A stretch of 64,000 bases of DNA. Source: Nocardioides panacis. GTDB lineage: Bacteria; Actinomycetota; Actinomycetes; Propionibacteriales; Nocardioidaceae. The position numbers and the translations under genes were made by a program. Below the pieces are notes generated by a model that was not told the DNA's origin, did not search any database, and worked only from the letters and a program-made list of their open reading frames with translations. The stretch spans positions 3,782,001-3,846,000 of the forward strand of contig NZ_CP077062.1 in assembly GCF_019039255.1 (NCBI RefSeq), read 5' to 3'. Every line of letters starts with the position of its first letter. The first letter of the stretch is position 1. Below, piece by piece: positions 1 through 64,000 of the stretch.

Positions 1-704
1 GTGTCCGGGAGAACGAGACCGTGGGACTGGTGTCGAAGACCCTGTACGACCTCGGGTCGGAGTACGTCGAGGGAGTCAACGCCATCTCCGGCGAGCGGTG
101 CTCACCGCACCCCCACGTCTACTCGGACCGCATCATCCGCCCGGGCGACCCGGCCTTCTTCGACATCCTGCACAGCTACAACGGGTACCGCACCTGCTAC
201 TACCGCACGTTCGCGGTCGGGTCAGCGAGCACGGCACAGAACGACGCCTACATCCGAGCCCGGGAGTACATGGATCGAGCCATCGCGCTGGTGCGGCCCG
301 GTGCCACGACCGCGGACATCGTCAAGGTCTGGCCCACCGCACAGGAGTTCGGGTTCCCGGACGAGGAGGCCGCATTCGCCCTCCAGTACGGACACGGAGT
401 CGGCCTGTCGATCTGGGAGAAGCCGATCTTCTCGCGTCTGGTGTCGCTGGACCACCCGGAAGTCCTGAAGGAGGGCATGTTCTTCGCGCTCGAGACCTAC
501 TGGCCCTCCGCGGACGGGATCGGTGCGGCCCGCATCGAGGAGGAGCTGGTCGTCACGGCCACCGGCTGCGAGGTGGTCACGAAGTTCCCGGCCGAGGAGC
601 TCCTGGTCGCCGGTCAACGCTACTTCTCCGTCGGCGGCCAGCTTCCCTCGCTCCGCAGCTCCCAGTCACACCTGAACACCGCTGCCGGGCGGGGTGACGA
701 GTGA
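1..704 (+). CDS. M24-family (aminopeptidase P/creatinase fold) hydrolase, 5' partial
   Basis: The open frame runs in from the left edge (it reads from base 3), so the N-terminal domain is missing and only the C-terminal pita-bread domain of an M24 protein is visible. The family hydrolyses Xaa-Pro, creatine or related C-N bonds, usually with two metal ions. Visible ligand positions are the Asp in FFDILHSY, the His in GHGVGL, the Glu in FALET and the Glu in RIEEELVVT. The second Asp, expected in a motif like SDLTRTF, is replaced by Cys (RTCYYRTF). The protein may therefore bind metal abnormally or, like creatinase, work without metal. It ends in a GTGA overlap with a possible start of the next dehydrogenase, so it is probably the upstream gene of a catabolic operon. 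The family call is firm; the substrate is unknown. Confidence 0.85.
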   Translation, partial: VRENETVGLVSKTLYDLGSEYVEGVNAISGERCSPHPHVYSDRIIRPGDPAFFDILHSYNGYRTCYYRTFAVGSASTAQNDAYIRAREYMDRAIALVRPGATTADIVKVWPTAQEFGFPDEEAAFALQYGHGVGLSIWEKPIFSRLVSLDHPEVLKEGMFFALETYWPSADGIGAARIEEELVVTATGCEVVTKFPAEELLVAGQRYFSVGGQLPSLRSSQSHLNTAAGRGDE

Positions 705-721
705 CCCCCGGCGGATCCCTG

Positions 722-1834
722 ATGAAGGCCGCGGTCTACCACGGCAGTCGCGACGTCCGCATCGAGGACGTCCCCGTGCCCGAACCCCGCACGGGCGAGG
801 TGCTGCTCAAGGTGGTCAGGACCGGCATGTGCGGCACCGACGCCACGGAGTGGTCGGCGGGACCGCACCTCTTCCCGGTGGAACGCCGCCACCCGGTGAC
901 CGGTCACGTCGGCCCCATGATTCCCGGGCACGAGTTCGTCGGCGAGGTCGTCGAGTCCGCACCCGGTGGAGGCCGGTTCGCGGTGGGCGACCTCGTGGCC
1001 TGCGGCGCCGGGGTGTCGTGCGGCGAGTGCGATCGGTGTCGTGAGGGTCGGACGAACCTCTGCCGTCGCTACTACACGCTCGGCCTCAACACCGCCGGCG
1101 GGATGGCCGAGTACGCCGCCGTGCCGGAGACCAGCCTCGTCCCGATCCCGGGCGGACTCTCCGTCGACAGCGCGGGCCTTGCCCAACCCCTTGCCGTCGG
1201 GCTCCACGCAGCCCGCAGAACCGGAGCACGCGCCGGGGACCACGTCGTCCTCATCGGGGCCGGCGCCATCGGGTCGTTCACGCAGGTCGGCCTGGGATAC
1301 CTGGCCGACGTCGACCTGACCGTCATCGACTTCCCCGGCAGCCGGCTGGAGCGGGCTGCCCGGCTGGGCGCGACCCGGACCCTCGCAGCGGGACCGGACG
1401 CCGGCGACGCACTCGTCGACGCCCTGGGACCGCAGACGGTCGACATCGTCATCGAGGCGAGCGGGGCTCCCGGACAGCTCAACAACGCCCTCTCCCTCGT
1501 CCGCAACGGCGGGACCATCCTCCAGGTGGGTCTGCCCTCCCGGCAGCAGGAGGTGGACGTCCACTCGTTGGTGATGCGGGAGATCACGGTGGTCACCACG
1601 CTCGCCCACGTCTGCGGTCAGGACCTCGCGCCGGCCCTGGAGGTCCTTGCCACGACCCGGCTCGCCGACGAGCTCCTGGACTCCGTCCACCCCCTCGACG
1701 ATCTCGGCGAGCAGCTCGAGCGACTGTCCACGGGACGTCTGGAGGGGAAGGTCCTGTTCGACCCCAGCCTCTCACCGGCGTCGACGGACTCGAAGATCGA
1801 CATCCCTTCAGCAAGTGAAAGGCCACTCCGATGA
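722..1834 (+). CDS. Zinc-dependent medium-chain alcohol/polyol dehydrogenase
   Basis: This is a full-length MDR dehydrogenase that oxidises an alcohol or polyol with NAD(P)+. The catalytic zinc site is visible as MCGTD and IPGHEF near the N-terminus. The structural zinc lobe has four cysteines (CGECDRC plus NLC). The Rossmann glycine motif is IGAGAIGS. I prefer ATG 722, which gives the family-typical MKAAVYHG start. A GTG at 701 in the same frame would overlap the upstream stop by four bases and is a real alternative. The gene overlaps the next dehydrogenase by four bases (ATGA), so the two are translationally coupled. The substrate cannot be read from the sequence; sorbitol/threonine dehydrogenase-like enzymes are the nearest general class. 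Confidence 0.88.
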   Translation: MKAAVYHGSRDVRIEDVPVPEPRTGEVLLKVVRTGMCGTDATEWSAGPHLFPVERRHPVTGHVGPMIPGHEFVGEVVESAPGGGRFAVGDLVACGAGVSCGECDRCREGRTNLCRRYYTLGLNTAGGMAEYAAVPETSLVPIPGGLSVDSAGLAQPLAVGLHAARRTGARAGDHVVLIGAGAIGSFTQVGLGYLADVDLTVIDFPGSRLERAARLGATRTLAAGPDAGDALVDALGPQTVDIVIEASGAPGQLNNALSLVRNGGTILQVGLPSRQQEVDVHSLVMREITVVTTLAHVCGQDLAPALEVLATTRLADELLDSVHPLDDLGEQLERLSTGRLEGKVLFDPSLSPASTDSKIDIPSASERPLR

Positions 1835-2889
1835 GAGCAGCAGTGTTCTACGGCGACCACGACATCCGCGTCGAGGAGGTGACGTCACCCACCGGGCCGG
1901 GACCGGGTGAGGTCCTGGTGCGACCGTACTGGTGCGGGATCTGCGGGACCGATCTCCACGAGTTCGCCATGGGCCCCATCGTGATTCCCTCCAGCCCGCA
2001 CCCGCTGAACCGCTCCGAGCTGCCACAGATCCTCGGACACGAGTTCTCGGCCGAGATCGTGGCGGTCGGCGCCGGGGTGACGTCGGTCAAGGAGGGCCAG
2101 CGGGTGTCGGTCATGCCGCTGCTCTACTGCGGCGAGTGCTACTACTGCCGCCGAGGGTTGAACCACCTGTGCGTCTCGATGGCGTGCGTCGGTCTCAGCT
2201 TCGGTTGGGGAGGGATCGCGGAGCTCGCGGTTCTTCCCGCGAGCCACGTCAGCGTCCTTCCGGACGGGGTCTCGGACCTCCAGGGTGCCCTCATCGAGCC
2301 GGCCGCCGTGGCGGCGTACGGCGTGGACACCGCGGGAGTGCGGCCGGGCGACACCGTGCTGATCACGGGCGCGGGACCGATCGGTGCCCTGGCGGCGCTC
2401 TACGCCTTCTCGCTCGGCGCGCGAGTCATCGTCTCCGAGGTCAACGGCACCCGGGCGGCCCTCGCGACGAGCCTCGACGTCGGCGACGTCCTGGACCCCT
2501 CCAGCGTCGACGTCACCGCCTGGGTCAAGGACGAGACGAACGGCATCGGTGTCGACGCCGTGATCGAGTGCTCCGGCAACGAGCGCGCCCTGCAGACCGC
2601 GCTGACGGCCGTTCGGTCCGCAGGTCGCATCTCCCAGACCGGCCTGCACACGAAGGCGGCCGCGATCGACCCGATGGTGCTGTCCGAGCACGACATCACC
2701 CTGGCCGGGACCTGGTGCTACCCGGTCACGGACTGGCCTCGCATCATCGGCCTGGTGGCCAGCGGGCGGCTGCCCGTCGACAAGGTGGTCAGCGACCAGA
2801 TCGCCATGGACGACATCGTCGCGAAGGGTTTCGAGACGCTCCTGTCGCCAACCGGCGACCAGGTCAAGGTGCTTGTCAACGCCCGCTGA
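1831..2889 (+). CDS. 2,3-butanediol dehydrogenase-like MDR oxidoreductase
   Basis: This zinc-dependent MDR protein (352 residues) has the layout of (R,R)-butanediol dehydrogenases. It has a catalytic Cys in GICGTDLHE and a long loop (GPIVIPSSPHPL) before LGHEF, which is characteristic of that subfamily. The structural zinc cysteines are YCGECYYC and HLC, and the dinucleotide motif is TGAGPIGA. It starts inside the stop of the preceding dehydrogenase (ATGA, four-base overlap). An enzyme of this type interconverts vicinal diols and alpha-hydroxyketones. That would fit the acetoin-dehydrogenase-like complex encoded at 8.9-13.9 kb, but the link is inference and the true substrate could be another cyclic or linear diol. 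Confidence 0.85.
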   Translation: MRAAVFYGDHDIRVEEVTSPTGPGPGEVLVRPYWCGICGTDLHEFAMGPIVIPSSPHPLNRSELPQILGHEFSAEIVAVGAGVTSVKEGQRVSVMPLLYCGECYYCRRGLNHLCVSMACVGLSFGWGGIAELAVLPASHVSVLPDGVSDLQGALIEPAAVAAYGVDTAGVRPGDTVLITGAGPIGALAALYAFSLGARVIVSEVNGTRAALATSLDVGDVLDPSSVDVTAWVKDETNGIGVDAVIECSGNERALQTALTAVRSAGRISQTGLHTKAAAIDPMVLSEHDITLAGTWCYPVTDWPRIIGLVASGRLPVDKVVSDQIAMDDIVAKGFETLLSPTGDQVKVLVNAR

Positions 2890-2916
2890 CGCGGGCCGAG
2901 CTTCCATGGAGGACGA

Positions 2917-3897
2917 ATGAAGGCACTGCAGTACGCCGAACGCGGCCGTGCGCTCGTCGCAGAGCTCCCGACACCGACGATCGCCGACGACGAGGTGCTG
3001 GTCGCAGCACGATCCGTCGGGGTCTGCCACTCCGACATCGACCTGCTCGAGGGCCGCTACATCATCCCGTTCGAGTATCCCCTTATCCCGGGACACGAAT
3101 GGTCCGGTGAGGTGGTGGCCGTCGGGCCGAAGGTGACGGGGTTCCGGCCCGGCGATCGCGTGGTCGGTGAGTGCGTGATCGGCGCCGACCACTTCGGCTT
3201 CTCGATCAGTGGCGCCGCGGCGGAGTTCTTCGTGGCGAAGCCCGGCTGGCTGCACCACCTGCCCGACAAGCTGTCCCACACGATGGGGGCCCTGGTCGAG
3301 CCGTTCAGCGTCGCCTACTACGCGATCGTGCGGGCCGGCGGCGTCGACGCCAGCGACACCGTCGTCGTGCTCGGTGCGGGTCCGGTCGGTCTGGCGGTCA
3401 CGGCGGCAGCCGCCGCGATGGGGGCCAGGGTCGTGGTGGCCGAGCCCTCCGCCGACCGCCGGAAGGCGGCAGAAGCACTGGGTGCAACGCTCGCTGTCGG
3501 ACCCGACGAGCTCGACACCGCGCTGGACGGACTGACGAGGGGACGCGGGGCCGACCTCGTCCTGGAGGCCAGCGGCCGCCCGGACGTGATGGCACGTGCC
3601 CTGGAGCTGGTCGCGTTCCAGGGCCGGGTCGGCTACATCGGGATCGACGTCGGCCAGGAGGCACCGGCGAAGCTCGGGCTCATCCAGTCCAAGGAGCTGC
3701 GCATCACGGGATCCATCGGCTCACCGGGCGTGTGGCCCGAGACGCTGCGGTTCCTGGCGAACAGCGGAATCGACCTGTCTCCGCTGGTCACCCAACGCTT
3801 CGGCATCGATGAGGCACTCGACGCGCTGGACGCGGCTCACCATCCCGAGTCGACCATCAAGGCGCACCTCGAGCTCGAGGGTGCACTGACCGGCTGA
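2917..3897 (+). CDS. Zinc-binding MDR dehydrogenase lacking the structural-zinc lobe
   Basis: This is the third MDR gene in the row (326 residues), 27 bases after the previous stop and preceded by the ribosome-binding sequence GGAGG. VCHSD and IPGHEW give the catalytic zinc positions and LGAGPVGL the nucleotide-binding turn. The usual four-cysteine structural zinc lobe is absent: between GDRVVGECV and AAAEFFV there is only a short Cys-poor loop. It therefore belongs to a different MDR branch from its two neighbours and is not a simple tandem duplicate. It ends the rightward unit, which stops at a strong hairpin. Its role as a further dehydrogenase or reductase of the same pathway is inferred from position. 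Confidence 0.85.
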   Translation: MKALQYAERGRALVAELPTPTIADDEVLVAARSVGVCHSDIDLLEGRYIIPFEYPLIPGHEWSGEVVAVGPKVTGFRPGDRVVGECVIGADHFGFSISGAAAEFFVAKPGWLHHLPDKLSHTMGALVEPFSVAYYAIVRAGGVDASDTVVVLGAGPVGLAVTAAAAAMGARVVVAEPSADRRKAAEALGATLAVGPDELDTALDGLTRGRGADLVLEASGRPDVMARALELVAFQGRVGYIGIDVGQEAPAKLGLIQSKELRITGSIGSPGVWPETLRFLANSGIDLSPLVTQRFGIDEALDALDAAHHPESTIKAHLELEGALTG

Positions 3898-3914
3898 CCA
3901 GCAGCCCGGAGCAC

Positions 3915-3956
3915 GTCAGCCCCGTCCGGACCAGTCGTGGTCCGAGCGGGGCTGAC
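3915..3956. terminator. Bidirectional terminator hairpin between convergent genes
   Basis: A long near-perfect inverted repeat has outer arms GTCAGCCCCG (3915-3924) and CGGGGCTGAC (3947-3956). Inner arms CGGACCA and TGGTCCG surround a GTCG loop. It lies between the rightward dehydrogenase unit ending at 3897 and the leftward PRISE reductase ending at 3982, where a two-way terminator is expected. Confidence 0.8.
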
Positions 3957-3981
3957 CTCTGTCACGCGCCGGTGCCGACGG

Positions 3982-5061
3982 TCACGGGATGATCCGCGCC
4001 TGTCGGTACTGCTCGACGTAGTCGAAGAAGCTGTCGCGGGTGTCGCGGAACCCGAGGAAGCCGGCCTTGCGGCTCTTGTTCATGTCGGTCAGGACCTCGA
4101 TGTTGCGTCCCAGGTCTCCGTCGCTGTGCCACCAGGAGGCGATGCGGTTCAGGTCAGGCTCCACCAGCCCGTGTCGCGTCGCGATGTCGTGCCACACCTG
4201 CTCCATGCCCGCCATGCTGGCTTCCAGGGTGCGGGGTCGTCCTTCGAACCCCTCCCACTTCAGCCCGAAGTGTTCGGCGATCTGCGGCCACAGCCAGCGC
4301 CAGCGGAAGACGTCCCCGTTGGCGATGTTGAAGGCCTGGTCGTGCCCGGCGTCGTCGGCGCTGGCCCAGATGATCTGGTCGGCGAGCAGGCCGGCGTCGG
4401 TCACGTCGGTCACCGAGTTCCACTGGGTCTCGGAGCCGGGGAACACGAACGGCCTGCCGAGCTCCTTGCAGATGGTCGCGTACGCCGCGAGCGTCAGGAC
4501 CATGTTCATCGCGTTGCCGGTGGCGAACCCGAACACGGTGTGCGAGCGGTGCACGCTCCAGGTGAAGCCGTTGCGACGGGCGGAGGCGAAGACCTCGTCC
4601 TCCTGCGCGTAGTAGAAGTTGGGCGAGTCCAGCCTCGGCTCCTCCTCGCGGAAGGGCGTGTCTGCCATGACCCCGGTGGCGTACGCCTCGAAGGGGCCGA
4701 GGTAGTGCTTCAGACCCGTCATGAGCGCCACGTGCCGGACCGAGGCGGCGGGCTCCAGCGCCGCCAGGAGATTGCGCACCGCTCCCCCGTTCACTGCGAT
4801 GTTCTCTGCCTCGGTCTCCTGCCGCGTCCAGGCGGTGACCGCGACGATCTCCGGCCGGACCCCGTCCAGGGCTCGTGCCAGGCCCTCGGGATCGCTCAGG
4901 TCAGCCTTCACCGGCGTGACCGCCGGAGACGGTGACCCACCGCTCCGAGACAGTCCGAACGTCTCCCAGCCCAGTCCGACGAGCTTGGCGGCCACGGTCT
5001 GACCGACGATCCCGGTGACGCCCACCACGAGCGCCCTTCTTCCACCCGCTGCTGATTCCAC
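3982..5061 (-). CDS. PRISE-type SDR reductase (progesterone 5-beta-reductase/iridoid synthase-like)
   Basis: This atypical short-chain dehydrogenase/reductase (359 residues) reduces activated C=C bonds of enones with NAD(P)H in its characterised relatives. The nucleotide motif is GVTGIVGQ near the N-terminus. The PRISE signatures are unmistakable: MTGLKHYLGPF, carrying the catalytic Lys, and NFYYAQED, carrying the catalytic Tyr. I chose GTG 5061 because it follows a GAGGT ribosome-binding sequence and places the Rossmann fold at the N-terminus. The frame stays open 52 codons further upstream (to 5217), but that extension has no fold-like character. The gene is divergent from the XRE-cupin regulator and shares its control region. 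Substrate unknown; a cyclic or terpenoid enone is one possibility. Confidence 0.85.
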   Translation of the reverse strand: MESAAGGRRALVVGVTGIVGQTVAAKLVGLGWETFGLSRSGGSPSPAVTPVKADLSDPEGLARALDGVRPEIVAVTAWTRQETEAENIAVNGGAVRNLLAALEPAASVRHVALMTGLKHYLGPFEAYATGVMADTPFREEEPRLDSPNFYYAQEDEVFASARRNGFTWSVHRSHTVFGFATGNAMNMVLTLAAYATICKELGRPFVFPGSETQWNSVTDVTDAGLLADQIIWASADDAGHDQAFNIANGDVFRWRWLWPQIAEHFGLKWEGFEGRPRTLEASMAGMEQVWHDIATRHGLVEPDLNRIASWWHSDGDLGRNIEVLTDMNKSRKAGFLGFRDTRDSFFDYVEQYRQARIIP

Positions 5062-5090
5062 GGCACGACCTCGATCACCTAGACGGAAAC

Positions 5091-5140
5091 GTTCTCTGAC
5101 ACTGTCCAATAGCGGAACGAAGCGACTATACTGTTCTCTG
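5091..5140. promoter_or_regulatory. Divergent control region with repeated GTTC/GAAC half-sites
   Basis: The region between the PRISE gene and the XRE-cupin regulator contains GTTCTCTG twice as a direct repeat (5091-5098 and 5133-5140), with the inverted half-site GGAAC between them (5114-5118). TATACT at 5127-5132 could be a rightward -10 element, with TGTCCA 17 bases upstream. The half-site resembles the arms of the perfect palindrome in front of the EboE-like gene (6025-6043), so this may be the autoregulatory operator of the XRE protein. This is inference from the repeats alone. Confidence 0.45.
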
Positions 5141-5323
5141 TGGCTAAACGCTACGGCCGCGGACGTGTCACCACGTCCGACCGGGTCGACCCCCTCGACA
5201 CTCGAGCGCTCCCGCACGTCGCCACGCCCGATGCGGCAGTAACGAGACTGCTAGCATCGCGCCAGCACATCGACCTCACGCACTCTGCGCGTGCCAGGGA
5301 TGAGTGACCACGTGAGGGTTTCC

Positions 5324-5977
5324 ATGGACAATCTCGGTGAGCGGCTCAAGAGCATTCGCCTGAAGCAGGGCCTCTCACTGCGAGAGCTGGCCCGCCAGGC
5401 CAACGTGTCGCCGTCCTTCATCTCGCAGATCGAGAACGGCAAGTCACAGCCGTCCGTGGCCACCTTGTACTCGTTCTCCCAGCTTCTGGACATCTCCATC
5501 GACGACCTGTTCGACCACCGCGCGTCCGCGCCGAGCGGCGTGGTCGCTGCCCAGGTCACCACCGCCTCCGCTGTCGCGACCGGCAACGGCCGCATGGATC
5601 CCATCCACGCCTGGCAGCCGTCCGAGTACTCCAACCGCGTCTCGGTCGTCCATCCCTCGCACCGGCCCCACCTGACGATGGCGGAGGGCGTGACGTGGGA
5701 GCGGCTGGCCGCGACCCCCGAGCACGCCGTGAACTTCATGAAGATCTCCTACGGCCCGGGCGCGAACACCACGGACGGCGGCGAGCTGGTCGCCCACGAG
5801 GGCTACGAGTACGGCTACGTGCTCTCTGGAGAGGTCGAGGTGGAGGTCGGCGACGAGGTCTTCACCCTGCGAGCCGGCGAGTCGCTCGGGTTCGACTCGT
5901 CCATCCCGCACGTGCTGCGCAACGTCGGCACCGAGGTGTTCGAGGGCATCTGGTTCGTGCACGGCCACGCGCACTGA
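5324..5977 (+). CDS. XRE-family transcriptional regulator with C-terminal cupin sensor
   Basis: The N-terminal helix-turn-helix spans about residues 4-60 (LRELARQANVSPSFISQIEN). The C-terminal half is a small cupin barrel (GYEYGYVLSGEVEVEVG, then IPHVLRN) that probably binds a small-molecule effector, as in PuuR/SutR-like regulators. I chose ATG 5324 because GAGGG sits five bases upstream. Starts at 5291 and 5300 in the same frame would add up to 11 residues and have poorer ribosome-binding sites. The gene lies between the divergent PRISE reductase and the downstream EboE-like operon, so it probably controls both through the GTTC/GAAC motifs described separately. Confidence 0.88.
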   Translation: MDNLGERLKSIRLKQGLSLRELARQANVSPSFISQIENGKSQPSVATLYSFSQLLDISIDDLFDHRASAPSGVVAAQVTTASAVATGNGRMDPIHAWQPSEYSNRVSVVHPSHRPHLTMAEGVTWERLAATPEHAVNFMKISYGPGANTTDGGELVAHEGYEYGYVLSGEVEVEVGDEVFTLRAGESLGFDSSIPHVLRNVGTEVFEGIWFVHGHAH

Positions 5978-5993
5978 GTCCTTCGACCGCGCC

Positions 5994-6022
5994 TTGACAC
6001 CTCCCGCCGGCGACCTTAGCGT
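5994..6022 (+). promoter_or_regulatory. Sigma-70-type promoter before the EboE-like operon
   Basis: TTGACA (5994-5999) matches the -35 consensus perfectly. It is followed by exactly 17 bases and TAGCGT (6017-6022) as the -10 element. It lies directly after the regulator gene and drives the downstream genes at 6129-8383. The operator palindrome starts three bases after the -10, across the expected start of transcription, which implies repression. Confidence 0.7.
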
Positions 6023-6024
6023 GA

Positions 6025-6043
6025 TGTTCACACTCGCTGAACA
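6025..6043. promoter_or_regulatory. Operator palindrome TGTTCA-N7-TGAACA
   Basis: A perfect six-base inverted repeat, TGTTCA (6025-6030) and TGAACA (6038-6043), is separated by seven bases. It covers the predicted transcription start of the promoter at 5994-6022. XRE-cupin regulators bind short palindromes of this kind, and the regulator gene is immediately upstream. Binding would block initiation until the cupin ligand is sensed. The assignment to this regulator is inferred from position. Confidence 0.6.
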
Positions 6044-6128
6044 GCGTTAACCCTGGTCTCACTCCGCTGGCACTTGCTGCGCGCGGCTCTGCCCAGCTGA
6101 GACGCACGGCAGACAGGGACACCGCGTC

Positions 6129-7346
6129 ATGGATCTCGGCAACGGCCTCGGACATCTCTCGTACTCCACGCTGGTCCATGCCGGTGACACGTGGGAGGAC
6201 ATGCGCGCCAGCCTCGAGACGTACCTCCCCCAGGTGAAGGCGCGGGTAGCCCCCGACCAACCGTTCGGGGTCTCGCTGCGCATCTCGGCCTCGTCGGCCG
6301 CCACCCTCACCGAGAGCAGCGACGAGCGGGCCCGGCTCACGGGGTTCCTCACCGAGCACGACATGTACGTCTACACGGTCAACGCGTTCCCCTACGGGCC
6401 CTTCAAGGGCGACAGGGTCATGGAACGCGTCTACGAGCCGGACTGGACGACCGAGGAGCGGGTCACCTACACCAACCAGGTCGCGGACATCCTTGCCGAG
6501 ATCTCCCCGCCCGGCATCAGCCCCAGCATCCAGACCGCCCCGCTGGCCTTCATGCCGAAGGTCAGCGGTGATCCGTACGTCGCCCGGTTCACCACCAACC
6601 TGCTCCGTGTCGTGGCCCATCTGGTGTCGCTGGAGGCAGCCACGGGACGCCGGGTGAAGCTGGCCCTCGAGCCCGAGCCGGCGTGCTTCCTGGAGACGAC
6701 GGAGCAGACCGTGGCCTTCTTCCGTGAGCGGCTGCACGCACCCGCCGGCGTCGCGGAGCTCGCCAGCCTGTGCGGAGCACCGCTCTCCGAGGCGGAGGGC
6801 TTGATGCGTCGGCACCTCGGCGTGGTCTTCGACATCGGCCACCAGTCCGTCGGGTTCGAGGACATCCCGCACTCGCTGCGGCTGCTGACGGACGCCGGCA
6901 TCCCGATCTTCAAGCTGCAGGAGGCCGCCGCGCTGTGGGTCCCTGAGCTCACTGCCGACCTGGTTCCGCAGCTGCGCGTCTTCACCGACACGATCTACCT
7001 GAGCCAGACGACGTTGCGGCGCGACGGCGCGGTCACCAAGTTTCTCAACCTGGGCGAGGCGCTCGACGCCTTCCAGCAGGAACCCGGGGCGGGCGTCGCG
7101 GAGATGCGGACGCACTTCCACGTCCCGGTGTTCCTCGAAGAGCTCGGACCGTTCCGCACCACGCGCTTCGCGGTGCAGCAGGCACTCGCGGTGCACCGGG
7201 CGACACCGCTGTCGGACCACCTCGAGATCGAGACCTACACGTGGGACGTGCTGCCGGAGCACCTCAAGACCGGCGACATCACCGACTACGTCACCCGCGA
7301 GCTCGAGTTCGTCCGCGACGAGCTCACCGGCAGCGGCCGGGGATGA
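6129..7346 (+). CDS. EboE-like TIM-barrel protein (xylose isomerase/AP-endonuclease superfamily)
   Basis: This 405-residue protein resembles EboE, annotated as a metabolite-traffic protein of the ebo cluster and structurally related to sugar-phosphate isomerase-like TIM barrels. Recognisable family stretches are HAGDTWEDM near the N-terminus, NAFPYGPFKG, LALEPEPACFLETTE, VVFDIGHQSVGFED and THFHVPVF. The acidic and histidine residues in these are likely metal ligands. No other ebo genes (UbiA, TatD-like, alkaline phosphatase-like) are nearby, so here it seems to have been recruited to a catabolic operon. It overlaps the next gene by four bases. The family is fairly clear; the reaction is unknown. 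Confidence 0.72.
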   Translation: MDLGNGLGHLSYSTLVHAGDTWEDMRASLETYLPQVKARVAPDQPFGVSLRISASSAATLTESSDERARLTGFLTEHDMYVYTVNAFPYGPFKGDRVMERVYEPDWTTEERVTYTNQVADILAEISPPGISPSIQTAPLAFMPKVSGDPYVARFTTNLLRVVAHLVSLEAATGRRVKLALEPEPACFLETTEQTVAFFRERLHAPAGVAELASLCGAPLSEAEGLMRRHLGVVFDIGHQSVGFEDIPHSLRLLTDAGIPIFKLQEAAALWVPELTADLVPQLRVFTDTIYLSQTTLRRDGAVTKFLNLGEALDAFQQEPGAGVAEMRTHFHVPVFLEELGPFRTTRFAVQQALAVHRATPLSDHLEIETYTWDVLPEHLKTGDITDYVTRELEFVRDELTGSGRG

Positions 7347-8383
7347 CAGCCATGCGCATCGCCGTCCTGGGCACCGGAGCGAACGGTGCGTCCATCGGCG
7401 CCGATCTCGTCAACGCAGGTCTCGACGTCACCTTCATCGAGCAGTGGCCGGCCCACGTGGAGGCCATGCGGTCACACGGTCTCCGGGTCGAGATGCCAGG
7501 CTCGGTGGAGACGACGAGCGGCCTCACCGTCCTGCACCTGTGCGAGGTCGCCACCCTGCGTCGCCCCTTCGACCTCGTCCTGGTCGTGGTGAAGGCGTAC
7601 GACACACGGTGGACCTGCGAGCTCATCAAGCCTCTGGTGGCTCCGGACGGTCTGGTGGTGGGCGTCCAGAACGGGATGACGGTCGACACGATCGCGGAAG
7701 TGGTGGGGCCTCAGCGCACGCTCGGTGCGGTCATCGAGATCTCCTCGAACATGTTCGTCCCGGGCGTCGTCGAGCGGCAGAGCCCTCGTGACCGCTCCTG
7801 GTTCGCCCTCGGCGGCATCGAACCGGACGCCCACCACCGGGCTGAGGCCGTGGCCGCCGTGCTCGCGCACGCGGGGACCGTGGAGGTCTCTGACGACATC
7901 CGCGCCTCCAAGTGGATGAAGCTGGTCGTGAACGCCGCCGAGCTCGTGCCGTCCGCGATCCTCGACCTCGCCCTGGCCGACGCGGTCGCCGTACCCGGCA
8001 TGCGCGACTTCATGGTGCAGGCGGGCCGGGAGGCGTTGACCACGGCGATCGCCCTTGGTGTCGCGCCGCGGCCGATCTTCGGGATGGCGGACGCACTCAC
8101 CGAGGACCCCGACCGCTACGTCGAGCAGCTCTTCGACGCGGTCCTGACCGACTTCACCCTGCCCGAGACCCGCACGACGGTGCTGCAGGACTGGATGAAG
8201 GACCGTCGCAGCGAGGTGGAGGAGATCAACGGTCTCGTGGTGCGCGAGCAGGCCCGGCTCGGCGGCTCCACCCCTGCCAACGAGGCGACCGTGCGGCTGG
8301 CACGGCTGATCGAGGCGGGCGACCGACCGGCCGGGATCGACAACGTCGGCGCGCTGCTCGACGCCGTGACGACGGCGGACTGA
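7343..8383 (+). CDS. Ketopantoate reductase (ApbA/PanE)-family oxidoreductase
   Basis: The N-terminal Rossmann motif is VLGTGANGASIGADL. The family Lys is in VVVKAYDT, NGMTVD follows as in ApbA proteins, and the C-terminal helical domain has the catalytic-type Lys in RASKWMKLVVNAAE. At 346 residues it is longer than typical PanE (about 300). Together with the catabolic neighbourhood this suggests a paralogue acting on another 2-oxo or 3-hydroxy acid and not vitamin B5 synthesis. The start ATG 7343 overlaps the EboE-like stop (ATGA). It is convergent with the VOC gene at 8398, only 14 bases away, with no clear hairpin between them. Confidence 0.85.
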   Translation: MTAMRIAVLGTGANGASIGADLVNAGLDVTFIEQWPAHVEAMRSHGLRVEMPGSVETTSGLTVLHLCEVATLRRPFDLVLVVVKAYDTRWTCELIKPLVAPDGLVVGVQNGMTVDTIAEVVGPQRTLGAVIEISSNMFVPGVVERQSPRDRSWFALGGIEPDAHHRAEAVAAVLAHAGTVEVSDDIRASKWMKLVVNAAELVPSAILDLALADAVAVPGMRDFMVQAGREALTTAIALGVAPRPIFGMADALTEDPDRYVEQLFDAVLTDFTLPETRTTVLQDWMKDRRSEVEEINGLVVREQARLGGSTPANEATVRLARLIEAGDRPAGIDNVGALLDAVTTAD

Positions 8384-8397
8384 CGAGTCGCGAGCGC

Positions 8398-8850
8398 TCA
8401 GTGCGACGGAGCGGCCTGCTGGAAGAGCTCCAGCGTGACTCCGTTGGGATCGCGGAAGTAGACGAACGAGCAGCCGGCCAGCGGCCCGTCCTCGATGTCG
8501 AGCGGTGGCGCGAGGAACTCGATCCCCTTGCCCAGCAGGGATTCGTACGTCGCCCGCAGGTCGGGTACGTCGATGCACACGTGCGCGCTGCCGACGTCGG
8601 CGTTGGACCGCTCGTTCTCCTCGGTGCGCGGGTTGTCGTAGCACAGCAGCTCGACGACGCAGGAGCCGAACCGGAGGAACGCGAAGCTGAGCTCAGCGTC
8701 CGGGACGCCGACGGCCGTCGACAGGTCCGGCCCCGACCCGTGGGCCACGAACTCACGCTGGACCCCGAAGGTCTGCTCGTACCAGAGCAGGGACTCCTCC
8801 AGGTCGCGGACGGTGATCCCCACGTGGTGCATGTCCCCGAACGAGACCAT
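8398..8850 (-). CDS. VOC-superfamily (glyoxalase/dioxygenase-fold) protein
   Basis: This single-module vicinal-oxygen-chelate protein has 150 residues. Metal-ligand positions of the fold are visible: His in MHHVGITV, Glu in VVELLCY, His in SAHVCIDV and Glu in VTLELFQ. Enzymes of this fold include glyoxalase I, methylmalonyl-CoA epimerase and ring-cleaving dioxygenases. It is the last gene of the leftward operon that begins with the fused E1 gene at 13.9 kb and lies 38 bases after the dihydrolipoyl dehydrogenase. A second VOC gene (13989) flanks the other end of this operon, so two VOC proteins probably serve the same pathway. Confidence 0.82.
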   Translation of the reverse strand: MVSFGDMHHVGITVRDLEESLLWYEQTFGVQREFVAHGSGPDLSTAVGVPDAELSFAFLRFGSCVVELLCYDNPRTEENERSNADVGSAHVCIDVPDLRATYESLLGKGIEFLAPPLDIEDGPLAGCSFVYFRDPNGVTLELFQQAAPSH

Positions 8851-8888
8851 GTTCTTCCTCCCGGAGCTGTCTTCTTGCGCGGACTTCG

Positions 8889-10266
8889 TCAGGCGTGGTC
8901 GTGCAGCGGCTTGCCGGCGAGCGCCAGGGCGGCCTCGCCCAACGCCTCGTTCTGGGTGGGGTGGGCGTGGACGAAGCGGGCGATGTCCTCGGGGAAGGCC
9001 TCCCAGCTGACCATCAGGGCCGCTTCGCCGACCTGCTCACCCATCCGGGCGCCCACCATGTGCACGCCGACGATGGGACCGTTCATCTCTCGGACCAGCT
9101 TCACCAGGCCGCTCGTGCCGAGGATCTGGCTCTTCCCGTTCCCGGCGAGGCTGTACTCCCTCGTCTCGACGTCCCCGTAGAGCTCCCGTGCCTGGGCCTC
9201 GGTGAGTCCCACGGAGGCGATCTCGGGGTCGCAGTAGGTGACCCGCGGCACCAGGCGGTCCTCGACGGGCTCAGGGGCAAGGCCGGCGATGTCCTCGGCC
9301 ACGAAGATGCCGTGCGCGAACCCTCGGTGCGCCAGCTGGAGTCCCGGCACCAGGTCACCCACGGCGTAGACACCGGCTGCGCTGGTGCGCAGGCGCTCGT
9401 CGGTCACCACCCAGCCCCGGTCGAGGGTCACGCCCGCGTCCTCGAACCCCGCCCCGGACGAGGCGGGCCCGCGACCGATCGCCACCAGGACGACGTCCGC
9501 CTCGATCTCGACGTCGTCCGCGAGACCGACGGAGACCCCGGACCCGGTCTCCTTCACGACGTCCACCGTCGCGCCGAGACGGAGCTGGATGCCGCGCTTG
9601 CGGAAGGCGCGTTCGAGCACCTTGCTCATCGCCACGTCTTCGAGGGGCACCAGGTGCGGCAAGGCCTCCACGACCGTGACCTCGGCACCGAACGAACGCC
9701 ACACCGACGCGAACTCCACCCCGATCACACTTCCCCCCGATGACGACGACCCGCGCCGGCACCTCCTGGAGCTGCAGCGCCTGTTCACTCGTCACGATCC
9801 GCTGGGTCGGCTCCGCGCCGGGCAGGGTCCGGGGGTACGACCCGGTGGCCAGCACCAGGTGCTTGGCGGTGAGGGTGCGTCCGTCGACGTCCACGGTCGT
9901 CGGGGACGTCACGTGCCCTGCACCCTCGACGTAGGTGACACCGCCGGCCTTCACGAGTCCCTGCAGGCCCTTGTAGAGCCGGCTCACCACGCCGTCCTTG
10001 TACGCGTTGACCTGTGCCATGTCGATGCCGTCGAACGACGACAGGACGCCGTACAGGTGCCCCTCCAGGGTCGAGTCGGCCACCTCGGCCGCGTGCAGGA
10101 GCGCCTTGGTGGGGACGCAGCCGTTGTGCAGGCAGGTCCCGCCCAGCCGGTCCTGCTCGACGAGCGCGACCGAGAGGCCGAGCTGTCCGGCCCGCAGCGC
10201 GCAGGCGTAGCCGGCGCTGCCACCGCCGAGCACGACGACGTCGAAGTTGTCGGTCGGTTCGCTCAT
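8889..10266 (-). pseudogene. lpdA: Dihydrolipoyl dehydrogenase (E3), split by a one-base frameshift
   Basis: Both halves are well conserved but in different frames. The N-terminal part (from 10266) has the FAD motif LGGGSAGYAC and the redox disulfide GGTCLHNGCVPTK. The C-terminal part continues as SVIGVEFASVW, then the second nucleotide-binding domain, the FAD-contact motif YAVGDL and the catalytic HAHPTQNE near the end. The break falls at a run of six C (9733-9738, plus strand). Five C would join the two frames as VVVIGGSVIGVEF. I annotate one gene; it is probably a homopolymer error and not a true pseudogene. E3 reoxidises the lipoyl arm of the E2 encoded immediately upstream (10319-11653). 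Confidence 0.85.
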
Positions 10267-10318
10267 CTGGTCCGCTCCTCGAATGGCTCACGCTGGTGGC
10301 TGGGGCTGCAGGGACCCG

Positions 10319-11653
10319 TCAGACCACGAGGCTGAGCGGGTGTTCCAGGGCCGCGACCAGCGCCTGCATCCACTGGGCGGCCAGCGCTCCGTCGATGGCT
10401 CGGTGGTCCACCGAGAGCACCAGCTCCATGACGGTGGCCACGCCGACCTGCCCGTCGACCACCCGCGGAACCTGACGCGCGGCGCCGACGGCGAGGATCG
10501 CGGACTGCGGAGGGTTGATGATCGCCGAGAACTCGGTGACGCCGTACATGCCGAGGTTCGTCACGCTGATGCTTCCGCCCTCGAGGTCCCGTTGCTGCAG
10601 CCGCCCCTCGTTGGCGGCGGCGGCGAAGGCCTTGACCCCGGCCGAGATCGACGACAGCGAGCGTCCCTCCACGCCGCGGAGCACGGGAGTGACGAGGCCC
10701 CGCTCCGACGCGATGGCGACCGAGACGTCGACATGCTCGAACCGGCGCATCGCGTCGTCGGTCCACACGACGTTCGCGTCCGGCACCCGGGTGTGGGCGA
10801 CCGCGACGGCGCGCAGCACGAAGTCGTTGACGGAGAGCTTGACCGGCGAGTGCTCGTTCAGCTGCTGCCGAAGGCCCGACAGCTCGTCGATGACGGCCTC
10901 GCCCTTCAGGTAGAAGTGCGGGATCTCCTGCTTGCTCTGGGTGAGCCGGGCGGCGACGGCGCGTCGCAACCGTGTGTGCGGCACCTCCTCGAAGCCCTGG
11001 GCGGCACCGCCTGCGGTCGGCTCCGCGGGGACGGCCGCGACGGGCCGCTCGGCAGCCGGCTGCTCGGCGGAGGCCCGCTGACGGGCGGGGTCCTTGAGCG
11101 CGGCCTCGACGTCCTTGCGAACGATCCGCCCGTTGGGCCCCGACCCGGTCAGCCCCTCCGGAGAGAGCCCCGCCTCGCGGAGCAGCTTGCGCGCGATGGG
11201 GCTGACGAAGAGGCGTGTGGAGCCGGCCGGTCCCTCGGGGCTGCGCGGGGATGCCTCCGAGACCCTGTCCAGGTCCTGGGGTGGTGCACCCTGCCCCGGG
11301 CTCGGGGACTCCGCCTCGGCCTCGGGGACCTCCCGCCGCGGCGGCGCCGGCTTCGCGCTCCCGCCCACGAAGCCGAGGTCCTCGAGGATCGCGTCGAGGT
11401 CCGCGTCCAGCTCCGCCGCTGTCCCCAGCAGCGCCAGCGGCGCGCCGACCTCGACCTCGGTCCCACTCTCCGCCAGCAGGCGCAGCAGCACGGCGCCGGA
11501 CGGCGCCTCGATCTCGACGACCGCCTTCTCCGTCTCGACGACGGCGACGGCGGCCCCCGCGGTCAGGGTGTCGCCGGCCTTCACCAGCCACTCGGACAGC
11601 ACGACCTCGGTGGCTCCGGCGGCGACCTCCGGTACGCGCAACAACTCAGCCAT
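10319..11653 (-). CDS. Dihydrolipoamide acyltransferase (E2) of a 2-oxo-acid/acetoin dehydrogenase complex
   Basis: The domains are in order: a lipoyl domain at about residues 1-75 with the lipoylated Lys in VETEKAVVE (about residue 43), a proline/alanine-rich linker, a peripheral subunit-binding domain near residues 150-185 (SPIARKLLREAGL), and the catalytic acyltransferase domain with DHRAIDG near the C-terminus. It transfers the acyl group made by E1 to CoA. At 444 residues with a single lipoyl domain it is compact, as in branched-chain and acetoin complexes. It sits between E1 (upstream) and E3 (downstream) in one leftward operon. The substrate class cannot be separated between acetoin, pyruvate and branched 2-oxo acids from the sequence alone. 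Confidence 0.88.
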   Translation of the reverse strand: MAELLRVPEVAAGATEVVLSEWLVKAGDTLTAGAAVAVVETEKAVVEIEAPSGAVLLRLLAESGTEVEVGAPLALLGTAAELDADLDAILEDLGFVGGSAKPAPPRREVPEAEAESPSPGQGAPPQDLDRVSEASPRSPEGPAGSTRLFVSPIARKLLREAGLSPEGLTGSGPNGRIVRKDVEAALKDPARQRASAEQPAAERPVAAVPAEPTAGGAAQGFEEVPHTRLRRAVAARLTQSKQEIPHFYLKGEAVIDELSGLRQQLNEHSPVKLSVNDFVLRAVAVAHTRVPDANVVWTDDAMRRFEHVDVSVAIASERGLVTPVLRGVEGRSLSSISAGVKAFAAAANEGRLQQRDLEGGSISVTNLGMYGVTEFSAIINPPQSAILAVGAARQVPRVVDGQVGVATVMELVLSVDHRAIDGALAAQWMQALVAALEHPLSLVV

Positions 11654-11680
11654 GTGGGCTCTCGCTCCTCTGTCGTCTCG

Positions 11681-13861
11681 TCAGCTCGTGGTCACGGCGC
11701 GGAGCGCGGCCACGACTTCTTCGGTCCTGGCAATCGCGGCGCGTTCGAGCACCTTGCTGATGCTCGGCGAGGCCTCGGCCCCGGTGACCCGCTCGATGGG
11801 GGCGTCGAGCCAGTCGAACAGCCGGAGCTGGATCTCGTCGGCCAGCCACCGTCCGTACGACGTGCCGATCGCACCCTGTTCGACGATCAGGACCCGGTTG
11901 GTCTTGCGCACGCTGGCCTCGATCGTGTCCCAGTCGATCGACGCCCGGTCGAGCCAGCGCAGGTCGATCAGGTCTGCCGACACCTCCGGGACCTGGTCGA
12001 GAGCTTCCGCGCAGTGACCCACCATCGAGAGGTAGGAGATGACGGTCAAGTCCGATCCCTCCCGCCGTACGGCTGCCTTGCCGACCGGGATGCGGTAGTC
12101 GAGGTCGTCCACCGGGGCGGTCCCGACGGCCGCGTAGAGGTCCACGTGCTCGAGCACGACGACCGGGTCGTTGCACGCCATCGCGGTGTTCATCAGCCCC
12201 ACGTAGTCGAAGGGCGTGGAGGGCGCGACCACCCGGAGACCGGGGGCCGTGGTCAGCACCCCGGCGGGATCCATCGAGTGCTGCGAGCCGTACCCGGTGC
12301 CGGCCGCCAGCTTGCTGCGCAGCACGAACGGCACGTCGTTGTCCCCGCCGAACATGTGCCGCGCCTTGGCCACCTGGTTGAACAGCTGGTCCGCAGCCAC
12401 CCACATGAAGTCCGCGTACATGAACTCCACGACCGGGCGGAACCGGCCGTCCAGCGCCATCCCGCCGCCCAGGCCGGCGAACGCGTTCTCACTGATCGGC
12501 GTCCCCAGCACGCGGTCCGGGAAGAGCTCCAGCGGGCGCTTCGTCGCGCCGTTGGTGCCGCCCTTGAGACCGTTGACGTCCTCACCCAGGACGATGACCG
12601 ACTCGTCGGTCTCCATGCGTCGGGCCATGACGTCGGAGACCACGTCGATGAACTTGCGCTCGGCGAGCTCACCGTCGTAGGTGTCCAGCTCCTCGTAGCG
12701 GCTCGACTCCAGCTCGCTCAGGTCACCGCGGATCCCCACGTCGACGAAGCCGGGGTCGGGCCAGAGCGACCCGATGATCCGACGTTGCCCGGGCTTGCCG
12801 TCGGGCACGGGCTCGAGCAGTGCGTCGCCGATGTCCTTCATCACCTGGTCCACCTCGTCGGCGACGCCCTGGAGCTCCGCCTCGGTGCACAGCTCCCGGG
12901 CCAGGAGGTGCTCGCGGAGCTGCAGCAGCGGGTCGCGGTCCCTCCAGAGCTTCTCCTCGGCCTTGTCCCGGTAGCCGAACGCGCTCCCGGGGTACGGGCC
13001 GTTCTGGTGGAAGTAGCGGTAGAGGTCGGCCTCGATGATCGTGGGACCGTTGCCCGCGCGCATGTGCTCCAGGGCCTCGGTCATGGCCAGGTGGACTGCC
13101 AGCGCGTCCATCCCGTCCACCCGCCAGCTCGGGATGTTGAAGCCGGGGCCGCGCGCGGACACCCGAGTCTCCGCGGTGGCGGCGGCGACGGGCGTGGACA
13201 CGGCGTACTGGTTGTTCTCGATGAAGAAGCAGACCGGGAGCTTCCAGGCGGCCGCCAGGTTGAAGCTCTCGAGCACGGAGCCGATGTTGACGGCGCCGTC
13301 GCCGAAGTAGGTGACGGTGACGGCGTCGGTCCCGGACCGCTTCTGGTTGAACGCGAAGCCGGCCGCCTGGGGAACGCCGCCGCCGACGATCGCGTTGGTG
13401 CCCATCGCGCCGGCCTCCCGCCACTGGAGGTGCATGGAACCGCCACGTCCCCGGCAGAAGCCGTCGGCGAGCCCGCAGATCTCGGCGAGCGTGCGACGGA
13501 GCACCTCGCGCACGTCCTGGGTCAGCTCGGGCAGCGAACCCGACTTGGCCAGGGTGACGTGACCGAACGCCTTCGCCAGGAACTGGTGGTGTCCTCGGTG
13601 GGAGCCGTTCACGAAGTCGTCGGAGCGCAGCGGCAGGATCGAGCCGGCCGCGCCTGCCTCCTGCCCGATGCTGGAGTGCGCCGGGCCGTGGACCAGTCCC
13701 TGGCCGGCGAGCTCCAGCACGTACTCCTCGAACGAGCGGATCCACTGCGTCCGGCTGAACAGCGTCCGCAACAGGTCCGGGTCCGCGGTCGCCCAGTCCT
13801 CGGCGTTCGTGCTCAGCTGCACCCACGGCGCAGCGGCGGAGAGGTCCTCGTGACTCGGCAT
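11681..13861 (-). CDS. Fused E1 alpha-beta subunit, thiamine-dependent dehydrogenase
   Basis: One 726-residue chain holds both E1 subunits, which are normally separate genes. The alpha part (about residues 1-370) has the TPP motif FGDGAVNIGSVLESFN and a second Asn in FIENNQYAVS. The beta part begins near residue 395 (RKFIDVVSDVMARRM), with the usual GEDV and the TPP-binding-fold stretch SENAFAGLGGGMAL. The enzyme decarboxylates or cleaves a 2-oxo acid or acetoin and passes the acyl group to the E2 arm. I chose ATG 13861 because a consensus GGAGG lies eight bases upstream. The GTG at 13876 would place that GGAGG inside the coding region. The gene begins the operon E1-E2-E3-VOC and has TGGATCCA operators upstream. 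Confidence 0.88.
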   Translation of the reverse strand: MPSHEDLSAAAPWVQLSTNAEDWATADPDLLRTLFSRTQWIRSFEEYVLELAGQGLVHGPAHSSIGQEAGAAGSILPLRSDDFVNGSHRGHHQFLAKAFGHVTLAKSGSLPELTQDVREVLRRTLAEICGLADGFCRGRGGSMHLQWREAGAMGTNAIVGGGVPQAAGFAFNQKRSGTDAVTVTYFGDGAVNIGSVLESFNLAAAWKLPVCFFIENNQYAVSTPVAAATAETRVSARGPGFNIPSWRVDGMDALAVHLAMTEALEHMRAGNGPTIIEADLYRYFHQNGPYPGSAFGYRDKAEEKLWRDRDPLLQLREHLLARELCTEAELQGVADEVDQVMKDIGDALLEPVPDGKPGQRRIIGSLWPDPGFVDVGIRGDLSELESSRYEELDTYDGELAERKFIDVVSDVMARRMETDESVIVLGEDVNGLKGGTNGATKRPLELFPDRVLGTPISENAFAGLGGGMALDGRFRPVVEFMYADFMWVAADQLFNQVAKARHMFGGDNDVPFVLRSKLAAGTGYGSQHSMDPAGVLTTAPGLRVVAPSTPFDYVGLMNTAMACNDPVVVLEHVDLYAAVGTAPVDDLDYRIPVGKAAVRREGSDLTVISYLSMVGHCAEALDQVPEVSADLIDLRWLDRASIDWDTIEASVRKTNRVLIVEQGAIGTSYGRWLADEIQLRLFDWLDAPIERVTGAEASPSISKVLERAAIARTEEVVAALRAVTTS

Positions 13862-13884
13862 AGCGACAGCCTCCACGGCATTAT

Positions 13885-13892
13885 TGGATCCA
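13885..13892. promoter_or_regulatory. Operator-like palindrome TGGATCCA (site 1)
   Basis: An eight-base perfect palindrome lies 24 bases upstream of the fused E1 start, on the leftward side of the divergent region. An identical core occurs at 13960-13967. A GntR-family regulator with an FCD domain is encoded two genes to the right; such proteins bind short palindromes in their own divergent control regions. Assignment to that regulator is inferred. Confidence 0.6.
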
Positions 13893-13957
13893 CAGTTTGG
13901 TTCTCGTGCTCGCGTGCGGCCCGGGAATGCGGTTAGTGTCGGCAGCGTAGACCATTC

Positions 13958-13969
13958 AATGGATCCATT
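13958..13969. promoter_or_regulatory. Operator-like palindrome AATGGATCCATT (site 2)
   Basis: A twelve-base perfect palindrome contains the same TGGATCCA core as site 1, 75 bases away (centre to centre). It lies just ahead of the GGGAG ribosome-binding site of the VOC gene that precedes the GntR regulator. Two identical sites facing the two divergent operons suggest coordinated control of the E1-E2-E3-VOC operon and the VOC-GntR pair. Confidence 0.62.
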
Positions 13970-13988
13970 TCAAGGGAGCTGGGTGACG

Positions 13989-14495
13989 ATGGACACAGTG
14001 CTGACCGGCGTGCGTCGCGTGGACCACATCGGGGTGACCGTGCCGGACCTCGAGGCCGCGCACGACTTCTTCGTGCGGGTCCTGGGCTGCGACTACCTCT
14101 ACCGGCTCGGACCGTTCGCGGACTCGGGCCACTGGATGAGCGAGCACCTCGGTGTCGACGACACGACGGTGATGCGCCAGCTCCGGTTCTACCGCCTCGG
14201 CGGGCAGGCGATCTTCGAGGTCTTCCGGTACGACGCCGCCGACCAGAACGCCGTACCGCCACGCAACAGCGACGTCGGGGGCCACCACATCGCGTTGTAC
14301 GTCGACGACCTGGACGGGGCGGTCGCGGCGCTCCTGGCGGAGGGCATCGAGGTCCTCGGCGAACCCACGACCAGCCGCGGTCCCAGCGAAGGCCAACGGT
14401 GGGTCTACTTCCTCTCACCGTGGGGCCTGCAGTTCGAGCTAGTCTCCTACCCGCACGGCAAGGCCTTCGACCACGACCCAGCCGCCTTCGACTAG
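13989..14495 (+). CDS. VOC-superfamily (glyoxalase-like) protein
   Basis: This single VOC module has 168 residues. Ligand-type residues are His in RVDHIGVTV, Glu in AIFEVFRY, His in GGHHIALYV and Glu in LQFELVSY. ATG 13989 is preceded by GGGAG at 13974-13978; GTG 13983 is an alternative giving two extra residues. It is divergent from the dehydrogenase complex operon and is followed 28 bases later by the GntR regulator gene, so it is likely a pathway enzyme such as a lactoylglutathione-lyase-like isomerase or an epimerase. It is not closely similar to the other VOC protein at 8398. Confidence 0.82.
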   Translation: MDTVLTGVRRVDHIGVTVPDLEAAHDFFVRVLGCDYLYRLGPFADSGHWMSEHLGVDDTTVMRQLRFYRLGGQAIFEVFRYDAADQNAVPPRNSDVGGHHIALYVDDLDGAVAALLAEGIEVLGEPTTSRGPSEGQRWVYFLSPWGLQFELVSYPHGKAFDHDPAAFD

Positions 14496-14523
14496 AGCCA
14501 CCGGCACCTGGAAGGAGCTGTCC

Positions 14524-15210
14524 ATGACGCTGCCACAGGACCGGTCCCCCGTCGCCAGCCAGCGGATCTCCGACATCGTGGCCGACCGGATCCTCACGGG
14601 GATGCTGCCGCCCGGCGCCAGGATCAAGCAGGACGAGCTCGCGGACGAGCTCGGGGCCAGCCGACTACCGGTCCGCGAGGCGCTCCGCATGCTCGAGTCC
14701 CGAGGACTCGTCACGTTGAAGGCGAACTCCGGCGCCTGGGTTGCCCAGATGAGCCTGTCCGACCTCGATCTCTCCTACGAGATCCGGGAACGAGTGGAGC
14801 CCCTCCTCCTGACGAACAGCCTTCCACGCCTCACGGATGAGGACCTCGACAAGATGCGATCCGTCCAGGACGAGATCGAGTCCAACGACAACGTCGAGCG
14901 GTTCTTGTTCCTGGACCGCAAGTTCCATTGGTTGTCCTACAGCCGGCACTCCGCACCCCAGCTGGCGTCCATGATCGAGCGCCTCTGGGACACGACCCAG
15001 CACTACCGGCGCGCGTTCGTCGAGCTCTCCAAGAGCCAGGGATCCTGGATCATCGCGGCCGAGCACCGGTTGCTCCTCGAAGCGCTTACTCGCCGGGACG
15101 CGGTGACAGCGAGCACCGTCCTGGGCATGCACATCCGGCGGACGCGCGTGGCGCTGGCGAGCCACTCCGAGCTGTTCCCGCAGGAACCAACGGCTGCCGA
15201 GTCGGGCTAG
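14524..15210 (+). CDS. GntR-family transcriptional regulator, FCD (FadR C-terminal domain) type
   Basis: The N-terminal winged helix is clear (LADELGASRLPVREALRMLE, about residues 38-57). The all-helical FCD ligand-binding domain follows, with the conserved Asp and His residues typical of metal-dependent FCD proteins (LDRKFHWLSY, and EHRLLLEAL followed by GMHIRRT). FCD regulators usually sense a carboxylic acid of the pathway they control. The ribosome-binding site is GGAG in GAAGGAGCTGTCC before ATG 14524. It probably binds the paired TGGATCCA palindromes at 13885 and 13958 and represses both flanking operons until the acid appears. Confidence 0.9.
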   Translation: MTLPQDRSPVASQRISDIVADRILTGMLPPGARIKQDELADELGASRLPVREALRMLESRGLVTLKANSGAWVAQMSLSDLDLSYEIRERVEPLLLTNSLPRLTDEDLDKMRSVQDEIESNDNVERFLFLDRKFHWLSYSRHSAPQLASMIERLWDTTQHYRRAFVELSKSQGSWIIAAEHRLLLEALTRRDAVTASTVLGMHIRRTRVALASHSELFPQEPTAAESG

Positions 15211-15232
15211 CGGCAGGCCGACCCCTGCCGCT
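15209..15232 (+). terminator. Hairpin after the GntR gene
   Basis: The inverted repeat AGCGGCAGG (15209-15217) and CCTGCCGCT (15224-15232) has a six-base loop and overlaps the GntR stop codon. It separates the accessory catabolic region from the leftward tRNA-Thr gene. No U-tract follows, which is common in this GC-rich group. Confidence 0.6.
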
Positions 15233-15309
15233 CCTCGGCTGCACCCGGAGGGGCTGGCCAGCCTGCGGACGCTCTGCCTCACGGACCGACTGGCCCGGGA
15301 CTGTGCTGG

Positions 15310-15382
15310 AGCCGCCTGTCGGAATCGAACCGACGACCTTCTCATTACGAGTGAGACGCTCTACCGACTGAGCTAAGGCGGC
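15310..15382 (-). tRNA. tRNA-Thr (anticodon CGU)
   Basis: Read on the minus strand, the acceptor arm GCCGCCT pairs with AGGCGGC. The D arm has GCTC/GAGC, the anticodon arm is TCTCA-CTCGTAA-TGAGA with anticodon CGT, and the T arm is GTCGG-TTCGATT-CCGAC. CCA is not encoded. The discriminator base is T. It marks the boundary between the accessory catabolic genes on its left and the conserved core on its right, but no integrase gene or direct repeat of its 3' end is visible. Confidence 0.95.
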
Positions 15383-15455
15383 GCAGTGCCCGACCTGACA
15401 GCCGGGCACGCCGGACGAGTATACGAAAGACCGACCCGGCTGCCGAATCCGGCCG

Positions 15456-16457
15456 TCAGCGGCCCTCGAGCAGCGGTCCGGCGGGGTCGTGGGACAGCCC
15501 GCGCCGTCGCGCCGCCATCCCGGAGAGCGCCTCCAGGGCGACCCGGTTCGCGAGCGCCGCGGTGATCTCGGCGTGGTCGTAGGGCGGGGAGACCTCGACG
15601 ATGTCCAGGCCGACGACCGGCAGCTCCAGGCAGATCCGGCGCACCGAGTCGAGCAGCTGGCGGGCCGAGAGGCCGCCCGGCTCCGGCGTACCCGTGCCGG
15701 GCGCGTGTCCGGGGTCGCAGACGTCCACGTCGACGGAGAGGAACACGCCGTCGCAGTCGTCCAGGGCGATCCCGAACGCCTCGGTCAGGCAGGTGTCCAG
15801 GCCGCGGCTGCCGATCTCGGTCATCTCGTAGGACCGCATGTTCTGCTCGGCCATCCACGACAGCGTCTCGGGCGGCGGCCAGTAGCCGCGCAGCCCGATC
15901 TGCAGGAAGCGGTCGCCGCGCAGCGCCCCGGACTCGATCAGCCGGCGCATCGGCTGGCCGTGCCCGTAGAGCGAGCCGAACTCGATGTCGCCGGTGTCGG
16001 CGTGGGCGTCGAAGTGCAGCATCGACACCCTGCCGAAGCCGTGGTGCCGGGCGACCCCGGTCGCGTCCGGCAGCGCGATGGTGTGGTCGCCGCCGAGCAC
16101 GAGAGGTACGGCGCCCGCCGCCGCCACGGTGTGCACGGCCTCCTCCAGCGAGGCGATCGAGCGCTCGACGTCGCCGGAGTACATCTCCACGTCGCCGGCG
16201 TCCAGCACGCGGAGGTCCTGCAGGGCGTCCACCCGGAGGGCGAGGTGCGGGCGGGAGCCGTCGTGCGGCAGGTAGTCGGTCTGCCGGATCGCCATCGGGC
16301 CGAACCGGGTGCCGGGCCGGTGCGACGTACCTCCGTCGAACGGCGCCCCCACGATCACCACGTCCGCACCGGCGTACGTCGCGGGGTCGTCGAGCGCGCA
16401 GCGGTCCACGCCGAGGAAGGTGATGTCCGGGCCGTACTGGGGGCCGTACCTCGCCAT
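15456..16457 (-). CDS. Agmatinase/guanidinobutyrase-type ureohydrolase
   Basis: This 333-residue member of the arginase/agmatinase family hydrolyses a guanidino compound to urea and an amine. The dinuclear manganese ligands are intact: LGGDHT, FDAHADTG and SVDVDVCDP. The N-terminal extension and the loop GAPFDGGTSHRPGTRFGP match the agmatinase/guanidinobutyrase branch better than arginase. Its start overlaps the stop of the upstream lipoprotein gene by one base (TGATG), so the two are co-translated. That neighbour is a predicted exported peptidase, which hints at use of peptide- or amine-derived nitrogen. The exact substrate (agmatine, guanidinobutyrate or other) is open. Confidence 0.87.
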   Translation of the reverse strand: MARYGPQYGPDITFLGVDRCALDDPATYAGADVVIVGAPFDGGTSHRPGTRFGPMAIRQTDYLPHDGSRPHLALRVDALQDLRVLDAGDVEMYSGDVERSIASLEEAVHTVAAAGAVPLVLGGDHTIALPDATGVARHHGFGRVSMLHFDAHADTGDIEFGSLYGHGQPMRRLIESGALRGDRFLQIGLRGYWPPPETLSWMAEQNMRSYEMTEIGSRGLDTCLTEAFGIALDDCDGVFLSVDVDVCDPGHAPGTGTPEPGGLSARQLLDSVRRICLELPVVGLDIVEVSPPYDHAEITAALANRVALEALSGMAARRRGLSHDPAGPLLEGR

Positions 16458-18013
16458 CAGCAGTCCACCTCGGCCTTCGGGACGGTGCCCTGCACGAGGT
16501 AGGACTCGACGGCGGTGTCGACGCAGGAGTTCCCGGACTTGTAGCCGGTGTGCCCGTCGCCGTCCCGCTTGACCAGCACCCCGGAGTCGAGCTGGTGGGC
16601 CAGCGCCTCGGCCCAGACCAGCGGCGTCGCCGGGTCACGGGTGGTGCCGACCACCATGATCGGGGCGGCGCCCGGGGCCTTGATCGGCGCGCCTGTCCGG
16701 CCGGTGTGGACCGGCCAGTTCTCGCAGGCGGAGAGCCCGTAGGCGAACGCCCGGCCGAAGGTGGGGGACGCCTTCTCGAAGCGGGGGACGTACTTCTCCA
16801 CCTCGGAGCTCGGCACCCCGTCGTCGTGGTCGAGGCAGTTGACGGCGTAGAGCACCTCGAGGGAGTTGCTCTGGTAGCCGTCCGGGCCGCGCGAGACGTA
16901 GGCGTCGGCCAGCGCCATCAGCTGCGCGCCGTTGCCGGCGAACGCGGACTGCAGCGCCTGGTCGAGGATCGGCCAGTAGCCCTTGTTGTAGAGCGGCAGC
17001 CAGACCCCGACAAGCGCGTTGCCGGACTCGAGCCGGCGGGAGGCGGTGCCGGTCAGCGGCTTCTTCTCCACGTCATCGAGGAAGGTCCGGATCCGCTGGG
17101 TCCCGGCGTCGACGCTCTTCCCGAGGAAGCAGCCGCCGCGGTCGACGCAGGCGCCGACGTAGGCCCGCAGCGCGACCTCGAAGCCCCTGGCCTGGACCAG
17201 GCTCTGCTGGACGGTCGAGATCGAGGGGTCCAGGGCCCCGTCGAGCACCATCCGGCCGACCCGCCCGGGGAACAGCCCGGCGTAGGTGGCCCCGATCGCG
17301 GTGCCGTAGGAGGCACCGAAGTAGGTCAGCTTCCTGTCCCCGAGCGCCGCGCGCAGGACGTCGACGTCCTTGGCCACCTCGACGGTGGACATGTGCCGGA
17401 CCAGCGCGCCGCTCTCCCGGAGGCAGCCCTGGCCGAGCCGGGTGAGCAGCTCGTCGGAGTGCGCGGTCTCGGCGGCGGTGTCCGGGTCGGGGTCGGAGGC
17501 GATCAGGTCGTCGAGCTCCTTGGTGCCCGCGCAGGTCAGCGGGTCGCTGGTGCCGACGCCCCGCGGGTCGAACCCGACGACGTCGAAGGAGCCGAGCAGC
17601 TCCGAGCCGAACGAGGACGACGCGCCGGCGGCGTAGTCCACGCCGGAGGCGCCGGGGCCACCCGGGTTCACCACCATCGAGCCGAGCCGGCGCCCGGCGC
17701 TGGTCGCGGGCACCTTGAGCACCTGCAGCTTGATCGTGCGGCCCTGCGGCTTCGCGTAGTCCAGCGGCACGGTCAGGGTCGTGCACCGGTCACCGCCGCG
17801 GCACGAGCGCCAGTCGAGCTTCTGCTCGTAGAAGGACCGCAGGCCCGCGTCGGCGGTCGCGGTCGCCGACGGCCCGCTCGACGCGATCGGGCTCGGGGTC
17901 AGCGACGGCTTCTCCGCGGCCTTCCGGTCGCCGGTGCCGAGGAGGCCGCACCCGGAGAGCAGCAGCGCCAGCACGGCCAGGAGTACGACGCCACGTCGGC
18001 GGGGTTGGGTCAC
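16457..18013 (-). CDS. Exported S33-family peptidase lipoprotein (tripeptidyl aminopeptidase-like)
   Basis: The N-terminal signal peptide ends in a lipobox (LLLSGC, Cys about residue 22), so the protein is probably anchored to the outer face of the membrane. The mature part is an alpha/beta hydrolase of the SlpD/Hip1 type: oxyanion region NPGGPGASG, nucleophile in GASYGT, Asp in GTTRDPATPL and His in DGDGHTGY near the C-terminus. Relatives remove tripeptides or cleave surface proteins. It has 518 residues, normal for the family. It is co-translated with the ureohydrolase downstream. Confidence 0.87.
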   Translation of the reverse strand: MTQPRRRGVVLLAVLALLLSGCGLLGTGDRKAAEKPSLTPSPIASSGPSATATADAGLRSFYEQKLDWRSCRGGDRCTTLTVPLDYAKPQGRTIKLQVLKVPATSAGRRLGSMVVNPGGPGASGVDYAAGASSSFGSELLGSFDVVGFDPRGVGTSDPLTCAGTKELDDLIASDPDPDTAAETAHSDELLTRLGQGCLRESGALVRHMSTVEVAKDVDVLRAALGDRKLTYFGASYGTAIGATYAGLFPGRVGRMVLDGALDPSISTVQQSLVQARGFEVALRAYVGACVDRGGCFLGKSVDAGTQRIRTFLDDVEKKPLTGTASRRLESGNALVGVWLPLYNKGYWPILDQALQSAFAGNGAQLMALADAYVSRGPDGYQSNSLEVLYAVNCLDHDDGVPSSEVEKYVPRFEKASPTFGRAFAYGLSACENWPVHTGRTGAPIKAPGAAPIMVVGTTRDPATPLVWAEALAHQLDSGVLVKRDGDGHTGYKSGNSCVDTAVESYLVQGTVPKAEVDC

Positions 18014-18044
18014 GCCACCACTCTAGGAGACCCGCCCTGGCGGC

Positions 18045-19184
18045 TCAGCGGATCCGCAGCTCGACCATCATCGACTCGAGCGCCAGCAGCGGGGTGGTGT
18101 TGAACTCCATCATCTGGTTGCGGGCGGTGAAGATCGCGTCGATCCGGCGGATGTTCTGCTCCGGGCTGGACCGGCGGGCCAGGTCCTCGACCTGGTCGCG
18201 GACCTCCTCGTTGACCAGGTCGCCGCGGGCCCCGGTCTGCAGGGTGATCGCGTCGCGGTAGACCGACATGATGTCCATCAGCCCGCGGTCGATCACGTCC
18301 ATCACCCGGCGCTTCTCGCGCTGCTTCTGGCTGTGCTGGAGCTCCTTGAGGCCGGCGCGGTAGGCGCGCGAGGTCTTGGCCTTGCGGTCGTCGCCGTAGA
18401 GCGCCTCGAGCTCGGTCTGCTCCCGGGCGTTGCTGCGCTCGGTGAGCGAGGCGGTCTCGTCCTTGGCGATGTCGACCAGGTTGGCCGCGGCGTTCATGCA
18501 GGCGCCGAGCGAGGTCAGGCCGCCGGGCAGCGAGACCACCTCGCGGCGCCGGTTGCGGGTCTTCTCGTCGGTGGCCAGCGCCCGGGCGCGGCCGATGTGG
18601 CCCTGGCTGGCCCGGGCCGCGAAGGCCGCGACGGACTCCCCGACGCCGTGCTGCTCGACCAGGAACCGGGTCACCTCCCGGGCGGTCGGCGTGGCCAGCG
18701 TGACGTTGCGGCAGCGGGAGCGGATCGTCGGCAGGACGTCCTCGATGGTCGGCGCGCACAGCAGCCAGACGGTCTTCGGGGTCGGCTCCTCGATCGCCTT
18801 GAGCAGGGTGTTGCCGGTGCGCTCGCCGAGCCGGTCGGCGTCCTCGATCACCATCACCTGGTGGCGCCGCTCGACCGGGGACAGCGCCGAGCGGTGCACC
18901 AGCTCGCGCATGTCGTCGATGTAGAGCACCGAGGTCTCCGAGCGGGTGATGCTCACGTCGGGGTGCGACCCGGCCAGGGCGGTGCGGCAGGCGTGGCACT
19001 CCCCGCAGCCGGTCCCGCGCTCGCACTGCAGCGCGGCGGCGAACGCCAGCGCCACGTTGGAGCGGCCGGACCCGGGCGGACCGGTGAACAGCCAGGCGTG
19101 CGTCATGCCCTGGCCGGCCACGGCCGCCTTGAGGGGCGCGACCGCGTGCTCCTGGCCGACGAGGGTCGCCCAGACTCCGCTCAC
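18045..19184 (-). CDS. holB: DNA polymerase III delta-prime subunit
   Basis: This clamp-loader AAA+ protein has 379 residues. The modified P-loop FTGPPGSGRS (Arg in place of the Walker Lys) is typical of actinobacterial delta-prime, which does not need to hydrolyse ATP. A zinc-binding cysteine cluster (CERGTGCGECHAC) follows, then the sensor stretch VIEDADRLGERTGN and the SRC motif (TIRSRCRN). It helps load the beta sliding clamp. The start GTG 19184 overlaps the stop of the thymidylate kinase fusion gene by four bases. The tmk-holB pairing is a conserved core arrangement. Confidence 0.93.
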   Translation of the reverse strand: MSGVWATLVGQEHAVAPLKAAVAGQGMTHAWLFTGPPGSGRSNVALAFAAALQCERGTGCGECHACRTALAGSHPDVSITRSETSVLYIDDMRELVHRSALSPVERRHQVMVIEDADRLGERTGNTLLKAIEEPTPKTVWLLCAPTIEDVLPTIRSRCRNVTLATPTAREVTRFLVEQHGVGESVAAFAARASQGHIGRARALATDEKTRNRRREVVSLPGGLTSLGACMNAAANLVDIAKDETASLTERSNAREQTELEALYGDDRKAKTSRAYRAGLKELQHSQKQREKRRVMDVIDRGLMDIMSVYRDAITLQTGARGDLVNEEVRDQVEDLARRSSPEQNIRRIDAIFTARNQMMEFNTTPLLALESMMVELRIR

Positions 19185-21221
19185 GCGTCCGCCCGCCGGA
19201 CCGCGTGGTCGAGCAGCGGGCGCAGCCGGTGCCGGATCTCCTCGGCGATCTCGTCGACCGGCCGCCGCGCGTCGACGACGAGGTAGTGCTCGGGGGCGTT
19301 GCCGGCGAGGTGCACGAACCCGTCACGCACCCGCTCGTGGAAGTCCACGGACTCCGCCTCGATCCGGTCGCGCTCCACGAACCGGGTCAGCCCCTGCTGG
19401 GGCGGCAGGTCGAGCAGCACCGTGAGGTTCGGGCGCAGGTCGTCGGTGGCCCAGCGGGCGATCCGCTCCACCTCCCGGTCGACCAGCGCCCGCCCGGCGC
19501 CCTGGTAGGCCAGCGTGGAGTCGACGTAGCGGTCGGTGACGACGACCGCCCCGCGGGCCAGCGCCGGGGCGACCACCCGGTCGACGTGCTCGGCCTTGTC
19601 GGCGGCGTAGAGCAACGCCTCGGTGCGGGGCGAGATGTCGCCGGTCGCCGGGTCGAGCACGATCGTGCGGAGCTTGGCGCCGACCTCGGTGGCCCCGGGC
19701 TCGCGGGTCAGCACCACGTCGTACCCGTCGGCCTCGAGCCACTCGCGCAGCCGCTGCGACTGGGTGGACTTGCCGGCGCCCTCGCCGCCCTCGAACGCGA
19801 CGAAGCACCCGGTGGCGGAGTAGACCCCCGCCGACCCGGTGAAGGAGTGCCGCAGCTCGGTCATCAGCGAGGGTCCGTTCCGGTCGACCATCTGACGGTA
19901 GGACGCCACACCGACAGCCGTCATCAGCACGGCGGCGATCAGGAACGTGAACGCGGCGCCGTTGTAGACCAGGTAGGGGTGGCCGAACTCGTCGAGCGGG
20001 CCCAGGGTGTGGGTGCCGATCAGCCCGGCCAGCAGCGGCGAGACGGCCAGCACCAGCGCCAGCGCGAGCCGGATCATCGAGCCGACGAACGCGAAGGTCC
20101 GGCCGCGCACCTCGTCGGGCACCTCCAGGCCGAGCATCGTGTTGCCGGTGATCCACCCGACGCCGGCGAAGAAGCCGAGCACCGCGGTGATCCCGACGAC
20201 GACGGGCAGCTGCTGGACCAGGGCGAGCGGGAACAGCAGCAGGCCGGTGAGCGTGAGCGCGATGCCGAACAGCCGGCGCCGGGACAGCCCCTGGAGCAGC
20301 CGCGGGCCGCGCCACATGCCGAGGCCCAGGCCCGCGAAGACGGTCCCGAACAGCACGCCGTAGCCGGAGTCGCCACCGCCCAGGTCGGAGACGAAGGTGC
20401 GGGCCAGCCCGATCACCACGCCGCCGGCGGCGAACGCCCCGACGATCCCGATCACCAGGCCGCGTACGACGGGCGTGGTGGCGACGTACTTCCAGCCGTC
20501 GAGGACCACCTTCAGCGCGCTGCTCTCGGGGTCGACCGACGCGGGGCCGGACGGGATGTGCTTGAGCCGGGTGATCACGAAGCCGGAGACGATGAAGGAG
20601 ACCGCGTTGAAGTACAGCGCGAGGTCGACCGGGCCGCCGATGAAGCCGTCGAACACGTGCCGGTAGAACTTGTCGACCAGGGTCAGCCCGGCGAAGACGG
20701 CGGCCGCCGGCAGGGCCGAGCCGTAGGTCGTGGCCAGGCTGATCTGGTTCGCGGCCTCGAGCCGGTGCCGGGGCACCAGGTTGGGCACGGTGGCGTCCTT
20801 GGCGGGGCCCCACACCAGGCTGACCGCCTCGACCAGCACGGTCACCACGAAGATCCACCAGAGCTGGCCGACGATCGGGATCGTCACGAACAGCGCGCCG
20901 CGCAGGTAGTCGCCCCAGATCAGCGTGCGGCGGCGGTCCAGCTTGTCCGCGACGTACCCCGCGATCGGGCCCATCACCAGCGCGGGCAGCACCCGCAGGA
21001 ACAGCACGGTGGCGATCGCGTAGTTCTTGCCCGCGTAGGACTCGGCGCTCGCGTTGGCCATCGCGGTCAGCGCCAGCAGGCCCATCCAGTCGCCGAGGCT
21101 GGAGAGCCCCAGGCCGATCCACAGGTTGCGGAAGTCCCGGATCCGCAGCACCGCGGCGAGGGAGTGGTCGGGCGCGTTGCGCAGCTCCCCCCACGCCTCG
21201 TTCGGCCGCCCGCTCAGTCAC
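19181..21221 (-). CDS. tmk: MFS-type membrane protein fused to thymidylate kinase
   Basis: The first roughly 430 residues form a twelve-helix MFS-like transporter (RIRDFRNLWIGLGLSSLGDW, then repeated hydrophobic segments). The last roughly 210 residues are thymidylate kinase: P-loop FEGGEGAGKSTQ, REPG motif LTREPGATEVG and DRYVDSTLAYQG. Thymidylate kinase makes dTDP; the role of the fused transporter is unknown, though the fusion is known in actinobacteria. The continuous frame starts only at GTG 21151, inside the expected N-terminus. A GTG at 21221 after AGGG is joined to it if the six-C run at 21187-21192 loses one base, giving MTERAAERGVGELRNAPDHS. I give 21221 as the probable start; 21151 is the conservative one. 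Confidence 0.85.
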
Positions 21222-21258
21222 GGGATCACCCTACGGGTGACCCCGGTCCGGATGCGGG

Positions 21259-23988
21259 TCAGCCCTTCTTGGCGGTGGCGGTCTTCGCCGTCTTCTTCGC
21301 GGCCGTCTTCTTCGCGGCCGTCTTCTTCGCCGGGGTCTTCTTCGCGGCCTTCTTGGCGCCCTTCTTGGCCGCCTTCTTCGCCGGACCCTTCGCGCGCCGC
21401 TCGGCCAGCAGCTCGGCCGCCCGCTCGATGGTCAGCGTCTCCTCGTCGTCGCCCTGGCGCAGCGTCGCGTTGAACTCGCCGTCGGTGACGTAGGTGCCGA
21501 ACCGGCCGCTCTTGAGCCGGACCACCTGCCCGCTGACCGGGTCGGTGCCGACCTCCTTGCCCGGGTCGGCCGCGGCCCGGCCCCGCTGCTTCGGCTGGGC
21601 GTAGATCGCCTGGGCCTCCTCCAGCGTGATCGTCAGCAGCTTCTCCTCGGAGTCGATCGACCGGGAGTCGGTGCCCTTCTTGAGGTACGGGCCGTAGCGA
21701 CCGTTCTGTGCGGTGATCTCGTCACCGGTCTCCGGGTCCACCCCGACCACGCGGGGCAGCGTGAGCAGCTTGAGCGCGTCCTCGAGCGAGATCGTGTCCA
21801 GGTTCATCGACTTGAACAGCGAGCCGGTGCGCGGCTTGGCCGACTTCTTCGCGTCCTCGGGCAGCAGCTCGGTGACGTAGGGGCCGTAGCGGCCGTTCTT
21901 CGCGACGATCACCAGGCCGGACTCGGGGTCCTCGCCGAGGCGGGTCTCCTCGCCGGCCGGGTTGGCCAGCAGCTCCCGGGCCTTCTCGAGCGTGAGCTCG
22001 TCGGGCGGCAGGTCCTCGGGCACGTTGGCGCGGATCGGGGCGCCGTCGCCGTCCTCGGGGCCGGGGGCCTCGATGTAGGGGCCGTAGCGGCCGACCCGCA
22101 GCTCGATGCCGTCGGCGATCGGGAACGTGGCCAGCTCGCGGGCGTCGATGTCCCCGAGCTCGGTGACGAGCTGCTTGAGGCCCTCCACGTCGCCGTCGCC
22201 GAAGTAGAACGACGCCAGCTCGGCGTTGCGGTCGCGACGGCCGCCGGCGATCTCGTCGAGCACGTCCTCCATGCTGGCGGTGAACTCGTAGGACACCAGC
22301 CGGGTGAAGTGCTCCTCGAGCAGCCTGATCACCGAGAACGCCAGCCACGCCGGCACCAGCGCGGTGCCCTTCTTGTACACGTAGCCGCGGTTCAGGATCG
22401 TGCCGATGATCGAGGCGTACGTCGACGGGCGGCCGATCTGCCGCTCCTCGAGCTCGCGGATCAGGGAGGCCTCGGTGTAGCGGGCCGGCGGCTTGGTCTG
22501 GTGGCCCGAGGCGGTGATGCTGGCGGCGCTGACGGCGTCGCCCTCGGACACGTTCGGCAGCCGGGTCTCCCGGTCGTCGGTGTCGCTGTCCGGGTCGTCG
22601 GACCCCTCGACGTACGCCTTGAGGAAGCCGTGGAAGGTGATCACCCGGCCGGAGGCGGAGAACACCACGTCCTCCCCGCTCGCGGCCGGACCACCGAGGC
22701 GCACGGTGACGCTGCGCCCCTCGGCGTCCTTCATCTGGGAGGCGACGGTGCGCATCCAGATCAGCTCGTAGAGCCGGAACTCGTCACCGGTCAGACCGGT
22801 CTGGGCCGGGGTGCGGAAGTTCTCCCCGGCCGGGCGCACCGCCTCGTGGGCCTCCTGGGCGTTCTTGACCTTGGAGGTGTAGGACCGCGGCTGGTCCGGC
22901 ACGTACTCCGCGCCGTACAGCTCCCGGGCCTGGTTGCGCGCGGCGGTGATGGCGGTCTCCGACAGCGTGGTGGAGTCCGTGCGCATGTAGGTGATGAAGC
23001 CGTTCTCGTACAGCCGCTGGGCGACCGACATGGTGCGCGAGGCGGTGTAGCCCAGCTTGCGGGAGGCCTCCTGCTGCAGCGTTGTCGTGCGGAACGGCGC
23101 GTAGGGCTGGCGGCGGTAGGGCTTGGCCTCCACCGAGCGGATCTCGAACGTGGTGTCGTCGAGGCCCGCGACCAGGGCCTCGGCCCGGGTGCGGTCCAGG
23201 TGCACGACGTTCGCGCCGGCCTTGAGCTCGCCGAGCGAGGTGAAGTCGCTGCCCCGGGCCACCCGCATCTCGTCGATCGAGTGCAGCTTGGCGGGGAACA
23301 TCCGCTCGTCGTGCTGGGCGCCGGCGTCGAAGGTGCCCTCGAGGTCCCAGTAGCCCGCGGTCCGGAACGCGATCCGGTCGCGCTCCTTGTCGACCACCAG
23401 CCGGGTCGCGACGGACTGCACGCGGCCCGCGGACAGGCCGGACATGACCTTCTTCCACAGCACCGGGGAGACCTCGTAGCCGTAGAGCCGGTCCAGGATC
23501 CGGCGGGCCTCCTGCGCCTCGACGAGGTCCATGTCGATGTCGCGGGGGTTGTCGACCGCGGCGTTGATCGCCTGGGGGGTGATCTCGTGGAAGACCATCC
23601 GGCGGACCGGGACCTTCGGGTTCAGCTCGTCGAGCAGGTGCCACGCGATGGCCTCGCCCTCGCGGTCCTCGTCAGTGGCGAGGAAGAGCTCGGAGGCGTC
23701 CTTGAGCAGCCCCTTGAGCTTGGTCATGTGGGACTTCTTGTCCCGGGACACCACGTAGTAGGGCGTGAAGTCGTTGTCGACGTCCACGCCGAGGCGGGCC
23801 CAGGGCTCGCCCTTGATCTTGGCGGGCACGTCGGCCGCGCTCTGCGGGAGGTCGCGGATGTGCCCGATCGAGGACTCCACGACGTAGCCGTTGCCCAGGT
23901 AGCCGGCGATCGTCTTCGCCTTGGCAGGCGACTCGACGATGACCAGCTTGTGCCCGGTGCCGCCAGCGGCACCTGTTTTCTTCGCCAA
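21259..23988 (-). CDS. topA: DNA topoisomerase I
   Basis: This type IA topoisomerase of 909 residues relaxes negative supercoils. The Toprim domain is at the N-terminus (LVIVESPAKAKTI, ATDEDREGEAIAWH). The catalytic Tyr is in GFITYMRTDSTT. The C-terminal region has four repeats around GRYGPYI-type motifs (VGRYGPYIEAP, NGRYGPYVTEL, NGRYGPYLKKG, SGRFGTYVTDG). It ends in a Lys/Ala-rich tail of about 40 residues built from KKAAKK and AKKT units, as in other actinobacterial TopA proteins, where the tail aids processive DNA binding. The neighbours (tmk, holB, H+-pyrophosphatase) match Streptomyces and mycobacterial order. Confidence 0.96.
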   Translation of the reverse strand: MAKKTGAAGGTGHKLVIVESPAKAKTIAGYLGNGYVVESSIGHIRDLPQSAADVPAKIKGEPWARLGVDVDNDFTPYYVVSRDKKSHMTKLKGLLKDASELFLATDEDREGEAIAWHLLDELNPKVPVRRMVFHEITPQAINAAVDNPRDIDMDLVEAQEARRILDRLYGYEVSPVLWKKVMSGLSAGRVQSVATRLVVDKERDRIAFRTAGYWDLEGTFDAGAQHDERMFPAKLHSIDEMRVARGSDFTSLGELKAGANVVHLDRTRAEALVAGLDDTTFEIRSVEAKPYRRQPYAPFRTTTLQQEASRKLGYTASRTMSVAQRLYENGFITYMRTDSTTLSETAITAARNQARELYGAEYVPDQPRSYTSKVKNAQEAHEAVRPAGENFRTPAQTGLTGDEFRLYELIWMRTVASQMKDAEGRSVTVRLGGPAASGEDVVFSASGRVITFHGFLKAYVEGSDDPDSDTDDRETRLPNVSEGDAVSAASITASGHQTKPPARYTEASLIRELEERQIGRPSTYASIIGTILNRGYVYKKGTALVPAWLAFSVIRLLEEHFTRLVSYEFTASMEDVLDEIAGGRRDRNAELASFYFGDGDVEGLKQLVTELGDIDARELATFPIADGIELRVGRYGPYIEAPGPEDGDGAPIRANVPEDLPPDELTLEKARELLANPAGEETRLGEDPESGLVIVAKNGRYGPYVTELLPEDAKKSAKPRTGSLFKSMNLDTISLEDALKLLTLPRVVGVDPETGDEITAQNGRYGPYLKKGTDSRSIDSEEKLLTITLEEAQAIYAQPKQRGRAAADPGKEVGTDPVSGQVVRLKSGRFGTYVTDGEFNATLRQGDDEETLTIERAAELLAERRAKGPAKKAAKKGAKKAAKKTPAKKTAAKKTAAKKTAKTATAKKG

Positions 23989-24053
23989 CTCTTCTCAGGC
24001 TCCCTCAGTACGTGTTCGCGGTGACACGGTAGCGCCTGGTGCCGCGCGACCCG

Positions 24054-25559
24054 TCACGCCGGGGTGAGGAACCCGTCCGCCACGAGGTCGCGGACGGCAG
24101 GCGTCCGGTCCCTCCGCAGCGCGGTCGCGTCCTCGTCCAGCAGCGTGGCCAGGGCGTCCAGGATCTGGCCGACCGTGAGGTCCCCGTCGCACGCCCCGAC
24201 CAGACCGGCCTCGACGGTGTCGGCCCGCCGGGCGCGTCGCATCCCGCGCTGCTGGCGCAGCACGATGGTCTCCGGCTCGCCGGCCCCGACCTCCCCGACG
24301 GTCTCCTGGCGGACGTCCACCCGGACCTCCAGCCGGGCGGCGAGCAACGCCTCGTCGTCGGCGGCCGCCAGGAAGTCGGTACGACGGGCCCGCTCGGCGA
24401 CCTCGCGGCCGAGGGGCTGCTCGATCTCGAAGGGCCACTCCTCCAGGTGCAGGACCGGCGACCGGTCCGGGTGACCCTGGTGACCGGTGCGGCGCAGGTG
24501 CAGCCACCCGAAGCCCACGGCCTCGATGTCCTGCTCGGCGAACCACGCCAGCCAGGCGTCGTACCGGCGGGCGTAGTCGGGACGCCCGTGCACGCCGGCG
24601 TCCTTGAGCCACAGCTCGACGTACTCCGCGGGGTCGGCCACCTCGCGCTGCACGACCCAGGCGTCGCAGCCGCTGCCCTCGAGCCAGCCGCCGACCCGGT
24701 CCTGCCAGGGCTCCCCGCGCCGGTGCACCCAGTTCGCGAGCACCTGCACCCAGCCGCCGGGGTTCAGGTGCGCGGGCGCCCGGGTGACCACCCGGCGGAC
24801 CATCTCGTCGCCGGGCAGCCCGGAGTCGCGGTAGACCAGCCGCGCGTCGGTGGCCGGCGACACCACGAACGGCGGGTTGGTGACCACCAGGTCGAACCGC
24901 TCGCCGGCGACCGGCTCGAACAGGCTGCCCGCGCGGACGTCGACGCGCACCCGGTTCAGCGCGGCGTTCAGCCGGGTCATCGCCAGCGCCCGCTCGTTGA
25001 CGTCGGTGGCGACGATGTCGTCGACGTGCTCGGCGAGGTGCAGGGCCTGCACGCCGCAGCCGGTGCCGAGGTCCAGGGCCCGGGCGAACGGCTCGCGCAC
25101 AGTCAGCTGGGCCAGCGAGGAGGACGCGGAGCTGATCCCGAGGACGTGGTCGGCGCCGACGTCGATGGGCGCTCCGTCCAGGCCCGGGGTCAGGTCGCTG
25201 ACCACCCACCAGCCGCGGCCGTCGTCGGCGTAGGGGCGTACGTCGACCAGCGCCCGGACCTCGCCGCCGGAGACCTCGAGCAGGTGCGCCGCCGCGAGGG
25301 CGTCGACCAGCCCGGGCAGCGCCCGGTCGGCCGCCTCGCGGGACACCGGCGCCTGCAGCGGCCAGAGCCGGACCAGCGTCTCCAGGGGCGAGCCGCCGGC
25401 CGTGGCGCGCAGCCCGGGGGTGGTCTCGTTGCGCGACAGCGCGGCGTGCGCCATGGGACCGAGCAGGTCGGCCACCTCGTCGTACCCGAAGCCGGTGCGC
25501 TCCAGGGCGGAGCGGAGGCGGTCGACGAGGTCGGGTGCGAGGAGGTCCACGCCTGTCAC
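24054..25559 (-). CDS. Class I SAM-dependent methyltransferase (HemK/PrmC-like core)
   Basis: This 501-residue protein has an N-terminal all-alpha region with no recognised catalytic motif. A methyltransferase core follows at about residues 160-300: motif I ALDLGTGCGVQALHLA, acidic loop ATDVNERAL and the NPPF motif in VVTNPPFVVS. NPPF points to methylation of an amide or amino nitrogen, in protein glutamine or nucleic-acid adenine/guanine. The C-terminal 150 residues look like a helical or winged extension conserved in actinobacteria. The gene lies between topA and hppA, where an orthologue is usually found. The target is unknown. Confidence 0.82.
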   Translation of the reverse strand: MTGVDLLAPDLVDRLRSALERTGFGYDEVADLLGPMAHAALSRNETTPGLRATAGGSPLETLVRLWPLQAPVSREAADRALPGLVDALAAAHLLEVSGGEVRALVDVRPYADDGRGWWVVSDLTPGLDGAPIDVGADHVLGISSASSSLAQLTVREPFARALDLGTGCGVQALHLAEHVDDIVATDVNERALAMTRLNAALNRVRVDVRAGSLFEPVAGERFDLVVTNPPFVVSPATDARLVYRDSGLPGDEMVRRVVTRAPAHLNPGGWVQVLANWVHRRGEPWQDRVGGWLEGSGCDAWVVQREVADPAEYVELWLKDAGVHGRPDYARRYDAWLAWFAEQDIEAVGFGWLHLRRTGHQGHPDRSPVLHLEEWPFEIEQPLGREVAERARRTDFLAAADDEALLAARLEVRVDVRQETVGEVGAGEPETIVLRQQRGMRRARRADTVEAGLVGACDGDLTVGQILDALATLLDEDATALRRDRTPAVRDLVADGFLTPA

Positions 25560-25578
25560 CCTAGGGGGGACCGACGAC

Positions 25579-25610
25579 GACGACCCGCCTGCCGGGGCAG
25601 ACGGGTCGTC
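25579..25610 (-). terminator. Terminator hairpin after the pyrophosphatase gene
   Basis: The nested inverted repeat has outer arms GACGACCCG (25579-25587) and CGGGTCGTC (25602-25610) and inner arms CTGCC and GGCAG. It starts 23 bases past the hppA stop on the minus strand and lies before the start of the methyltransferase gene, so it probably separates the two transcripts. Confidence 0.72.
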
Positions 25611-25632
25611 GAGGGTGCAGCGGCGGTGCCGG

Positions 25633-27942
25633 TCAGCGCGTGGCGGGCGCCTCGACCGGGTCGCCGATGCTGACCGAGCGGCGCTTCGAGACGACGATCG
25701 CCGCGGCGATGATCGCCACCGCCACGACCGCGATCAGGATCCGCACCGGGTCGTTCTGGTTGTCGCCCACCGAGAGGCTGACCACCGCGGTGGCGATCAG
25801 CAGGGAGACCAGGTTCATCACCTTGATCAGCGGGTTGATGGCCGGGCCGGCGGTGTCCTTGAACGGGTCGCCGACCGTGTCGCCGATGATCGTCGCCTCG
25901 TGGGCCGGGGACCCCTTGCCGCCGTGGTGGCCGTCCTCGACGAGCTTCTTGGCGTTGTCCCAGGCGCCGCCGGAGTTGGCCAGGAACACGGCCATCAGGG
26001 TGCCGGTGGCGATCGCGCCGGCCAGGAAGCCGGCCAGCGAGGTGGCACCGAGCCCGAACCCGACCGCGATCGGGGCCAGCACCGCCAGGATGCCGGGGGT
26101 CACGAGCTCGCGCAGCGAGTCCTTGGTGACGATGTCGACGACCTTGCCGTACTCCGGACGGCCGGTGCCCTCCATGATCCCGGGGATCTCCCGGAACTGG
26201 CGGCGGACCTCGTAGACGACCGCGCCGGCAGCCCGGGCGACCGCGTTGATGGCCAGGCCGGAGAACAGGAACACCACCGCCGAGCCGAGCAGCGCGCCGA
26301 CGAGCACCGCCGGGTTGAACACGCTGAAGTCCAGCAGGTTGCTCTCCTTGGCCGTCGGGTTGGCCTTGGCGAGCTCCTCGTAGATGGAGGTCGCGTAGGA
26401 GCCGAACAGCGCGGTCGCCGCCAGCACCGCGGTGGCGATCGCGATGCCCTTGGTGATCGCCTTGGTCGTGTTGCCGACCGCGTCGAGCTCGGTGAGGATC
26501 TGGGCGCCCTCCTCGCTCACGTCGCCGGACATCTCCGCGATGCCCTGGGCGTTGTCGGAGACCGGGCCGAAGGTGTCCATGGCGACGATCACGCCGACCG
26601 TGGTGAGCAGTCCGGTGCCGGCCAGCGCCACCGCGAACAGCGAGACGGTCAGCGCCGCGCCACCCAGGAGGTAGGCGCCGAAGACGGCCGCCCCGATCAC
26701 CAGCGTGGTGTAGACCGCGGACTCGAAGCCGACCGAGAGGCCGGACAGGATCACAGTCGCGGCGCCGGTCAGCGAGGTGACGCCGACGTCCTTGACCGGG
26801 CGGTGCTCGGTGCCGGTGTAGTAGCCGGTCAGCGCCAGGATGCCCGAGGACATCACGATGCCGATGACGACCGCCGTGGAGGCGATCAGCCGCGGGTCGC
26901 CGTCGAAGGAGGCGAACTGCGGCCCGAACTCGGCGAAGCTGCCGGGCAGGTAGAGGAAGGACAGCACGATGCTGGCGACCGCGGCGATGCCGGAGGAGAG
27001 GTAGAACGACCGGTTGATGGTCTTCAGGCCGTTCTCGCCGGCCTTGGGCTTGGTCAGGTAGACACCCGCCACCGCGGTCAGCGCCCCGATCGCGGGGATC
27101 AGCAGCGGGAAGACCAGGCCCTTGTCGCCGAACACCTGCGAGCCGAGGATCAGCGCGGCGACCAGCGTGACGGCGTAGGACTCGAACAGGTCGGCCGCCA
27201 TGCCGGCGCAGTCACCGACGTTGTCACCGACGTTGTCGGCGATCGTCGCAGCGTTGCGCGGGTCGTCCTCGGGGATGTTCTGCTCCACCTTGCCGACCAG
27301 GTCCGCGCCGACGTCGGCGGCCTTGGTGAAGATGCCGCCGCCGACCCGCATGAACATCGCGAGCAGCGCGGCGCCGAAGCCGAAGCCCTCGAGCACCTTG
27401 GGCGCCTCGCCCTGGAAGAACAGCACCACCAGGCTGGCGCCGAGCAGGCCGAGGCCGACGGTGAGCATGCCCACCATGGCGCCGGTCCGCAGGCCGATCG
27501 TCATGGCCGGCTCCCGGCCCTCGGCGTTGGCGGCCGCGGCGACGCGCAGGTTGGCGCGCACGGCGAGGTTCATCCCGAGGTAGCCGACCGTGGCGGAGAA
27601 GCCCGCGCCCACCAGGAAGAACACCGAGCGGAAGATCCGCACCGTCAGGTCGTCGGCGGGCAGGGCGAGCAGGGCGAAGAATGCGATGGCGGCGAAGATC
27701 GCCAGGGTCCGGAACTGCCGGGTGAGGTAGGCGTTGGCCCCCTCCTGCACCGCTCGCGCGATGGTCTTCATGTTCTCCGTGCCTTCACCAGCGGCAAGGA
27801 CCTGACCTCGGAACACCACGGCCATCACCAGCGCGACGAGCGCGATGACGCCGACGATGACGACGAGTATCAGGTTGCCTCCGGACAGGTCCACGGTCGC
27901 AGCCCCGCCACCGGTCTCGGCGGCAAAGATGTGCCCGGACAT
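25633..27942 (-). CDS. hppA: Membrane-bound proton-pumping pyrophosphatase, K+-independent type
   Basis: This 769-residue integral membrane protein has about 16 helices. It couples hydrolysis of pyrophosphate to H+ transport out of the cytoplasm. Substrate and Mg-binding motifs are intact: DVGADLVGKVEQNIPEDDPR, NVGDNVGDCAGMAADLFE and, near the C-terminus, NSGGAWDNAKK and GDTVGDPFKDTAGPA. The residue that decides potassium dependence is Lys (GNTTKAITKG) and not Ala, which places it in the K+-independent H+-pumping class. The gene is monocistronic, with hairpins before and after it. It is downstream of the bldG-type anti-sigma pair, as in Streptomyces. Confidence 0.95.
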   Translation of the reverse strand: MSGHIFAAETGGGAATVDLSGGNLILVVIVGVIALVALVMAVVFRGQVLAAGEGTENMKTIARAVQEGANAYLTRQFRTLAIFAAIAFFALLALPADDLTVRIFRSVFFLVGAGFSATVGYLGMNLAVRANLRVAAAANAEGREPAMTIGLRTGAMVGMLTVGLGLLGASLVVLFFQGEAPKVLEGFGFGAALLAMFMRVGGGIFTKAADVGADLVGKVEQNIPEDDPRNAATIADNVGDNVGDCAGMAADLFESYAVTLVAALILGSQVFGDKGLVFPLLIPAIGALTAVAGVYLTKPKAGENGLKTINRSFYLSSGIAAVASIVLSFLYLPGSFAEFGPQFASFDGDPRLIASTAVVIGIVMSSGILALTGYYTGTEHRPVKDVGVTSLTGAATVILSGLSVGFESAVYTTLVIGAAVFGAYLLGGAALTVSLFAVALAGTGLLTTVGVIVAMDTFGPVSDNAQGIAEMSGDVSEEGAQILTELDAVGNTTKAITKGIAIATAVLAATALFGSYATSIYEELAKANPTAKESNLLDFSVFNPAVLVGALLGSAVVFLFSGLAINAVARAAGAVVYEVRRQFREIPGIMEGTGRPEYGKVVDIVTKDSLRELVTPGILAVLAPIAVGFGLGATSLAGFLAGAIATGTLMAVFLANSGGAWDNAKKLVEDGHHGGKGSPAHEATIIGDTVGDPFKDTAGPAINPLIKVMNLVSLLIATAVVSLSVGDNQNDPVRILIAVVAVAIIAAAIVVSKRRSVSIGDPVEAPATR

Positions 27943-28088
27943 ACGTCCTCCTCTTGTGGGCGCTCAAGCCCGGCGATGATCTGGTCCACGGTCCGACGGA
28001 CCGCACCGCGTGCAGGCGGTGTGACCTGCCTCACGCGGCGTTGTGCCGGGGAGTCTACTGAGATCGGCAGGGCGCGCGAGGACAACAC

Positions 28089-28106
28089 ATGTGGGATAGC
28101 CCACAT
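28089..28106 (-). terminator. Terminator-like hairpin after the anti-sigma gene
   Basis: A perfect seven-base stem, ATGTGGG (28089-28095) and CCCACAT (28100-28106), has an ATAG loop. On the minus strand it is preceded by TTGAAA and followed by TGTGTTGTCC, a modest T-rich stretch. A smaller CTCGG/CCGAG hairpin lies between it and the anti-sigma stop. It probably ends the bldG-type operon ahead of the hppA promoter. Confidence 0.6.
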
Positions 28107-28135
28107 TTCAAGGGGATCTCGGGAGAACCGAGCGC

Positions 28136-28537
28136 TCAGACGAGGGCCCAGGACATGGACAGCACGGTGCTGTCGTCGTCCTGGGCGATCGTGAAGTCGT
28201 CGATCAGGCCGCGCAGCAGGGCCCACGGCTCGATGCCGTCGATGTCGCTGGTGGGCGGGTCCTGGGCGGCGATGGAGCCGGCCGCCGCGACGGAGACGCG
28301 CAGCCGGTCCTCGAGCCGCATGCGGACCTCGACGGGCCCCACGTCGGTGCTGTCCTGACCGACCAGCAGCGCGCAGGCCTCGCCGACGGCGAGGCGGACC
28401 TCCTCGACGAACTCCTCGTCCTGCGAGGCACGACGGGCGACGGCGGCCGCGACCAGCCGGACCGTGCGCACCAATGCAGGGTCCCGGGCGATGGCGACGG
28501 TGATCCCGGTGGCGGTCCGAGCCGCTCCGGCCGGCAC
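28136..28537 (-). CDS. Anti-sigma-factor-like ATP-binding protein (RsbW/ApgA-type)
   Basis: This small HATPase-like protein of 133 residues lies directly downstream of the bldG-type gene, the position of apgA in Streptomyces. The region matching the kinase N-box is EEVRLAVGEACALLVG. It keeps the Glu-Ala-Cys segment, but the usual Asn that coordinates magnesium is not obvious, and the G-boxes are weak. It may therefore be a partner-binding protein with reduced kinase activity. The likely role is to bind the anti-anti-sigma factor or a sigma factor in a partner-switching circuit. The spacing to the upstream gene is four bases, so they are co-translated. Confidence 0.75.
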   Translation of the reverse strand: MPAGAARTATGITVAIARDPALVRTVRLVAAAVARRASQDEEFVEEVRLAVGEACALLVGQDSTDVGPVEVRMRLEDRLRVSVAAAGSIAAQDPPTSDIDGIEPWALLRGLIDDFTIAQDDDSTVLSMSWALV

Positions 28538-28541
28538 CGCT

Positions 28542-28880
28542 CTACCGCTCGGCGAGCGCGTCGGCCTGCGACCCGTGGATGGCGAAGACCTTCGCCAGAC
28601 CGGTGATACGGAAGATCTTGAGCAGCCGCTCCTGGTTGCAGATCAGGCGCATCGAGCCGTCGTGGGCGCGCACCTTCTTGAGCCCGCCGACCAGGACGCC
28701 GAGTCCGGTCGAGTCCAGGAAGTCGACCTTCTCCATGTCGATGACCAGGTTGTAGTTGCCGTTCCCGACGAGCTCGGTGATCTTGTCACGGAGCTTGGGA
28801 GCGGTGTACACGTCGATCTCGCCGCCCACCTCGATGATCGTGTGACCATCTTCGTGGCGCGTCTCGAGTGACAGATCCAC
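28542..28880 (-). CDS. bldG: STAS-domain anti-anti-sigma factor, BldG orthologue
   Basis: This STAS protein has 112 residues and near-identical signature stretches to Streptomyces Bld[36 protein letters not shown] and [19 protein letters not shown]. The Ser in FLDSTG is the expected phosphorylation site that switches partner binding. In Streptomyces the protein is needed for aerial growth and antibiotic production. I chose GTG 28880 because a GAGGAG ribosome-binding site lies eight bases upstream and the length then matches the family. The frame stays open to 28934. The gene is divergent from the helicase gene, as in Streptomyces. The function in a non-sporulating relative would be stress or growth-phase control. 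Confidence 0.9.
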
Positions 28881-29032
28881 GTGCGACTCCTCACCGATGT
28901 CGGCTGATGCTGCTTCGTACCGGCGATCATTCAACCATGCACCGCCGCAGAGCAGCGGACACTCCGGGAAAAGCGGGCGTCGGTGGTCTGACCAGCGGAT
29001 CCGCCGGGGGTGGTCTTTGGGACACTCCGGGG

Positions 29033-31359
29033 GTGGTGAACGACGTGTCAGCCTCGCCCGCCCGGGCGGTCGTCAGCCGGTTGGCGCTCACCCCGGGCCG
29101 CGAGGACAGCCTCACCCACCTCGAGGTGATCCCGGCACGCCCCGGTCGCCGCGCGCCCTGGCCGGAGTGGGCCGACCCCGGGCTGGTCGAGGCGCTGCGG
29201 GCCCGCGGCATCCCGGAGCCGTGGCAGCACCAGGTCGACGCCGCCGAGGCCGCGCACCGCGGCGAGCACGTCGTGCTCTCGACGGGCACCGCCTCGGGCA
29301 AGTCGCTGGGCTACCTGCTGCCGGCCCTGAGCGCGGTCCAGTCCGCGCGCGGGCGCTCCGGGCGGCGCGGCGCCACCACGCTCTACCTGTCCCCGACCAA
29401 GGCGCTGGCCCAGGACCAGCTCGGGTCGGTGCGCGGCCTCGGCCTCCCGGGGCTGGCCGCGACCACCCACGACGGCGACTCGTCGGTCGAGCAGCGCGAC
29501 TGGGCCCGTGACCACGCGGAGTACGTCCTGACCAACCCCGACATGCTGCACCACTCGCTGCTGCCGGGGCACCAGCGCTGGTCCCGGTTCTTCGGCCTGC
29601 TGGAGTACGTCGTCATCGACGAGTGCCACCACTACCGCGGCGTCTTCGGCGCCCACGTCGCGCAGATCGTCCGGCGGCTGCGCCGGGTGTGCGCGACGTA
29701 CGGCGCCTCGCCGACGTTCGTGCTCGCCTCTGCCACCGCCGCGGAGCCCGACGTCACCGCCTCGCGGCTGACCGGACTCGCCGTCCGCGCGGTGTCCGAG
29801 GACTCCTCGGCCCGCGGCGAGGTGACGCTGGCCCTGTGGGAGCCGCCCTTCGCGTCCTACCTCGGCGAGAACGGCGCGCCCGTCCGGCGCGCCGCCACCT
29901 CCGAGACCGCCGACCTGCTGACCGACCTGGTCGTCGACGGGGTGCGGACACTGGCGTTCGTGCGCTCGCGCCGGGGCGCCGAATCGGTGGCGATGACCGC
30001 GCGGCGGCTGCTCGGCGAGGTCGCCCCGGAGCTGGCGGACCGGGTCGCGGCCTACCGCGGCGGCTACCTGCCCGAGGACCGCCGGGAGATCGAGCAGGCA
30101 CTGCGCTCGGGCCGGCTGACCGGGCTGGCGGCGACCAACGCGCTCGAGCTCGGCATCGACGTGTCCGGTCTGGACGCGGTGCTGATGGCCGGCTTCCCCG
30201 GGACCCGGGCGGCGCTGTGGCAGCAGGTCGGCCGGGCGGGGCGGGGCGGCCAGGACGCCCTCGGGGTGCTGGTCGCCCGCGACGACCCCCCTGGACACCT
30301 ACCTCGTCAACCACCCCGAGGCGCTGATCGGGGTGCCGGTGGAGGCCAACGTCTTCGACCCGGACAACCCCTACGTGCTGGGTCCGCACCTGTGCGCCGC
30401 GGCCTCCGAGCTGCCGCTGACCGAGGAGGACCTGCCGCTGTTCGGGCCCCGGGCCCGCGACGGTGTCGAGGCCCTGACCGCGGCCGGGATGCTGCGCCGC
30501 CGGCGGCACGCGTGGTACTGGACCGACCGGAGCCGGGCCGGCGACCTCGCCGACCTGCGCTCCACCGGAGGTGCCCCGGTGCGGCTGGTCGAGGACGGCA
30601 CCGGCCGGCTGCTGGGCACCGTGGACGCCGGCTCGTCGCACGGCACCGTGCACGAGGGCGCGGTCTACCTGCACCAGGGCGAGACCTACCTCGTGCTCGG
30701 GCTGGACCTCGAGGACCGGGTCGCCACCGTGGTGCTCGACGAGCCGGGCTACAGCACCACGGCCCGCGAGGTCACCGACATCGAGATCACCGAGGAGCGC
30801 GAGCACGCCGCCTGGGGCGCGGCCCGGGTCAGCCTCGGCGGCGTCCGGGTCACCCACCAGGTGGTGTCCTTCCTGCGTCGCCGGGTGCCCTCGGGGGGAG
30901 TCCCTCGGCGATGAGCCGCTCGACCTCCCCGAGCGCACCCTGGACACCACCGCGGTCTGGTGGACACTGCCCCCGGAGCTGCTGGCCGACGGGGACGTCG
31001 CGGCCGTCGACCTGCCGGGCGCCGCGCACGCCGCCGAGCACGCCTCGATCGGGCTGCTGCCGCTGTTCGCGACCTGCGACCGCTGGGACATCGGCGGGGT
31101 CTCCACCGCCCTGCACCCGGACACCGGCACGCTCACCGTCTTCGTGTACGACGGGCACCCGGGCGGCGCAGGTTTCGCCGAGCGCGGGTTCCACGCCGCC
31201 CGGGCCTGGCTCTCCGCGACGCGGGAGGCGATCGCGGGCTGCCGGTGCGAGGAGGGCTGCCCGTCGTGCGTACAGTCGCCGAAGTGCGGGAACCAGAACA
31301 ACCCGCTCGACAAGCGCGGCGCGGTCGCCCTGCTCGACGTCCTGCTCGGCGCCGCCTGA
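29033..31359 (+). pseudogene. DEXH-box helicase with DUF1998 domain (MrfA/YprA-like), split by two frameshifts
   Basis: Joined across two breaks the protein is about 774 residues. Helicase motifs in frame 1: STGTASGKS (Walker A), VIDECHHYRG (DEXH), LASATAAE and QQVGRAGRGG (motif VI). The first break is at six C (30286-30291): five C restore ARDDPLDTYLVNHPEAL. The second is at six G (30893-30898): five G restore RRRVPSGESLGDEPLDL. The C-terminal DUF1998 region carries the four-cysteine motif CRCEEGCPSCVQSPKCGNQN. Relatives repair mitomycin-type damage. Starts at GTG 29033 or 29045 are both possible. Both breaks are one-base insertions in homopolymers, so I think the gene is intact in the organism. 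Confidence 0.85.
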
Positions 31360-31426
31360 CCCCTCCGGGTTTGCCGGTCTCCCCCGCGGGAAGAACTCCC
31401 TGGACCGACCCGGAAGGAACTCCCCC

Positions 31427-31819
31427 ATGCTCGTGCTCGGCCTCATCTTGATCCTGCTCTCGGCAGGCACCCTGGTTGCCGTGCTCTCCAGCGGCACCGA
31501 CGACCACGCCCAGCTGTTCGGTGGCGCGATCGACGTGTCCACGCTGGTGGTGTTCCTGGCCGGCGCGGCGGCACTCCTGGTCTTCATCATGGGACTGGAG
31601 CTGGTCCGGTCCGGCGTCCGCCGGGCGAACGCGAACCGCAAGACCAAGAAGAAGCTCCGCAGGTACGAGAAGCGCGAGGAGCAGCGCGACGACACCCCGG
31701 CCGACCCGGGCAGCACCACCGGCACGACGGCCCCCGCCGACACGACCGCGAGGCCGACCGGCACCACCGGCAGCACGCAGGGCGGTCCCTACGAGACCCC
31801 GCCCCCGCCGAGCCGCTGA
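31427..31819 (+). CDS. Small two-helix membrane protein with basic and Thr/Pro-rich tail
   Basis: This 130-residue protein starts at ATG 31427 after GGAAGGAA. Helix one spans about residues 2-20 (LVLGLILILLSAGTLVAVL) and helix two about 40-60 (VVFLAGAAALLVFIMGLE). A basic stretch follows (NRKTKKKLRRYEKREEQRD), then a low-complexity Thr/Gly/Pro/Ala tail ending in ETPPPPSR. The topology with a cytoplasmic positive segment resembles LapA-like or cell-envelope scaffold proteins. I do not recognise a specific family. It is 67 bases after the helicase gene and convergent with the tad locus, with a 12-bp tandem repeat in between. Confidence 0.75.
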   Translation: MLVLGLILILLSAGTLVAVLSSGTDDHAQLFGGAIDVSTLVVFLAGAAALLVFIMGLELVRSGVRRANANRKTKKKLRRYEKREEQRDDTPADPGSTTGTTAPADTTARPTGTTGSTQGGPYETPPPPSR

Positions 31820-31848
31820 CCCCGCCCTCGGGCCGGCCGGTGCGCGGG

Positions 31849-31896
31849 TCACTGCCCGGATCACTGCCCGGGTCACTGCCCGGGTCACTGGGCGGG
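31849..31896. repeat. Four tandem 12-bp repeats between convergent genes
   Basis: The unit TCACTGCCCGGG occurs four times in a row (31849-31860, 31861-31872, 31873-31884, 31885-31896). The first differs in its last base and the fourth in three internal bases (TCACTGGGCGGG). The TCA of the fourth unit is the stop codon of the minus-strand TadE-like gene. It is a small local tandem expansion and could vary in copy number between strains. Confidence 0.85.
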
Positions 31897-32253
31897 CCCC
31901 GCTGACACCGGCCCGGCCCGGGCCCGGCTGCTCACCTCGAGCGTCCGGCCGAGCACCGGACCGGCCTCCCGCAGCACCCGGACGGTGACCACCTCGCCGT
32001 CGACCGCGCACGAGCCCAGCCGCGCGCCGTTGCGGCCCGCCGTCGAGCCGGCGGCCGCGCACGGGTCCGCGCCGGCCTGCAGCGCTCCGGCACCCGCCAG
32101 GGCGGATAGGTCCGCCGCTGAGGCGACCCGCCGCTGGTCGGCGACGACCCCGCCCAGCGCCGCCACCAGCACGGTCGTGAACGCCAGCACTCCGACCAGG
32201 CCGAGGGCCGGCACCGTGGCACTGCCCCGCTGGTCGCGACGGGGGCGGCTCAC
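31885..32253 (-). CDS. TadE-like protein, Rv3654c family
   Basis: This 122-residue protein begins with a basic segment and one hydrophobic helix (ATVPALGLVGVLAFTTVLVA). An AADLSALAGA motif of the TadE/TadG-like Rv3654c family follows, then a short extracytoplasmic part with two cysteines (DPCAA, GSCAV). Such pseudopilin-like proteins are minor components of tad/Flp pilus machines. It starts in a four-base ATGA overlap with the upstream tadE stop and is the last gene of the leftward tad operon. Its stop codon lies in a 12-bp tandem repeat. Confidence 0.82.
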   Translation of the reverse strand: MSRPRRDQRGSATVPALGLVGVLAFTTVLVAALGGVVADQRRVASAADLSALAGAGALQAGADPCAAAGSTAGRNGARLGSCAVDGEVVTVRVLREAGPVLGRTLEVSSRARAGPVSAGPAQ

Positions 32254-32717
32254 TGCGGCTCCCGGGCCGCGACCGCCTCGGCGCGAACGTCGACGCCGGG
32301 CAGGAAGCCGAACAGTCCGCCGGGTCCGTGCACCTCGGTGCGCACCCGGACCACGACGGTGTCGCCGTCCTCCCGCACGGTGATCCGGGAGCCGTCGGGA
32401 GCGACCCGCCGGCCCAGCGCGGTGGCCGAGCCGGCGGCGTCGTCACGGGCCACGGCCCGCGCGGTCTCCCGGGCGGCGTCCACCACGCGCACCTGGGTGG
32501 CCGCCAGCGACAGCAGCCAGACCAGCCCGAGCGCCACCGCGGCGAGCGCCGGCAGCACCATCGCCGTCTCGGCGGTCACCGACCCGCGCTCGCCGGCCGC
32601 CCGTGAGCCGGCCGCCCGTGAGCAGACGGCGCGTGGGCCGGCCGCCCGTGGGTGGCCGGTGGCGGTGCCCCGCAGCCCGCGGCCCACCCCGGCCGACCGG
32701 TGATCTCGCACGGCCAC
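32250..32717 (-). CDS. TadE-family pseudopilin
   Basis: The recognisable part starts with ERGSVTAETAMVLPALAAVA, where Glu after the processing site and the hydrophobic helix are the pseudopilin signature. About 80 extracytoplasmic residues follow. Before it lies an unusual 40-residue N-terminal leader containing an in-frame five-residue repeat (RAAGP, RAVCS, RAAGS, RAAGE) encoded by a 15-bp tandem repeat. GTG 32717, two bases after the upstream stop, is the likely start; GTG 32711 is also possible. The protein would be a minor subunit of the tad pilus. Confidence 0.8.
   Translation of the reverse strand: MAVRDHRSAGVGRGLRGTATGHPRAAGPRAVCSRAAGSRAAGERGSVTAETAMVLPALAAVALGLVWLLSLAATQVRVVDAARETARAVARDDAAGSATALGRRVAPDGSRITVREDGDTVVVRVRTEVHGPGGLFGFLPGVDVRAEAVAAREPQ
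32593..32652 (-). repeat. In-frame 15-bp tandem repeat in the TadE leader
   Basis: Four 15-bp units in a row lie at 32593-32607, 32608-32622, 32623-32637 and 32638-32652. The first two are identical (CCGGCCGCCCGTGAG) and the last differs by one base. Because the unit is a multiple of three, copy-number change keeps the reading frame and only alters the length of the RAAG-type segment before the TadE helix. Confidence 0.85.
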
Positions 32718-32719
32718 GG

Positions 32720-32905
32720 TCAGATCCCGATGACCTTCATGACCAGCTCGAACAGCGACTTGAGCAGCGACTGCCCGAAGTCGCTGGTCAGCAGCTTGAT
32801 CAGCACCGAGGCGAAGCCGCAGCCGGCGGCGGTGACGACGGCGTACTCGGCGGTGGTAACACCGCGCTCGGAGCGGAGCCGGGCGACGGGGGACTTCTTG
32901 GTCAT
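32720..32905 (-). CDS. DUF4244 Flp-pilin-like protein
   Basis: This 61-residue protein starts at ATG 32905 directly after a consensus AGGAGGT. A short basic leader (MTKKSPVARLRSER) is followed by GVTTAEYAVVTAAGCGFA, which matches the Flp-type prepilin cleavage and helix region (Gly, then Glu at +5). It ends in KSLFELVMKVIGI. DUF4244 proteins take the place of the major Flp pilin in actinobacterial tad loci. The strong ribosome-binding site suggests it is the most heavily translated gene of the operon. No dedicated prepilin peptidase gene is visible in the window. Confidence 0.85.
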   Translation of the reverse strand: MTKKSPVARLRSERGVTTAEYAVVTAAGCGFASVLIKLLTSDFGQSLLKSLFELVMKVIGI

Positions 32906-33049
32906 GGTGACCTCCTGGGACGGGCCCACCGGGGTGGGCGTGGGTTGACGTCCCGGACTCTCGTCCGATCCGGCACCGCCCACGAGAGGCTCCGGCCGCG
33001 CTGGGGACGAACCCCCGGTGCCCGCCGGTGTGGAGAGGAACTGGTCGGC

Positions 33050-33793
33050 TCAACGGCCCGCGAGGACGCCTAGCGAGCCGGCTACCAGCGGCGCCACGCC
33101 CACCAGGACGAAGGCCGGGAGCAGGCAGAGACCGAGCGGGATCGCGGCCTGCACCCCGACCGCCCGGGCCCGGCTCTCGACGTCGGCGCGCGCGGCCCGG
33201 CGCAGGTCGTCGGCGAGCCGCTGCATCGCGTCGGCCACCGACGCGCCGCTCCGCGCCGCGCGGGCCAGGGCGCGCCCAAGCCCTCCGAGCTGGGGGTGCC
33301 GGGCCAGGTCGGACCAGACCGTCACCGGATCCACGCCGAGCTGCAGCCGGTGGGACACCGCGGCGAGCTCCTCCCGCACCGGTGGCCCCACCGCGGCGCG
33401 GATCTCCTCCAGGGCGGCGGCGGGGGACAGTCCGGCGGCCAGGCAGGCGGCCATCAGGTCCACGACGTGCGGGACGGCCGCCGCCAGCGCGAGGCGGTGC
33501 CGACGCGCGGCGGGGGCCTCCAGGCGGCCGACCACCCGCCAGCACACGGCACCCGCGGCCAGCCCGACCACCGCGGCCAACGGCCCGCCGACCAGGACGC
33601 CGGCGCCGAGTGCGACCGCGGCGGTGGCCAGGGTGCGCAGGGGCGGCGGGCGCTCGCGCGGCCCCCGACCGGGCGTGGCCGGCGCTGTCAGGGTCCCCGG
33701 CGCCGGTCGCCGCGACGGGAGGGCCGCGGCCACCGCGACAGCCGCCCCGACGGCCGCCACCAGCGTCAGGGCGGCGTGCGACCCGGCGCTCAT
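33050..33793 (-). CDS. Type II secretion F-domain protein, TadC-like
   Basis: This 247-residue inner-membrane protein has an N-terminal pair of hydrophobic helices, the F-domain (VVDLMAACLAAGLSPAAALE, then RLQLGVDPVTVWSDLARHP) and C-terminal helices (GLCLLPAFVLVGVAPLVAG). It forms the platform of the tad pilus assembly machine with TadB. Its start overlaps the stop of tadB by four bases. Confidence 0.85.
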   Translation of the reverse strand: MSAGSHAALTLVAAVGAAVAVAAALPSRRPAPGTLTAPATPGRGPRERPPPLRTLATAAVALGAGVLVGGPLAAVVGLAAGAVCWRVVGRLEAPAARRHRLALAAAVPHVVDLMAACLAAGLSPAAALEEIRAAVGPPVREELAAVSHRLQLGVDPVTVWSDLARHPQLGGLGRALARAARSGASVADAMQRLADDLRRAARADVESRARAVGVQAAIPLGLCLLPAFVLVGVAPLVAGSLGVLAGR

Positions 33794-34575
33794 GCCCGCA
33801 GCACCGTGGCGGCGATGCGGTCGATCCAGAGCAGCCCGGCGAGCGCGAACAGCGCCCCGAGGCCCAGGCAGCCAACGCCGACGGGGGTGCCGAGCAGGAA
33901 GTGCCAGGGGTCGCCGCCGACCCCGGTCGACATCGCCAGCGACGCGACCGGCAGCACCGCGACGAGCCGGGCGGTGGCCTGGGCGGAGGCCAGCTCGCCC
34001 TGCACCAGCCGCCGGGTGCCCTGCCGCTCGCGCGCGGTCAGCGCCACCTGCCCCAGTGCGGCGGCCAGCCCGGCCCCGGAGCGTTCGGAGACCTGCCAGG
34101 CCGAGGCGACCTCGGCCAGCCCCTCGGCGCCCCGGACCGCGGCGAGCCTGCGCAGCGCGGCCGGGACGTCGGCGCCGAGCCGGGCGGCCGCGACGACGGG
34201 TTCCAGGTCCGGCCAGAGCTCACGGCAGTGCTCCAGGCCGGCGGCCGGCGGCTGACCGGCGCGCAGCTCCCCGGCCAGCGCCTCGCAGACGTCGACCACC
34301 ACGGCCTGCCGCACGGTGGCCGCCCTCGCCGCCCGTCCCCGGCGCACCAGGAGGCCGGCACCGCCGAGCGCGCCGAGCGACACGAGGCCGAGCGCCAGCC
34401 GGGTGCCGTCGGCGAGCACCAGCAGGCCCGCACCCGCTCCGGCCGCCGCCACGACCAGCACCGGCGCGACCGCCGGCCCGCGTGACGACCCGCCCGGCGG
34501 CCGGGGGGCACGACCGCGGACCGGCCACACCAGGGCGACCGCCGCCGCGGCGGCCAGCACCGCGACCACCCTCAC
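33790..34575 (-). CDS. Type II secretion F-domain protein, TadB-like
   Basis: This 261-residue platform protein has N-terminal membrane helices, an F-domain (CEALAGELRAGQPPAAGLEH, SERSGAGLAAALGQVAL) and C-terminal helices. The start GTG 34575 gives a four-base GTGA overlap with the tadA stop. A longer frame runs far upstream, opposite to and inside tadA, and is not coding. It pairs with the TadC-like protein downstream. Confidence 0.83.
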   Translation of the reverse strand: MRVVAVLAAAAAVALVWPVRGRAPRPPGGSSRGPAVAPVLVVAAAGAGAGLLVLADGTRLALGLVSLGALGGAGLLVRRGRAARAATVRQAVVVDVCEALAGELRAGQPPAAGLEHCRELWPDLEPVVAAARLGADVPAALRRLAAVRGAEGLAEVASAWQVSERSGAGLAAALGQVALTARERQGTRRLVQGELASAQATARLVAVLPVASLAMSTGVGGDPWHFLLGTPVGVGCLGLGALFALAGLLWIDRIAATVLRA

Positions 34576-35747
34576 CGGCCCGGCCAGCCGTCCAGCCGGT
34601 CCACCAGCGCCCCGGCAGCGGGGTGCTCGTGGGTGCGCCCGTCGGCGTCGAAGGTGACCGCCGGCTCGGCGACCACGGCACCTTCCGCGGTGCGGCGCAG
34701 GGCGGCCACCTCGGCGACCCGCCGACGGCCGTCGGGACCGCGGGCCAGGTGGACCACGGCGTCGACGGCGGCGGCCAGCTGGCTGTGCGCCGCCGCCCGG
34801 GGCATGCCCGCCACCATCGCGAGCGCCTCGATCCGGGCCGGGACGTCGGCGGCCGAGTTGGCGTGCACGGTCCCGCAGCCGCCCTCGTGGCCGGTGTTCA
34901 TCGCCGCGAGCAGGTCGGTGACCTCGTCGCCACGGACCTCGCCGACCACCAGCCGGTCGGGCCGCATCCGCAGGGCCTGCCGGACCAGCACCCGCATCGG
35001 CACCTCCCCCGCGCCCTCGACGTTGGCCGGCCGGGACTCCAGGCCGACCACGTGCGGGTGGTCCGGGCGCAGCTCGCTGGCGTCCTCGACGACCACCATC
35101 CGGTGCCGCGGGTCGACCAGGGACAGCAGCGCGGACAGCAGGGTGGTCTTGCCCGAGCCGGTGCCGCCGCTGACCAGGAACGCCAGCCGGGCCTCGACGA
35201 CCCGCCGCAGCAGCGAGGCCGCGTCGGCGTTGACGGTGCCCCGCGCCAGCAGCTCCTCGACCGAGAACACCCGGGCCCGGGGCACCCGCAGGGAGATGAC
35301 CGTGCCCGGCCGGGCCAGGGGGGCGAGCACCGCGTGGAACCGGGTGCCGTCGGGCAGCCGGAGGTCGACGTACGGGGTGGCGTCGTCCAGGCGCCGCCCG
35401 ACGGACCCCGCCAGCCGCTGCGCGAGCCGGCGTACGGCGGCCTCGTCGGCGAACCGGGTCGGCGTCAGCTCGAGGCCCTCGCCCCGGTCGACGTAGACCG
35501 CGGCGGCGCCGTTGACCAGCACGTCGGTCACCCCGGGCAGCCGGACCAGGGGCTCGAGGGGGCCGGCGCCCAGCACGTCCTGGCGGAGCAGGTCGTGGAC
35601 CGCGAGCACGGTGGAGTCCCCGACGGGGCGGCCCTGGTCCCGCAGGGCGCGGGCCACCACCTCGGGCGACAGCGCCGCGCCGCTGCGGGCGAGCTGCTCG
35701 CGGACCCCGTCGAGGACCTCGGCGGGCAGCGGCTCGGCGCCCCTCAC
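34572..35747 (-). CDS. Pilus assembly ATPase TadA/CpaF-like
   Basis: This secretion NTPase has 391 residues from GTG 35747, chosen because it overlaps the upstream stop as GTGA; GTG 35756 would add three residues. Motifs are Walker A SGGTGSGKTT, the Asp box VVVEDASELRP and the Walker B/His-box region RLVVGEVRGDEV and GHEGGCGTVHANSA. It powers assembly of the tad pilus. It is fully intact, in contrast to the frameshifted genes elsewhere in the window. Confidence 0.92.
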   Translation of the reverse strand: MRGAEPLPAEVLDGVREQLARSGAALSPEVVARALRDQGRPVGDSTVLAVHDLLRQDVLGAGPLEPLVRLPGVTDVLVNGAAAVYVDRGEGLELTPTRFADEAAVRRLAQRLAGSVGRRLDDATPYVDLRLPDGTRFHAVLAPLARPGTVISLRVPRARVFSVEELLARGTVNADAASLLRRVVEARLAFLVSGGTGSGKTTLLSALLSLVDPRHRMVVVEDASELRPDHPHVVGLESRPANVEGAGEVPMRVLVRQALRMRPDRLVVGEVRGDEVTDLLAAMNTGHEGGCGTVHANSAADVPARIEALAMVAGMPRAAAHSQLAAAVDAVVHLARGPDGRRRVAEVAALRRTAEGAVVAEPAVTFDADGRTHEHPAAGALVDRLDGWPGR

Positions 35748-36814
35748 GCCACCCACCGGCCGGCCCGCTGCACGTCGAGGGCCACCCGGGCGGCGCGGGA
35801 CAGCGGCGAGCGACGGGAGTGCACCGGCCCGAGGCCGAGGTCGACGTGCTCGGCCAGCCGGCGCTGGGTCGGCACCCGGGCGACCAGCGGCAGCTCGAGG
35901 ACGCCGGCGACGTGCTCGGCCGGGACGGACGCGGCCGCCCCGCGCACGACCAGGCCGACGTCACCGGCCAGCCCGCGCAGCACGGCGGCGACCTTGCCGG
36001 CCGAGGCGACCCCGGCGACCGTGGTGCCGGCCACCAGGAGCACCTGGTCGCAGCGCGAGACCACCTCGGCGCTGACGTCGTCGACGGTCCGCGGCAGGTC
36101 GACGACCACCACGTCGTGCCCGCGCCGGGCGGCCGAGAGCACCTCGCGGACCGAGGCGGCCTCGAGGGCGACCGGCGGGCCCGGCGCCCAGGTGAGCACG
36201 GCCAGCCCGTCCTTGACCGGCAGCGCGGCCCGCAGCGAGCGGGACCCGAGCCGGCCGTGCGAGCCGACCAGCGCGTCCCAGCGGACCCCGGTGGCCGGGT
36301 GGGGGGCGGCGTCGAGCCCGACCACCCGGTCGACGCCGGGGCCGAGCGGGTCGAGGTCGAGCAGCACGGCCGGCTCGGCGGCGGCCGCGGTCAGCGCCAG
36401 CGCGCAGGCGAACGTGGTCGCGCCCACGCCGCCGGACCCGCCGACCACACCGACCGTCCGGGCCCGGTGGGCGACCCCGTCGGCGGCGTCGGTGAGCAGC
36501 TCCACCAGCCAGGCGTCCGCGGCCGGCAGCTCGACGACGTCGGCGGCGCCGACGGCCAGCGCGGAGCGGAACAGCCCGTCGCGGACCGGCCCGGGACCCA
36601 CGACGTGCACGTGCTCGCGGCGGGCGGGGCGGTGCGACGCCACCGCCTCGGCGAGGTCGGCCCCGACCAGCACGACCGAGGCCGCGCCCCAGGAGCGCAG
36701 TGCCGCAGCCGCGTCGTGCGCGACGTCGAGGGTGGTGCCCGCGGCGGCCGCGAGCCGCAGCAGGTCGTCGAGCAGGAGCTCGTCGCGGGTGATCAGCAGC
36801 GCCGGTGACGTCAT
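35744..36814 (-). CDS. ssd: Septum-site-determining Ssd/TadZ-like ParA-type ATPase
   Basis: This 356-residue protein is the likely orthologue of mycobacterial Ssd (Rv3660c). The N-terminal receiver-like domain lacks phosphorylation residues. The C-terminal MinD/ParA-like domain has the modified P-loop VVGGSGGVGATTFACALA, in which the signature and final Lys are replaced (GVGATT in place of GKGGVGKTT). In tad loci this protein (TadZ/CpaE) places the pilus at the pole; in mycobacteria its overexpression affects septation. It is the first gene of the leftward tad operon, and the 6C RNA lies just upstream. Confidence 0.85.
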   Translation of the reverse strand: MTSPALLITRDELLLDDLLRLAAAAGTTLDVAHDAAAALRSWGAASVVLVGADLAEAVASHRPARREHVHVVGPGPVRDGLFRSALAVGAADVVELPAADAWLVELLTDAADGVAHRARTVGVVGGSGGVGATTFACALALTAAAAEPAVLLDLDPLGPGVDRVVGLDAAPHPATGVRWDALVGSHGRLGSRSLRAALPVKDGLAVLTWAPGPPVALEAASVREVLSAARRGHDVVVVDLPRTVDDVSAEVVSRCDQVLLVAGTTVAGVASAGKVAAVLRGLAGDVGLVVRGAAASVPAEHVAGVLELPLVARVPTQRRLAEHVDLGLGPVHSRRSPLSRAARVALDVQRAGRWVA

Positions 36815-36920
36815 GGCCCGACCCTGGTCCGCGCGCGGACCGGCGACCAGGACCGTCGTACCGGCTGGGGACGAGCGGGCGGGCGGCCCGGCTGTGGACG
36901 GAAGCCGGCCGGGACAGGGG

Positions 36921-37074
36921 GCGGCCCCTGGCCGGGGGGTGACCAGGGGCCGCGGGTCCTGGCTCCTGGGGGGAAGAGCCGGGACCGCGCCGACGGCTGG
37001 GGGGGAATAGCCGCCGGACGTCTCGGAGGTCAGCCTGGTGGTCCGGCGAGGGAAAGCCGAGCACTGACCCCACC
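36921..37074 (-). ncRNA. 6C RNA (three hairpins with C6-C7 loops)
   Basis: On the minus strand three consecutive stem-loops carry runs of six or seven C in their loops. Hairpin C has stem CGGCT/AGCCG (36994-37013) and seven C. Hairpin B has stem GGTCC-GGCTC/GAGCC-GGACC (36955-36986) and six C. Hairpin A has an eleven-base perfect stem GCGGCCCCTGG/CCAGGGGCCGC (36921-36953), six C in the loop, and probably acts as the terminator. C-rich loops are the hallmark of the actinobacterial 6C RNA. The position between ssd (Rv3660c-like) and the HAD gene (Rv3661-like) is where mycobacterial 6C/B11 lies. The 5' end is approximate: TACCAT (37081-37086) with GCGACA 17 bases upstream (37104-37109) could be the promoter. 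Confidence 0.82.
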
Positions 37075-37165
37075 ACAGCGATGGTAGCGCGCCCTTTACT
37101 CCCTGTCGCGGCCACTATGCTCGGGAGCCAACCCGGCAGGAATCGGACTCTGGAGGCTCGTACCG

Positions 37166-37975
37166 GTGGGTCGACCCGCAGCCTTCTTCGACCTGGACAA
37201 GACGATCATCGCCAAGTCCAGCACCCTCGCGTTCAGCAAGCCGTTCCAGGCCGGCGGGCTGATCTCCCGGCGCGCCGTGCTGCGCAGCGCCTACGCCCAG
37301 TTCGTCTACCTGGTCGGCGGCGCGGACCACGACCAGATGGAGAAGATGCGGCAGTTCCTCTCGGGGCTCTGCGCGGGCTGGGACGTGCAGACCGTCCGCG
37401 ACATCGTGGCCGACACCCTGCACAACGTGGTGGACCCGCTCGTCTACGACGAGGCCGTCTCGCTCATCGAGGAGCACCACCTCGCCGGCCGCGACGTGAT
37501 CATCGTGTCGGCGTCCGGCAGCGAGGTCGTCGAGCCGATCGGGGAGATGCTCGGCGCCGACGGCGTGGTCGCGACCCGGATGCGGGTCGTCGACGGGCGC
37601 TACACCGGCGAGATCGACTACTACGCCTACGGCGAGCACAAGGCGGCGGCCATGCACCGGCTGGCCGAGGAGCACCACTACGACCTGTCCCGCAGCTACG
37701 CCTACAGCGACTCGATCACCGACCTGCACATGCTCGAGGCGGTCGGCAACCCCTACGCCGTCAACCCCGACCGGGAGCTGCGCCGGCAGGCCACGGCGCG
37801 CGGCTGGCCGGTGCTGGTGTTCACCCGACCGGTCGCGCTGCGCAGCCGGATGCGGCTGCCGCAGAGCAAGCCCACGCTGGCCGCGCTGGCCCTCGGGACG
37901 GCCGCAGCGGTGGGCGGCGCGGTCTGCGTCCTGGCCCGTCGGCGGCTCGGCCGCGACACGCCCGGCCGTTCCTAG
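37166..37975 (+). CDS. HAD-IB family phosphatase (SerB/CicA-like)
   Basis: This 269-residue protein is orthologous in position and sequence type to Rv3661. HAD motifs are I AAFFDLDKTII, II VIIVSASGS, III Lys in GEHKAAAMHR and IV YSDSITDLHMLEAVG. The cap insertion is the helical IB type, as in phosphoserine phosphatases. A hydrophobic C-terminal segment (LAALALGTAAAVGGAVCVL) followed by RRRLGRD suggests a membrane tail anchor. GTG 37166 follows GGAGG with seven bases of spacing. Substrate unknown; phospholipid or phosphoserine-type substrates are possible. Confidence 0.88.
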   Translation: MGRPAAFFDLDKTIIAKSSTLAFSKPFQAGGLISRRAVLRSAYAQFVYLVGGADHDQMEKMRQFLSGLCAGWDVQTVRDIVADTLHNVVDPLVYDEAVSLIEEHHLAGRDVIIVSASGSEVVEPIGEMLGADGVVATRMRVVDGRYTGEIDYYAYGEHKAAAMHRLAEEHHYDLSRSYAYSDSITDLHMLEAVGNPYAVNPDRELRRQATARGWPVLVFTRPVALRSRMRLPQSKPTLAALALGTAAAVGGAVCVLARRRLGRDTPGRS

Positions 37976-37992
37976 ACCAGGCCCCGGAAGCC

Positions 37993-38021
37993 TTGTGGCC
38001 CCCAGCCCAGAGGCGTACAAA
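37993..38021 (+). promoter_or_regulatory. Promoter of the 6S/Ms1-like RNA
   Basis: TTGTGG (37993-37998) and TACAAA (38016-38021) are separated by exactly 17 bases. The predicted start of transcription is around 38028, within AGGGAACACAAC. It lies right after the HAD gene and before a structured non-coding segment that ends in a strong hairpin. Confidence 0.6.
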
Positions 38022-38027
38022 GGGAAC

Positions 38028-38200
38028 ACAACTCAAGACCCGCACATGAGCCAGGTACCCACGCGGCGAACTCCCTTCCTAATGGGCGTTGTCCTTCGGA
38101 TCACACCGGAGCAACCTTTAGTGATGCACGCCTGGTAGCCATCGGTCTCATGTGTCAGCGGCGGCACCTCCTGTCCTCCGGGACGCGAGGTGCCGCCTGC
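38028..38200 (+). ncRNA. Probable 6S/Ms1-like small RNA
   Basis: No protein is encoded between 37976 and 38237. The segment has its own promoter and folds as a long closed rod. The outer stem CACATGAG (38043-38050) pairs perfectly with CTCATGTG (38147-38154). CCAGG (38051-38055) pairs with CCTGG (38131-38135). An apical hairpin is formed by GTTGTCCTTCGG and CCGGAGCAAC. The transcript would end at the hairpin GGCGGCACCTC (38160-38170)/GAGGTGCCGCC (38187-38197). A rod with an internal bubble is the 6S/Ms1 architecture. The location between Rv3661-like and Rv3662c-like genes is that of Ms1 in mycobacteria (MTS2823). Ms1 binds core RNA polymerase; that function is assumed here by homology. Confidence 0.75.
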
Positions 38201-38237
38201 ATTGACGCCCAGGCTCGTGCCCGGTCCGGGCCCCGGT

Positions 38238-38963
38238 TCAGCCCGCCAGCGGGCTCGCCTCGGCGCCCTGGGCGTAGGCCTCGGCGGCGTACAGCAGCCA
38301 GCCGTGCACGCCGGCCGGGCCGCCGTCGCGGTAACCGCGCAGGTTCGACTCGTACTCCGCGCGCACCGCGAGGTGCCCGGCCTCGGGCACGACCAGCGAC
38401 TTGGCGTCCACGCCGCGGGCGACCAGGACGAGGCGCTCCGCGGCCCGGGCGACCAGCCCGTTGCGGGAGACGAACGGTGCGGTGACCGCGATCTCCGCGT
38501 GCACCACGGCGGCGACGACCAGCGCCGGGGCCGTGGTCGGCGCGGTCAGCAGGCCGGCGAGGTCGCGCAGCCGGGCCGCCCCGTCGGCGCCCCGGGGCCG
38601 GCCGAGCTCCTGGTCGGGCACCTCGCCCTTCGCGGCCAGCGTGTGCATCCGGGCGAGCGCCTGCAGCGGGGAGCCGTTCAGGGTGGGCAGCAGGCCGAGC
38701 AGCTCCGAGCTCAGGCGCACCGCCGCCCGGGCCACCGGGTCCCCGCCGTCCGCGCGCACCTCGTCGAGCGTGGAGGCCGACCCCTCGAGCACGGCGCTGG
38801 CGTGCGCGCCGCGCAGCAGCGACTCCCCGGTCAGGTCGGGCGTCGTACGACGCAGGCCGCGGTCGCGCAGCAGCGCGTCGATGCCGTCCCGGGTGGCGGC
38901 CATCGCGGACGCCACGCCCTCGAGATTCGCCAAGCGGGACAAGGGATCACGGTCGTCGGGCAC
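38238..38963 (-). CDS. Rv3662c-like protein with a degenerate Fic fold
   Basis: This 241-residue protein keeps the position of Rv3662c next to the small RNA. Two parts resemble Fic proteins. SAVLEGSAS fits the inhibitory-helix pattern (S/T)xxxE(G/N). HAEIAVTAPFVSRNGLVARAA aligns with the Fic core, where HPFxxGNGRxxR is expected. The catalytic His before Pro-Phe is Ala and the first Gly and Arg are altered, so AMP transfer is unlikely. It may be a pseudo-enzyme or scaffold. Databases often call it an oxidoreductase, for which I see no evidence in the sequence. Confidence 0.7.
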   Translation of the reverse strand: MPDDRDPLSRLANLEGVASAMAATRDGIDALLRDRGLRRTTPDLTGESLLRGAHASAVLEGSASTLDEVRADGGDPVARAAVRLSSELLGLLPTLNGSPLQALARMHTLAAKGEVPDQELGRPRGADGAARLRDLAGLLTAPTTAPALVVAAVVHAEIAVTAPFVSRNGLVARAAERLVLVARGVDAKSLVVPEAGHLAVRAEYESNLRGYRDGGPAGVHGWLLYAAEAYAQGAEASPLAG

Positions 38964-38972
38964 GACCGCAAC

Positions 38973-39332
38973 CTAGCGGACGGTCGGTCCCACCGGAGCA
39001 GGCCCGGGTCGTGCGCCACCGGGGGCGGGCTCCTTGAGCTCCACGAACAGCACCTCGGTGTCGGTGCTGCCGATGTTCTCCCCGGCGTGCTCCTGGGCCG
39101 GCAGCCAGCCGACCAGCCCGGAGGGCATCGCCACGTCCCGCGTCGTGCCACCCGCCACCAGCCGCCGCTCGAACGCGGACAGCGTGACCATCACGCTGTC
39201 CGGGTGGGCGTGCGGGGTGGTCCGGTGGCCCGGGGCGTCGTGGTAGCGCAGCACCCGGACCCGCTCGTTCTCGAAGACGACGGTGTAGGCGTCCGCGTCG
39301 GTCCGGGCCGGGTCCAGGGTCATGCCGCTCAT
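38973..39332 (-). CDS. Small cupin-domain protein
   Basis: This single cupin barrel has about 119 residues from ATG 39332; ATG 39323 and GTG 39359 are also possible and none has a strong ribosome-binding site. RVLRYHDAPGHRTTPHAHPD contains the conserved His residues of cupin motif 1; SVMVTLSAFERRL follows. The C-terminus is a Pro/Gly-rich tail. Small cupins of this type bind a metal or a small ligand, but no reaction can be assigned. The gene ends nine bases upstream of the Rv3662c-like gene start, so the two are likely co-transcribed leftward. Confidence 0.72.
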   Translation of the reverse strand: MSGMTLDPARTDADAYTVVFENERVRVLRYHDAPGHRTTPHAHPDSVMVTLSAFERRLVAGGTTRDVAMPSGLVGWLPAQEHAGENIGSTDTEVLFVELKEPAPGGARPGPAPVGPTVR

Positions 39333-39372
39333 GGTCGGCCGGGCACCGGAGGACGGCAATAGTCCGTGCAGG

Positions 39373-39894
39373 TCAGGCGTCCGGACCCTTGGCCCGGACG
39401 TCGGCCACCGTGGTCATCGCCTCGCGCAGCTCCGCGAGCCAGTCGTCCTGGTGCTGGCCGACCAGGCGCACGCACCAGGCGAGCGCCTCGGACCGGGACC
39501 GGGCCACGCCGGCGTCGACGAGCGTGTCGAGCACCTGCCGCTGGGGCTGGCGCAACCGGGTCATCACCGGGGCCGCGACGTGGGTGAACAGCTCCTCGCG
39601 CTCGCCGACCCGGACCTGCCAGGACACCTTGCGCTCGAACCGCCGCTCGGCCTCCGCCGCGATCGAGATCCGCTGCGCCCGGGTGTCCTCCCGGAACGCC
39701 CTCGCCCGGCCCGCGCGGGCCTCGTCGGCCTCCGCGGCCGCGGTGCCTTCCGCGAGGTCGACGTCGGCCAGGGTCAGCCGGACGATGACCTCCTCCCGGT
39801 CGACGGACACCTCGACCGGCTCGTGCTGCCACTGCTCGGGGACCCGGCCGGTGAACCAGCCGCGGACCCGCTGCTCCGCTTCGTTTGTAATCAT
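39373..39894 (-). CDS. Hypothetical protein with ribbon-helix-helix-like C-terminus
   Basis: This 173-residue protein is not recognised as a named family. The middle is rich in Arg, Ala and Glu (EADEARAGRARAFREDTRAQ), suggesting long helices or a coiled coil. The C-terminal segment VLDTLVDAGVARSRSEALAWC resembles a ribbon-helix-helix or Arc-type DNA-binding helix pair. The ATG at 39894 lies seven bases after a -10-like TAATGT (minus strand), so the mRNA is probably leaderless. It is divergent from the methyltransferase gene at 39954. Confidence 0.7.
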   Translation of the reverse strand: MITNEAEQRVRGWFTGRVPEQWQHEPVEVSVDREEVIVRLTLADVDLAEGTAAAEADEARAGRARAFREDTRAQRISIAAEAERRFERKVSWQVRVGEREELFTHVAAPVMTRLRQPQRQVLDTLVDAGVARSRSEALAWCVRLVGQHQDDWLAELREAMTTVADVRAKGPDA

Positions 39895-39901
39895 GTAATC
39901 G

Positions 39902-39907
39902 ACATTA
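39902..39907 (-). promoter_or_regulatory. -10 element of a leaderless gene
   Basis: On the minus strand TAATGT (39907-39902) is followed by seven bases and then the start codon ATG at 39894. TTGCCT lies 16 bases upstream. This spacing puts the transcription start on the start codon, the usual layout of leaderless actinobacterial mRNAs. The same stretch contains GATTACA twice, which could be an operator. Confidence 0.55.
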
Positions 39908-39953
39908 CTCCGGCGTGCACGAGAGGCAAGCCCGCGTTGGTAACCTCACCGCG

Positions 39954-40805
39954 ATGGACTCTGCCGATCCCCTGCACCGCCGCGAGCGGACCGCGCCCGC
40001 CCTGTCGTTCGGCGGGGTCGCGGACGCCTACGACCGCGCCCGGCCGTCGTACCCGGCCGAGGCGGTCACCTGGCTCACCGGTCTGGACCACGCCCACGTC
40101 CTGGAGCTCGGTGCGGGCACCGGCAAGCTGACCGAGGAGCTGGTCCGCCAGGGCCACCGGGTGGTCGCCACCGACCCGATCGACGCGATGCTGCGGCACC
40201 TGGTCCGCCGGCTGCCCGGCACCCCGGCCGCGGTCGCCGCCGCCGAGCGGATCCCGCTGCGGGCCCGCTCGGTCGACACCGTGGTCGGCGCCCAGTCCTT
40301 CCACTGGTGGGACGTCGAGCGCGCGCTCCCCGAGATCGCCCGAGTGCTCCGGCCGGGCGGCCACCTGTCACTGGTCTGGAACCTGCGCGACGAGCGGATC
40401 CCCTGGGTACGCCGCCTGGGCACCCTGATCGGCACGCAGGAGCAGCAGAACGACCCGACGCACGCGCTGCTGTCCTCGAACCTGTTCGGCTTCGTGGAGA
40501 GCGCCACCTTCCGGTTCTGGCAGCCGCTCGACCGGGCGCGGCTGCGCGACCTGGTGCTGTCGCGCTCCAACATCGCGATGATGACCGAGACCAACCGGGA
40601 GCGGGTGATGGCGCAGGTCGACGAGATGTACGAGAGCTACGGCCGCGGCGCCGACGGGATGCTGCTGCCCTACGTCACGCGCTGCTACAAGGCCGTCGTC
40701 CGGCCGCCGTCGCTGGCCGACGACGACCGCCCGGACCGGCCGACCCCCTCCCGCGCCAGCGACGACGGCGGCGACGCCGACGCGCTGCTCATCGACTTCC
40801 AGTAG
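39954..40805 (+). CDS. Class I SAM-dependent methyltransferase
   Basis: This 283-residue protein starts at ATG 39954; the frame is open from 39915. Motif I is VLELGAGTGKLTEELV, the acidic residue of motif II is in VVATDPIDAML, and the region ARSVDTVVGAQSFHWW fits ubiquinone/menaquinone-type (UbiE-like) small-molecule methyltransferases. The C-terminus is an Asp-rich tail (ASDDGGDADALLID). It lies six bases before the histidine kinase gene, so it may be the first gene of that operon, but its substrate and link to signalling are unknown. Confidence 0.82.
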   Translation: MDSADPLHRRERTAPALSFGGVADAYDRARPSYPAEAVTWLTGLDHAHVLELGAGTGKLTEELVRQGHRVVATDPIDAMLRHLVRRLPGTPAAVAAAERIPLRARSVDTVVGAQSFHWWDVERALPEIARVLRPGGHLSLVWNLRDERIPWVRRLGTLIGTQEQQNDPTHALLSSNLFGFVESATFRFWQPLDRARLRDLVLSRSNIAMMTETNRERVMAQVDEMYESYGRGADGMLLPYVTRCYKAVVRPPSLADDDRPDRPTPSRASDDGGDADALLIDFQ

Positions 40806-40811
40806 GCCGCC

Positions 40812-41933
40812 GTGGCGGCGTGGGCGTGGCTCGGTCGACGACACCTCGGCACCGGCGCGGACCGGACCACGTTCCGCACCCTGCACACCGCCTCGCTGAC
40901 CACCCCCGCCCTGCGCGGCGGGCTGACCACGGCGTCGGCGGAGAAGGCGGTGCGGCACCTGCGGAGCCTGCTCGGCGCACCGGCGATCGCGCTCACCGAC
41001 ACCACGGACCTGCTCGCCTGGGACGGCCGGTTCTCCCACCACGGCGACCAGACCGGACCGCTGGCCCGGCAGGTCGTCGAAAGCGGCGCCACCACCGTCC
41101 GGCAGCGCGCCGCCCTCCCCTGCCAGGACCCGTCCTGCGGGCTGCGCCAGGTGATCGTCACGCCGCTGACCGTCGAGGAGCGGGTGGTCGGCACCCTCCA
41201 GGTGTTCGCCGGCTCGGCGTCCGCGGGCCTGGTGCGGGCCGCCGACGAGGTGGCCCGCTGGGTGTCCGGGCAGCTCGAGCTCGCCGAGCTCGACGCGTCG
41301 CGCACCCGGCTGATGGAGGCCGAGGTGCGGGCGCTGCGGGCCCAGATCAGCCCGCACTTCGTCTACAACTCGCTGACCGCCATCGCGTCCTTCGTGCGCA
41401 CCGACCCCGAGCGGGCCCGGGAGCTGCTGCTGGAGTTCGCGGACTTCACCCGCTACTCCTTCCGTCGGCACGGCGAGTTCACCACGCTGGCCGAGGAGCT
41501 CGGGTCGATCGAGCAGTACCTCGTGCTGGAGCAGGCCCGGTTCGGCGACCGGCTCGACGTGACGCTGCGCATCGCCCCGGAGGTGCTGCCGGTCGTCGTA
41601 CCCTTCCTGTCCCTGCAGCCGCTGGTGGAGAACGCGGTGCGGCACGGGCTGGCCGGCAAGGACGGCCAGGGCCGCATCTCGATCACCGCCGTGGACCACG
41701 ACTTCGAGGCGGTGATCTCGGTGGAGGACGACGGCCTGGGCGAGGACCCCGAGCGGGTCCGCCGCGCGCTCGCCGGCGACACGACCACGGACTCGGTCGG
41801 GCTGGGCAACGTCGACGAGCGGCTCCGGTCCACGTTCGGCGACGACTACGGCCTGGTCGTGGAGACCGCTCCCGGCGCCGGCACCAAGGTGACCGTGCGC
41901 GTCCCGAAGTACGCCCCCGGGGTCCACGCATGA
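40812..41933 (+). CDS. LytS/YehU-family sensor histidine kinase
   Basis: This 373-residue kinase has no evident transmembrane helix beyond a short N-terminal hydrophobic stretch. An N-terminal GAF-like sensor region (about residues 40-150, containing CQDPSCGLRQVIV) is followed by the His_kinase domain. The phosphoacceptor is in QISPHFVYNSL, and the ATP-binding part has PLVENAVRHGL and SVGLGNVDERL. It overlaps the response regulator by four bases (ATGA). Kinases of this family (BtsS, YpdA, LytS) sense pyruvate or related metabolites and control transporters. The downstream symporter genes make carboxylate sensing plausible. Confidence 0.9.
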   Translation: MAAWAWLGRRHLGTGADRTTFRTLHTASLTTPALRGGLTTASAEKAVRHLRSLLGAPAIALTDTTDLLAWDGRFSHHGDQTGPLARQVVESGATTVRQRAALPCQDPSCGLRQVIVTPLTVEERVVGTLQVFAGSASAGLVRAADEVARWVSGQLELAELDASRTRLMEAEVRALRAQISPHFVYNSLTAIASFVRTDPERARELLLEFADFTRYSFRRHGEFTTLAEELGSIEQYLVLEQARFGDRLDVTLRIAPEVLPVVVPFLSLQPLVENAVRHGLAGKDGQGRISITAVDHDFEAVISVEDDGLGEDPERVRRALAGDTTTDSVGLGNVDERLRSTFGDDYGLVVETAPGAGTKVTVRVPKYAPGVHA

Positions 41934-42661
41934 GCCTGCGGATCCTGGTCATCGACGACGAGCAGCCGGCCCTCGACGAGCTCGCGTTCCTGCTCGGCCG
42001 CGACCCGCGGGTGACCGGGGTGCTGACGGCCGGCTCGGCTGCGGAGGCGCTCGCGGTGCTGCAGGACCAGCAGGTGGACGCGGTCTTCACCGACATCGCG
42101 ATGCCCGGGCTGACCGGCCTCGACCTGGCCCGGGCGCTGTCGCGCCGGCGCACGCCGCCCGCGGTGGTGTTCGTGACCGCGCACGACGAGCACGCCGTGG
42201 CCGCCTTCGACCTCGACGCCGTGGACTACCTGCTCAAGCCGGTCCGCGACGACCGGCTGGCCGAGGCGGTCCGCCGGGTGGACGCCGCCGGCGCCGGGGT
42301 GGCCGACGGCGAGGAGAGCATCCCGGTCGAGCTCGGCGGCGTCACCCGCTTCGTCGCCCGCAGCGACGTGCGCTACGCCGAGGCGCAGGGCGACTACGCG
42401 CGGCTGCACACGGCCGAGGGCAGCCACCTGCTCCGCACCCCGCTGAGCACCCTGGAGGAGGACTGGCACGACGCGGGCTTCGTGCGCATCCACCGCTCGC
42501 TGCTCGTCTCCCTGGCGTACGTCGACGAGGTCCGCGTCGAGGGCGGCCGGTGCAGCGTGCTGGTCGACGGCACCGAGCTCACCGTCAGCCGCCGGCACAC
42601 CCGCGAGCTGCGCGACGTGCTCGTCCGGCAGGCCCGGCCCGGCGGGACCCCGCGCGGATGA
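41930..42661 (+). CDS. LytTR-family response regulator
   Basis: The 243-residue protein has a receiver domain at the N-terminus (VIDDEQPA acidic pair, phospho-Asp in DAVFTDIAMPG, Lys in DYLLKPVRD) and a LytTR DNA-binding domain at the C-terminus (YAEAQGDYARLHT, FVRIHRSLLVSLAYV, LTVSRRHTREL). It is co-translated with the kinase and with the next gene through four-base ATGA overlaps at both ends. It probably activates the downstream transporter genes, perhaps including its own operon, in response to external or internal carboxylates. Confidence 0.92.
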   Translation: MSLRILVIDDEQPALDELAFLLGRDPRVTGVLTAGSAAEALAVLQDQQVDAVFTDIAMPGLTGLDLARALSRRRTPPAVVFVTAHDEHAVAAFDLDAVDYLLKPVRDDRLAEAVRRVDAAGAGVADGEESIPVELGGVTRFVARSDVRYAEAQGDYARLHTAEGSHLLRTPLSTLEEDWHDAGFVRIHRSLLVSLAYVDEVRVEGGRCSVLVDGTELTVSRRHTRELRDVLVRQARPGGTPRG

Positions 42662-43029
42662 CCGAGCCGCCCCGCCGGGTGCGGGTCACCAGCCCGCGCA
42701 CCGGCGCGACCCGGCGGCGGCGCGTCACCGGCGCCTCCGAGATCGACGCGCAGACCGACCTGGGCGAGGTCTACATGACCTCGCTGCTGCGCTCCCAGCT
42801 GCGGCTCGCGCTGCTGGTGCTCGGTGCAGTCGTGGTGCTGGTGGCCGGCCTGCCCCTGGTGTTCACGGTGTTCCCCGGCCTGGTCGACGTACAGGTGCTG
42901 GGGATGCCGCTGCCGTGGGTGCTGCTGGCGTTCGCGGTCTACCCCGTGCTGCTCGGCCTGGGCTGGCTCTACGTGCGGGCGGCGGAGCGCAACGAGCGGG
43001 ACTTCGCCGAGGTGGTGGAGCGGCCGTGA
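42658..43029 (+). CDS. DUF485-like two-helix protein, symporter accessory subunit
   Basis: This 123-residue protein has two transmembrane helices (LALLVLGAVVVLVAGLPLVF and LPWVLLAFAVYPVLLGLGWL) and a charged C-terminus (RAAERNERDFAEVVE). It overlaps the response regulator by four bases (ATGA) and the symporter by four bases (GTGA). Small proteins of this type (DUF485, YjcH) accompany acetate symporters. The N-terminus is Arg-rich and longer than in the second copy at 44659. Confidence 0.82.
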   Translation: MTEPPRRVRVTSPRTGATRRRRVTGASEIDAQTDLGEVYMTSLLRSQLRLALLVLGAVVVLVAGLPLVFTVFPGLVDVQVLGMPLPWVLLAFAVYPVLLGLGWLYVRAAERNERDFAEVVERP

Positions 43030-44525
43030 GCCCGGCGTTCGGCGTGGTGGCGGTGCTGCTGGTGGTGGTCGCGACGCTGTCGATCGGCGCCTACGGCTGG
43101 CGGTTCTCGCGGACCACCAGCGACTTCTTCGTGGCCTCCCGGTCCGTGCGCCCGGCGCTGAACGCGTCGGCCATCGGCGGGGAGTACCTCTCCGCCGCCT
43201 CGTTCCTCGGCGTCGCCGGGCTGGTGCTCGCGTTCGGCACCGACATGCTGTGGTACCCGGTCGGCTGGACCGCCGGCTACCTCGTCCTGCTGGTGCTGGT
43301 CGCCGCGCCGCTGCGCCGGTCCGGTGCCTACACGCTGCCCGACTTCGCCGAGGCCCGCCTCGAGTCCCGGTCGGTGCGCGGCACCTCCTCGCTGCTGGTC
43401 GTCGGGGTCGGCTGGCTCTACCTGATGCCGCAGTTCCAGGGCGCCGGGCTCTCGCTGGGCACGGTCGCCGGCACCCCGCCGTGGGTGGGCGGCACGGTGG
43501 TCGGGGCGGTGGTGCTGGTCAACGTGCTGTTCGGGGGCATGCGCAGCATCACCTTCGTGCAGGCCTTCCAGTACTGGCTCAAGCTCACCGCGCTGCTCGT
43601 CCCGGCGATGTTCCTGCTCGCCGTCTGGCGCGGCGACGGGTCGCCCGCCCTGGCCGACGGCGCGTGGGCGTCGCCGCTGGACTCCACCGAGGCGCACCCG
43701 CTCTACACGACCTACTCGATCATCGTCGCGACGTTCCTCGGCACGATGGGCCTGCCGCACGTCGTGGTGCGGTTCTACACCAACCCGGACGGCCGGACCG
43801 CCCGTCGTACGACGCTGGTGGTGCTGGCGCTGCTCGGGCTGTTCTACGTCCTGCCCCCCGTGTACGGCGCCCTCGGCAGGCTCTACGCGCCGGACCTGGT
43901 CGCCGCGGGCGCCACCGACACCGTCGTCCTCGAGCTGCCCGCGCGGATGGTCGGCGGGCTCGGTGGCGAGCTGCTGTCCGCGCTGACCGCGGCCGGCGCC
44001 TTCGCGGCGTTCCTGTCGACCTCCTCGGGGCTGACGATCGCGGTGGCCGGCGTGATCAGCCAGGACGTGATGGGCCGGCGGTTCCGTGGCGTGCGCGCCT
44101 TCCAGGCCGCGGCGGTCGTCGCGGTCGTCGTACCCCTGGGGCTGGCCGTCTCGGCGGAGGGCGTCGGCGTAGCCCGGGCGGTGGGGCTGGCGTTCGCGGT
44201 GGCGGCCTCGACGTTCTGCCCGCTGCTGGTGCTCGGCATCTGGTGGCGACGGCTCACCGACGTCGGCGCGATCGCCGGGATGGTCGTCGGCGGCCTGCTC
44301 TCCGGGGCGGCCGTCGTGCTGACCCTCCTCGACGTGGCCCGGCCCGGCTGGTCCGGGGCCCTGCTGTCGCAGCCGGCCGCCTGGACCGTGCCGGTGGCCT
44401 TCGCGACGATGGTCGTCGGCTCGCTGCTCACCCCGTCCCGGCTGCCGGCGCACGTCTCGCGCACGATGGTCCGGCTGCACACCCCCGAGGCGGTGGCCCT
44501 GGACCGCGGGCCGCAGCCGCTCTGA
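43026..44525 (+). CDS. Sodium:solute symporter family carboxylate transporter (first copy)
   Basis: This 499-residue SSS-family permease has about 13 helices. The family motif ASAIGGEYLSAASFLGVAG resembles the ActP signature; LGTMGLPHVVVRFYT and FSTSSG-like AFLSTSSGLTIAV are also present. The start GTG 43026 overlaps the accessory protein stop. It is the last gene of the run kinase, regulator, DUF485, symporter, in which every junction is a four-base overlap. It probably imports acetate, pyruvate or a related short acid with Na+ or H+. Confidence 0.9.
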   Translation: MSPAFGVVAVLLVVVATLSIGAYGWRFSRTTSDFFVASRSVRPALNASAIGGEYLSAASFLGVAGLVLAFGTDMLWYPVGWTAGYLVLLVLVAAPLRRSGAYTLPDFAEARLESRSVRGTSSLLVVGVGWLYLMPQFQGAGLSLGTVAGTPPWVGGTVVGAVVLVNVLFGGMRSITFVQAFQYWLKLTALLVPAMFLLAVWRGDGSPALADGAWASPLDSTEAHPLYTTYSIIVATFLGTMGLPHVVVRFYTNPDGRTARRTTLVVLALLGLFYVLPPVYGALGRLYAPDLVAAGATDTVVLELPARMVGGLGGELLSALTAAGAFAAFLSTSSGLTIAVAGVISQDVMGRRFRGVRAFQAAAVVAVVVPLGLAVSAEGVGVARAVGLAFAVAASTFCPLLVLGIWWRRLTDVGAIAGMVVGGLLSGAAVVLTLLDVARPGWSGALLSQPAAWTVPVAFATMVVGSLLTPSRLPAHVSRTMVRLHTPEAVALDRGPQPL

Positions 44526-44658
44526 CCGTTCGTCGTCCGTTCCGGGCCGCCTGCCGCACCGGTGGCCGCGCCCCCTCCCCGCGGGTCGCCGCCGTCCCTA
44601 GCGTGACGGGCATCACAGCCCGGTCACCGACCGGGCCGACGACCCTGAGGTGATCCGG

Positions 44659-45036
44659 ATGAGCGACGAAGAGACGACATCGGCGGCCGAGCCGCCGGCC
44701 TGGAAGGCCCACGGGACCTCCGGCCACGCGGTCTACGAGGAGCTGGCCGCCTCCGAGGACTTCCACGAGCTCCGCAAGCGGTACCGCGCCTTCGTGGTCC
44801 CCTACACGGTGGCGTTCCTGACCTGGTACCTGCTGTACGTGCTGATGTCGAACTGGGCCGACGGCTTCATGGACACCAAGATCGTCGGGCACGTCAACGT
44901 CGCCCTGGTCTTCGGGCTGCTGCAGTTCGTCTCCACGTTCACGATCGCGGTGATCTACTCCCGCTTCGCCAGCCGCCGGCTCGACCCGCTCGCCGGCAAC
45001 CTGCGCGAGCGCTACTACGACGAGGTGCCCCGATGA
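44659..45036 (+). CDS. DUF485 membrane protein (YjcH-like)
   Basis: This 125-residue protein starts at ATG 44659 behind GAGGTG; GTG 44650 is a weaker alternative. The conserved part FHELRKRYRAFVVPYTVAFL is the DUF485 signature. Two transmembrane helices follow, with NVALVFGLLQFVSTFTIAVI as the second. It overlaps the ActP gene by four bases (ATGA). In E. coli the homologue yjcH lies between acs and actP; here the order is DUF485-actP-acs. Confidence 0.9.
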   Translation: MSDEETTSAAEPPAWKAHGTSGHAVYEELAASEDFHELRKRYRAFVVPYTVAFLTWYLLYVLMSNWADGFMDTKIVGHVNVALVFGLLQFVSTFTIAVIYSRFASRRLDPLAGNLRERYYDEVPR

Positions 45037-46655
45037 GCACGCAGACCCTGACCTCGATCCTGTTCCTGGCGGTCGTCGCGCTGACCGTCGGCATCACCTT
45101 CTGGGCCAGCCGGCAGACGTCCGGCGCCACCGACTACTACTCCGGCGGCCGGTCGTTCAGCGGCTTCCAGAACGGCCTGGCGATCTCGGGTGACTACATG
45201 TCCGCCGCGTCGTTCCTGGGCATCTCGGGCGCCATCGCGCTGGCCGGGTACGACGGCTTCCTCTACTCCATCGGCTTCCTGGTCGCCTGGCTGGTCGCGC
45301 TGCTGCTGGTCGCCGAGCTCCTGCGCAACTCCGGCCGCTACACGATGGCCGACCAGCTCGCCTACCGCATGAAGCAGCGCCCGGTGCGCACCGCCGCGGC
45401 CACCTCGACCGTCGTGGTCTCGATCTTCTACCTGCTCGCGCAGATGGTCGGCGCGGGCTCCCTGGTCGCCCTGCTGCTCGGGGTCGACAGCCAGTCGCTG
45501 AAGAACATCACCATCGTCGGGGTCGGCCTGCTGATGATCTTCTACGTCACCGTCGGGGGCATGAAGGGCACCACCTGGGTGCAGATCGTCAAGGCGGTGC
45601 TGCTGATGACAGGCACCGTGCTGATCACCGTCCTGGTGCTGGCGAAGTTCGGCTTCAACATCTCCGACCTGCTCGGCGCCGCGGCGGAGAACACCGGCAA
45701 GGGCGAGGCGTTCCTCCAGCCGGGCCTGAAGTACGGCGTCAGCACCACCAGCAAGATCGACTTCGTCAGCCTCGGCATCGCGCTGGTGCTCGGCACGGCC
45801 GGCCTGCCGCACATCCTGATCCGCTTCTACACCGTCCCGACCGCCGCCGACGCGCGGCGCTCGGTGCAGTGGGCGATCGGGCTGATCGGCGCGTTCTACC
45901 TGATGACCCTGGTCCTCGGCTTCGGTGCCGCGGCGCTGATCGACACCGGCGCGGACAGCAAGGTCGCGGCCAGCGGCGGCAACCTCGCCTCCCCGCTGCT
46001 CGCCGAGGCCGTCGGCGGCGGGTCCGGGTCCACCGGGGGCGCCGTGCTCCTGGCACTGATCTCCGCGGTGGCCTTCGCCACCATCCTCGCGGTGGTCGCC
46101 GGGCTGACCCTCACCTCGGCCTCCTCGGTGGCGCACGACCTGTACGCCAACGTCTGGAAGCGGGGCACCGCGAGCGAGCAGTCCGAGATCAGGGTCGCGA
46201 AGATCTCGGCGTTCGTGATCGGCGGCATCGCGATCGCGCTGGCGATCCCGGCGCAGAAGCTGAACATCGCGTTCCTGGTCGCGCTGGCCTTCGCGGTGGC
46301 GGCGTCGGCGAACCTGCCGTCGATCATCTACAACCTGTTCTGGCGCCGGTTCAACACCCGCGGCGCCACCTGGAGCATCTACGGCGGCCTGGTCTCCAGC
46401 CTCGGGCTGGTGCTGTTCTCGCCGGTGGTGTCCGGCAAGGTCGTCGACGGCGTCAACCTGAGCCTGCTGCCGGCGAGCATCGACTTCTCCTGGTTCCCGC
46501 TGGAGAACCCCGGCATCGTGTCGATCCCGCTCGGCTTCCTGTTCGGCTACCTCGGCGCGGTCACCTCCAAGGAGCCCGAGGCCGAGGCGGCGTACGACGA
46601 GCTGGAGGTCCGGTCCCTGACCGGCGCCGGCGCCGAAGGGGCCGTCAGCCACTGA
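45033..46655 (+). CDS. actP: Cation/acetate symporter ActP-type (second copy)
   Basis: This 540-residue SSS permease is closer to classical ActP than the copy at 43026. Motifs are TDYYSGGRSFSGFQNGLAIS, GDYMSAASFLGISG, GTAGLPHILIRFYTVP and ASANLPSIIYNLFWRRFNTR. It imports acetate with a cation. It is coupled to its DUF485 partner and is followed by a terminator hairpin and then acetyl-CoA synthetase, so uptake and activation genes are adjacent. Confidence 0.92.
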   Translation: MSTQTLTSILFLAVVALTVGITFWASRQTSGATDYYSGGRSFSGFQNGLAISGDYMSAASFLGISGAIALAGYDGFLYSIGFLVAWLVALLLVAELLRNSGRYTMADQLAYRMKQRPVRTAAATSTVVVSIFYLLAQMVGAGSLVALLLGVDSQSLKNITIVGVGLLMIFYVTVGGMKGTTWVQIVKAVLLMTGTVLITVLVLAKFGFNISDLLGAAAENTGKGEAFLQPGLKYGVSTTSKIDFVSLGIALVLGTAGLPHILIRFYTVPTAADARRSVQWAIGLIGAFYLMTLVLGFGAAALIDTGADSKVAASGGNLASPLLAEAVGGGSGSTGGAVLLALISAVAFATILAVVAGLTLTSASSVAHDLYANVWKRGTASEQSEIRVAKISAFVIGGIAIALAIPAQKLNIAFLVALAFAVAASANLPSIIYNLFWRRFNTRGATWSIYGGLVSSLGLVLFSPVVSGKVVDGVNLSLLPASIDFSWFPLENPGIVSIPLGFLFGYLGAVTSKEPEAEAAYDELEVRSLTGAGAEGAVSH

Positions 46656-46664
46656 CGGTCCTGC

Positions 46665-46703
46665 GGGGGAGGGGCTACCTGCTCGGAGGGTGCCCCCTCC
46701 CCC
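46665..46703 (+). terminator. Terminator hairpin between actP and acs
   Basis: GGGGGAGGGGC (46665-46675) pairs with GCCCCCTCCCCC (46692-46703) with one bulge and a 16-base loop. It lies ten bases after the actP stop. A -10-like TAGGGT (46714-46719) follows, so acs probably has its own promoter. Confidence 0.65.
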
Positions 46704-46757
46704 GGCGCATGACTAGGGTGACCGGAGACCGTGTCGAGAACCGAGAAGGAGCCGATC

Positions 46758-48719
46758 GTGAGCGAGCAGGGCCTGTCCAACCTGATGCACGAGGAGCGCC
46801 ACTTCGACCCGCCGGAGGAGTTCGCGAAGAACGCGAACGTCACCGCCGAGGTCTACGAGGAGGCCGACCGCGACAGGCCGGCGTTCTGGGGCAAGCAGGC
46901 CGAGCGGATCACCTGGGCCGAGCCGTTCACCGAGGTGCTCGACTGGAGCAACCCGCCCTTCGCCAAGTGGTTCGTCGGCGGCAAGCTGAACGCGTCCTAC
47001 AACTGCGTGGACCGGCACGTCGAGGCCGGCAACGGCGACCGGGTCGCCTACCACTGGGTCGGCGAGCCCGAGGGCGACACCCGCGACGTCACCTATGCCG
47101 ACCTCAAGGACGAGGTGTCCCAGGCGGCGAACGCGCTGGTCGAGCTGGGCGTCCAGGCCGGCGACCGGGTCGCGATCTACATGCCGATGATCCCCGAGAC
47201 CGTCGTCGCGATGCTGGCCTGCGCCCGGATCGGCGCCCCGCACATCGTGGTGTTCGGCGGGTTCTCCTCCCAGGCGCTGGTCGACCGGATCCAGGACTGC
47301 GACGCCCGCGTGGTGATCACCGCCGACGGCGGCTACCGCCGCGGGTCGGCCGCCGGGCTCAAGCCGGCCGTCGACGAGGCGCTCGAGAAGTGCCCGTCCG
47401 TCCGCAACGTCGTGGTGGTCCGGCGCACCGGCCAGGACATCGGCTGGACCGAGGGCCGCGACCTGTGGTGGGACGACGTGGTCGGCCGGCAGAGCACCGA
47501 GCACACCCCCGAGGCGTTCGACGCCGAGCACCCGCTCTACGTGATGTACACCTCCGGCACCACCGGCAAGCCCAAGGGCATCCTGCACACCACCGGCGGC
47601 TACCTCGTCGGCACGTCCTACACCCACTGGTCGGTCTTCGACCTCAAGGACGACGACGTGTTCTGGACCGCGGCCGACATCGGCTGGGTCACCGGGCACT
47701 CCTACATCGTCTACGGTCCGCTGGCCAACGGCGCGACGTCCGTGATGTACGAAGGCACCCCGGACACCCCGCACAAGGGCATCTGGTGGGACATCGTCGA
47801 GAAGTACAAGGTCTCGATCCTGTACTGCGCCCCGACCGCGATCCGGACGTTCATGAAGTGGGGCAAGGAGATCCCCGAGAAGGCCGACCTCTCCTCGCTG
47901 CGGCTGCTCGGCTCGGTGGGTGAGTCCATCAACCCCGAGGCGTACATGTGGTACCGCGAGGTCATCGGCGGCGGGAGGTGCCCCATCGTGGACACCTGGT
48001 GGCAGACCGAGACCGGCCAGCTGATGATCAGCCCGCTGCCCGGCGTCACCTCCGGGAAGCCCGGCTCGGCGATGAAGGGCCTGCCCGGCATCTCCGCGGT
48101 GGTCGTCGACGACGCCGGCAAGCCGGTGGGCAAGGGCGAGGGCGGCTACCTCGTGCTGACCGAGCCGTGGCCGGCGATGCTGCGCACGATCTACGGCGAC
48201 GACGAGCGCTACAAGGACACCTACTGGTCGCGCTTCGAGAACATGTACTTCGCCGGCGACGGCGCCAAGCTCGACGAGGACGGCGACATCTGGCTCCTCG
48301 GCCGGGTCGACGACGTGATGAACGTGTCGGGCCACCGGCTGTCCACCACCGAGATCGAGTCCGCACTGGTGTCGCACCCCAAGGTGGCCGAGGCCGCGGT
48401 GGTCGGCGCCACCGACGAGGACACCGGCCAGGCGGTCTGCGCGTTCGTGATCCTGCGGGACTCGGCGGGCGACGGCGGCGACGACATCGTCGAGGAGCTC
48501 CGGGCGCACGTCGCCAAGGAGATCGGCAAGATCGCCCGGCCGCGGCAGATCATGGTCGTGCCCGAGCTGCCGAAGACCCGCTCCGGCAAGATCATGCGGC
48601 GGCTGCTGCGCGACGTCGCCGAGGACCGCGAGGTCGGCGACGTCACCACGCTGGCGGACTCGACGGTGATGAACCTGATCTCCGACAACCTCAAGGGCGG
48701 CGGCGCGGACGAGGACTGA
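46758..48719 (+). CDS. acs: Acetyl-CoA synthetase (AMP-forming)
   Basis: This 653-residue enzyme converts acetate, ATP and CoA to acetyl-CoA. AMP-binding motifs are YTSGTTGKPKGI, the acyl-adenylate signature DTWWQTETGQ, and the hinge and C-terminal motif GRVDDVMNVSGHRLSTTEIE. The Lys in KTRSGKIMRRLLR is the site that Pat-type acetyltransferases modify in other bacteria. I chose GTG 46758 behind GAAGGAG; a GTG at 46731 would add nine residues. The GC-rich leader and separate -10 element suggest regulation independent of the symporters. Confidence 0.96.
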   Translation: MSEQGLSNLMHEERHFDPPEEFAKNANVTAEVYEEADRDRPAFWGKQAERITWAEPFTEVLDWSNPPFAKWFVGGKLNASYNCVDRHVEAGNGDRVAYHWVGEPEGDTRDVTYADLKDEVSQAANALVELGVQAGDRVAIYMPMIPETVVAMLACARIGAPHIVVFGGFSSQALVDRIQDCDARVVITADGGYRRGSAAGLKPAVDEALEKCPSVRNVVVVRRTGQDIGWTEGRDLWWDDVVGRQSTEHTPEAFDAEHPLYVMYTSGTTGKPKGILHTTGGYLVGTSYTHWSVFDLKDDDVFWTAADIGWVTGHSYIVYGPLANGATSVMYEGTPDTPHKGIWWDIVEKYKVSILYCAPTAIRTFMKWGKEIPEKADLSSLRLLGSVGESINPEAYMWYREVIGGGRCPIVDTWWQTETGQLMISPLPGVTSGKPGSAMKGLPGISAVVVDDAGKPVGKGEGGYLVLTEPWPAMLRTIYGDDERYKDTYWSRFENMYFAGDGAKLDEDGDIWLLGRVDDVMNVSGHRLSTTEIESALVSHPKVAEAAVVGATDEDTGQAVCAFVILRDSAGDGGDDIVEELRAHVAKEIGKIARPRQIMVVPELPKTRSGKIMRRLLRDVAEDREVGDVTTLADSTVMNLISDNLKGGGADED

Positions 48720-48722
48720 GGC

Positions 48723-49316
48723 TCAGCCGACCACGGCGCCGTGCTGCTCGGCGAGCACCACGGCGCCGGCCAGGTCGAGCCGGGTGCCGCGCATCCGGGC
48801 GTCCCGGAGGTCGGCGTGCTCCAGGGTCGCGCCCCGCAGGTCGGCCTCGCTGAGGTCCGCGCCGCGGAGCACCGCCCGGGAGAGGTCGCAGCCGGCCAGC
48901 ACGGTCCCGGTCAGGTCCGCCTCGGCGAGGTCGGCCTCGGTCATCACCAGGCCGGACAGGTCCACCCGGGACAGCGTGGCGCCGCGCATCGTCACGCCGC
49001 GCCACTGGCCGCCGGTGACCGTCAGCGGGCGCAGCGTGCAGCCCACGAAGACCGAGCCGTCGAGCTTGCTGCCGCGCAGGGTGGCGCCGAACAGCGACGT
49101 ACGACGGAGCGTGCAGCCGGCGAACGCCGCCGACTCGAGCACCGCGGCGTTGAACCGGACGGACTCGAACGTGCACGACTCGAAGACCACGCCGCGGGCC
49201 GTCGCCTCGGTCAGGTCGACGTCGCGGAACGTGCAGCCCACGTAGCGGCGACCGGTGAGGTCCTCGGCGTACCAGTCCTCGTCGCGGAAGGTCTCGTCCT
49301 GCGCGGTCACGGTCAC
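48723..49316 (-). CDS. Pentapeptide-repeat protein
   Basis: This 197-residue protein is made almost entirely of pentapeptide repeats A(D/N)LXX-type, seen as VDLTEATARGVVFESCTF, SRVDLSGLVMTEADLAEADL and SEADLRGATLEHADLRDARM. The fold is a right-handed quadrilateral beta-helix. Some relatives (QnrB, MfpA) mimic DNA and protect gyrase, but many have no known role. GTG 49316 follows GAGGG. It is convergent with acs, with only three bases between the stops, and is not part of the mycobacterial order, so it may be a local insertion. Confidence 0.85.
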   Translation of the reverse strand: MTVTAQDETFRDEDWYAEDLTGRRYVGCTFRDVDLTEATARGVVFESCTFESVRFNAAVLESAAFAGCTLRRTSLFGATLRGSKLDGSVFVGCTLRPLTVTGGQWRGVTMRGATLSRVDLSGLVMTEADLAEADLTGTVLAGCDLSRAVLRGADLSEADLRGATLEHADLRDARMRGTRLDLAGAVVLAEQHGAVVG

Positions 49317-49400
49317 CGCACCACCCTCACACAGGCGCCCGGGCCGCCGTACGAGGTGCACGGTTTGGTCCCGGTAGTCTTCGGGCACCAAGGAGGCACC

Positions 49401-49829
49401 ATGACCCACGTCAGCAACGCACCCGTGACCAGGCCCCAGCCCGACGTCCCCAGCAAGGACGACCCGACCCTCGGCAAGCTCGTCTCCGACGCGAGCCGGG
49501 ACATCTCCGCGCTCGTGCGCGGCGAGATCGCCCTGGCCAAGTCCGAGCTCAAGGTGAGCGTCAAGGCCGGCGGCCTCGGCCTCGGCCTGTTCGGCGCCGC
49601 CGCGTTCCTCGGCCTGCTGGCGATCATCATGCTCTCGGTGGCGATCGCCTACTTCGTGCACATGACCGGGCTCGACCTGGCCTGGTGCTTCCTGATCGTC
49701 TTCGTGCTCTACCTCCTGATCGCCGGGCTGCTCGCCTTCATCGGCGTCAAGAAGGTCAAGCAGGTCAAGGCGCCGGAGCGGGCGATCCACCAGGCGCAGG
49801 AGACCAAGAACATCCTCAAGCGTGGCTGA
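49401..49829 (+). CDS. Holin-like (phage holin superfamily III) membrane protein, Rv3669-like
   Basis: This 142-residue protein starts at ATG 49401 behind a consensus AAGGAGG. An N-terminal amphipathic part (KLVSDASRDISALVRGEIAL) is followed by two transmembrane helices (LFGAAAFLGLLAIIMLSVAI and WCFLIVFVLYLLIAGLLAFI) and a basic tail. The family name comes from a database; nothing here suggests a phage. The position before the EphE-like gene matches Rv3669, a cell-envelope protein of unknown role. It overlaps the next gene by eight bases. Confidence 0.82.
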   Translation: MTHVSNAPVTRPQPDVPSKDDPTLGKLVSDASRDISALVRGEIALAKSELKVSVKAGGLGLGLFGAAAFLGLLAIIMLSVAIAYFVHMTGLDLAWCFLIVFVLYLLIAGLLAFIGVKKVKQVKAPERAIHQAQETKNILKRG

Positions 49830-50745
49830 GCAGCACCCCCACCGGCACCACCCCGACTCCGTCGAGATCCCGGGCCCCTGGCAGCACCGTCACGTCGCTG
49901 CCAACGGGGCCCGGTTCCATGTCGCGGAGGCGGGCCCGTCCGACGGCCCGCTGGTCCTGCTGCTGCACGGCTTCCCCGAGTTCTGGTGGGCCTGGCGCGC
50001 CCAGCTGCCGGTGCTGGCCGGGCTGGGCTACCGCGCCGTCGCGATGGACCTGCGCGGCTACGGCGGCTCGGACAAGACCCCGGACGGCTACGACCCGCTG
50101 ACCCTCGCCCAGGACGTGGCGGGCGTGGTCAAGGCGCTCGGCGCGCGCAGCGCGGTGCTGGTCGGGCACGGCTGGGGCGGGTACGTCGCGTGGACGGCCG
50201 CCGCGCTGCACGCGCGGGAGGTCTCGGCGCTCTGCGCGGTCTCGGCGCCGCACCCGGCGGCGATGCTGGGCGCGCTGCGGCCCGGCAGCCTGGCCGCGCG
50301 GCACGTCCTGGCGATGCAGCTGCCCTGGGTCCCGGAGCGGCGGCTGGCCGACCCGTCCAGCGGCTTCCTGGCCGACCACCTGCGCTCCTGGAGCGGTCCG
50401 GGGCCGTTCCCGGACGTCGACGCGATCGCGACGTACCAGCGTGCGATCGGGCTCTGGCCGGCCTCGCACTGCGCGCTGGAGTACCACCGCTGGCTGTTCC
50501 GCTCCCGGCTGCGCGCCGACGGCCGCCGGTTCGGGCGGCTGATGCGCCGACCGGTCAGCCAGCCGGTGCTGTCGGTGTCCGGCGCCGAGGACCCGGCGGT
50601 GCCCGTTGACGCCGTCGCCCGCTCGCGCGCGCACGTCGTGGGCGGGCTGACCGAGCAGGTGCTGCCCGGGGTGGGGCACTTCCCGCACGAGGAGGCCCCG
50701 GAGGCGTTCACCGCGGCCCTGACCGGCTGGCTCGGGCGGCTGTAG
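49822..50745 (+). CDS. Epoxide-hydrolase-like alpha/beta hydrolase lacking the nucleophile Asp
   Basis: This 307-residue alpha/beta hydrolase sits at the position of mycobacterial ephE (Rv3670). The HGFPEFWW oxyanion motif, DLRGYGGSDK and the C-terminal GVGHFPHEE with the catalytic His are typical of epoxide hydrolases. The nucleophile elbow, normally GHDWGG, reads VGHGWGGYV, so the attacking Asp is Gly. The protein should be unable to form the usual ester intermediate and may be a binding protein or use another mechanism. The stop TAG abuts the stop of the convergent MarP gene without a base between. Confidence 0.85.
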   Translation: MAEQHPHRHHPDSVEIPGPWQHRHVAANGARFHVAEAGPSDGPLVLLLHGFPEFWWAWRAQLPVLAGLGYRAVAMDLRGYGGSDKTPDGYDPLTLAQDVAGVVKALGARSAVLVGHGWGGYVAWTAAALHAREVSALCAVSAPHPAAMLGALRPGSLAARHVLAMQLPWVPERRLADPSSGFLADHLRSWSGPGPFPDVDAIATYQRAIGLWPASHCALEYHRWLFRSRLRADGRRFGRLMRRPVSQPVLSVSGAEDPAVPVDAVARSRAHVVGGLTEQVLPGVGHFPHEEAPEAFTAALTGWLGRL

Positions 50746-51918
50746 CTAGGCGCAGGCGCCGGTGTCCACGTCGGTGGAGCGGGTCAGGCCCTGCGCGGCG
50801 GCGCCGGCCACCTGCTCGGAGGTCAGCGCGTAGCCGGTGTCGGTGTCGGTGACCGACGCCGCGAAGATCACCCCGAGGACCTTGCCGGCCGAGGAGACCA
50901 GCGGGCCGCCGGAGTTGCCGGGCCGGACCAGCGCGCGCAGCGAGAACACCTCGCGCACGACGGTGCCGTCACCGTAGATGTCGGGGCTGCGCAGCCGCTG
51001 CTCGCCGCGGATCCGGGCGGCCTGCACGTTGTAGGGGCCGTCCTGCGGGTAGCCCAGCACCGCGCCGGCCTGGTTCGGCCGGCCGCTCTGGTCGAAGCGC
51101 AGGAACGGGCCGCGGGTGCCGTCCACGGCGAGCACCGCGATGTCGATGTCCGGGTTGTAGTAGACGACGGTCGCCGGCCGCTCGTCCTCGCCGACCAGCA
51201 CCACCGGCCGGTCGACGCCGGCCACGACGTGCGCGTTGGTCATCACCCGGTTCGGGCCGTAGAGGAAGCCGCTGCCCTCGACGCCCCGGTTGCAGGAGTT
51301 CTCCCCGCGGATCTTGAGGACGCTCTCCTGCGCGCGCTGCACGTCGGGGTCGCGGGCCACCCGGCCCGGCGGCGGACCCACGTCGATGATCCGCTCGGGG
51401 GCGAACGGCTCGAGGTAGCGCGGGAAGAAGCTCGACCCGACCACGTCGTTGAAGGAGTTCAGCGCCTGCACGGCGTTCGCCGGCATCACGCCGTTGACCC
51501 GGTCCAGGACCGCCGAGCTGCGCACCTCGCGGCTCGCCCAGGGCAGCTTGGCCCCGCTGACCGCGACGCCGAGCGCCCACGCGACGACCAGGACCGCGGC
51601 CATGCTCAGCGCCGCGCCGCCGATGGCGTCGAGGGCGCGGACCGGCTGCCACTTGATGCGCGAGCGGATCTTGGCGCCGGCGTACTGCAGGATGGCCTGC
51701 CCGAAGGACGCGCAGACCAGCACCACGAACAGCGCGGCCAGGGAGACCCACAGGGCGGGCTCCGCGTCGCCGAGGAGCCGGGGGGCGAGCCAGACCCCGA
51801 GCAGCCCGCCGAGCAGCAGGCCGCCGGTGGCGAACGCGCCCGCGATGAAGCCCTGCCAGTAGCCGGAGACGGCGTAGGCGACCACGAGGACGACCAGGAA
51901 CCAGTCGAGGACGTTCAC
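50746..51918 (-). CDS. marP: MarP-type membrane serine protease
   Basis: This 390-residue protein has four N-terminal transmembrane helices of the CvpA type (VLDWFLVVLVVAYAVSGYWQ onward) and a C-terminal trypsin-like periplasmic domain. The triad is intact: His in MTNAHVVAGVD, Asp in NPDIDIAVLAV and Ser in RPGNSGGPLV. Two cysteines, in GENSCNRG and at the C-terminus (TGACA), can form the redox-sensitive disulfide known from M. tuberculosis MarP. That protease is needed for acid resistance and processes cell-wall hydrolases. Gene order with EphE-like, NUDIX, redoxin and Nth matches Rv3670-Rv3674c. Confidence 0.95.
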   Translation of the reverse strand: MNVLDWFLVVLVVAYAVSGYWQGFIAGAFATGGLLLGGLLGVWLAPRLLGDAEPALWVSLAALFVVLVCASFGQAILQYAGAKIRSRIKWQPVRALDAIGGAALSMAAVLVVAWALGVAVSGAKLPWASREVRSSAVLDRVNGVMPANAVQALNSFNDVVGSSFFPRYLEPFAPERIIDVGPPPGRVARDPDVQRAQESVLKIRGENSCNRGVEGSGFLYGPNRVMTNAHVVAGVDRPVVLVGEDERPATVVYYNPDIDIAVLAVDGTRGPFLRFDQSGRPNQAGAVLGYPQDGPYNVQAARIRGEQRLRSPDIYGDGTVVREVFSLRALVRPGNSGGPLVSSAGKVLGVIFAASVTDTDTGYALTSEQVAGAAAQGLTRSTDVDTGACA

Positions 51919-51928
51919 GTCGTGGACC

Positions 51929-52657
51929 TCACCGCTCGCGGAAGTTCGTGTTCGGCGTCGGTGGTTGCGCGGCCACCTCGGCCCGGGCGGTCAGCATATG
52001 GTCGGGAAGGTCGCGCAGGACGTCGGCGTCCCAGGGGCGTGTCCAGCCGAGGAAGTCGAAGAGCCGGGCGATGATCCCGGCGGTGAACCCCCACAGGATC
52101 AGGTCCTTGTCGTCGCCGATCAGGAACGCCGGACCCTTCCAGCCCGACGGGTGCCGGGTGGACACCCGGTGCTCGGGGTCGAGGAGCTCCTCGATCGGGA
52201 CGCGGTAGACCGCGTGCACCTCGGCCGGGTCCACCACGCCGACCGGGCTCTCCTCGCGCCACCAGCCGAGCACCGGCGTGACCGCGAAGTTGCTAGGCGG
52301 CAGCCACAGCTGCGGGAGCGTGGCGAACACGTCGACGCCGCCCGGGTCGAGGCCGGTCTCCTCCTCGGCCTCGCGCAGCGCGGTGGCTGCGGGCGAGGCG
52401 TCCTCGGGGTCGGTGGAGCCGCCCGGGAAGGAGACCTGGCCGGGGTGCGAGCGCATGTCGTGGGCGCGCTCGGTGAGCAGCAGGTCGGGGCCGCGGGAGC
52501 CGTCGCCGAACAGCATCAGCACGGCGCCCTCGCGGGGCTCCGTGCCCTCAGGGGGCACGAACCGGGTCAGCTCGTCGACGGTGATCGTCCGGGCGCCGCG
52601 ACGAACGGGCTCGAGCCACTCCGGCAGCGCCGGCTCGTGGGGGGTCGCGTCGGGCAC
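51929..52657 (-). CDS. NUDIX hydrolase, CoA-pyrophosphatase type
   Basis: This 242-residue protein has the NUDIX box GGSTDPEDASPAATALREAE followed by EETGL. It is preceded by LLTERAHDMRSHPGQVSFPG, the UPF0035 signature of coenzyme A diphosphatases (NudL/Pcd1 type). It would hydrolyse CoA or oxidised CoA to phosphopantetheine and 3',5'-ADP. It ends ten bases before marP starts, so the two are co-transcribed. The orthologous position is Rv3672c. Confidence 0.88.
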   Translation of the reverse strand: MPDATPHEPALPEWLEPVRRGARTITVDELTRFVPPEGTEPREGAVLMLFGDGSRGPDLLLTERAHDMRSHPGQVSFPGGSTDPEDASPAATALREAEEETGLDPGGVDVFATLPQLWLPPSNFAVTPVLGWWREESPVGVVDPAEVHAVYRVPIEELLDPEHRVSTRHPSGWKGPAFLIGDDKDLILWGFTAGIIARLFDFLGWTRPWDADVLRDLPDHMLTARAEVAAQPPTPNTNFRER

Positions 52658-52677
52658 GAGTGGAGCCTACCGAGCCG

Positions 52678-53112
52678 TCACACGACGCAGAACTCGTTGC
52701 CCTCCGGGTCGGCCATCACCACGTGGTCGGGCCGGTCCGGGCCGCCCACCTCGGCGAGCACGGTGGCGCCGGCGGCGGTGAGCCGCTGCACCGTCGCCTC
52801 GATCCGGGGCCACCGCTCCGCGTGCGGCAGGTGGCGGCCGCCGCCGACCTGCACGTCGAGGTGGATCCGGTTCTTGGCGGCCTTGGCCTCGGGGACCTTC
52901 AGGAACGAGATGCGGGCCCGTCCGCCGGCCGGGTCGACGATCGACGCGGCGTCGTCCCACTCGTCCTCGGGGACGTCGAGCTCGCGGAGCCAGTCCTCCC
53001 AGGTGCTCCAGCCCTGCGGCGGTGGCGCGTCGACGTACCCCAGCGCGACCTTCCAGAACTCCGCGAGCCGGCCGGCGGCGTCGCAGTCGAAGGTCAGGGT
53101 CCACTCGTCCAC
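52678..53112 (-). CDS. VOC-superfamily protein (glyoxalase-like domain)
   Basis: This 144-residue single-domain protein belongs to the glyoxalase-like (Glyoxalase_6) group: WTLTFDCDAAGRLAEFWKVA at the N-terminus, KNRIHLDVQVGGG in the middle and VMADPEGNEFCVV at the end, where DPEGNEF is the typical last motif. Metal ligands are only partly conserved. It is inserted between the NUDIX and redoxin genes and is not in the mycobacterial order as I recall it. Function unknown. Confidence 0.8.
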   Translation of the reverse strand: MDEWTLTFDCDAAGRLAEFWKVALGYVDAPPPQGWSTWEDWLRELDVPEDEWDDAASIVDPAGGRARISFLKVPEAKAAKNRIHLDVQVGGGRHLPHAERWPRIEATVQRLTAAGATVLAEVGGPDRPDHVVMADPEGNEFCVV

Positions 53113-53122
53113 CGGGTCCTCC

Positions 53123-53734
53123 TCAGGACGGGATGCGCACGTCGAGCGCGTCCTGCACGAGGCCGCGCAGCTCGGCGTAGGACGTCACCACCCGGAACTC
53201 CGGCTGGGAGACCGAGCCGTCCTTGCCGACGAACACCACGCCGGGCAGGCCGCGGACCCGGAACGGCGCCCGGAGCGCGCCGCCGGGGTCGGCCATCAGC
53301 GGGAAGGTCACGCCGGCGTCCTTGACCAGCTGCAGCGCCGCCTCGGGCTGCACGTCGAGGTAGTCGATGCCGACGACCTTCACCACGCCCTTCCCCTTCT
53401 CGTGCAGCGCCTGGTAGTACGGCAGCTCGCTGCGGCAGGGCCCGCACCACTGCGCGAACAGGTTGATCACCAGGGGCCCCTTGAGCGAGGTGAGGTCGAC
53501 CGTGCGGCCGCCGCCCAGACAGCGCAACCGCACCGCGGGCAGCCGGTTGCTGCCGCTGCCGCCGCCCGGGCACGGCTCGACGCCTGCCCCGGCCTTGAGC
53601 GCCCGCAGCGCCGGGGTGTCCACGTCCACCCGGGAGTCCCCCGCCGTCGTCGACCCGGCCCCGGACGTCGAGGTCCCGGGCGTGCACGACGCGAGCAGCA
53701 GGCACACCAGCAGCGCACCGAGCAGCCGTCTCAC
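53123..53734 (-). CDS. Exported TlpA/thioredoxin-like redox lipoprotein
   Basis: This 203-residue protein from GTG 53734 has a signal peptide with lipobox LLLASC, so it is probably anchored outside the membrane. The thioredoxin-like active site is [11 protein letters not shown]. The later cis-Pro region is [13 protein letters not shown]. Extra cysteines (EPCPG, RLRCLG) precede the fold and may form a second disulfide. It corresponds to Rv3673c. The start overlaps the stop of nth by four bases (GTGA) and GAGGGG lies upstream. Confidence 0.9.
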
Positions 53735-54480
53735 GCACGCCCCTCGGTCTTGACGAGCTTGGCCGCCAGCACCGGGTCGGTGGGCCCCTCGCCGTACGCC
53801 GGGCACCAGCGCGCCACCGGGCAGGCCCCGCACGCGGGGTTCCGGGCGTGGCAGACCCGTCGGCCGTGCCAGATCAGGTGGTGGGACAGCATCGTCCAGT
53901 CCTTCTTGGGAAACAGCGCGCCCACCTCGTGCTCGACCTTGACCGGGTCGGTCTCGGCGGTGAGGCCGAACCGGCGCGCGAGCCGGCCGAAGTGCGTGTC
54001 GACGGTGATGCCCGGGATGCCGAAGGCGTTGCCGAGCACCACGTTGGCGGTCTTGCGGCCCACGCCGGGCAGCTCGACGAGGTCCTTCAGGCGGGGCGGC
54101 ACCTCCCCGCCGTGCCGTTCGACGAGCGCCGCGGACAGCTTGAGCAGCGACTCGGTCTTGGCCCGGAAGAACCCGGTCGGCTGGATCAGCGCCTCGAGCT
54201 TGTCCCGCTCGGCGCCGGCCATCGCGGCCGCGTCCGGGTAGGCCGCGAACAGCGCCGGGCGGACCGCGTTCACCCGGCGGTCGGTGGTCTGGGCCGACAG
54301 CACGGTGACCACGAGGAGCTCGAAGGGGTTGTCGAAGTCGAGCTCGCAGCGGGCGTCCGGGTAGGTCTCCCCGAGCACCCGGTCGATCTTGCGGGCACGG
54401 CGGACGAGCGAGGTGTCGGGCACGTCCGCCAGCCTATCCGGGGCCCCACCGGGGTGTTCTTGGCGCTCGCGAGGGGTCAT
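53731..54480 (-). CDS. nth: Endonuclease III
   Basis: This base-excision-repair glycosylase/AP lyase has about 249 residues from ATG 54480. The helix-hairpin-helix motif is [12 protein letters not shown] with the catalytic Lys, and the catalytic Asp is in TVDTHFGRL. The [4Fe-4S] cluster is [17 protein letters not shown], with spacing C-X6-C-X2-C-X5-C as required. The N-terminal 18 residues are poorly conserved, so a downstream GTG at 54426 is possible. It is divergent from crp. Confidence 0.95.
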
Positions 54481-54510
54481 ACGACAGACTGTGACCTGAA
54501 GCACCGACGG

Positions 54511-54532
54511 CGGGCCCCGACCGTGGGGCCCG
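54511..54532 (+). other. Hairpin in the 5' leader of crp
   Basis: CGGGCCCC (54511-54518) and GGGGCCCG (54525-54532) form a perfect eight-base stem with a six-base loop. It ends three bases before the GAGGAG ribosome-binding site of crp. It may control translation or stability of the crp message, or be a leftover terminator. TGTGACCTGAAGCACC just upstream (54490-54505) is a partial match to a Crp box and could be an autoregulatory site. Confidence 0.45.
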
Positions 54533-54548
54533 ATGAGGAGGACATCTC

Positions 54549-55226
54549 GTGGACAACGACGTACTTCGCCAGTCTCCGCTGTTCAGCGCGCTGGACGACG
54601 AGGCGGCGACCGCACTGCGCGCCTCGATGTCCGAGACGCGGCTGCGCCGAGGCGAGGTGCTGTTCCACGAGGGCGACGAGGGCGACAAGCTCTACGTCGT
54701 CACCGAGGGCAAGGTGAAGCTCGGCCGGACCTCCGCGGACGGCCGCGAGAACCTGCTCGCGATCCAGGGCCCCGGCCAGATGTTCGGCGAGCTGTCGCTG
54801 TTCGACCCGGGCCCCCGCTCGGCCACCGTGACCGCCGTCACCGACAGCGTGTTCTCCTCGCTGTCCCACGAGGACCTGCTGCGCTGGCTCGACGGCCGTC
54901 CCGCCGTCGCCCGCGGCCTGCTCGCCCAGCTGGCGGGCCGGCTGCGCCGGGCCAACGACGTGGTCGCCGACCTGGTGTTCTCCGACGTCCCCGGCCGGGT
55001 CGCCAAGGCGCTGCTCGACCTCGCGGACCGGTTCGGCCGGACCGCCGACGACGGCGTGCACGTGCACCACGACCTCACCCAGGAGGAGCTCGCCCAGCTG
55101 GTCGGCGCGTCCCGCGAGACGGTCAACAAGGCGCTCGCCGACTTCGTGAACCGCGGCTGGCTGCGCCTCGAGCCGCGCTCCGTGGTGATCACCGACATCG
55201 AGCGGCTCTCCCGCCGCGCCCGCTGA
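54549..55226 (+). CDS. crp: Crp/Fnr-family cAMP-responsive regulator (Crp/GlxR orthologue)
   Basis: This 225-residue global regulator has the cyclic-nucleotide-binding domain at the N-terminus ([19 protein letters not shown], with Glu, Arg, Ser and Thr that contact cAMP) and the winged helix at the C-terminus ([20 protein letters not shown]). GTG 54549 follows GAGGAGG. It matches Rv3676 and SCO3571 in position between nth and the metallo-hydrolase. In related bacteria it controls carbon metabolism and respiration. Its stop codon is the first three bases of a 57-bp palindromic element. Confidence 0.95.
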
Positions 55227-55280
55227 CCCGTCACCCGCGCAGGGGTTTCCCCGGCGTGTCGTCGCAGGACTGACGGGTCA
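55224..55280 (+). repeat. 57-bp interspersed palindromic element, copy 1
   Basis: Terminal inverted repeats TGACCCGTCA (55224-55233) and TGACGGGTCA (55271-55280) enclose a 37-base core with CGGCGTGTCGTCGCA. The element exactly spans the gap between the convergent crp and metallo-hydrolase genes: its first TGA is the crp stop and its last three bases are the stop of the opposite gene. Two further copies of the same length are at 60119 and 61174. It can fold as a terminator. Confidence 0.9.
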
Positions 55281-56078
55281 GCCGCGCAGGTACTCGATCT
55301 GCGCGCGCACGCTGAGCTCCGCCGCGCCCCAGAGCACCGGGTCCACGTCGGCGTAGACGGTCTCCACCACCTGCCGGGCCATGTCCTCGGCCGGGTCGGT
55401 GCCGGCCGCGCGGAGCCCGGCCAGCGCCTCGCGGACCTGGTCGAGCCGCTGCCGGCGGTGCGCGAGGTAGTGGTCCAGGACGCCGAGCGCGTCCTCGATC
55501 ACCGGCCCGTGGCCCGGCCACACCGCGGTCACGTCCTGGGCCTCGGCCAGCGCGTGCAGCCGGTGCAGCGAGTCCAGGTAGGCCCCGAGCTGCCCGTCGG
55601 GGTGCGCCACGACCGTCGTACCCCTGCCGAGCACGGTGTCGCCGGTCAGCACCGCGCGCTCGGCCGGCAGCACGAACGACAGCGAGTCCGAGGTGTGCCC
55701 CGGGGTGCCGACCACGTGCACCTCGAGCCCGTCCACGGCGACGACGTCCCCGTCCCCGAGCCCCTCGTCGCCGAGCCGCTGCCCCGGGTCGAGCGCGCGT
55801 ACGCCGCAGCCGACCCGCTCCGCGAAGCTGCGTGCCGCCTCGGAGTGGTCGAGGTGCCCGTGGGTCAGGAGTACGGCGGCCACGTCACCGGCGTGCTCCG
55901 CGACGGCGTCGAGGTGCGCGAGGATCTCCGGGCCCGGGTCGACCACCACCGACCGCGCCGCGCCGGGCTCGCGCAGCACCCAGGTGTTGGTGCCGTCGAG
56001 CGTCATCATGTTCGGGTTCGGCGCCAGGACGCACCGCGCGCGCTCGCCGAACGTCCCGCCGGCCCAGGGCTCGGTCAT
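55278..56078 (-). CDS. Metallo-beta-lactamase-fold hydrolase (Rv3677c-like)
   Basis: This 266-residue protein has the metal-binding motif LTHGHLDHSEAA and later ligands GTPGHTSDS, LTGDTVLGRG and VWPGHGPV. The C-terminal helical part with the winged extension resembles LACTB2-like endoribonucleases. ATG 56078 overlaps the upstream NUDIX stop by four bases. Its stop codon lies in the 57-bp repeat. Orthologues follow crp in other actinobacteria. The substrate, RNA or a small ester, is not known. Confidence 0.88.
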   Translation of the reverse strand: MTEPWAGGTFGERARCVLAPNPNMMTLDGTNTWVLREPGAARSVVVDPGPEILAHLDAVAEHAGDVAAVLLTHGHLDHSEAARSFAERVGCGVRALDPGQRLGDEGLGDGDVVAVDGLEVHVVGTPGHTSDSLSFVLPAERAVLTGDTVLGRGTTVVAHPDGQLGAYLDSLHRLHALAEAQDVTAVWPGHGPVIEDALGVLDHYLAHRRQRLDQVREALAGLRAAGTDPAEDMARQVVETVYADVDPVLWGAAELSVRAQIEYLRG

Positions 56079-56956
56079 CCGCGCATCCGCGCCGCCACGT
56101 CCTCGCCGAGCCGGACCAGCCGGTCGGGGATCGTGAGGTAGGCGCCGTCGTCGCCGATCACGGCCTGGGGCTCGACCGCGACCAGGTCGCGGCCCGCGGC
56201 GGCGTCGAGCACCTCGGCGGTGCTGAGGTGGTCGAACATCTCCAGGCAGGTGCAGTAGGTCGGCGGCAGCATCAGCATCTCGTGGGCGTCCACCGCCCGG
56301 ATCGCCTCGCGCAGCGGCAGCCAGACCACGTGGTCGGACTCGGTGGACACGTCGCGGGTGGCCTGGCCGGCCGGCAGCTGGGCGACGAAGAACCGGGCGT
56401 TGAACCGGCGCGGCTCGAACACCGGCGTCACCCAGGAGCCCCACAGCCGCAGCAGGTCCGTGCGCAGCTTGAGGCCGCGCCGGTCCAGGAACGAGGTGAA
56501 GGAGATCTCCCGGCCCTCCAGCGCCCGGCGATCCTCCTCCCAGTCCTCGCCGGTGGTGTCCTCGACCACGGAGTCGGTGGTCGGCCCGGCCAGCAGCACG
56601 CCGGACTCCTCGAAGGTCTCCCGCACCGCGGCGCAGACCAGCGCCCGGGCGAACGCCTCGTCGGTGCCGAGCAGCGCCGCCCACTCCGCCGGGGTCGGCC
56701 CGACCCAGCCGATGTCGGCGTCGAAGTCGCGCTTGTCGACCCCGCCCCCGGGGAACACGCACATGCCCGCGGCGAACGCCATGTCGACGTGCCGGCGCAG
56801 CAGGTACACCTCCAGCCCGCCCGGCTGCCCGTCGCCGTCGCGCAGCAGCACGACCGTCGAGGCGTGCCGGGCGTCGACCGGCTCACGGGTGCCGTCGGTG
56901 AAGGCGCGGGCGTGCGCGGCCAGGTCGTCGGGCAGTCGGCGGGTGGGGTCGGTCAC
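56075..56956 (-). CDS. NUDIX hydrolase with an insertion in the NUDIX box (NUDT19-like)
   Basis: This 293-residue protein has a NUDIX box split by about 30 residues: CVFPGGGVDKRDF comes first and ALVCAAVRETFEESGVLL follows after the insertion. Both halves are intact. This split form is typical of the NUDT19 group, whose mammalian member hydrolyses CoA derivatives. It is co-translated with the metallo-hydrolase downstream and lies eight bases after the RidA gene. The substrate is not certain. Confidence 0.85.
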   Translation of the reverse strand: MTDPTRRLPDDLAAHARAFTDGTREPVDARHASTVVLLRDGDGQPGGLEVYLLRRHVDMAFAAGMCVFPGGGVDKRDFDADIGWVGPTPAEWAALLGTDEAFARALVCAAVRETFEESGVLLAGPTTDSVVEDTTGEDWEEDRRALEGREISFTSFLDRRGLKLRTDLLRLWGSWVTPVFEPRRFNARFFVAQLPAGQATRDVSTESDHVVWLPLREAIRAVDAHEMLMLPPTYCTCLEMFDHLSTAEVLDAAAGRDLVAVEPQAVIGDDGAYLTIPDRLVRLGEDVAARMRG

Positions 56957-56963
56957 GGTGCCC

Positions 56964-57422
56964 TCAGATCTCGACGACGAGCTCGACCTCGACGGGCGCG
57001 TCGAGCGGGAGCACCGGGACCCCGACCGCGCTGCGGGCGTGCTGCCCGATCTCGCCGAACACCTCGCCGAACAGCTCCGAGGCGCCGTTGGCGACGCCCG
57101 GCTGGCCGGTGAAGTCCGGGGTGGAGGCCACGAACGCGACGACCTTGACGATCCGCTTGATGTTCGACAGCTCGCCGATCTCCGCGCGCACCGCCGCCAG
57201 CGCGTTCAGCGCGCACTGCCGGGCGCACTCGACGGCCTCCTCCGCGGTGACCTCGCCGCCGACCTTGCCGGTGGTGATCAGCTGGCCCTCGCGCATCGGC
57301 AGCTGGCCGGAGGTGAACACGTGGTTGCCGCTGCGCACCGCCGGCACGTAGGACGCGACCGGCTTGGCGACCTCGGGGACGCTCAGCCCCATCGCCTCGA
57401 GGCGCTGCTCGGGCGTGGTCAC
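56964..57422 (-). CDS. RidA/YjgF-family protein
   Basis: This 152-residue protein resembles enamine/imine deaminases: SGNHVFTSGQLPMREGQLIT at the front, ECARQCALNALAAVRAEIG in the helix and the C-terminal GVPVLPLDAPVEVELVVE. The Arg that binds the carboxylate in true RidA is not obvious in this longer, Rv3678c-like branch, so the reaction may differ. GTG 57422 overlaps the upstream DUF4177 stop (GTGA). Confidence 0.86.
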   Translation of the reverse strand: MTTPEQRLEAMGLSVPEVAKPVASYVPAVRSGNHVFTSGQLPMREGQLITTGKVGGEVTAEEAVECARQCALNALAAVRAEIGELSNIKRIVKVVAFVASTPDFTGQPGVANGASELFGEVFGEIGQHARSAVGVPVLPLDAPVEVELVVEI

Positions 57423-57575
57423 TGGACCGGCCGCTTGAAGTAAGCCACCAGGTTCTCCGGGTTCATCCCCGGCACGACCTGGACGAGCTCCCAGCCGTCC
57501 TGGCCGAAGTTGTCGAGGATCTGCTTGGTGGCGTGCACCAGCAACGGCGCCGTGAAGTATTCCCATTTCGTCATG
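57419..57575 (-). pseudogene. DUF4177 small protein, frame broken near codon 12
   Basis: Starting at ATG 57575 the sequence reads MTKWEYFTAPLL, the typical beginning of this family. The following VHATKQILDNFGQDGWELVQ and VVPGMNPENLVAYFKRPVQ are in another frame. Removing one A from CACCAAGCAAC (plus strand, about 57540) joins them to a normal 51-residue protein. A GTG at 57538 could start the second part alone (39 residues). Orthologues precede RidA in mycobacteria. I treat it as one gene with a probable sequencing or real one-base insertion. Function unknown. Confidence 0.72.
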
Positions 57576-57610
57576 CCGGGACTCTACTGCCGACGGTTTA
57601 CGGTGGCGCC

Positions 57611-58361
57611 GTGCAACCCGACGACGTGATGACCCGGGCCGCGGAGCCCCCGGACGCGGTGCTCCGCTACGCGCCGCACGAGGCCGGCCTGGTCGACGTA
57701 CACCTGCCGGCGGAGCTGTCCGCACCACGACCGCTGGTGGTCTACGTGCACGGCGGCTTCTGGCGCGAGGCCTACGACCGCGTGCATGCCCGTCCGCTCG
57801 CGAACGCGCTGGCCCGTGCGGGGTTCGTGGTGGCGTCGGTGGAGTACCGCCGCGGTCCGGGGGGCCTGGCCGGACACCTCCGCCGACCTGGACCGTGCGC
57901 TGTCCGCGCTGCCCGGGCTGCTCGACGGAGCCGCCGTCCGCACCACGACGACCACGCTGGTCGGGCACTCCGCGGGCGGGCACCTCGCGCTCTGGCTGGC
58001 CAACCAGCCGCACCCGGTCCAGCGGGTCGTCGCGCTCGCGCCGGTCGGCGACCTGCGGGCCGCCGCCGCGTGGGGCATGGGCTCCGGCGCGGCCGTCGAC
58101 TTCCTCGGCGGCACCCCCGAGCAGGTCCCCGGGACGTACGACGCCGCGGACCCGGCCACCCGGATGCGCACCCGCCCCGCGGCCGACGTCGTGGTGGTGC
58201 ACGGCGACCGGGACCAGGCCGTCCCGGTGGAGAGCAGCCGCGGCCTGGCCCGGCGGTTCGACTGGCTGGACTACCGCGAGCTGCCCGGGGTGGACCACTT
58301 CGCGGTGATCGACCCGCTCGCCCCGGCCTGGACGGACGTGCTCGCCGCGATCCGCGGGTGA
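57611..58361 (+). pseudogene. Alpha/beta hydrolase, kynurenine-formamidase-like, split by a frameshift
   Basis: The N-terminal part has the HGGFW oxyanion motif (VVYVHGGFWREAYDRVHARP). The C-terminal part has the nucleophile in LVGHSAGGHLALWLA, Asp in VHGDRDQAVP and His in PGVDHFAVID. The break is at six G (57859-57864); five G restore RRGPGAWPDTSADLDRAL. The full protein would be about 249 residues. HGGFW/HGGYW enzymes include arylformamidases of tryptophan breakdown. It lies 13 bases before a styrene/indole-type monooxygenase, so the two may act on the same aromatic compound. GTG 57611 is the likely start, with TACGGT six bases before it (possibly leaderless). Confidence 0.8.
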
Positions 58362-58374
58362 GACGCTGGGACCC

Positions 58375-60106
58375 ATGAGCTCCCCTCGTCGCATCGCCGT
58401 GGTGGGCGCCGGCCCCGCGGGCACGGCGCTGGCGCTCGGCCTGGTCCGGCACGGCTACGACGTGACGCTGGTGTCGGACCGGACGGCCGAGGAGATCCGG
58501 GACGGCTCGGTGATGTCGAGCCAGATCACCTTCGAGTCGGCCCTGGAGAGCGAGAGCGCCCTGGGCATCGCCCGGCTGCTGCCGTCCTCACCGCCGATCG
58601 AGCAGATGACCTACGAGACGACCCGGCTGGACGGCTCCACCGCGGCGTTCGCGACCCGGCTCAGCACCCCGGCCCGCTCGCTGGACCAGCGCGTGCGGGT
58701 GCCGCTGCTGATGGAGGAGATCGAGCGCCGCGGCGGCAAGGTCGTGGTCCGCTCGGCGACCGTGCAGGACCTCGAGGACCTGGCCCGCGACCACGACCTG
58801 GTCGTCGTCTCGACCGGCCGGGGCGGGCTGGCCTCGCTGTTCGAGCGGGACGCCGACCGGTCGCCGTACGACGCACCGCAGCGGGTCGCGGCGCTCACCT
58901 ACCTGCACGGCATGGCACCCGCCCCCGAGGGCCCGGGCCTGCGCTACCGCTCGGTCGAGGGCGTCGGGGAGTGCTTCACCTGCCCGGCGCTGACCGTCGA
59001 CGGGCCCTGCGACATCGTCGTCGTCGAGGGCGTCCCCGGCGGGCCGCTCGACTGCTGGGACGACGTGACCTCCCCCCGCCGAGCACCTAGCTGTGCTGCG
59101 CTCCGCGCTGGCCGAGCACTTCCCGTCCGAGGCGGCCCGGCTCGCCGGCGCGACCCTGGTCGACGACCGCTCGGTGCTGCGCGGCCGGATCACCCCCGTC
59201 GTACGGCGTCCGGTCGGCGCGCTGCCCAGCGGCGCCCCGGTGCTCGGGATGGCCGACGTCGTGGTGCTCAACGACCCGCTCACCAGCCAGGGGTCGAACA
59301 ACGCGCTCAAGTCGGCGTCGTTCTACCTCGAGGCGATCGCCGCCCACGAGGGCCCGTTCGACGCCGGCTGGATGCAGCGAACCTTCGACAACTTCTGGCG
59401 CGGCTGGGCGCAGTGGGCCACCGAGTGGACGAACTCCTGGCTGCGCCCGGCGACCCCGCACCAGCGCAGCGTCGTCGACGCCGCGGCCCGGCACCCGGCG
59501 ATCGCCGCCCAGATCGCCGCCGGCTTCGACGACGCCCGGCTGTTCACCCCCTGGTGGTTCGACCCCGAGGCCGCCGCCTCGTTCGTCGCCGCCGCGGTCC
59601 GGGCCGAGGGCGCCCGGTTCGACGTCCGGGACCTGCGCCGGGCGCTGGGCCAGTACGCCACCGGCGTCACGGTGGTCACCACCACCGACCCGGCCGGCGA
59701 ACGGTTCGGGATGACCGCGAACTCGTTCACCTCGGTGTCGCTCGACCCGCCGCTGGTGCTCTGGGCGGCCGGCCGGGACTCCCCGTCGCTGCCGGCCTTC
59801 GAGGCCTCCGAGCGGTTCGCGGTCAACGTGCTGGCCTCCGACCAGCACCACCTGTCGCGGCAGTTCGCCACCTCCGGCAGCGACAAGTTCGACGGTGTCC
59901 GGCTGCTGGCCGGCGACCCGCCGCTGCTGGAGGGCACGGTCGCCCGGTTCGTGTGCCGGCGGCTCCCCGGGGACCGCGGCCGCATCGAGGCCGGCGACCA
60001 CGTGCTGTTCCTGGGCGAGATCGAGTCCTACGACGCCGACGGCGGCGAGCCCTTGGTGTTCCACTCCGGCTTCTTCCGGCTGGCCACCAAGCACCCCGAC
60101 CTCTGA
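58375..60106 (+). pseudogene. Fused styrene/indole monooxygenase-flavin reductase (StyA2B-like), split by a frameshift
   Basis: Residues 1 to about 400 are a FAD-dependent oxygenase of the StyA group: AVVGAGPAGTALALGL at the start, SSQITFESAL, then NDPLTSQGSNNALKSASFYL. The last roughly 160 residues are a flavin reductase of the StyB/HpaC type (RRALGQYATGVTVVTTTDP, MTANSFTSVSLDPPLVLW). This order and fusion match the one-component StyA2B enzyme of Rhodococcus opacus. The frame breaks at six C (59072-59077); five C restore VTSPAEHLAVLRSALAEHFP and a protein of about 576 residues. It would epoxidise styrene or hydroxylate indole-like substrates using NADH. No separate StyA1 gene is next to it. 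Confidence 0.85.
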
Positions 60107-60118
60107 CCCCCCTCCCGC

Positions 60119-60175
60119 CGACCCGTCACCCGTGCAGCAGTTCTCCCGGCGTGTCGGGGCAGAGCTGACGGGTCG
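60119..60175 (+). repeat. 57-bp interspersed palindromic element, copy 2
   Basis: It has the same length and layout as copy 1: CGACCCGTCA (60119-60128) and TGACGGGTCG (60166-60175) as terminal arms, and the conserved core CGGCGTGTCG. It lies 12 bases after the monooxygenase stop and before the AbiEi-like gene. The outermost base of each arm differs from copies 1 and 3 in a compensating way (C with G in place of T with A), so pairing is kept. Confidence 0.9.
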
Positions 60176-60234
60176 GCGCCGCGACCTCTGTGGACGACCG
60201 CCGCGGCCGGCGCGGGCGGACCGATCCTGCTGGG

Positions 60235-61176
60235 ATGTACGACGACCTCTCCCCGCTGCACGCGCACCCGTCGCTGCCCACCGACCGGCCGTTCACCCAC
60301 CGGCAGGCCGTGGACCTGGGCATCAGCCGCGAGGTGCTCCGCCGGATGGTCCGGGTCGGCCTGCTCCGGCGCGTGCTGCGCGGCGTGTACGTCGACGCGG
60401 CGGCCGACGACGGGCTGCTGATGCGCACCCGGGCCGTGTCTCTGGTGGTGCCCGCCACCGCGATCGTCACCGACCGGACCGCCGCCTGGCTGCACGGCGT
60501 CGACGCGCTCCGGCCCGGTGACCACCTCGTGCCGCCGCCCGTCGAGGTCTTCCAGCCGCCCGGCCGCACCCGGGTGCGCACCGCCGCGACGTCCGGGGGC
60601 GAGCGGACCCTGCTGCCCCACGACGTCGAGGTCGTGCACGGCGTGCGGGTCACCACCCCGCTCCGGACCGCCCTCGACCTCGGCCGGCTGACCCGGCGCG
60701 ACCACGCCTTCGCCGCGCTCGACGCCCTGCTCCGGCTGGGCCGCTTCGGGCACGACGAGCTGCTGCGCGACGTGGAGCGCTTCCGGGGTCAGCGGGGCGT
60801 CGTACAGCTGCGGGAGCTGGCGCCGCTCGCCGACGCCCGCGCGGAGTCCCCCGGCGAGTCGGTGCTCCGGCTGCGCTGGCTCGACACCTCGCTGCCCCGG
60901 CCCGAGCTGCAGGTCGAGGTGCGCGAGCACGGCCTGCTGCGGGCCCGGCTCGACCTGGCCGTCCCCGCGCTCCGCCTCGCCGTGGAGTACGACGGCCGCG
61001 ACTGGCACACGTCCCCGGCCCAGCGGGCGCACGACCGGCAGCGCCGCGACTGGCTGGGCGCACACGGCTGGACCGTCGTGGTGCTCGGCCGTCGCGAGGT
61101 GTTCGACCAGCCGCACCTCGCGGCCGTCCGGATCCGGGAGGCGCTGGTGCCGCTGCTGCGCCGGCGGGCCGGCTGA
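60235..61176 (+). CDS. AbiEi-type winged-helix plus DUF559 endonuclease-like protein
   Basis: This 313-residue protein is common in Nocardioides-like genomes. The N-terminal part (FTHRQAVDLGISREVLRRMV, RRVLRGVYVDA) is the AbiEi-type winged helix. The C-terminal part (ALRLAVEYDGRDWHTSPAQR, QRRDWLGAHGWTVVVLG) is a DUF559/very-short-patch-repair-like nuclease fold with Glu, Asp and His positions. No AbiEii nucleotidyltransferase toxin lies nearby, so it is not a complete type IV toxin-antitoxin pair. ATG 60235 has no strong ribosome-binding site; the frame is open to 60190. The stop TGA is part of repeat copy 3. Confidence 0.8.
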   Translation: MYDDLSPLHAHPSLPTDRPFTHRQAVDLGISREVLRRMVRVGLLRRVLRGVYVDAAADDGLLMRTRAVSLVVPATAIVTDRTAAWLHGVDALRPGDHLVPPPVEVFQPPGRTRVRTAATSGGERTLLPHDVEVVHGVRVTTPLRTALDLGRLTRRDHAFAALDALLRLGRFGHDELLRDVERFRGQRGVVQLRELAPLADARAESPGESVLRLRWLDTSLPRPELQVEVREHGLLRARLDLAVPALRLAVEYDGRDWHTSPAQRAHDRQRRDWLGAHGWTVVVLGRREVFDQPHLAAVRIREALVPLLRRRAG

Positions 61177-61230
61177 CCCGTCACCTGTGCGACGACACGC
61201 CGCGGGAAGGGCTGCGGGAGTGACGGGTCA
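61174..61230 (-). repeat. 57-bp interspersed palindromic element, copy 3 (inverted)
   Basis: Arms TGACCCGTCA (61174-61183) and TGACGGGTCA (61221-61230) have a core that matches copy 1 when reverse-complemented (GGCGTGTCGTCGCA). It fills the whole gap between the AbiEi-like gene and the convergent CoA-transferase gene and supplies the TGA stop to each, as copy 1 does at 55.2 kb. Confidence 0.9.
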
Positions 61231-61878
61231 GCGGAGCGGGGGCTCGGTCTTCTCGCGGACCTCGTCCTCGGTGACGCCGGGGGCCAGCTCGACGAGCCGC
61301 AGGCCGCCGCCCTCGCCGGTGACCGGGTCCCGGGGGTCGATGTCGATGACCGCGAGGTCGGTGATGATCCGCTGCACGACGCCCTTGCCCGTGTAGGGCA
61401 GCGAGCACTCGTCGACGATCTTGTACGACCCGTCCTTGGCGACGTGCTCCATCAGCACGATCACCCGCTTCGCGCCGTGCACGAGGTCCATCGCGCCGCC
61501 CATGCCCTTGACCATCTTGCCGGGGATCATCCAGTTCGCGATGTCGCCGGCGGCCGAGACCTGCATGGCGCCCAGGATCGCGGCGTCGATCTTGCCGCCG
61601 CGGATCATCCCGAACGACGTCGCGGAGTCGAAGAACGAGGCGCCCTTGCGCAGCGTCACGGTCTCCTTGCCGGCGTTGATCAGGTCCGGGTCCTCGTCGC
61701 CTTCGAACGGGTAGGCGCCGACACCGAGGATGCCGTTCTCCGACTGCAGGACCAGCTCCACGTCCTCGTCGACGTAGTTCGGCACCATCGTCGGCAGCCC
61801 GATCCCGAGGTTGACGTACGACCCGTCCTTCAGCTCCGAGGCGGCCCGGGCGGCCATCTCCTCACGCGTCCACGGCAT
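61228..61878 (-). CDS. scoB: 3-oxoacid CoA-transferase subunit B
   Basis: This 216-residue subunit of a class I CoA-transferase moves CoA from succinyl-CoA to a 3-oxo acid. The catalytic Glu is in [11 protein letters not shown]. The family motifs [14 protein letters not shown] and [19 protein letters not shown] are intact. I chose ATG 61878 because AGGAAGG lies eight bases upstream; GTG 61887 would overlap that site. ATG 61878 lies one base after the stop of subunit A (61880-61882 on the minus strand), so the pair is coupled. Confidence 0.93.
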
Positions 61879-61879
61879 G

Positions 61880-62671
61880 TCAGGCACCTTCCTGCGACGA
61901 CGGGCGGGGCCGGGTGGTCCGCTTCTCGATCTGCTTGGCGTCGACCTGCTCCGGGGTGAGCGCGACGACCCGCTGCACGTAGACGCCCGGGGTGTGCACG
62001 TCGTCCGCCTCGATCTCGCCGGGCTCGACGAGGTGCTCGACCTCGGCGATGGTCACCCGGCCGCACATCGCGGCGAGCGGGTTGAAGTTGCGGGCGGACT
62101 GGCGGAACACCAGGTTCCCGTGCCGGTCGCCCTTCCAGGCGCGCACCAGGCCGAAGTCCGCGACGATCGCCTCCTCGAGGACGAACTGCTTCTCGCCGTC
62201 GTGGGTGCCGAACGTGCGCACCTCCTTCGCGGGCGAGGACACGGTCACGTTGCCCTCGTCGTCGTACCTCCAGGGCAGCCCGCCCTCGGCGACCTGGGTG
62301 CCCACGCCGGTGGCGGTGAAGAACGCCGGGATGCCCGAGCCGCCGGCCCGCATCCGCTCGGCGAGGGTGCCCTGCGGGGTCAGCTCGACCTCGAGCTCGC
62401 CGTGCAGGTACTGCCGGGCGAACTCCTTGTTCTCCCCGACGTAGGAGGAGATCATCCGCCGGATCCGGTGGTTGAACAGCAGCCGTCCGAGGCCCCACTC
62501 GTCCACGCCGCAGTTGTTCGACACCGCCTCCAGCTCGTCGGCACCCTGCTCCAGCAGCGCGTCGATCAGCACCGTAGGAATGCCGCACAGCCCGAAGCCG
62601 CCCACCGCGATCGTCGAACCGCTGGCGATGTCGGCGACGGCCTCGGCGGCGCTCGCGACCACCTTGTCCAC
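61880..62671 (-). CDS. scoA: 3-oxoacid CoA-transferase subunit A
   Basis: This 263-residue partner of subunit B has the CoA-transferase motif [20 protein letters not shown] near the N-terminus, [16 protein letters not shown] and [23 protein letters not shown] 62671 follows GGGAGG with five bases of spacing; the frame is open to 62689. Together the subunits activate acetoacetate, 3-oxoadipate or another 3-oxo acid. The neighbours do not decide which; acs and the ArsA pair are core genes. Confidence 0.92.
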
Positions 62672-62832
62672 GAGGACCTCCCTCTCCACCGGGCCCGGGC
62701 GGCCCGTGCCGCCACCCTAGCCAGGCAGGTGTGCCCGGGGTCACGGGCCACCGGCACACAGCTGCGCGGCGCGGCTGCGTGGCTGCCACATGAGTGCCGT
62801 CACATCCACGTTTCCGGGTACGCCGGCCGGGC

Positions 62833-62838
62833 TACTGT
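62833..62838 (+). promoter_or_regulatory. -10 element of the leaderless ArsA-like gene
   Basis: TACTGT is followed by seven bases and ATG 62846, so transcription should begin at or next to the start codon. No clear -35 match is present. The short GAGG four bases before ATG is too close to serve as a good ribosome-binding site. Confidence 0.5.
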
Positions 62839-62845
62839 GCGAGGC

Positions 62846-63838
62846 ATGAGCAAGGAGCCCTGGGACGACGTACGCCTGCACGTCGTGACCGGCAAGGGCG
62901 GCACCGGCAAGTCGACGGTCGCCGCGGCCCTGGCGCTGGCGCTGGCGTCGCGCGGCAAGAGCGTGCTGCTGTGCGAGGTCGAGGGCCGCCAGGGCATCGC
63001 CCAGCTGTTCGACGTGCCCCCGCTGCCCTACGAGGAGCGCCGGGTCGTCCAGGGCCCGAACGACGGCGGGGACCTCTACGCGCTGGCGATCGACCCGGAG
63101 TCCGCGCTGCTGGAGTACCTCTCCATGTACTACCGGCTCGGACGGGCCGGTAAGGCCCTCGACCGCTTCGGGGTCATCGACTTCGCCACCACCATCGCCC
63201 CAGGCGTCCGCGACGTGCTGCTGACCGGCAAGGTCTACGAGGCGGTGCAGCGCAACAAGCGCACCAAGAACGCCCGCGAGTACGACGCCGTGGTGCTCGA
63301 CGCACCGCCCACCGGCCGGATCTCGCAGTTCCTCAACGTGAACACCGAGCTCGCCGGGCTGGCCAAGGTCGGTCCGATCCGCAGCCAGGCCGACACCGTG
63401 ATGACGCTGCTGCGCTCGAAGCGGACCGCGGTGCACCTGGTGACCGTGCTCGAGGACATGCCGGTGCAGGAGACCGCCGACGGCATCACCGAGCTGCGCA
63501 AGGCCAGGCTGCCGGTCGGCGCCGTGGTCGTGAACCTGGCCCGCCGGGCCGAGCTCGACGACGCCGAGCGGGACCTGGCGATCTCCGGCGAGCTGGACCG
63601 CGACGGGGTGGCCGCCGACCTGGCGGAGGTCGGGATCAAGCCGACCGAGACGCTGGTCTCCGGGCTGCTCGCCGAGGCCCGGGAGCACGCCGAGCGCCGC
63701 GACCTCGAGGACGAGCAGCGCAAGCGGATCGCCGAGCTGGGCGTCCCCACGTACGAGCTGTCCCGGCTGCCCGACGGCATCGACCTCGGCGCGCTCTACG
63801 AGCTCGCCGCCGACCTCTGCAGGCAGGGCCTGGCATGA
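62846..63838 (+). CDS. ArsA/Get3-family ATPase, first of a pair (Rv3679-like)
   Basis: This 330-residue ATPase has the deviant Walker [21 protein letters not shown] and the Asp-containing switch [15 protein letters not shown]. It lacks the metal-binding cysteines of arsenite-pump ArsA. The pair corresponds to Rv3679/Rv3680, where the two proteins act together. ATG 62846 lies seven bases after a -10-like TACTGT (62833-62838), which suggests a leaderless mRNA. It overlaps the second ATPase gene by four bases (ATGA). Confidence 0.9.
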
Positions 63839-64000
63839 CGCGCACCGGCACGACCCGGGTCGGCCCGCTGGTGGCCGGCCCCGACGGCTCCCCCGCCCTG
63901 GACGTCGACGCGCTGCTCGCCGACCCGGGCACCCGGATCATCGTGTGCTGCGGCTCCGGCGGGGTCGGCAAGACCACGACGTCCGCCGCCCTGGCGCTCC
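63835..64000 (+). CDS. ArsA/Get3-family ATPase, second of a pair (Rv3680-like), 3' partial
   Basis: Only the first 55 codons are in the window. After a short N-terminal extension ([19 protein letters not shown]) the P-loop region [20 protein letters not shown] is reached. It keeps the GGVGKT signature and is overlapped by the preceding ATPase stop (ATGA). The rest lies beyond the right edge. Confidence 0.88.

Follow-up and report, generated by a model that had tools for sequence, protein, structure and literature searches.

What are the palindromic elements that recur at gene ends in this part of the Nocardioides panacis chromosome, and to which gene, if any, do they belong? The window (the whole stretch of 64,000 nucleotides that was analysed) contains three copies, each of 57 bp: copy 1 at 55224..55280 and copy 2 at 60119..60175, both on the plus strand, and copy 3 at 61174..61230 on the minus strand. 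All were recovered both by a search for exact arms and by a covariance model, and the preliminary description was right about their positions and the inversion of copy 3. It had given them 10-bp terminal repeats. The inverted arms are real, TGACCCGTCA/TGACGGGTCA in copies 1 and 3 and CGACCCGTCA/TGACGGGTCG in copy 2, but the arm common to all three is 9 bp, the tenth base being altered on both sides in copy 2. The core sequence said to be shared, CGGCGTGTCG, is present in each copy (in copy 3, on the minus strand). Exact arm pairs at this spacing were seen three times in the 64-kb window, compared to 8e-6 expected under a second-order Markov model of the window, and thus chance is excluded. An Rfam scan of positions 54000-62500 yielded no match.

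Copies 1 and 3 each lie between two convergent genes whose stop codons are contained in the arms. The first three bases of copy 1 are the TGA stop codon of a CRP/FNR-type regulator gene (54549..55226, plus strand), and its last three are the stop codon of a metallo-beta-lactamase-fold gene (55278..56078, minus strand). The last three bases of copy 3 are the stop codon of a CoA-transferase gene (61228..61878, minus strand), convergent to the gene discussed below. Copy 2 is preceded by a flavin-reductase-domain gene (59093..60106, plus strand), whose stop codon is 12 bp upstream.

The 57-bp palindromes belong to a family of short repeats that are scattered through this genome and specific to it. 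A genome-wide search for further copies, suggested in the preliminary description, found both 9-bp arms exactly at 17 places in the N. panacis genome, the reversed-pattern control giving none. A covariance model built from 16 copies found 31 distinct places at E 0.05 or better, after 60 rows on both strands were merged. The initial reading of the element as a dispersed REP/MITE-like repeat agrees with this copy number and with the empty orthologous sites in congeners described below. The claimed exact conservation of length holds for the three window copies and for 28 of the 31 genomic ones; of the others, one is 1 bp longer and two are 1 bp shorter. The consensus is CCGCYGACCCGTCAC-YCGTGCAG-n-CCGGCGTGTCG-n-TGCAC-n-GTGACGGGTCRGCGG, and the element is built of two inverted copies of a motif of roughly 20 nt (CCGCYGACCCGTCAC...). 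Hairpin symmetry is nearly perfect in some copies, and in others the core is asymmetric. The arms had also been said to keep pairing despite the change of the end base. Indeed, the tenth base of copy 2 differs on both sides, but over the 31 copies compensatory pairing is weak: among 21 pairs tested, 6 are invariant and 7 changed on both sides, and shuffles match the observed covariation in 12 to 66 of 500 cases, depending on the measure. The exact arms were found in one of 58 genomes, that of N. panacis itself. With the covariance model, in which the arms may vary, 18 of the 58 genomes, N. panacis included, give matches at E 0.01, and most of the other matches are in genomes G030 (40 rows) and G006 (9 rows). 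In a collection scan, an exact 19-mer of the palindromic form matched once in a planctomycete MAG contig and once in Pseudomonas viridiflava, probably by chance. Pairs of copies also enclose other genes (loci L060-L063), which would be candidates for composite transposons.

The copies are concentrated at gene 3' ends. In the annotation produced by a home-made gene caller, 27 of the 31 are at most 25 bp from a stop codon; among random intergenic points in the window, 95 of 597 are equally near. Ten copies lie between convergent genes, none between divergent genes and three inside a called gene, and 28 are not wholly within a called gene. The caller was trained on the window and on loci of the same genome, and was also applied to G003, G025 and the control loci of other genomes. 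The preliminary description had offered a terminator family as another reading. However, none of the 31 copies has TTTT within 15 nt on either side, and the mean numbers of T per 12 nt beside the copies, 1.48 and 1.16, compare with a background of 1.65. The copies therefore do not look like intrinsic terminators, in which a hairpin is followed by a T-tract.

A single unit is bounded by copies 2 and 3 in inverted orientation, a pairing absent from the preliminary description. The unit has the structure repeat - gene - inverted repeat and spans 60115..61234 if the outer CCGC/GCGG-like bases of the repeats are included. It encloses a gene encoding a putative cognate protein of 313 aa (60235..61176, plus strand); the first TGA in copy 3 serves as the stop codon of this gene. 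The domain order is an AbiEi-like wHTH, a second AbiEi domain and a Vsr/EDxHD nuclease-like domain. The AbiEi fold covers about 200 N-terminal residues, and the C-terminal domain is of the Vsr / I-Bth0305I type (EDxHD), with invariant acidic residues that rank among the most conserved in the protein. Sequence-profile matches are to 3hrl (E 0.0017) and 3r3p (E 0.029). PADLOC labels the protein AbiEi, with a weak additional match to PDC-S37, and NCBIfam gives weak matches below the cut-off (DUF559, ProA). The immediate neighbours have flavin-reductase and CoA-transferase domains in Pfam, and no DUF1814 toxin gene is among them. A partner gene of the RAYT/TnpA type, which the preliminary description had proposed to look for, was not found: PF01797 has no matches in the N. 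panacis genome, and 5 of 14 control genomes are positive. The apparent owner of the scattered 57-bp repeats is the enclosed gene.

The arrangement of this gene with flanking repeats recurs, with different repeats, in related genomes. Homologs at E 1e-20 or better are present in 42 of the 58 genomes. To detect repeats, 400 bp on each side of the matched stretch were compared, and scores of 40 or more were counted. Of 74 loci, 72 were usable; L114 and L141, with a flank cut by the contig end, were left out. Matching inverted repeats occur on both sides at 53 of the 72 loci, and repeats in either orientation at 56; the remaining 16 have no flanking repeat by this test. Among the latter, reading by eye revealed diverged arrays on both sides of L123 and an array on one side of L099. 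Six of 225 control genes passed in an earlier run of the test (53/73, with L114 included and the end of L097 misplaced): four are flanked by two copies of the 57-bp element, one is itself a homolog, and one (L062:7178-9208, score 41) is unexplained. The control loci include regions picked for holding the element, and this bias runs against the link between gene and repeats. Mispaired flanks passed in 26 of 1440 cases for inverted and in 0 of 1440 for direct repeats, the former being put down to related loci that share motifs.

By eye, the flanking repeats are single palindromes or inward-pointing arrays of 2-7 units that often begin at the stop codons of the neighbours, and a framework CCGCYGA-NNN-GNC with varying NNN is recurrent. 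Within N. panacis, the repeats differ from homolog to homolog wherever homologs have them; a distant paralog at 4620477 has a wholly different pair of 70-bp palindromes. Thus the short repeats are multicopy and the units are not, and the gene may stay in place in the genome instead of jumping.

The motif of a given gene is scattered in the genome that carries the gene. Nine repeat families were searched for jointly in ten genomes, and the matches in the source genomes number 84 in G000 (N. panacis), 34 in G001, 120 in G003, 75 in G005, 40 in G025, 42 in G030 and 3 in G034; three genomes that lack a homolog at 1e-20 gave no match at all. Among the approximately 150 matches listed, families match their own genome, with the exception of two rows of a G003 family and five rows of a G000 family in G005; by eye, homologs in G005 carry the motif type of the latter. 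The palindrome of G001 occurs at 11 places in G001, unit ends counted, and at none in G002, G004 and G006. The palindrome pair of the 4620477 paralog has no other place among the matches listed, and thus scatter is not required of every family. The period of scattered arrays is 32 bp in G000 and G003 and 17 bp in G025. In a non-random sample of dispersed sites, picked from the best rows of the nine-family search, the outer unit is in the sense of the gene at 26 of 31 array ends facing a gene 3' end (27 sites; 7/9, 13/13, 6/9), and 8 of the 10 G003 sites examined have the structure array(+) - spacer - array(-), that is, the anatomy of the unit with no gene. The more similar two of the proteins are, the more similar their motifs tend to be (rho 0.21 over 51 loci, none of 500 permutations being as high). 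This correlation is confounded by genome kinship, yet motifs differ between paralogs of one genome.

Further evidence comes from orthologous sites in congeners. The genomes compared are different species with 75-92% DNA identity in the flanks, and the resolution is that of anchors, not of exact junctions or target-site duplications. The site of the unit, between the flavin-reductase and CoA-transferase genes, was read in G001, G003, G004 and G005 (in G002 and G006 the flanks are not on one contig stretch). The whole unit is absent from G004, with 34 bp between the anchors. In G001 the same unit is present with arms GAGAGGCCA on both sides. The site in G005 is occupied by a distant paralog (27% identity; hhalign probability 99.4, E 5e-21; in Pfam, a sub-threshold match to AbiEi_4 only) with another palindrome pair, and, by eye, G003 likewise has a distant paralog with other palindromes. 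Thus whole units with matching ends have been gained, lost or replaced at this site. Both ends changed together between N. panacis and G001, as predicted if the repeats co-evolve with the protein. The site of copy 1 is empty in G003 and G004, with 25 and 21 bp between the anchors, and contains other palindromes in G001, G002, G005 and G006 (by eye); the one in G005 belongs to the same family as the unit ends of that genome. Empty sites in sister strains had been named in advance as support for mobility, and in congeners such sites exist for both copy 1 and the unit. From this pattern of presence and absence we infer that the system is mobile.

We estimate at about two in three the probability that the 57-bp element is the miniature repeat of a gene-repeat system owned by the gene for the AbiEi + Vsr/EDxHD-type nuclease. 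The arrangement looks like a previously unnoticed kind of mobile DNA, and we conclude that it is a functional counterpart of RAYT/REPIN built on an unrelated, homing-type nuclease. More cautiously, we lean towards a new class of selfish DNA, convergent with RAYT/REPIN, in which an EDxHD/Vsr-AbiEi fusion would spread its own gene and, separately, miniature copies of the motif into gene 3' ends, gene and motif diversifying together and units displacing each other at favoured sites. With this protein as the putative driver, the AbiEi part would bind the cognate motif or doublet, inverted repeats being known targets of AbiEi proteins. The nuclease would then nick or cut either the 3' end of a gene or the repeat, and the whole unit, or the short inverted-repeat part alone, would be copied in by repair or recombination. 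This would have left N. panacis with a single unit and some 30 miniature copies, retained for the most part immediately downstream of stop codons. The 57-bp inverted doublet would suit a dimer like I-Bth0305I, which is said to dimerise on a target of nearly 60 bp (PMC3943268). Cleavage of its own motif by the nuclease would break the chromosome at about 30 sites, which counts against this reading, and the real substrate may be a different one; if nicking were limited to hairpin or single-stranded forms, the copies would be spared. If this is true, a second, unrelated enzyme class would be added to those thought to maintain tiny scattered bacterial repeats, and genes now labelled only DUF559 or AbiEi would acquire a role. 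Since each gene has its own motif, the family would offer a ready-made collection of proteins matched with the DNA sequences they are specific for.

One could instead suppose that the AbiEi-like protein acts as a DNA-binding regulator: it would control its own gene through the flanking motifs as operators, and the scattered copies, spread by ordinary recombination, would be further binding sites that form a regulon or organise the chromosome. Indeed, AbiEi antitoxins are reported to autoregulate by binding 23-bp inverted repeats (PMC7319586), and about 200 N-terminal residues of the protein have this fold. We find this unlikely, as the sites are behind stop codons and not in promoters, the motifs are on both sides of the gene, the acidic residues of the nuclease domain are strongly conserved, and whole units with their own motif come and go at one site.

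The doublet anatomy, the copy number and the mostly extragenic placement are also what would be expected of an ordinary MITE or REP moved by a conventional transposase, either RAYT/Y1 or the DDE enzyme of an insertion sequence that has these ends and lies elsewhere; the nuclease gene would then be a passenger in a hot spot. However, no Y1 gene was found in the genome by PF01797, and visual inspection of the ORFs around the copies revealed no transposase; moreover, if the gene were a passenger, one would not expect matching repeat pairs that differ from genome to genome, or motifs whose similarity tracks that of the proteins. This makes such an origin quite improbable. We consider it still more doubtful that the copies are transcription terminators that act in both directions and are maintained, scattered over the genome, by selection on the host at the ends of convergent genes. 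The copies can form hairpins, and those between convergent genes (10 of 31) in some cases provide the stop codons of both neighbours, but the T-tract is absent, some congener sites are empty (21-34 bp between anchors), the repeat sequence is genome-specific, sister families form 32-bp or 17-bp tandem arrays and not a single hairpin, and the link to one gene family would be left unexplained.

Among known systems, the closest analogy to the gene-repeat system is provided by REPINs, described as extragenic inverted doublets of a short motif, and RAYTs, the nearby genes that likely mobilise them (PMC3116915). The N. panacis copies are likewise scattered, mostly extragenic inverted doublets. However, RAYT is an HUH (Y1) transposase, whereas the flanked gene matches the AbiEi and Vsr/EDxHD families; as the defining enzyme was not found by PF01797, the element does not qualify as REPIN-RAYT. 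The cassettes repeat - gene - inverted repeat and the tandem arrays of 17 or 32 bp in several families also differ from that system. REP palindromes are reported to have a GTAG or CGTC tag at one end (PMC3733652); CGTC is found within the G000 arm, and other families, e.g. GAGTCGGCGC and GAGAGGCCA, are without it. With the EDxHD homing endonucleases the protein shares the I-Bth0305I/Vsr catalytic fold and the conserved acidic residues. However, that domain is reported mainly from phage-encoded enzymes. The N. panacis gene is chromosomal and free-standing, joins the domain to an AbiEi DNA-binding module, and has terminal repeats of its own as well as miniature derivatives. In homing, an allele lacking the gene would be cleaved and the gene copied into it; what is observed here is presence and absence at the orthologous site. 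The AbiEi fold is shared with the antitoxin of the AbiE type IV toxin-antitoxin system, which differs in that here a nuclease domain is fused and no DUF1814 nucleotidyltransferase toxin gene is an immediate neighbour. Finally, the copies resemble MITEs in being short, numerous, non-autonomous-looking inverted-repeat elements, as do the gene-less arrays of G003, but the candidate parent is a nuclease unit, and no DDE parent was recognised by eye around the 31 copies. In open-licence literature no description of such a gene-repeat system was found, and titles and abstract openings of the DUF559 / AbiEi_4 literature describe neither flanking repeats nor mobility.

A search of plasmids gave distant matches in 18 records, none of them close. 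A sample taken across the phylum gave homologs in 37 of 119 genomes. Loci were taken from 29 of the other 36, and 25 were usable after L234, L238, L243 and L245, with flanks at contig ends, were dropped. Inverted repeats flank 8 of these 25, repeats in either orientation flank 13, and 12 have none, the mispaired control being 0/500. Thus the link between gene and repeats becomes weaker with distance, yet persists.

Copies of the 57-bp inverted-repeat element in the N. panacis genome are also found in pairs at 0.7-1.7 kb spacing with genes enclosed between them (loci L060, L061, L062 and L063). None of these enclosed genes was a homolog of the owner gene in the search of the same genome. Three copies lie within called genes (G000:C1:57119, 2237614 and 4307617), and two of these appear to encode the C-terminus of a protein, with readings such as ...VTGRR. 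At positions 39176-39202 the window holds another palindrome, CGGACAGCGTGACCATCACGCTGTCCG, whose 12-bp arms match exactly; it is unrelated to the 57-bp element.

The divergent paralog of the owner gene in the same genome (locus L091, G000:C1:4618977-4622549) is bounded at both ends by 70-bp palindromes, at about 1298-1368 and 2405-2473 of the locus, that differ from the 57-bp element. The repeat-family search placed this 70-bp family nowhere else in the genome among the matches listed.

In the congener genome G003, the inverted arrays of loci L193, L196, L198 and L199 enclose a recurring extra sequence with GCAACGAG...GTTGCTG-like stretches, which is perhaps a nested second repeat family.

Three genomes of one genus contain 13 (G095), 14 (G131) and 10 (G153) homologs of the owner-gene protein at E 1e-20, more than most other genomes of the phylum-wide sample. 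In loci L157, L161, L154, L237, L239 and L249, the repeats flanking the homolog are direct instead of inverted, or both types are present. Homologs with direct flanking repeats, alone or together with inverted ones, might form a sub-type.
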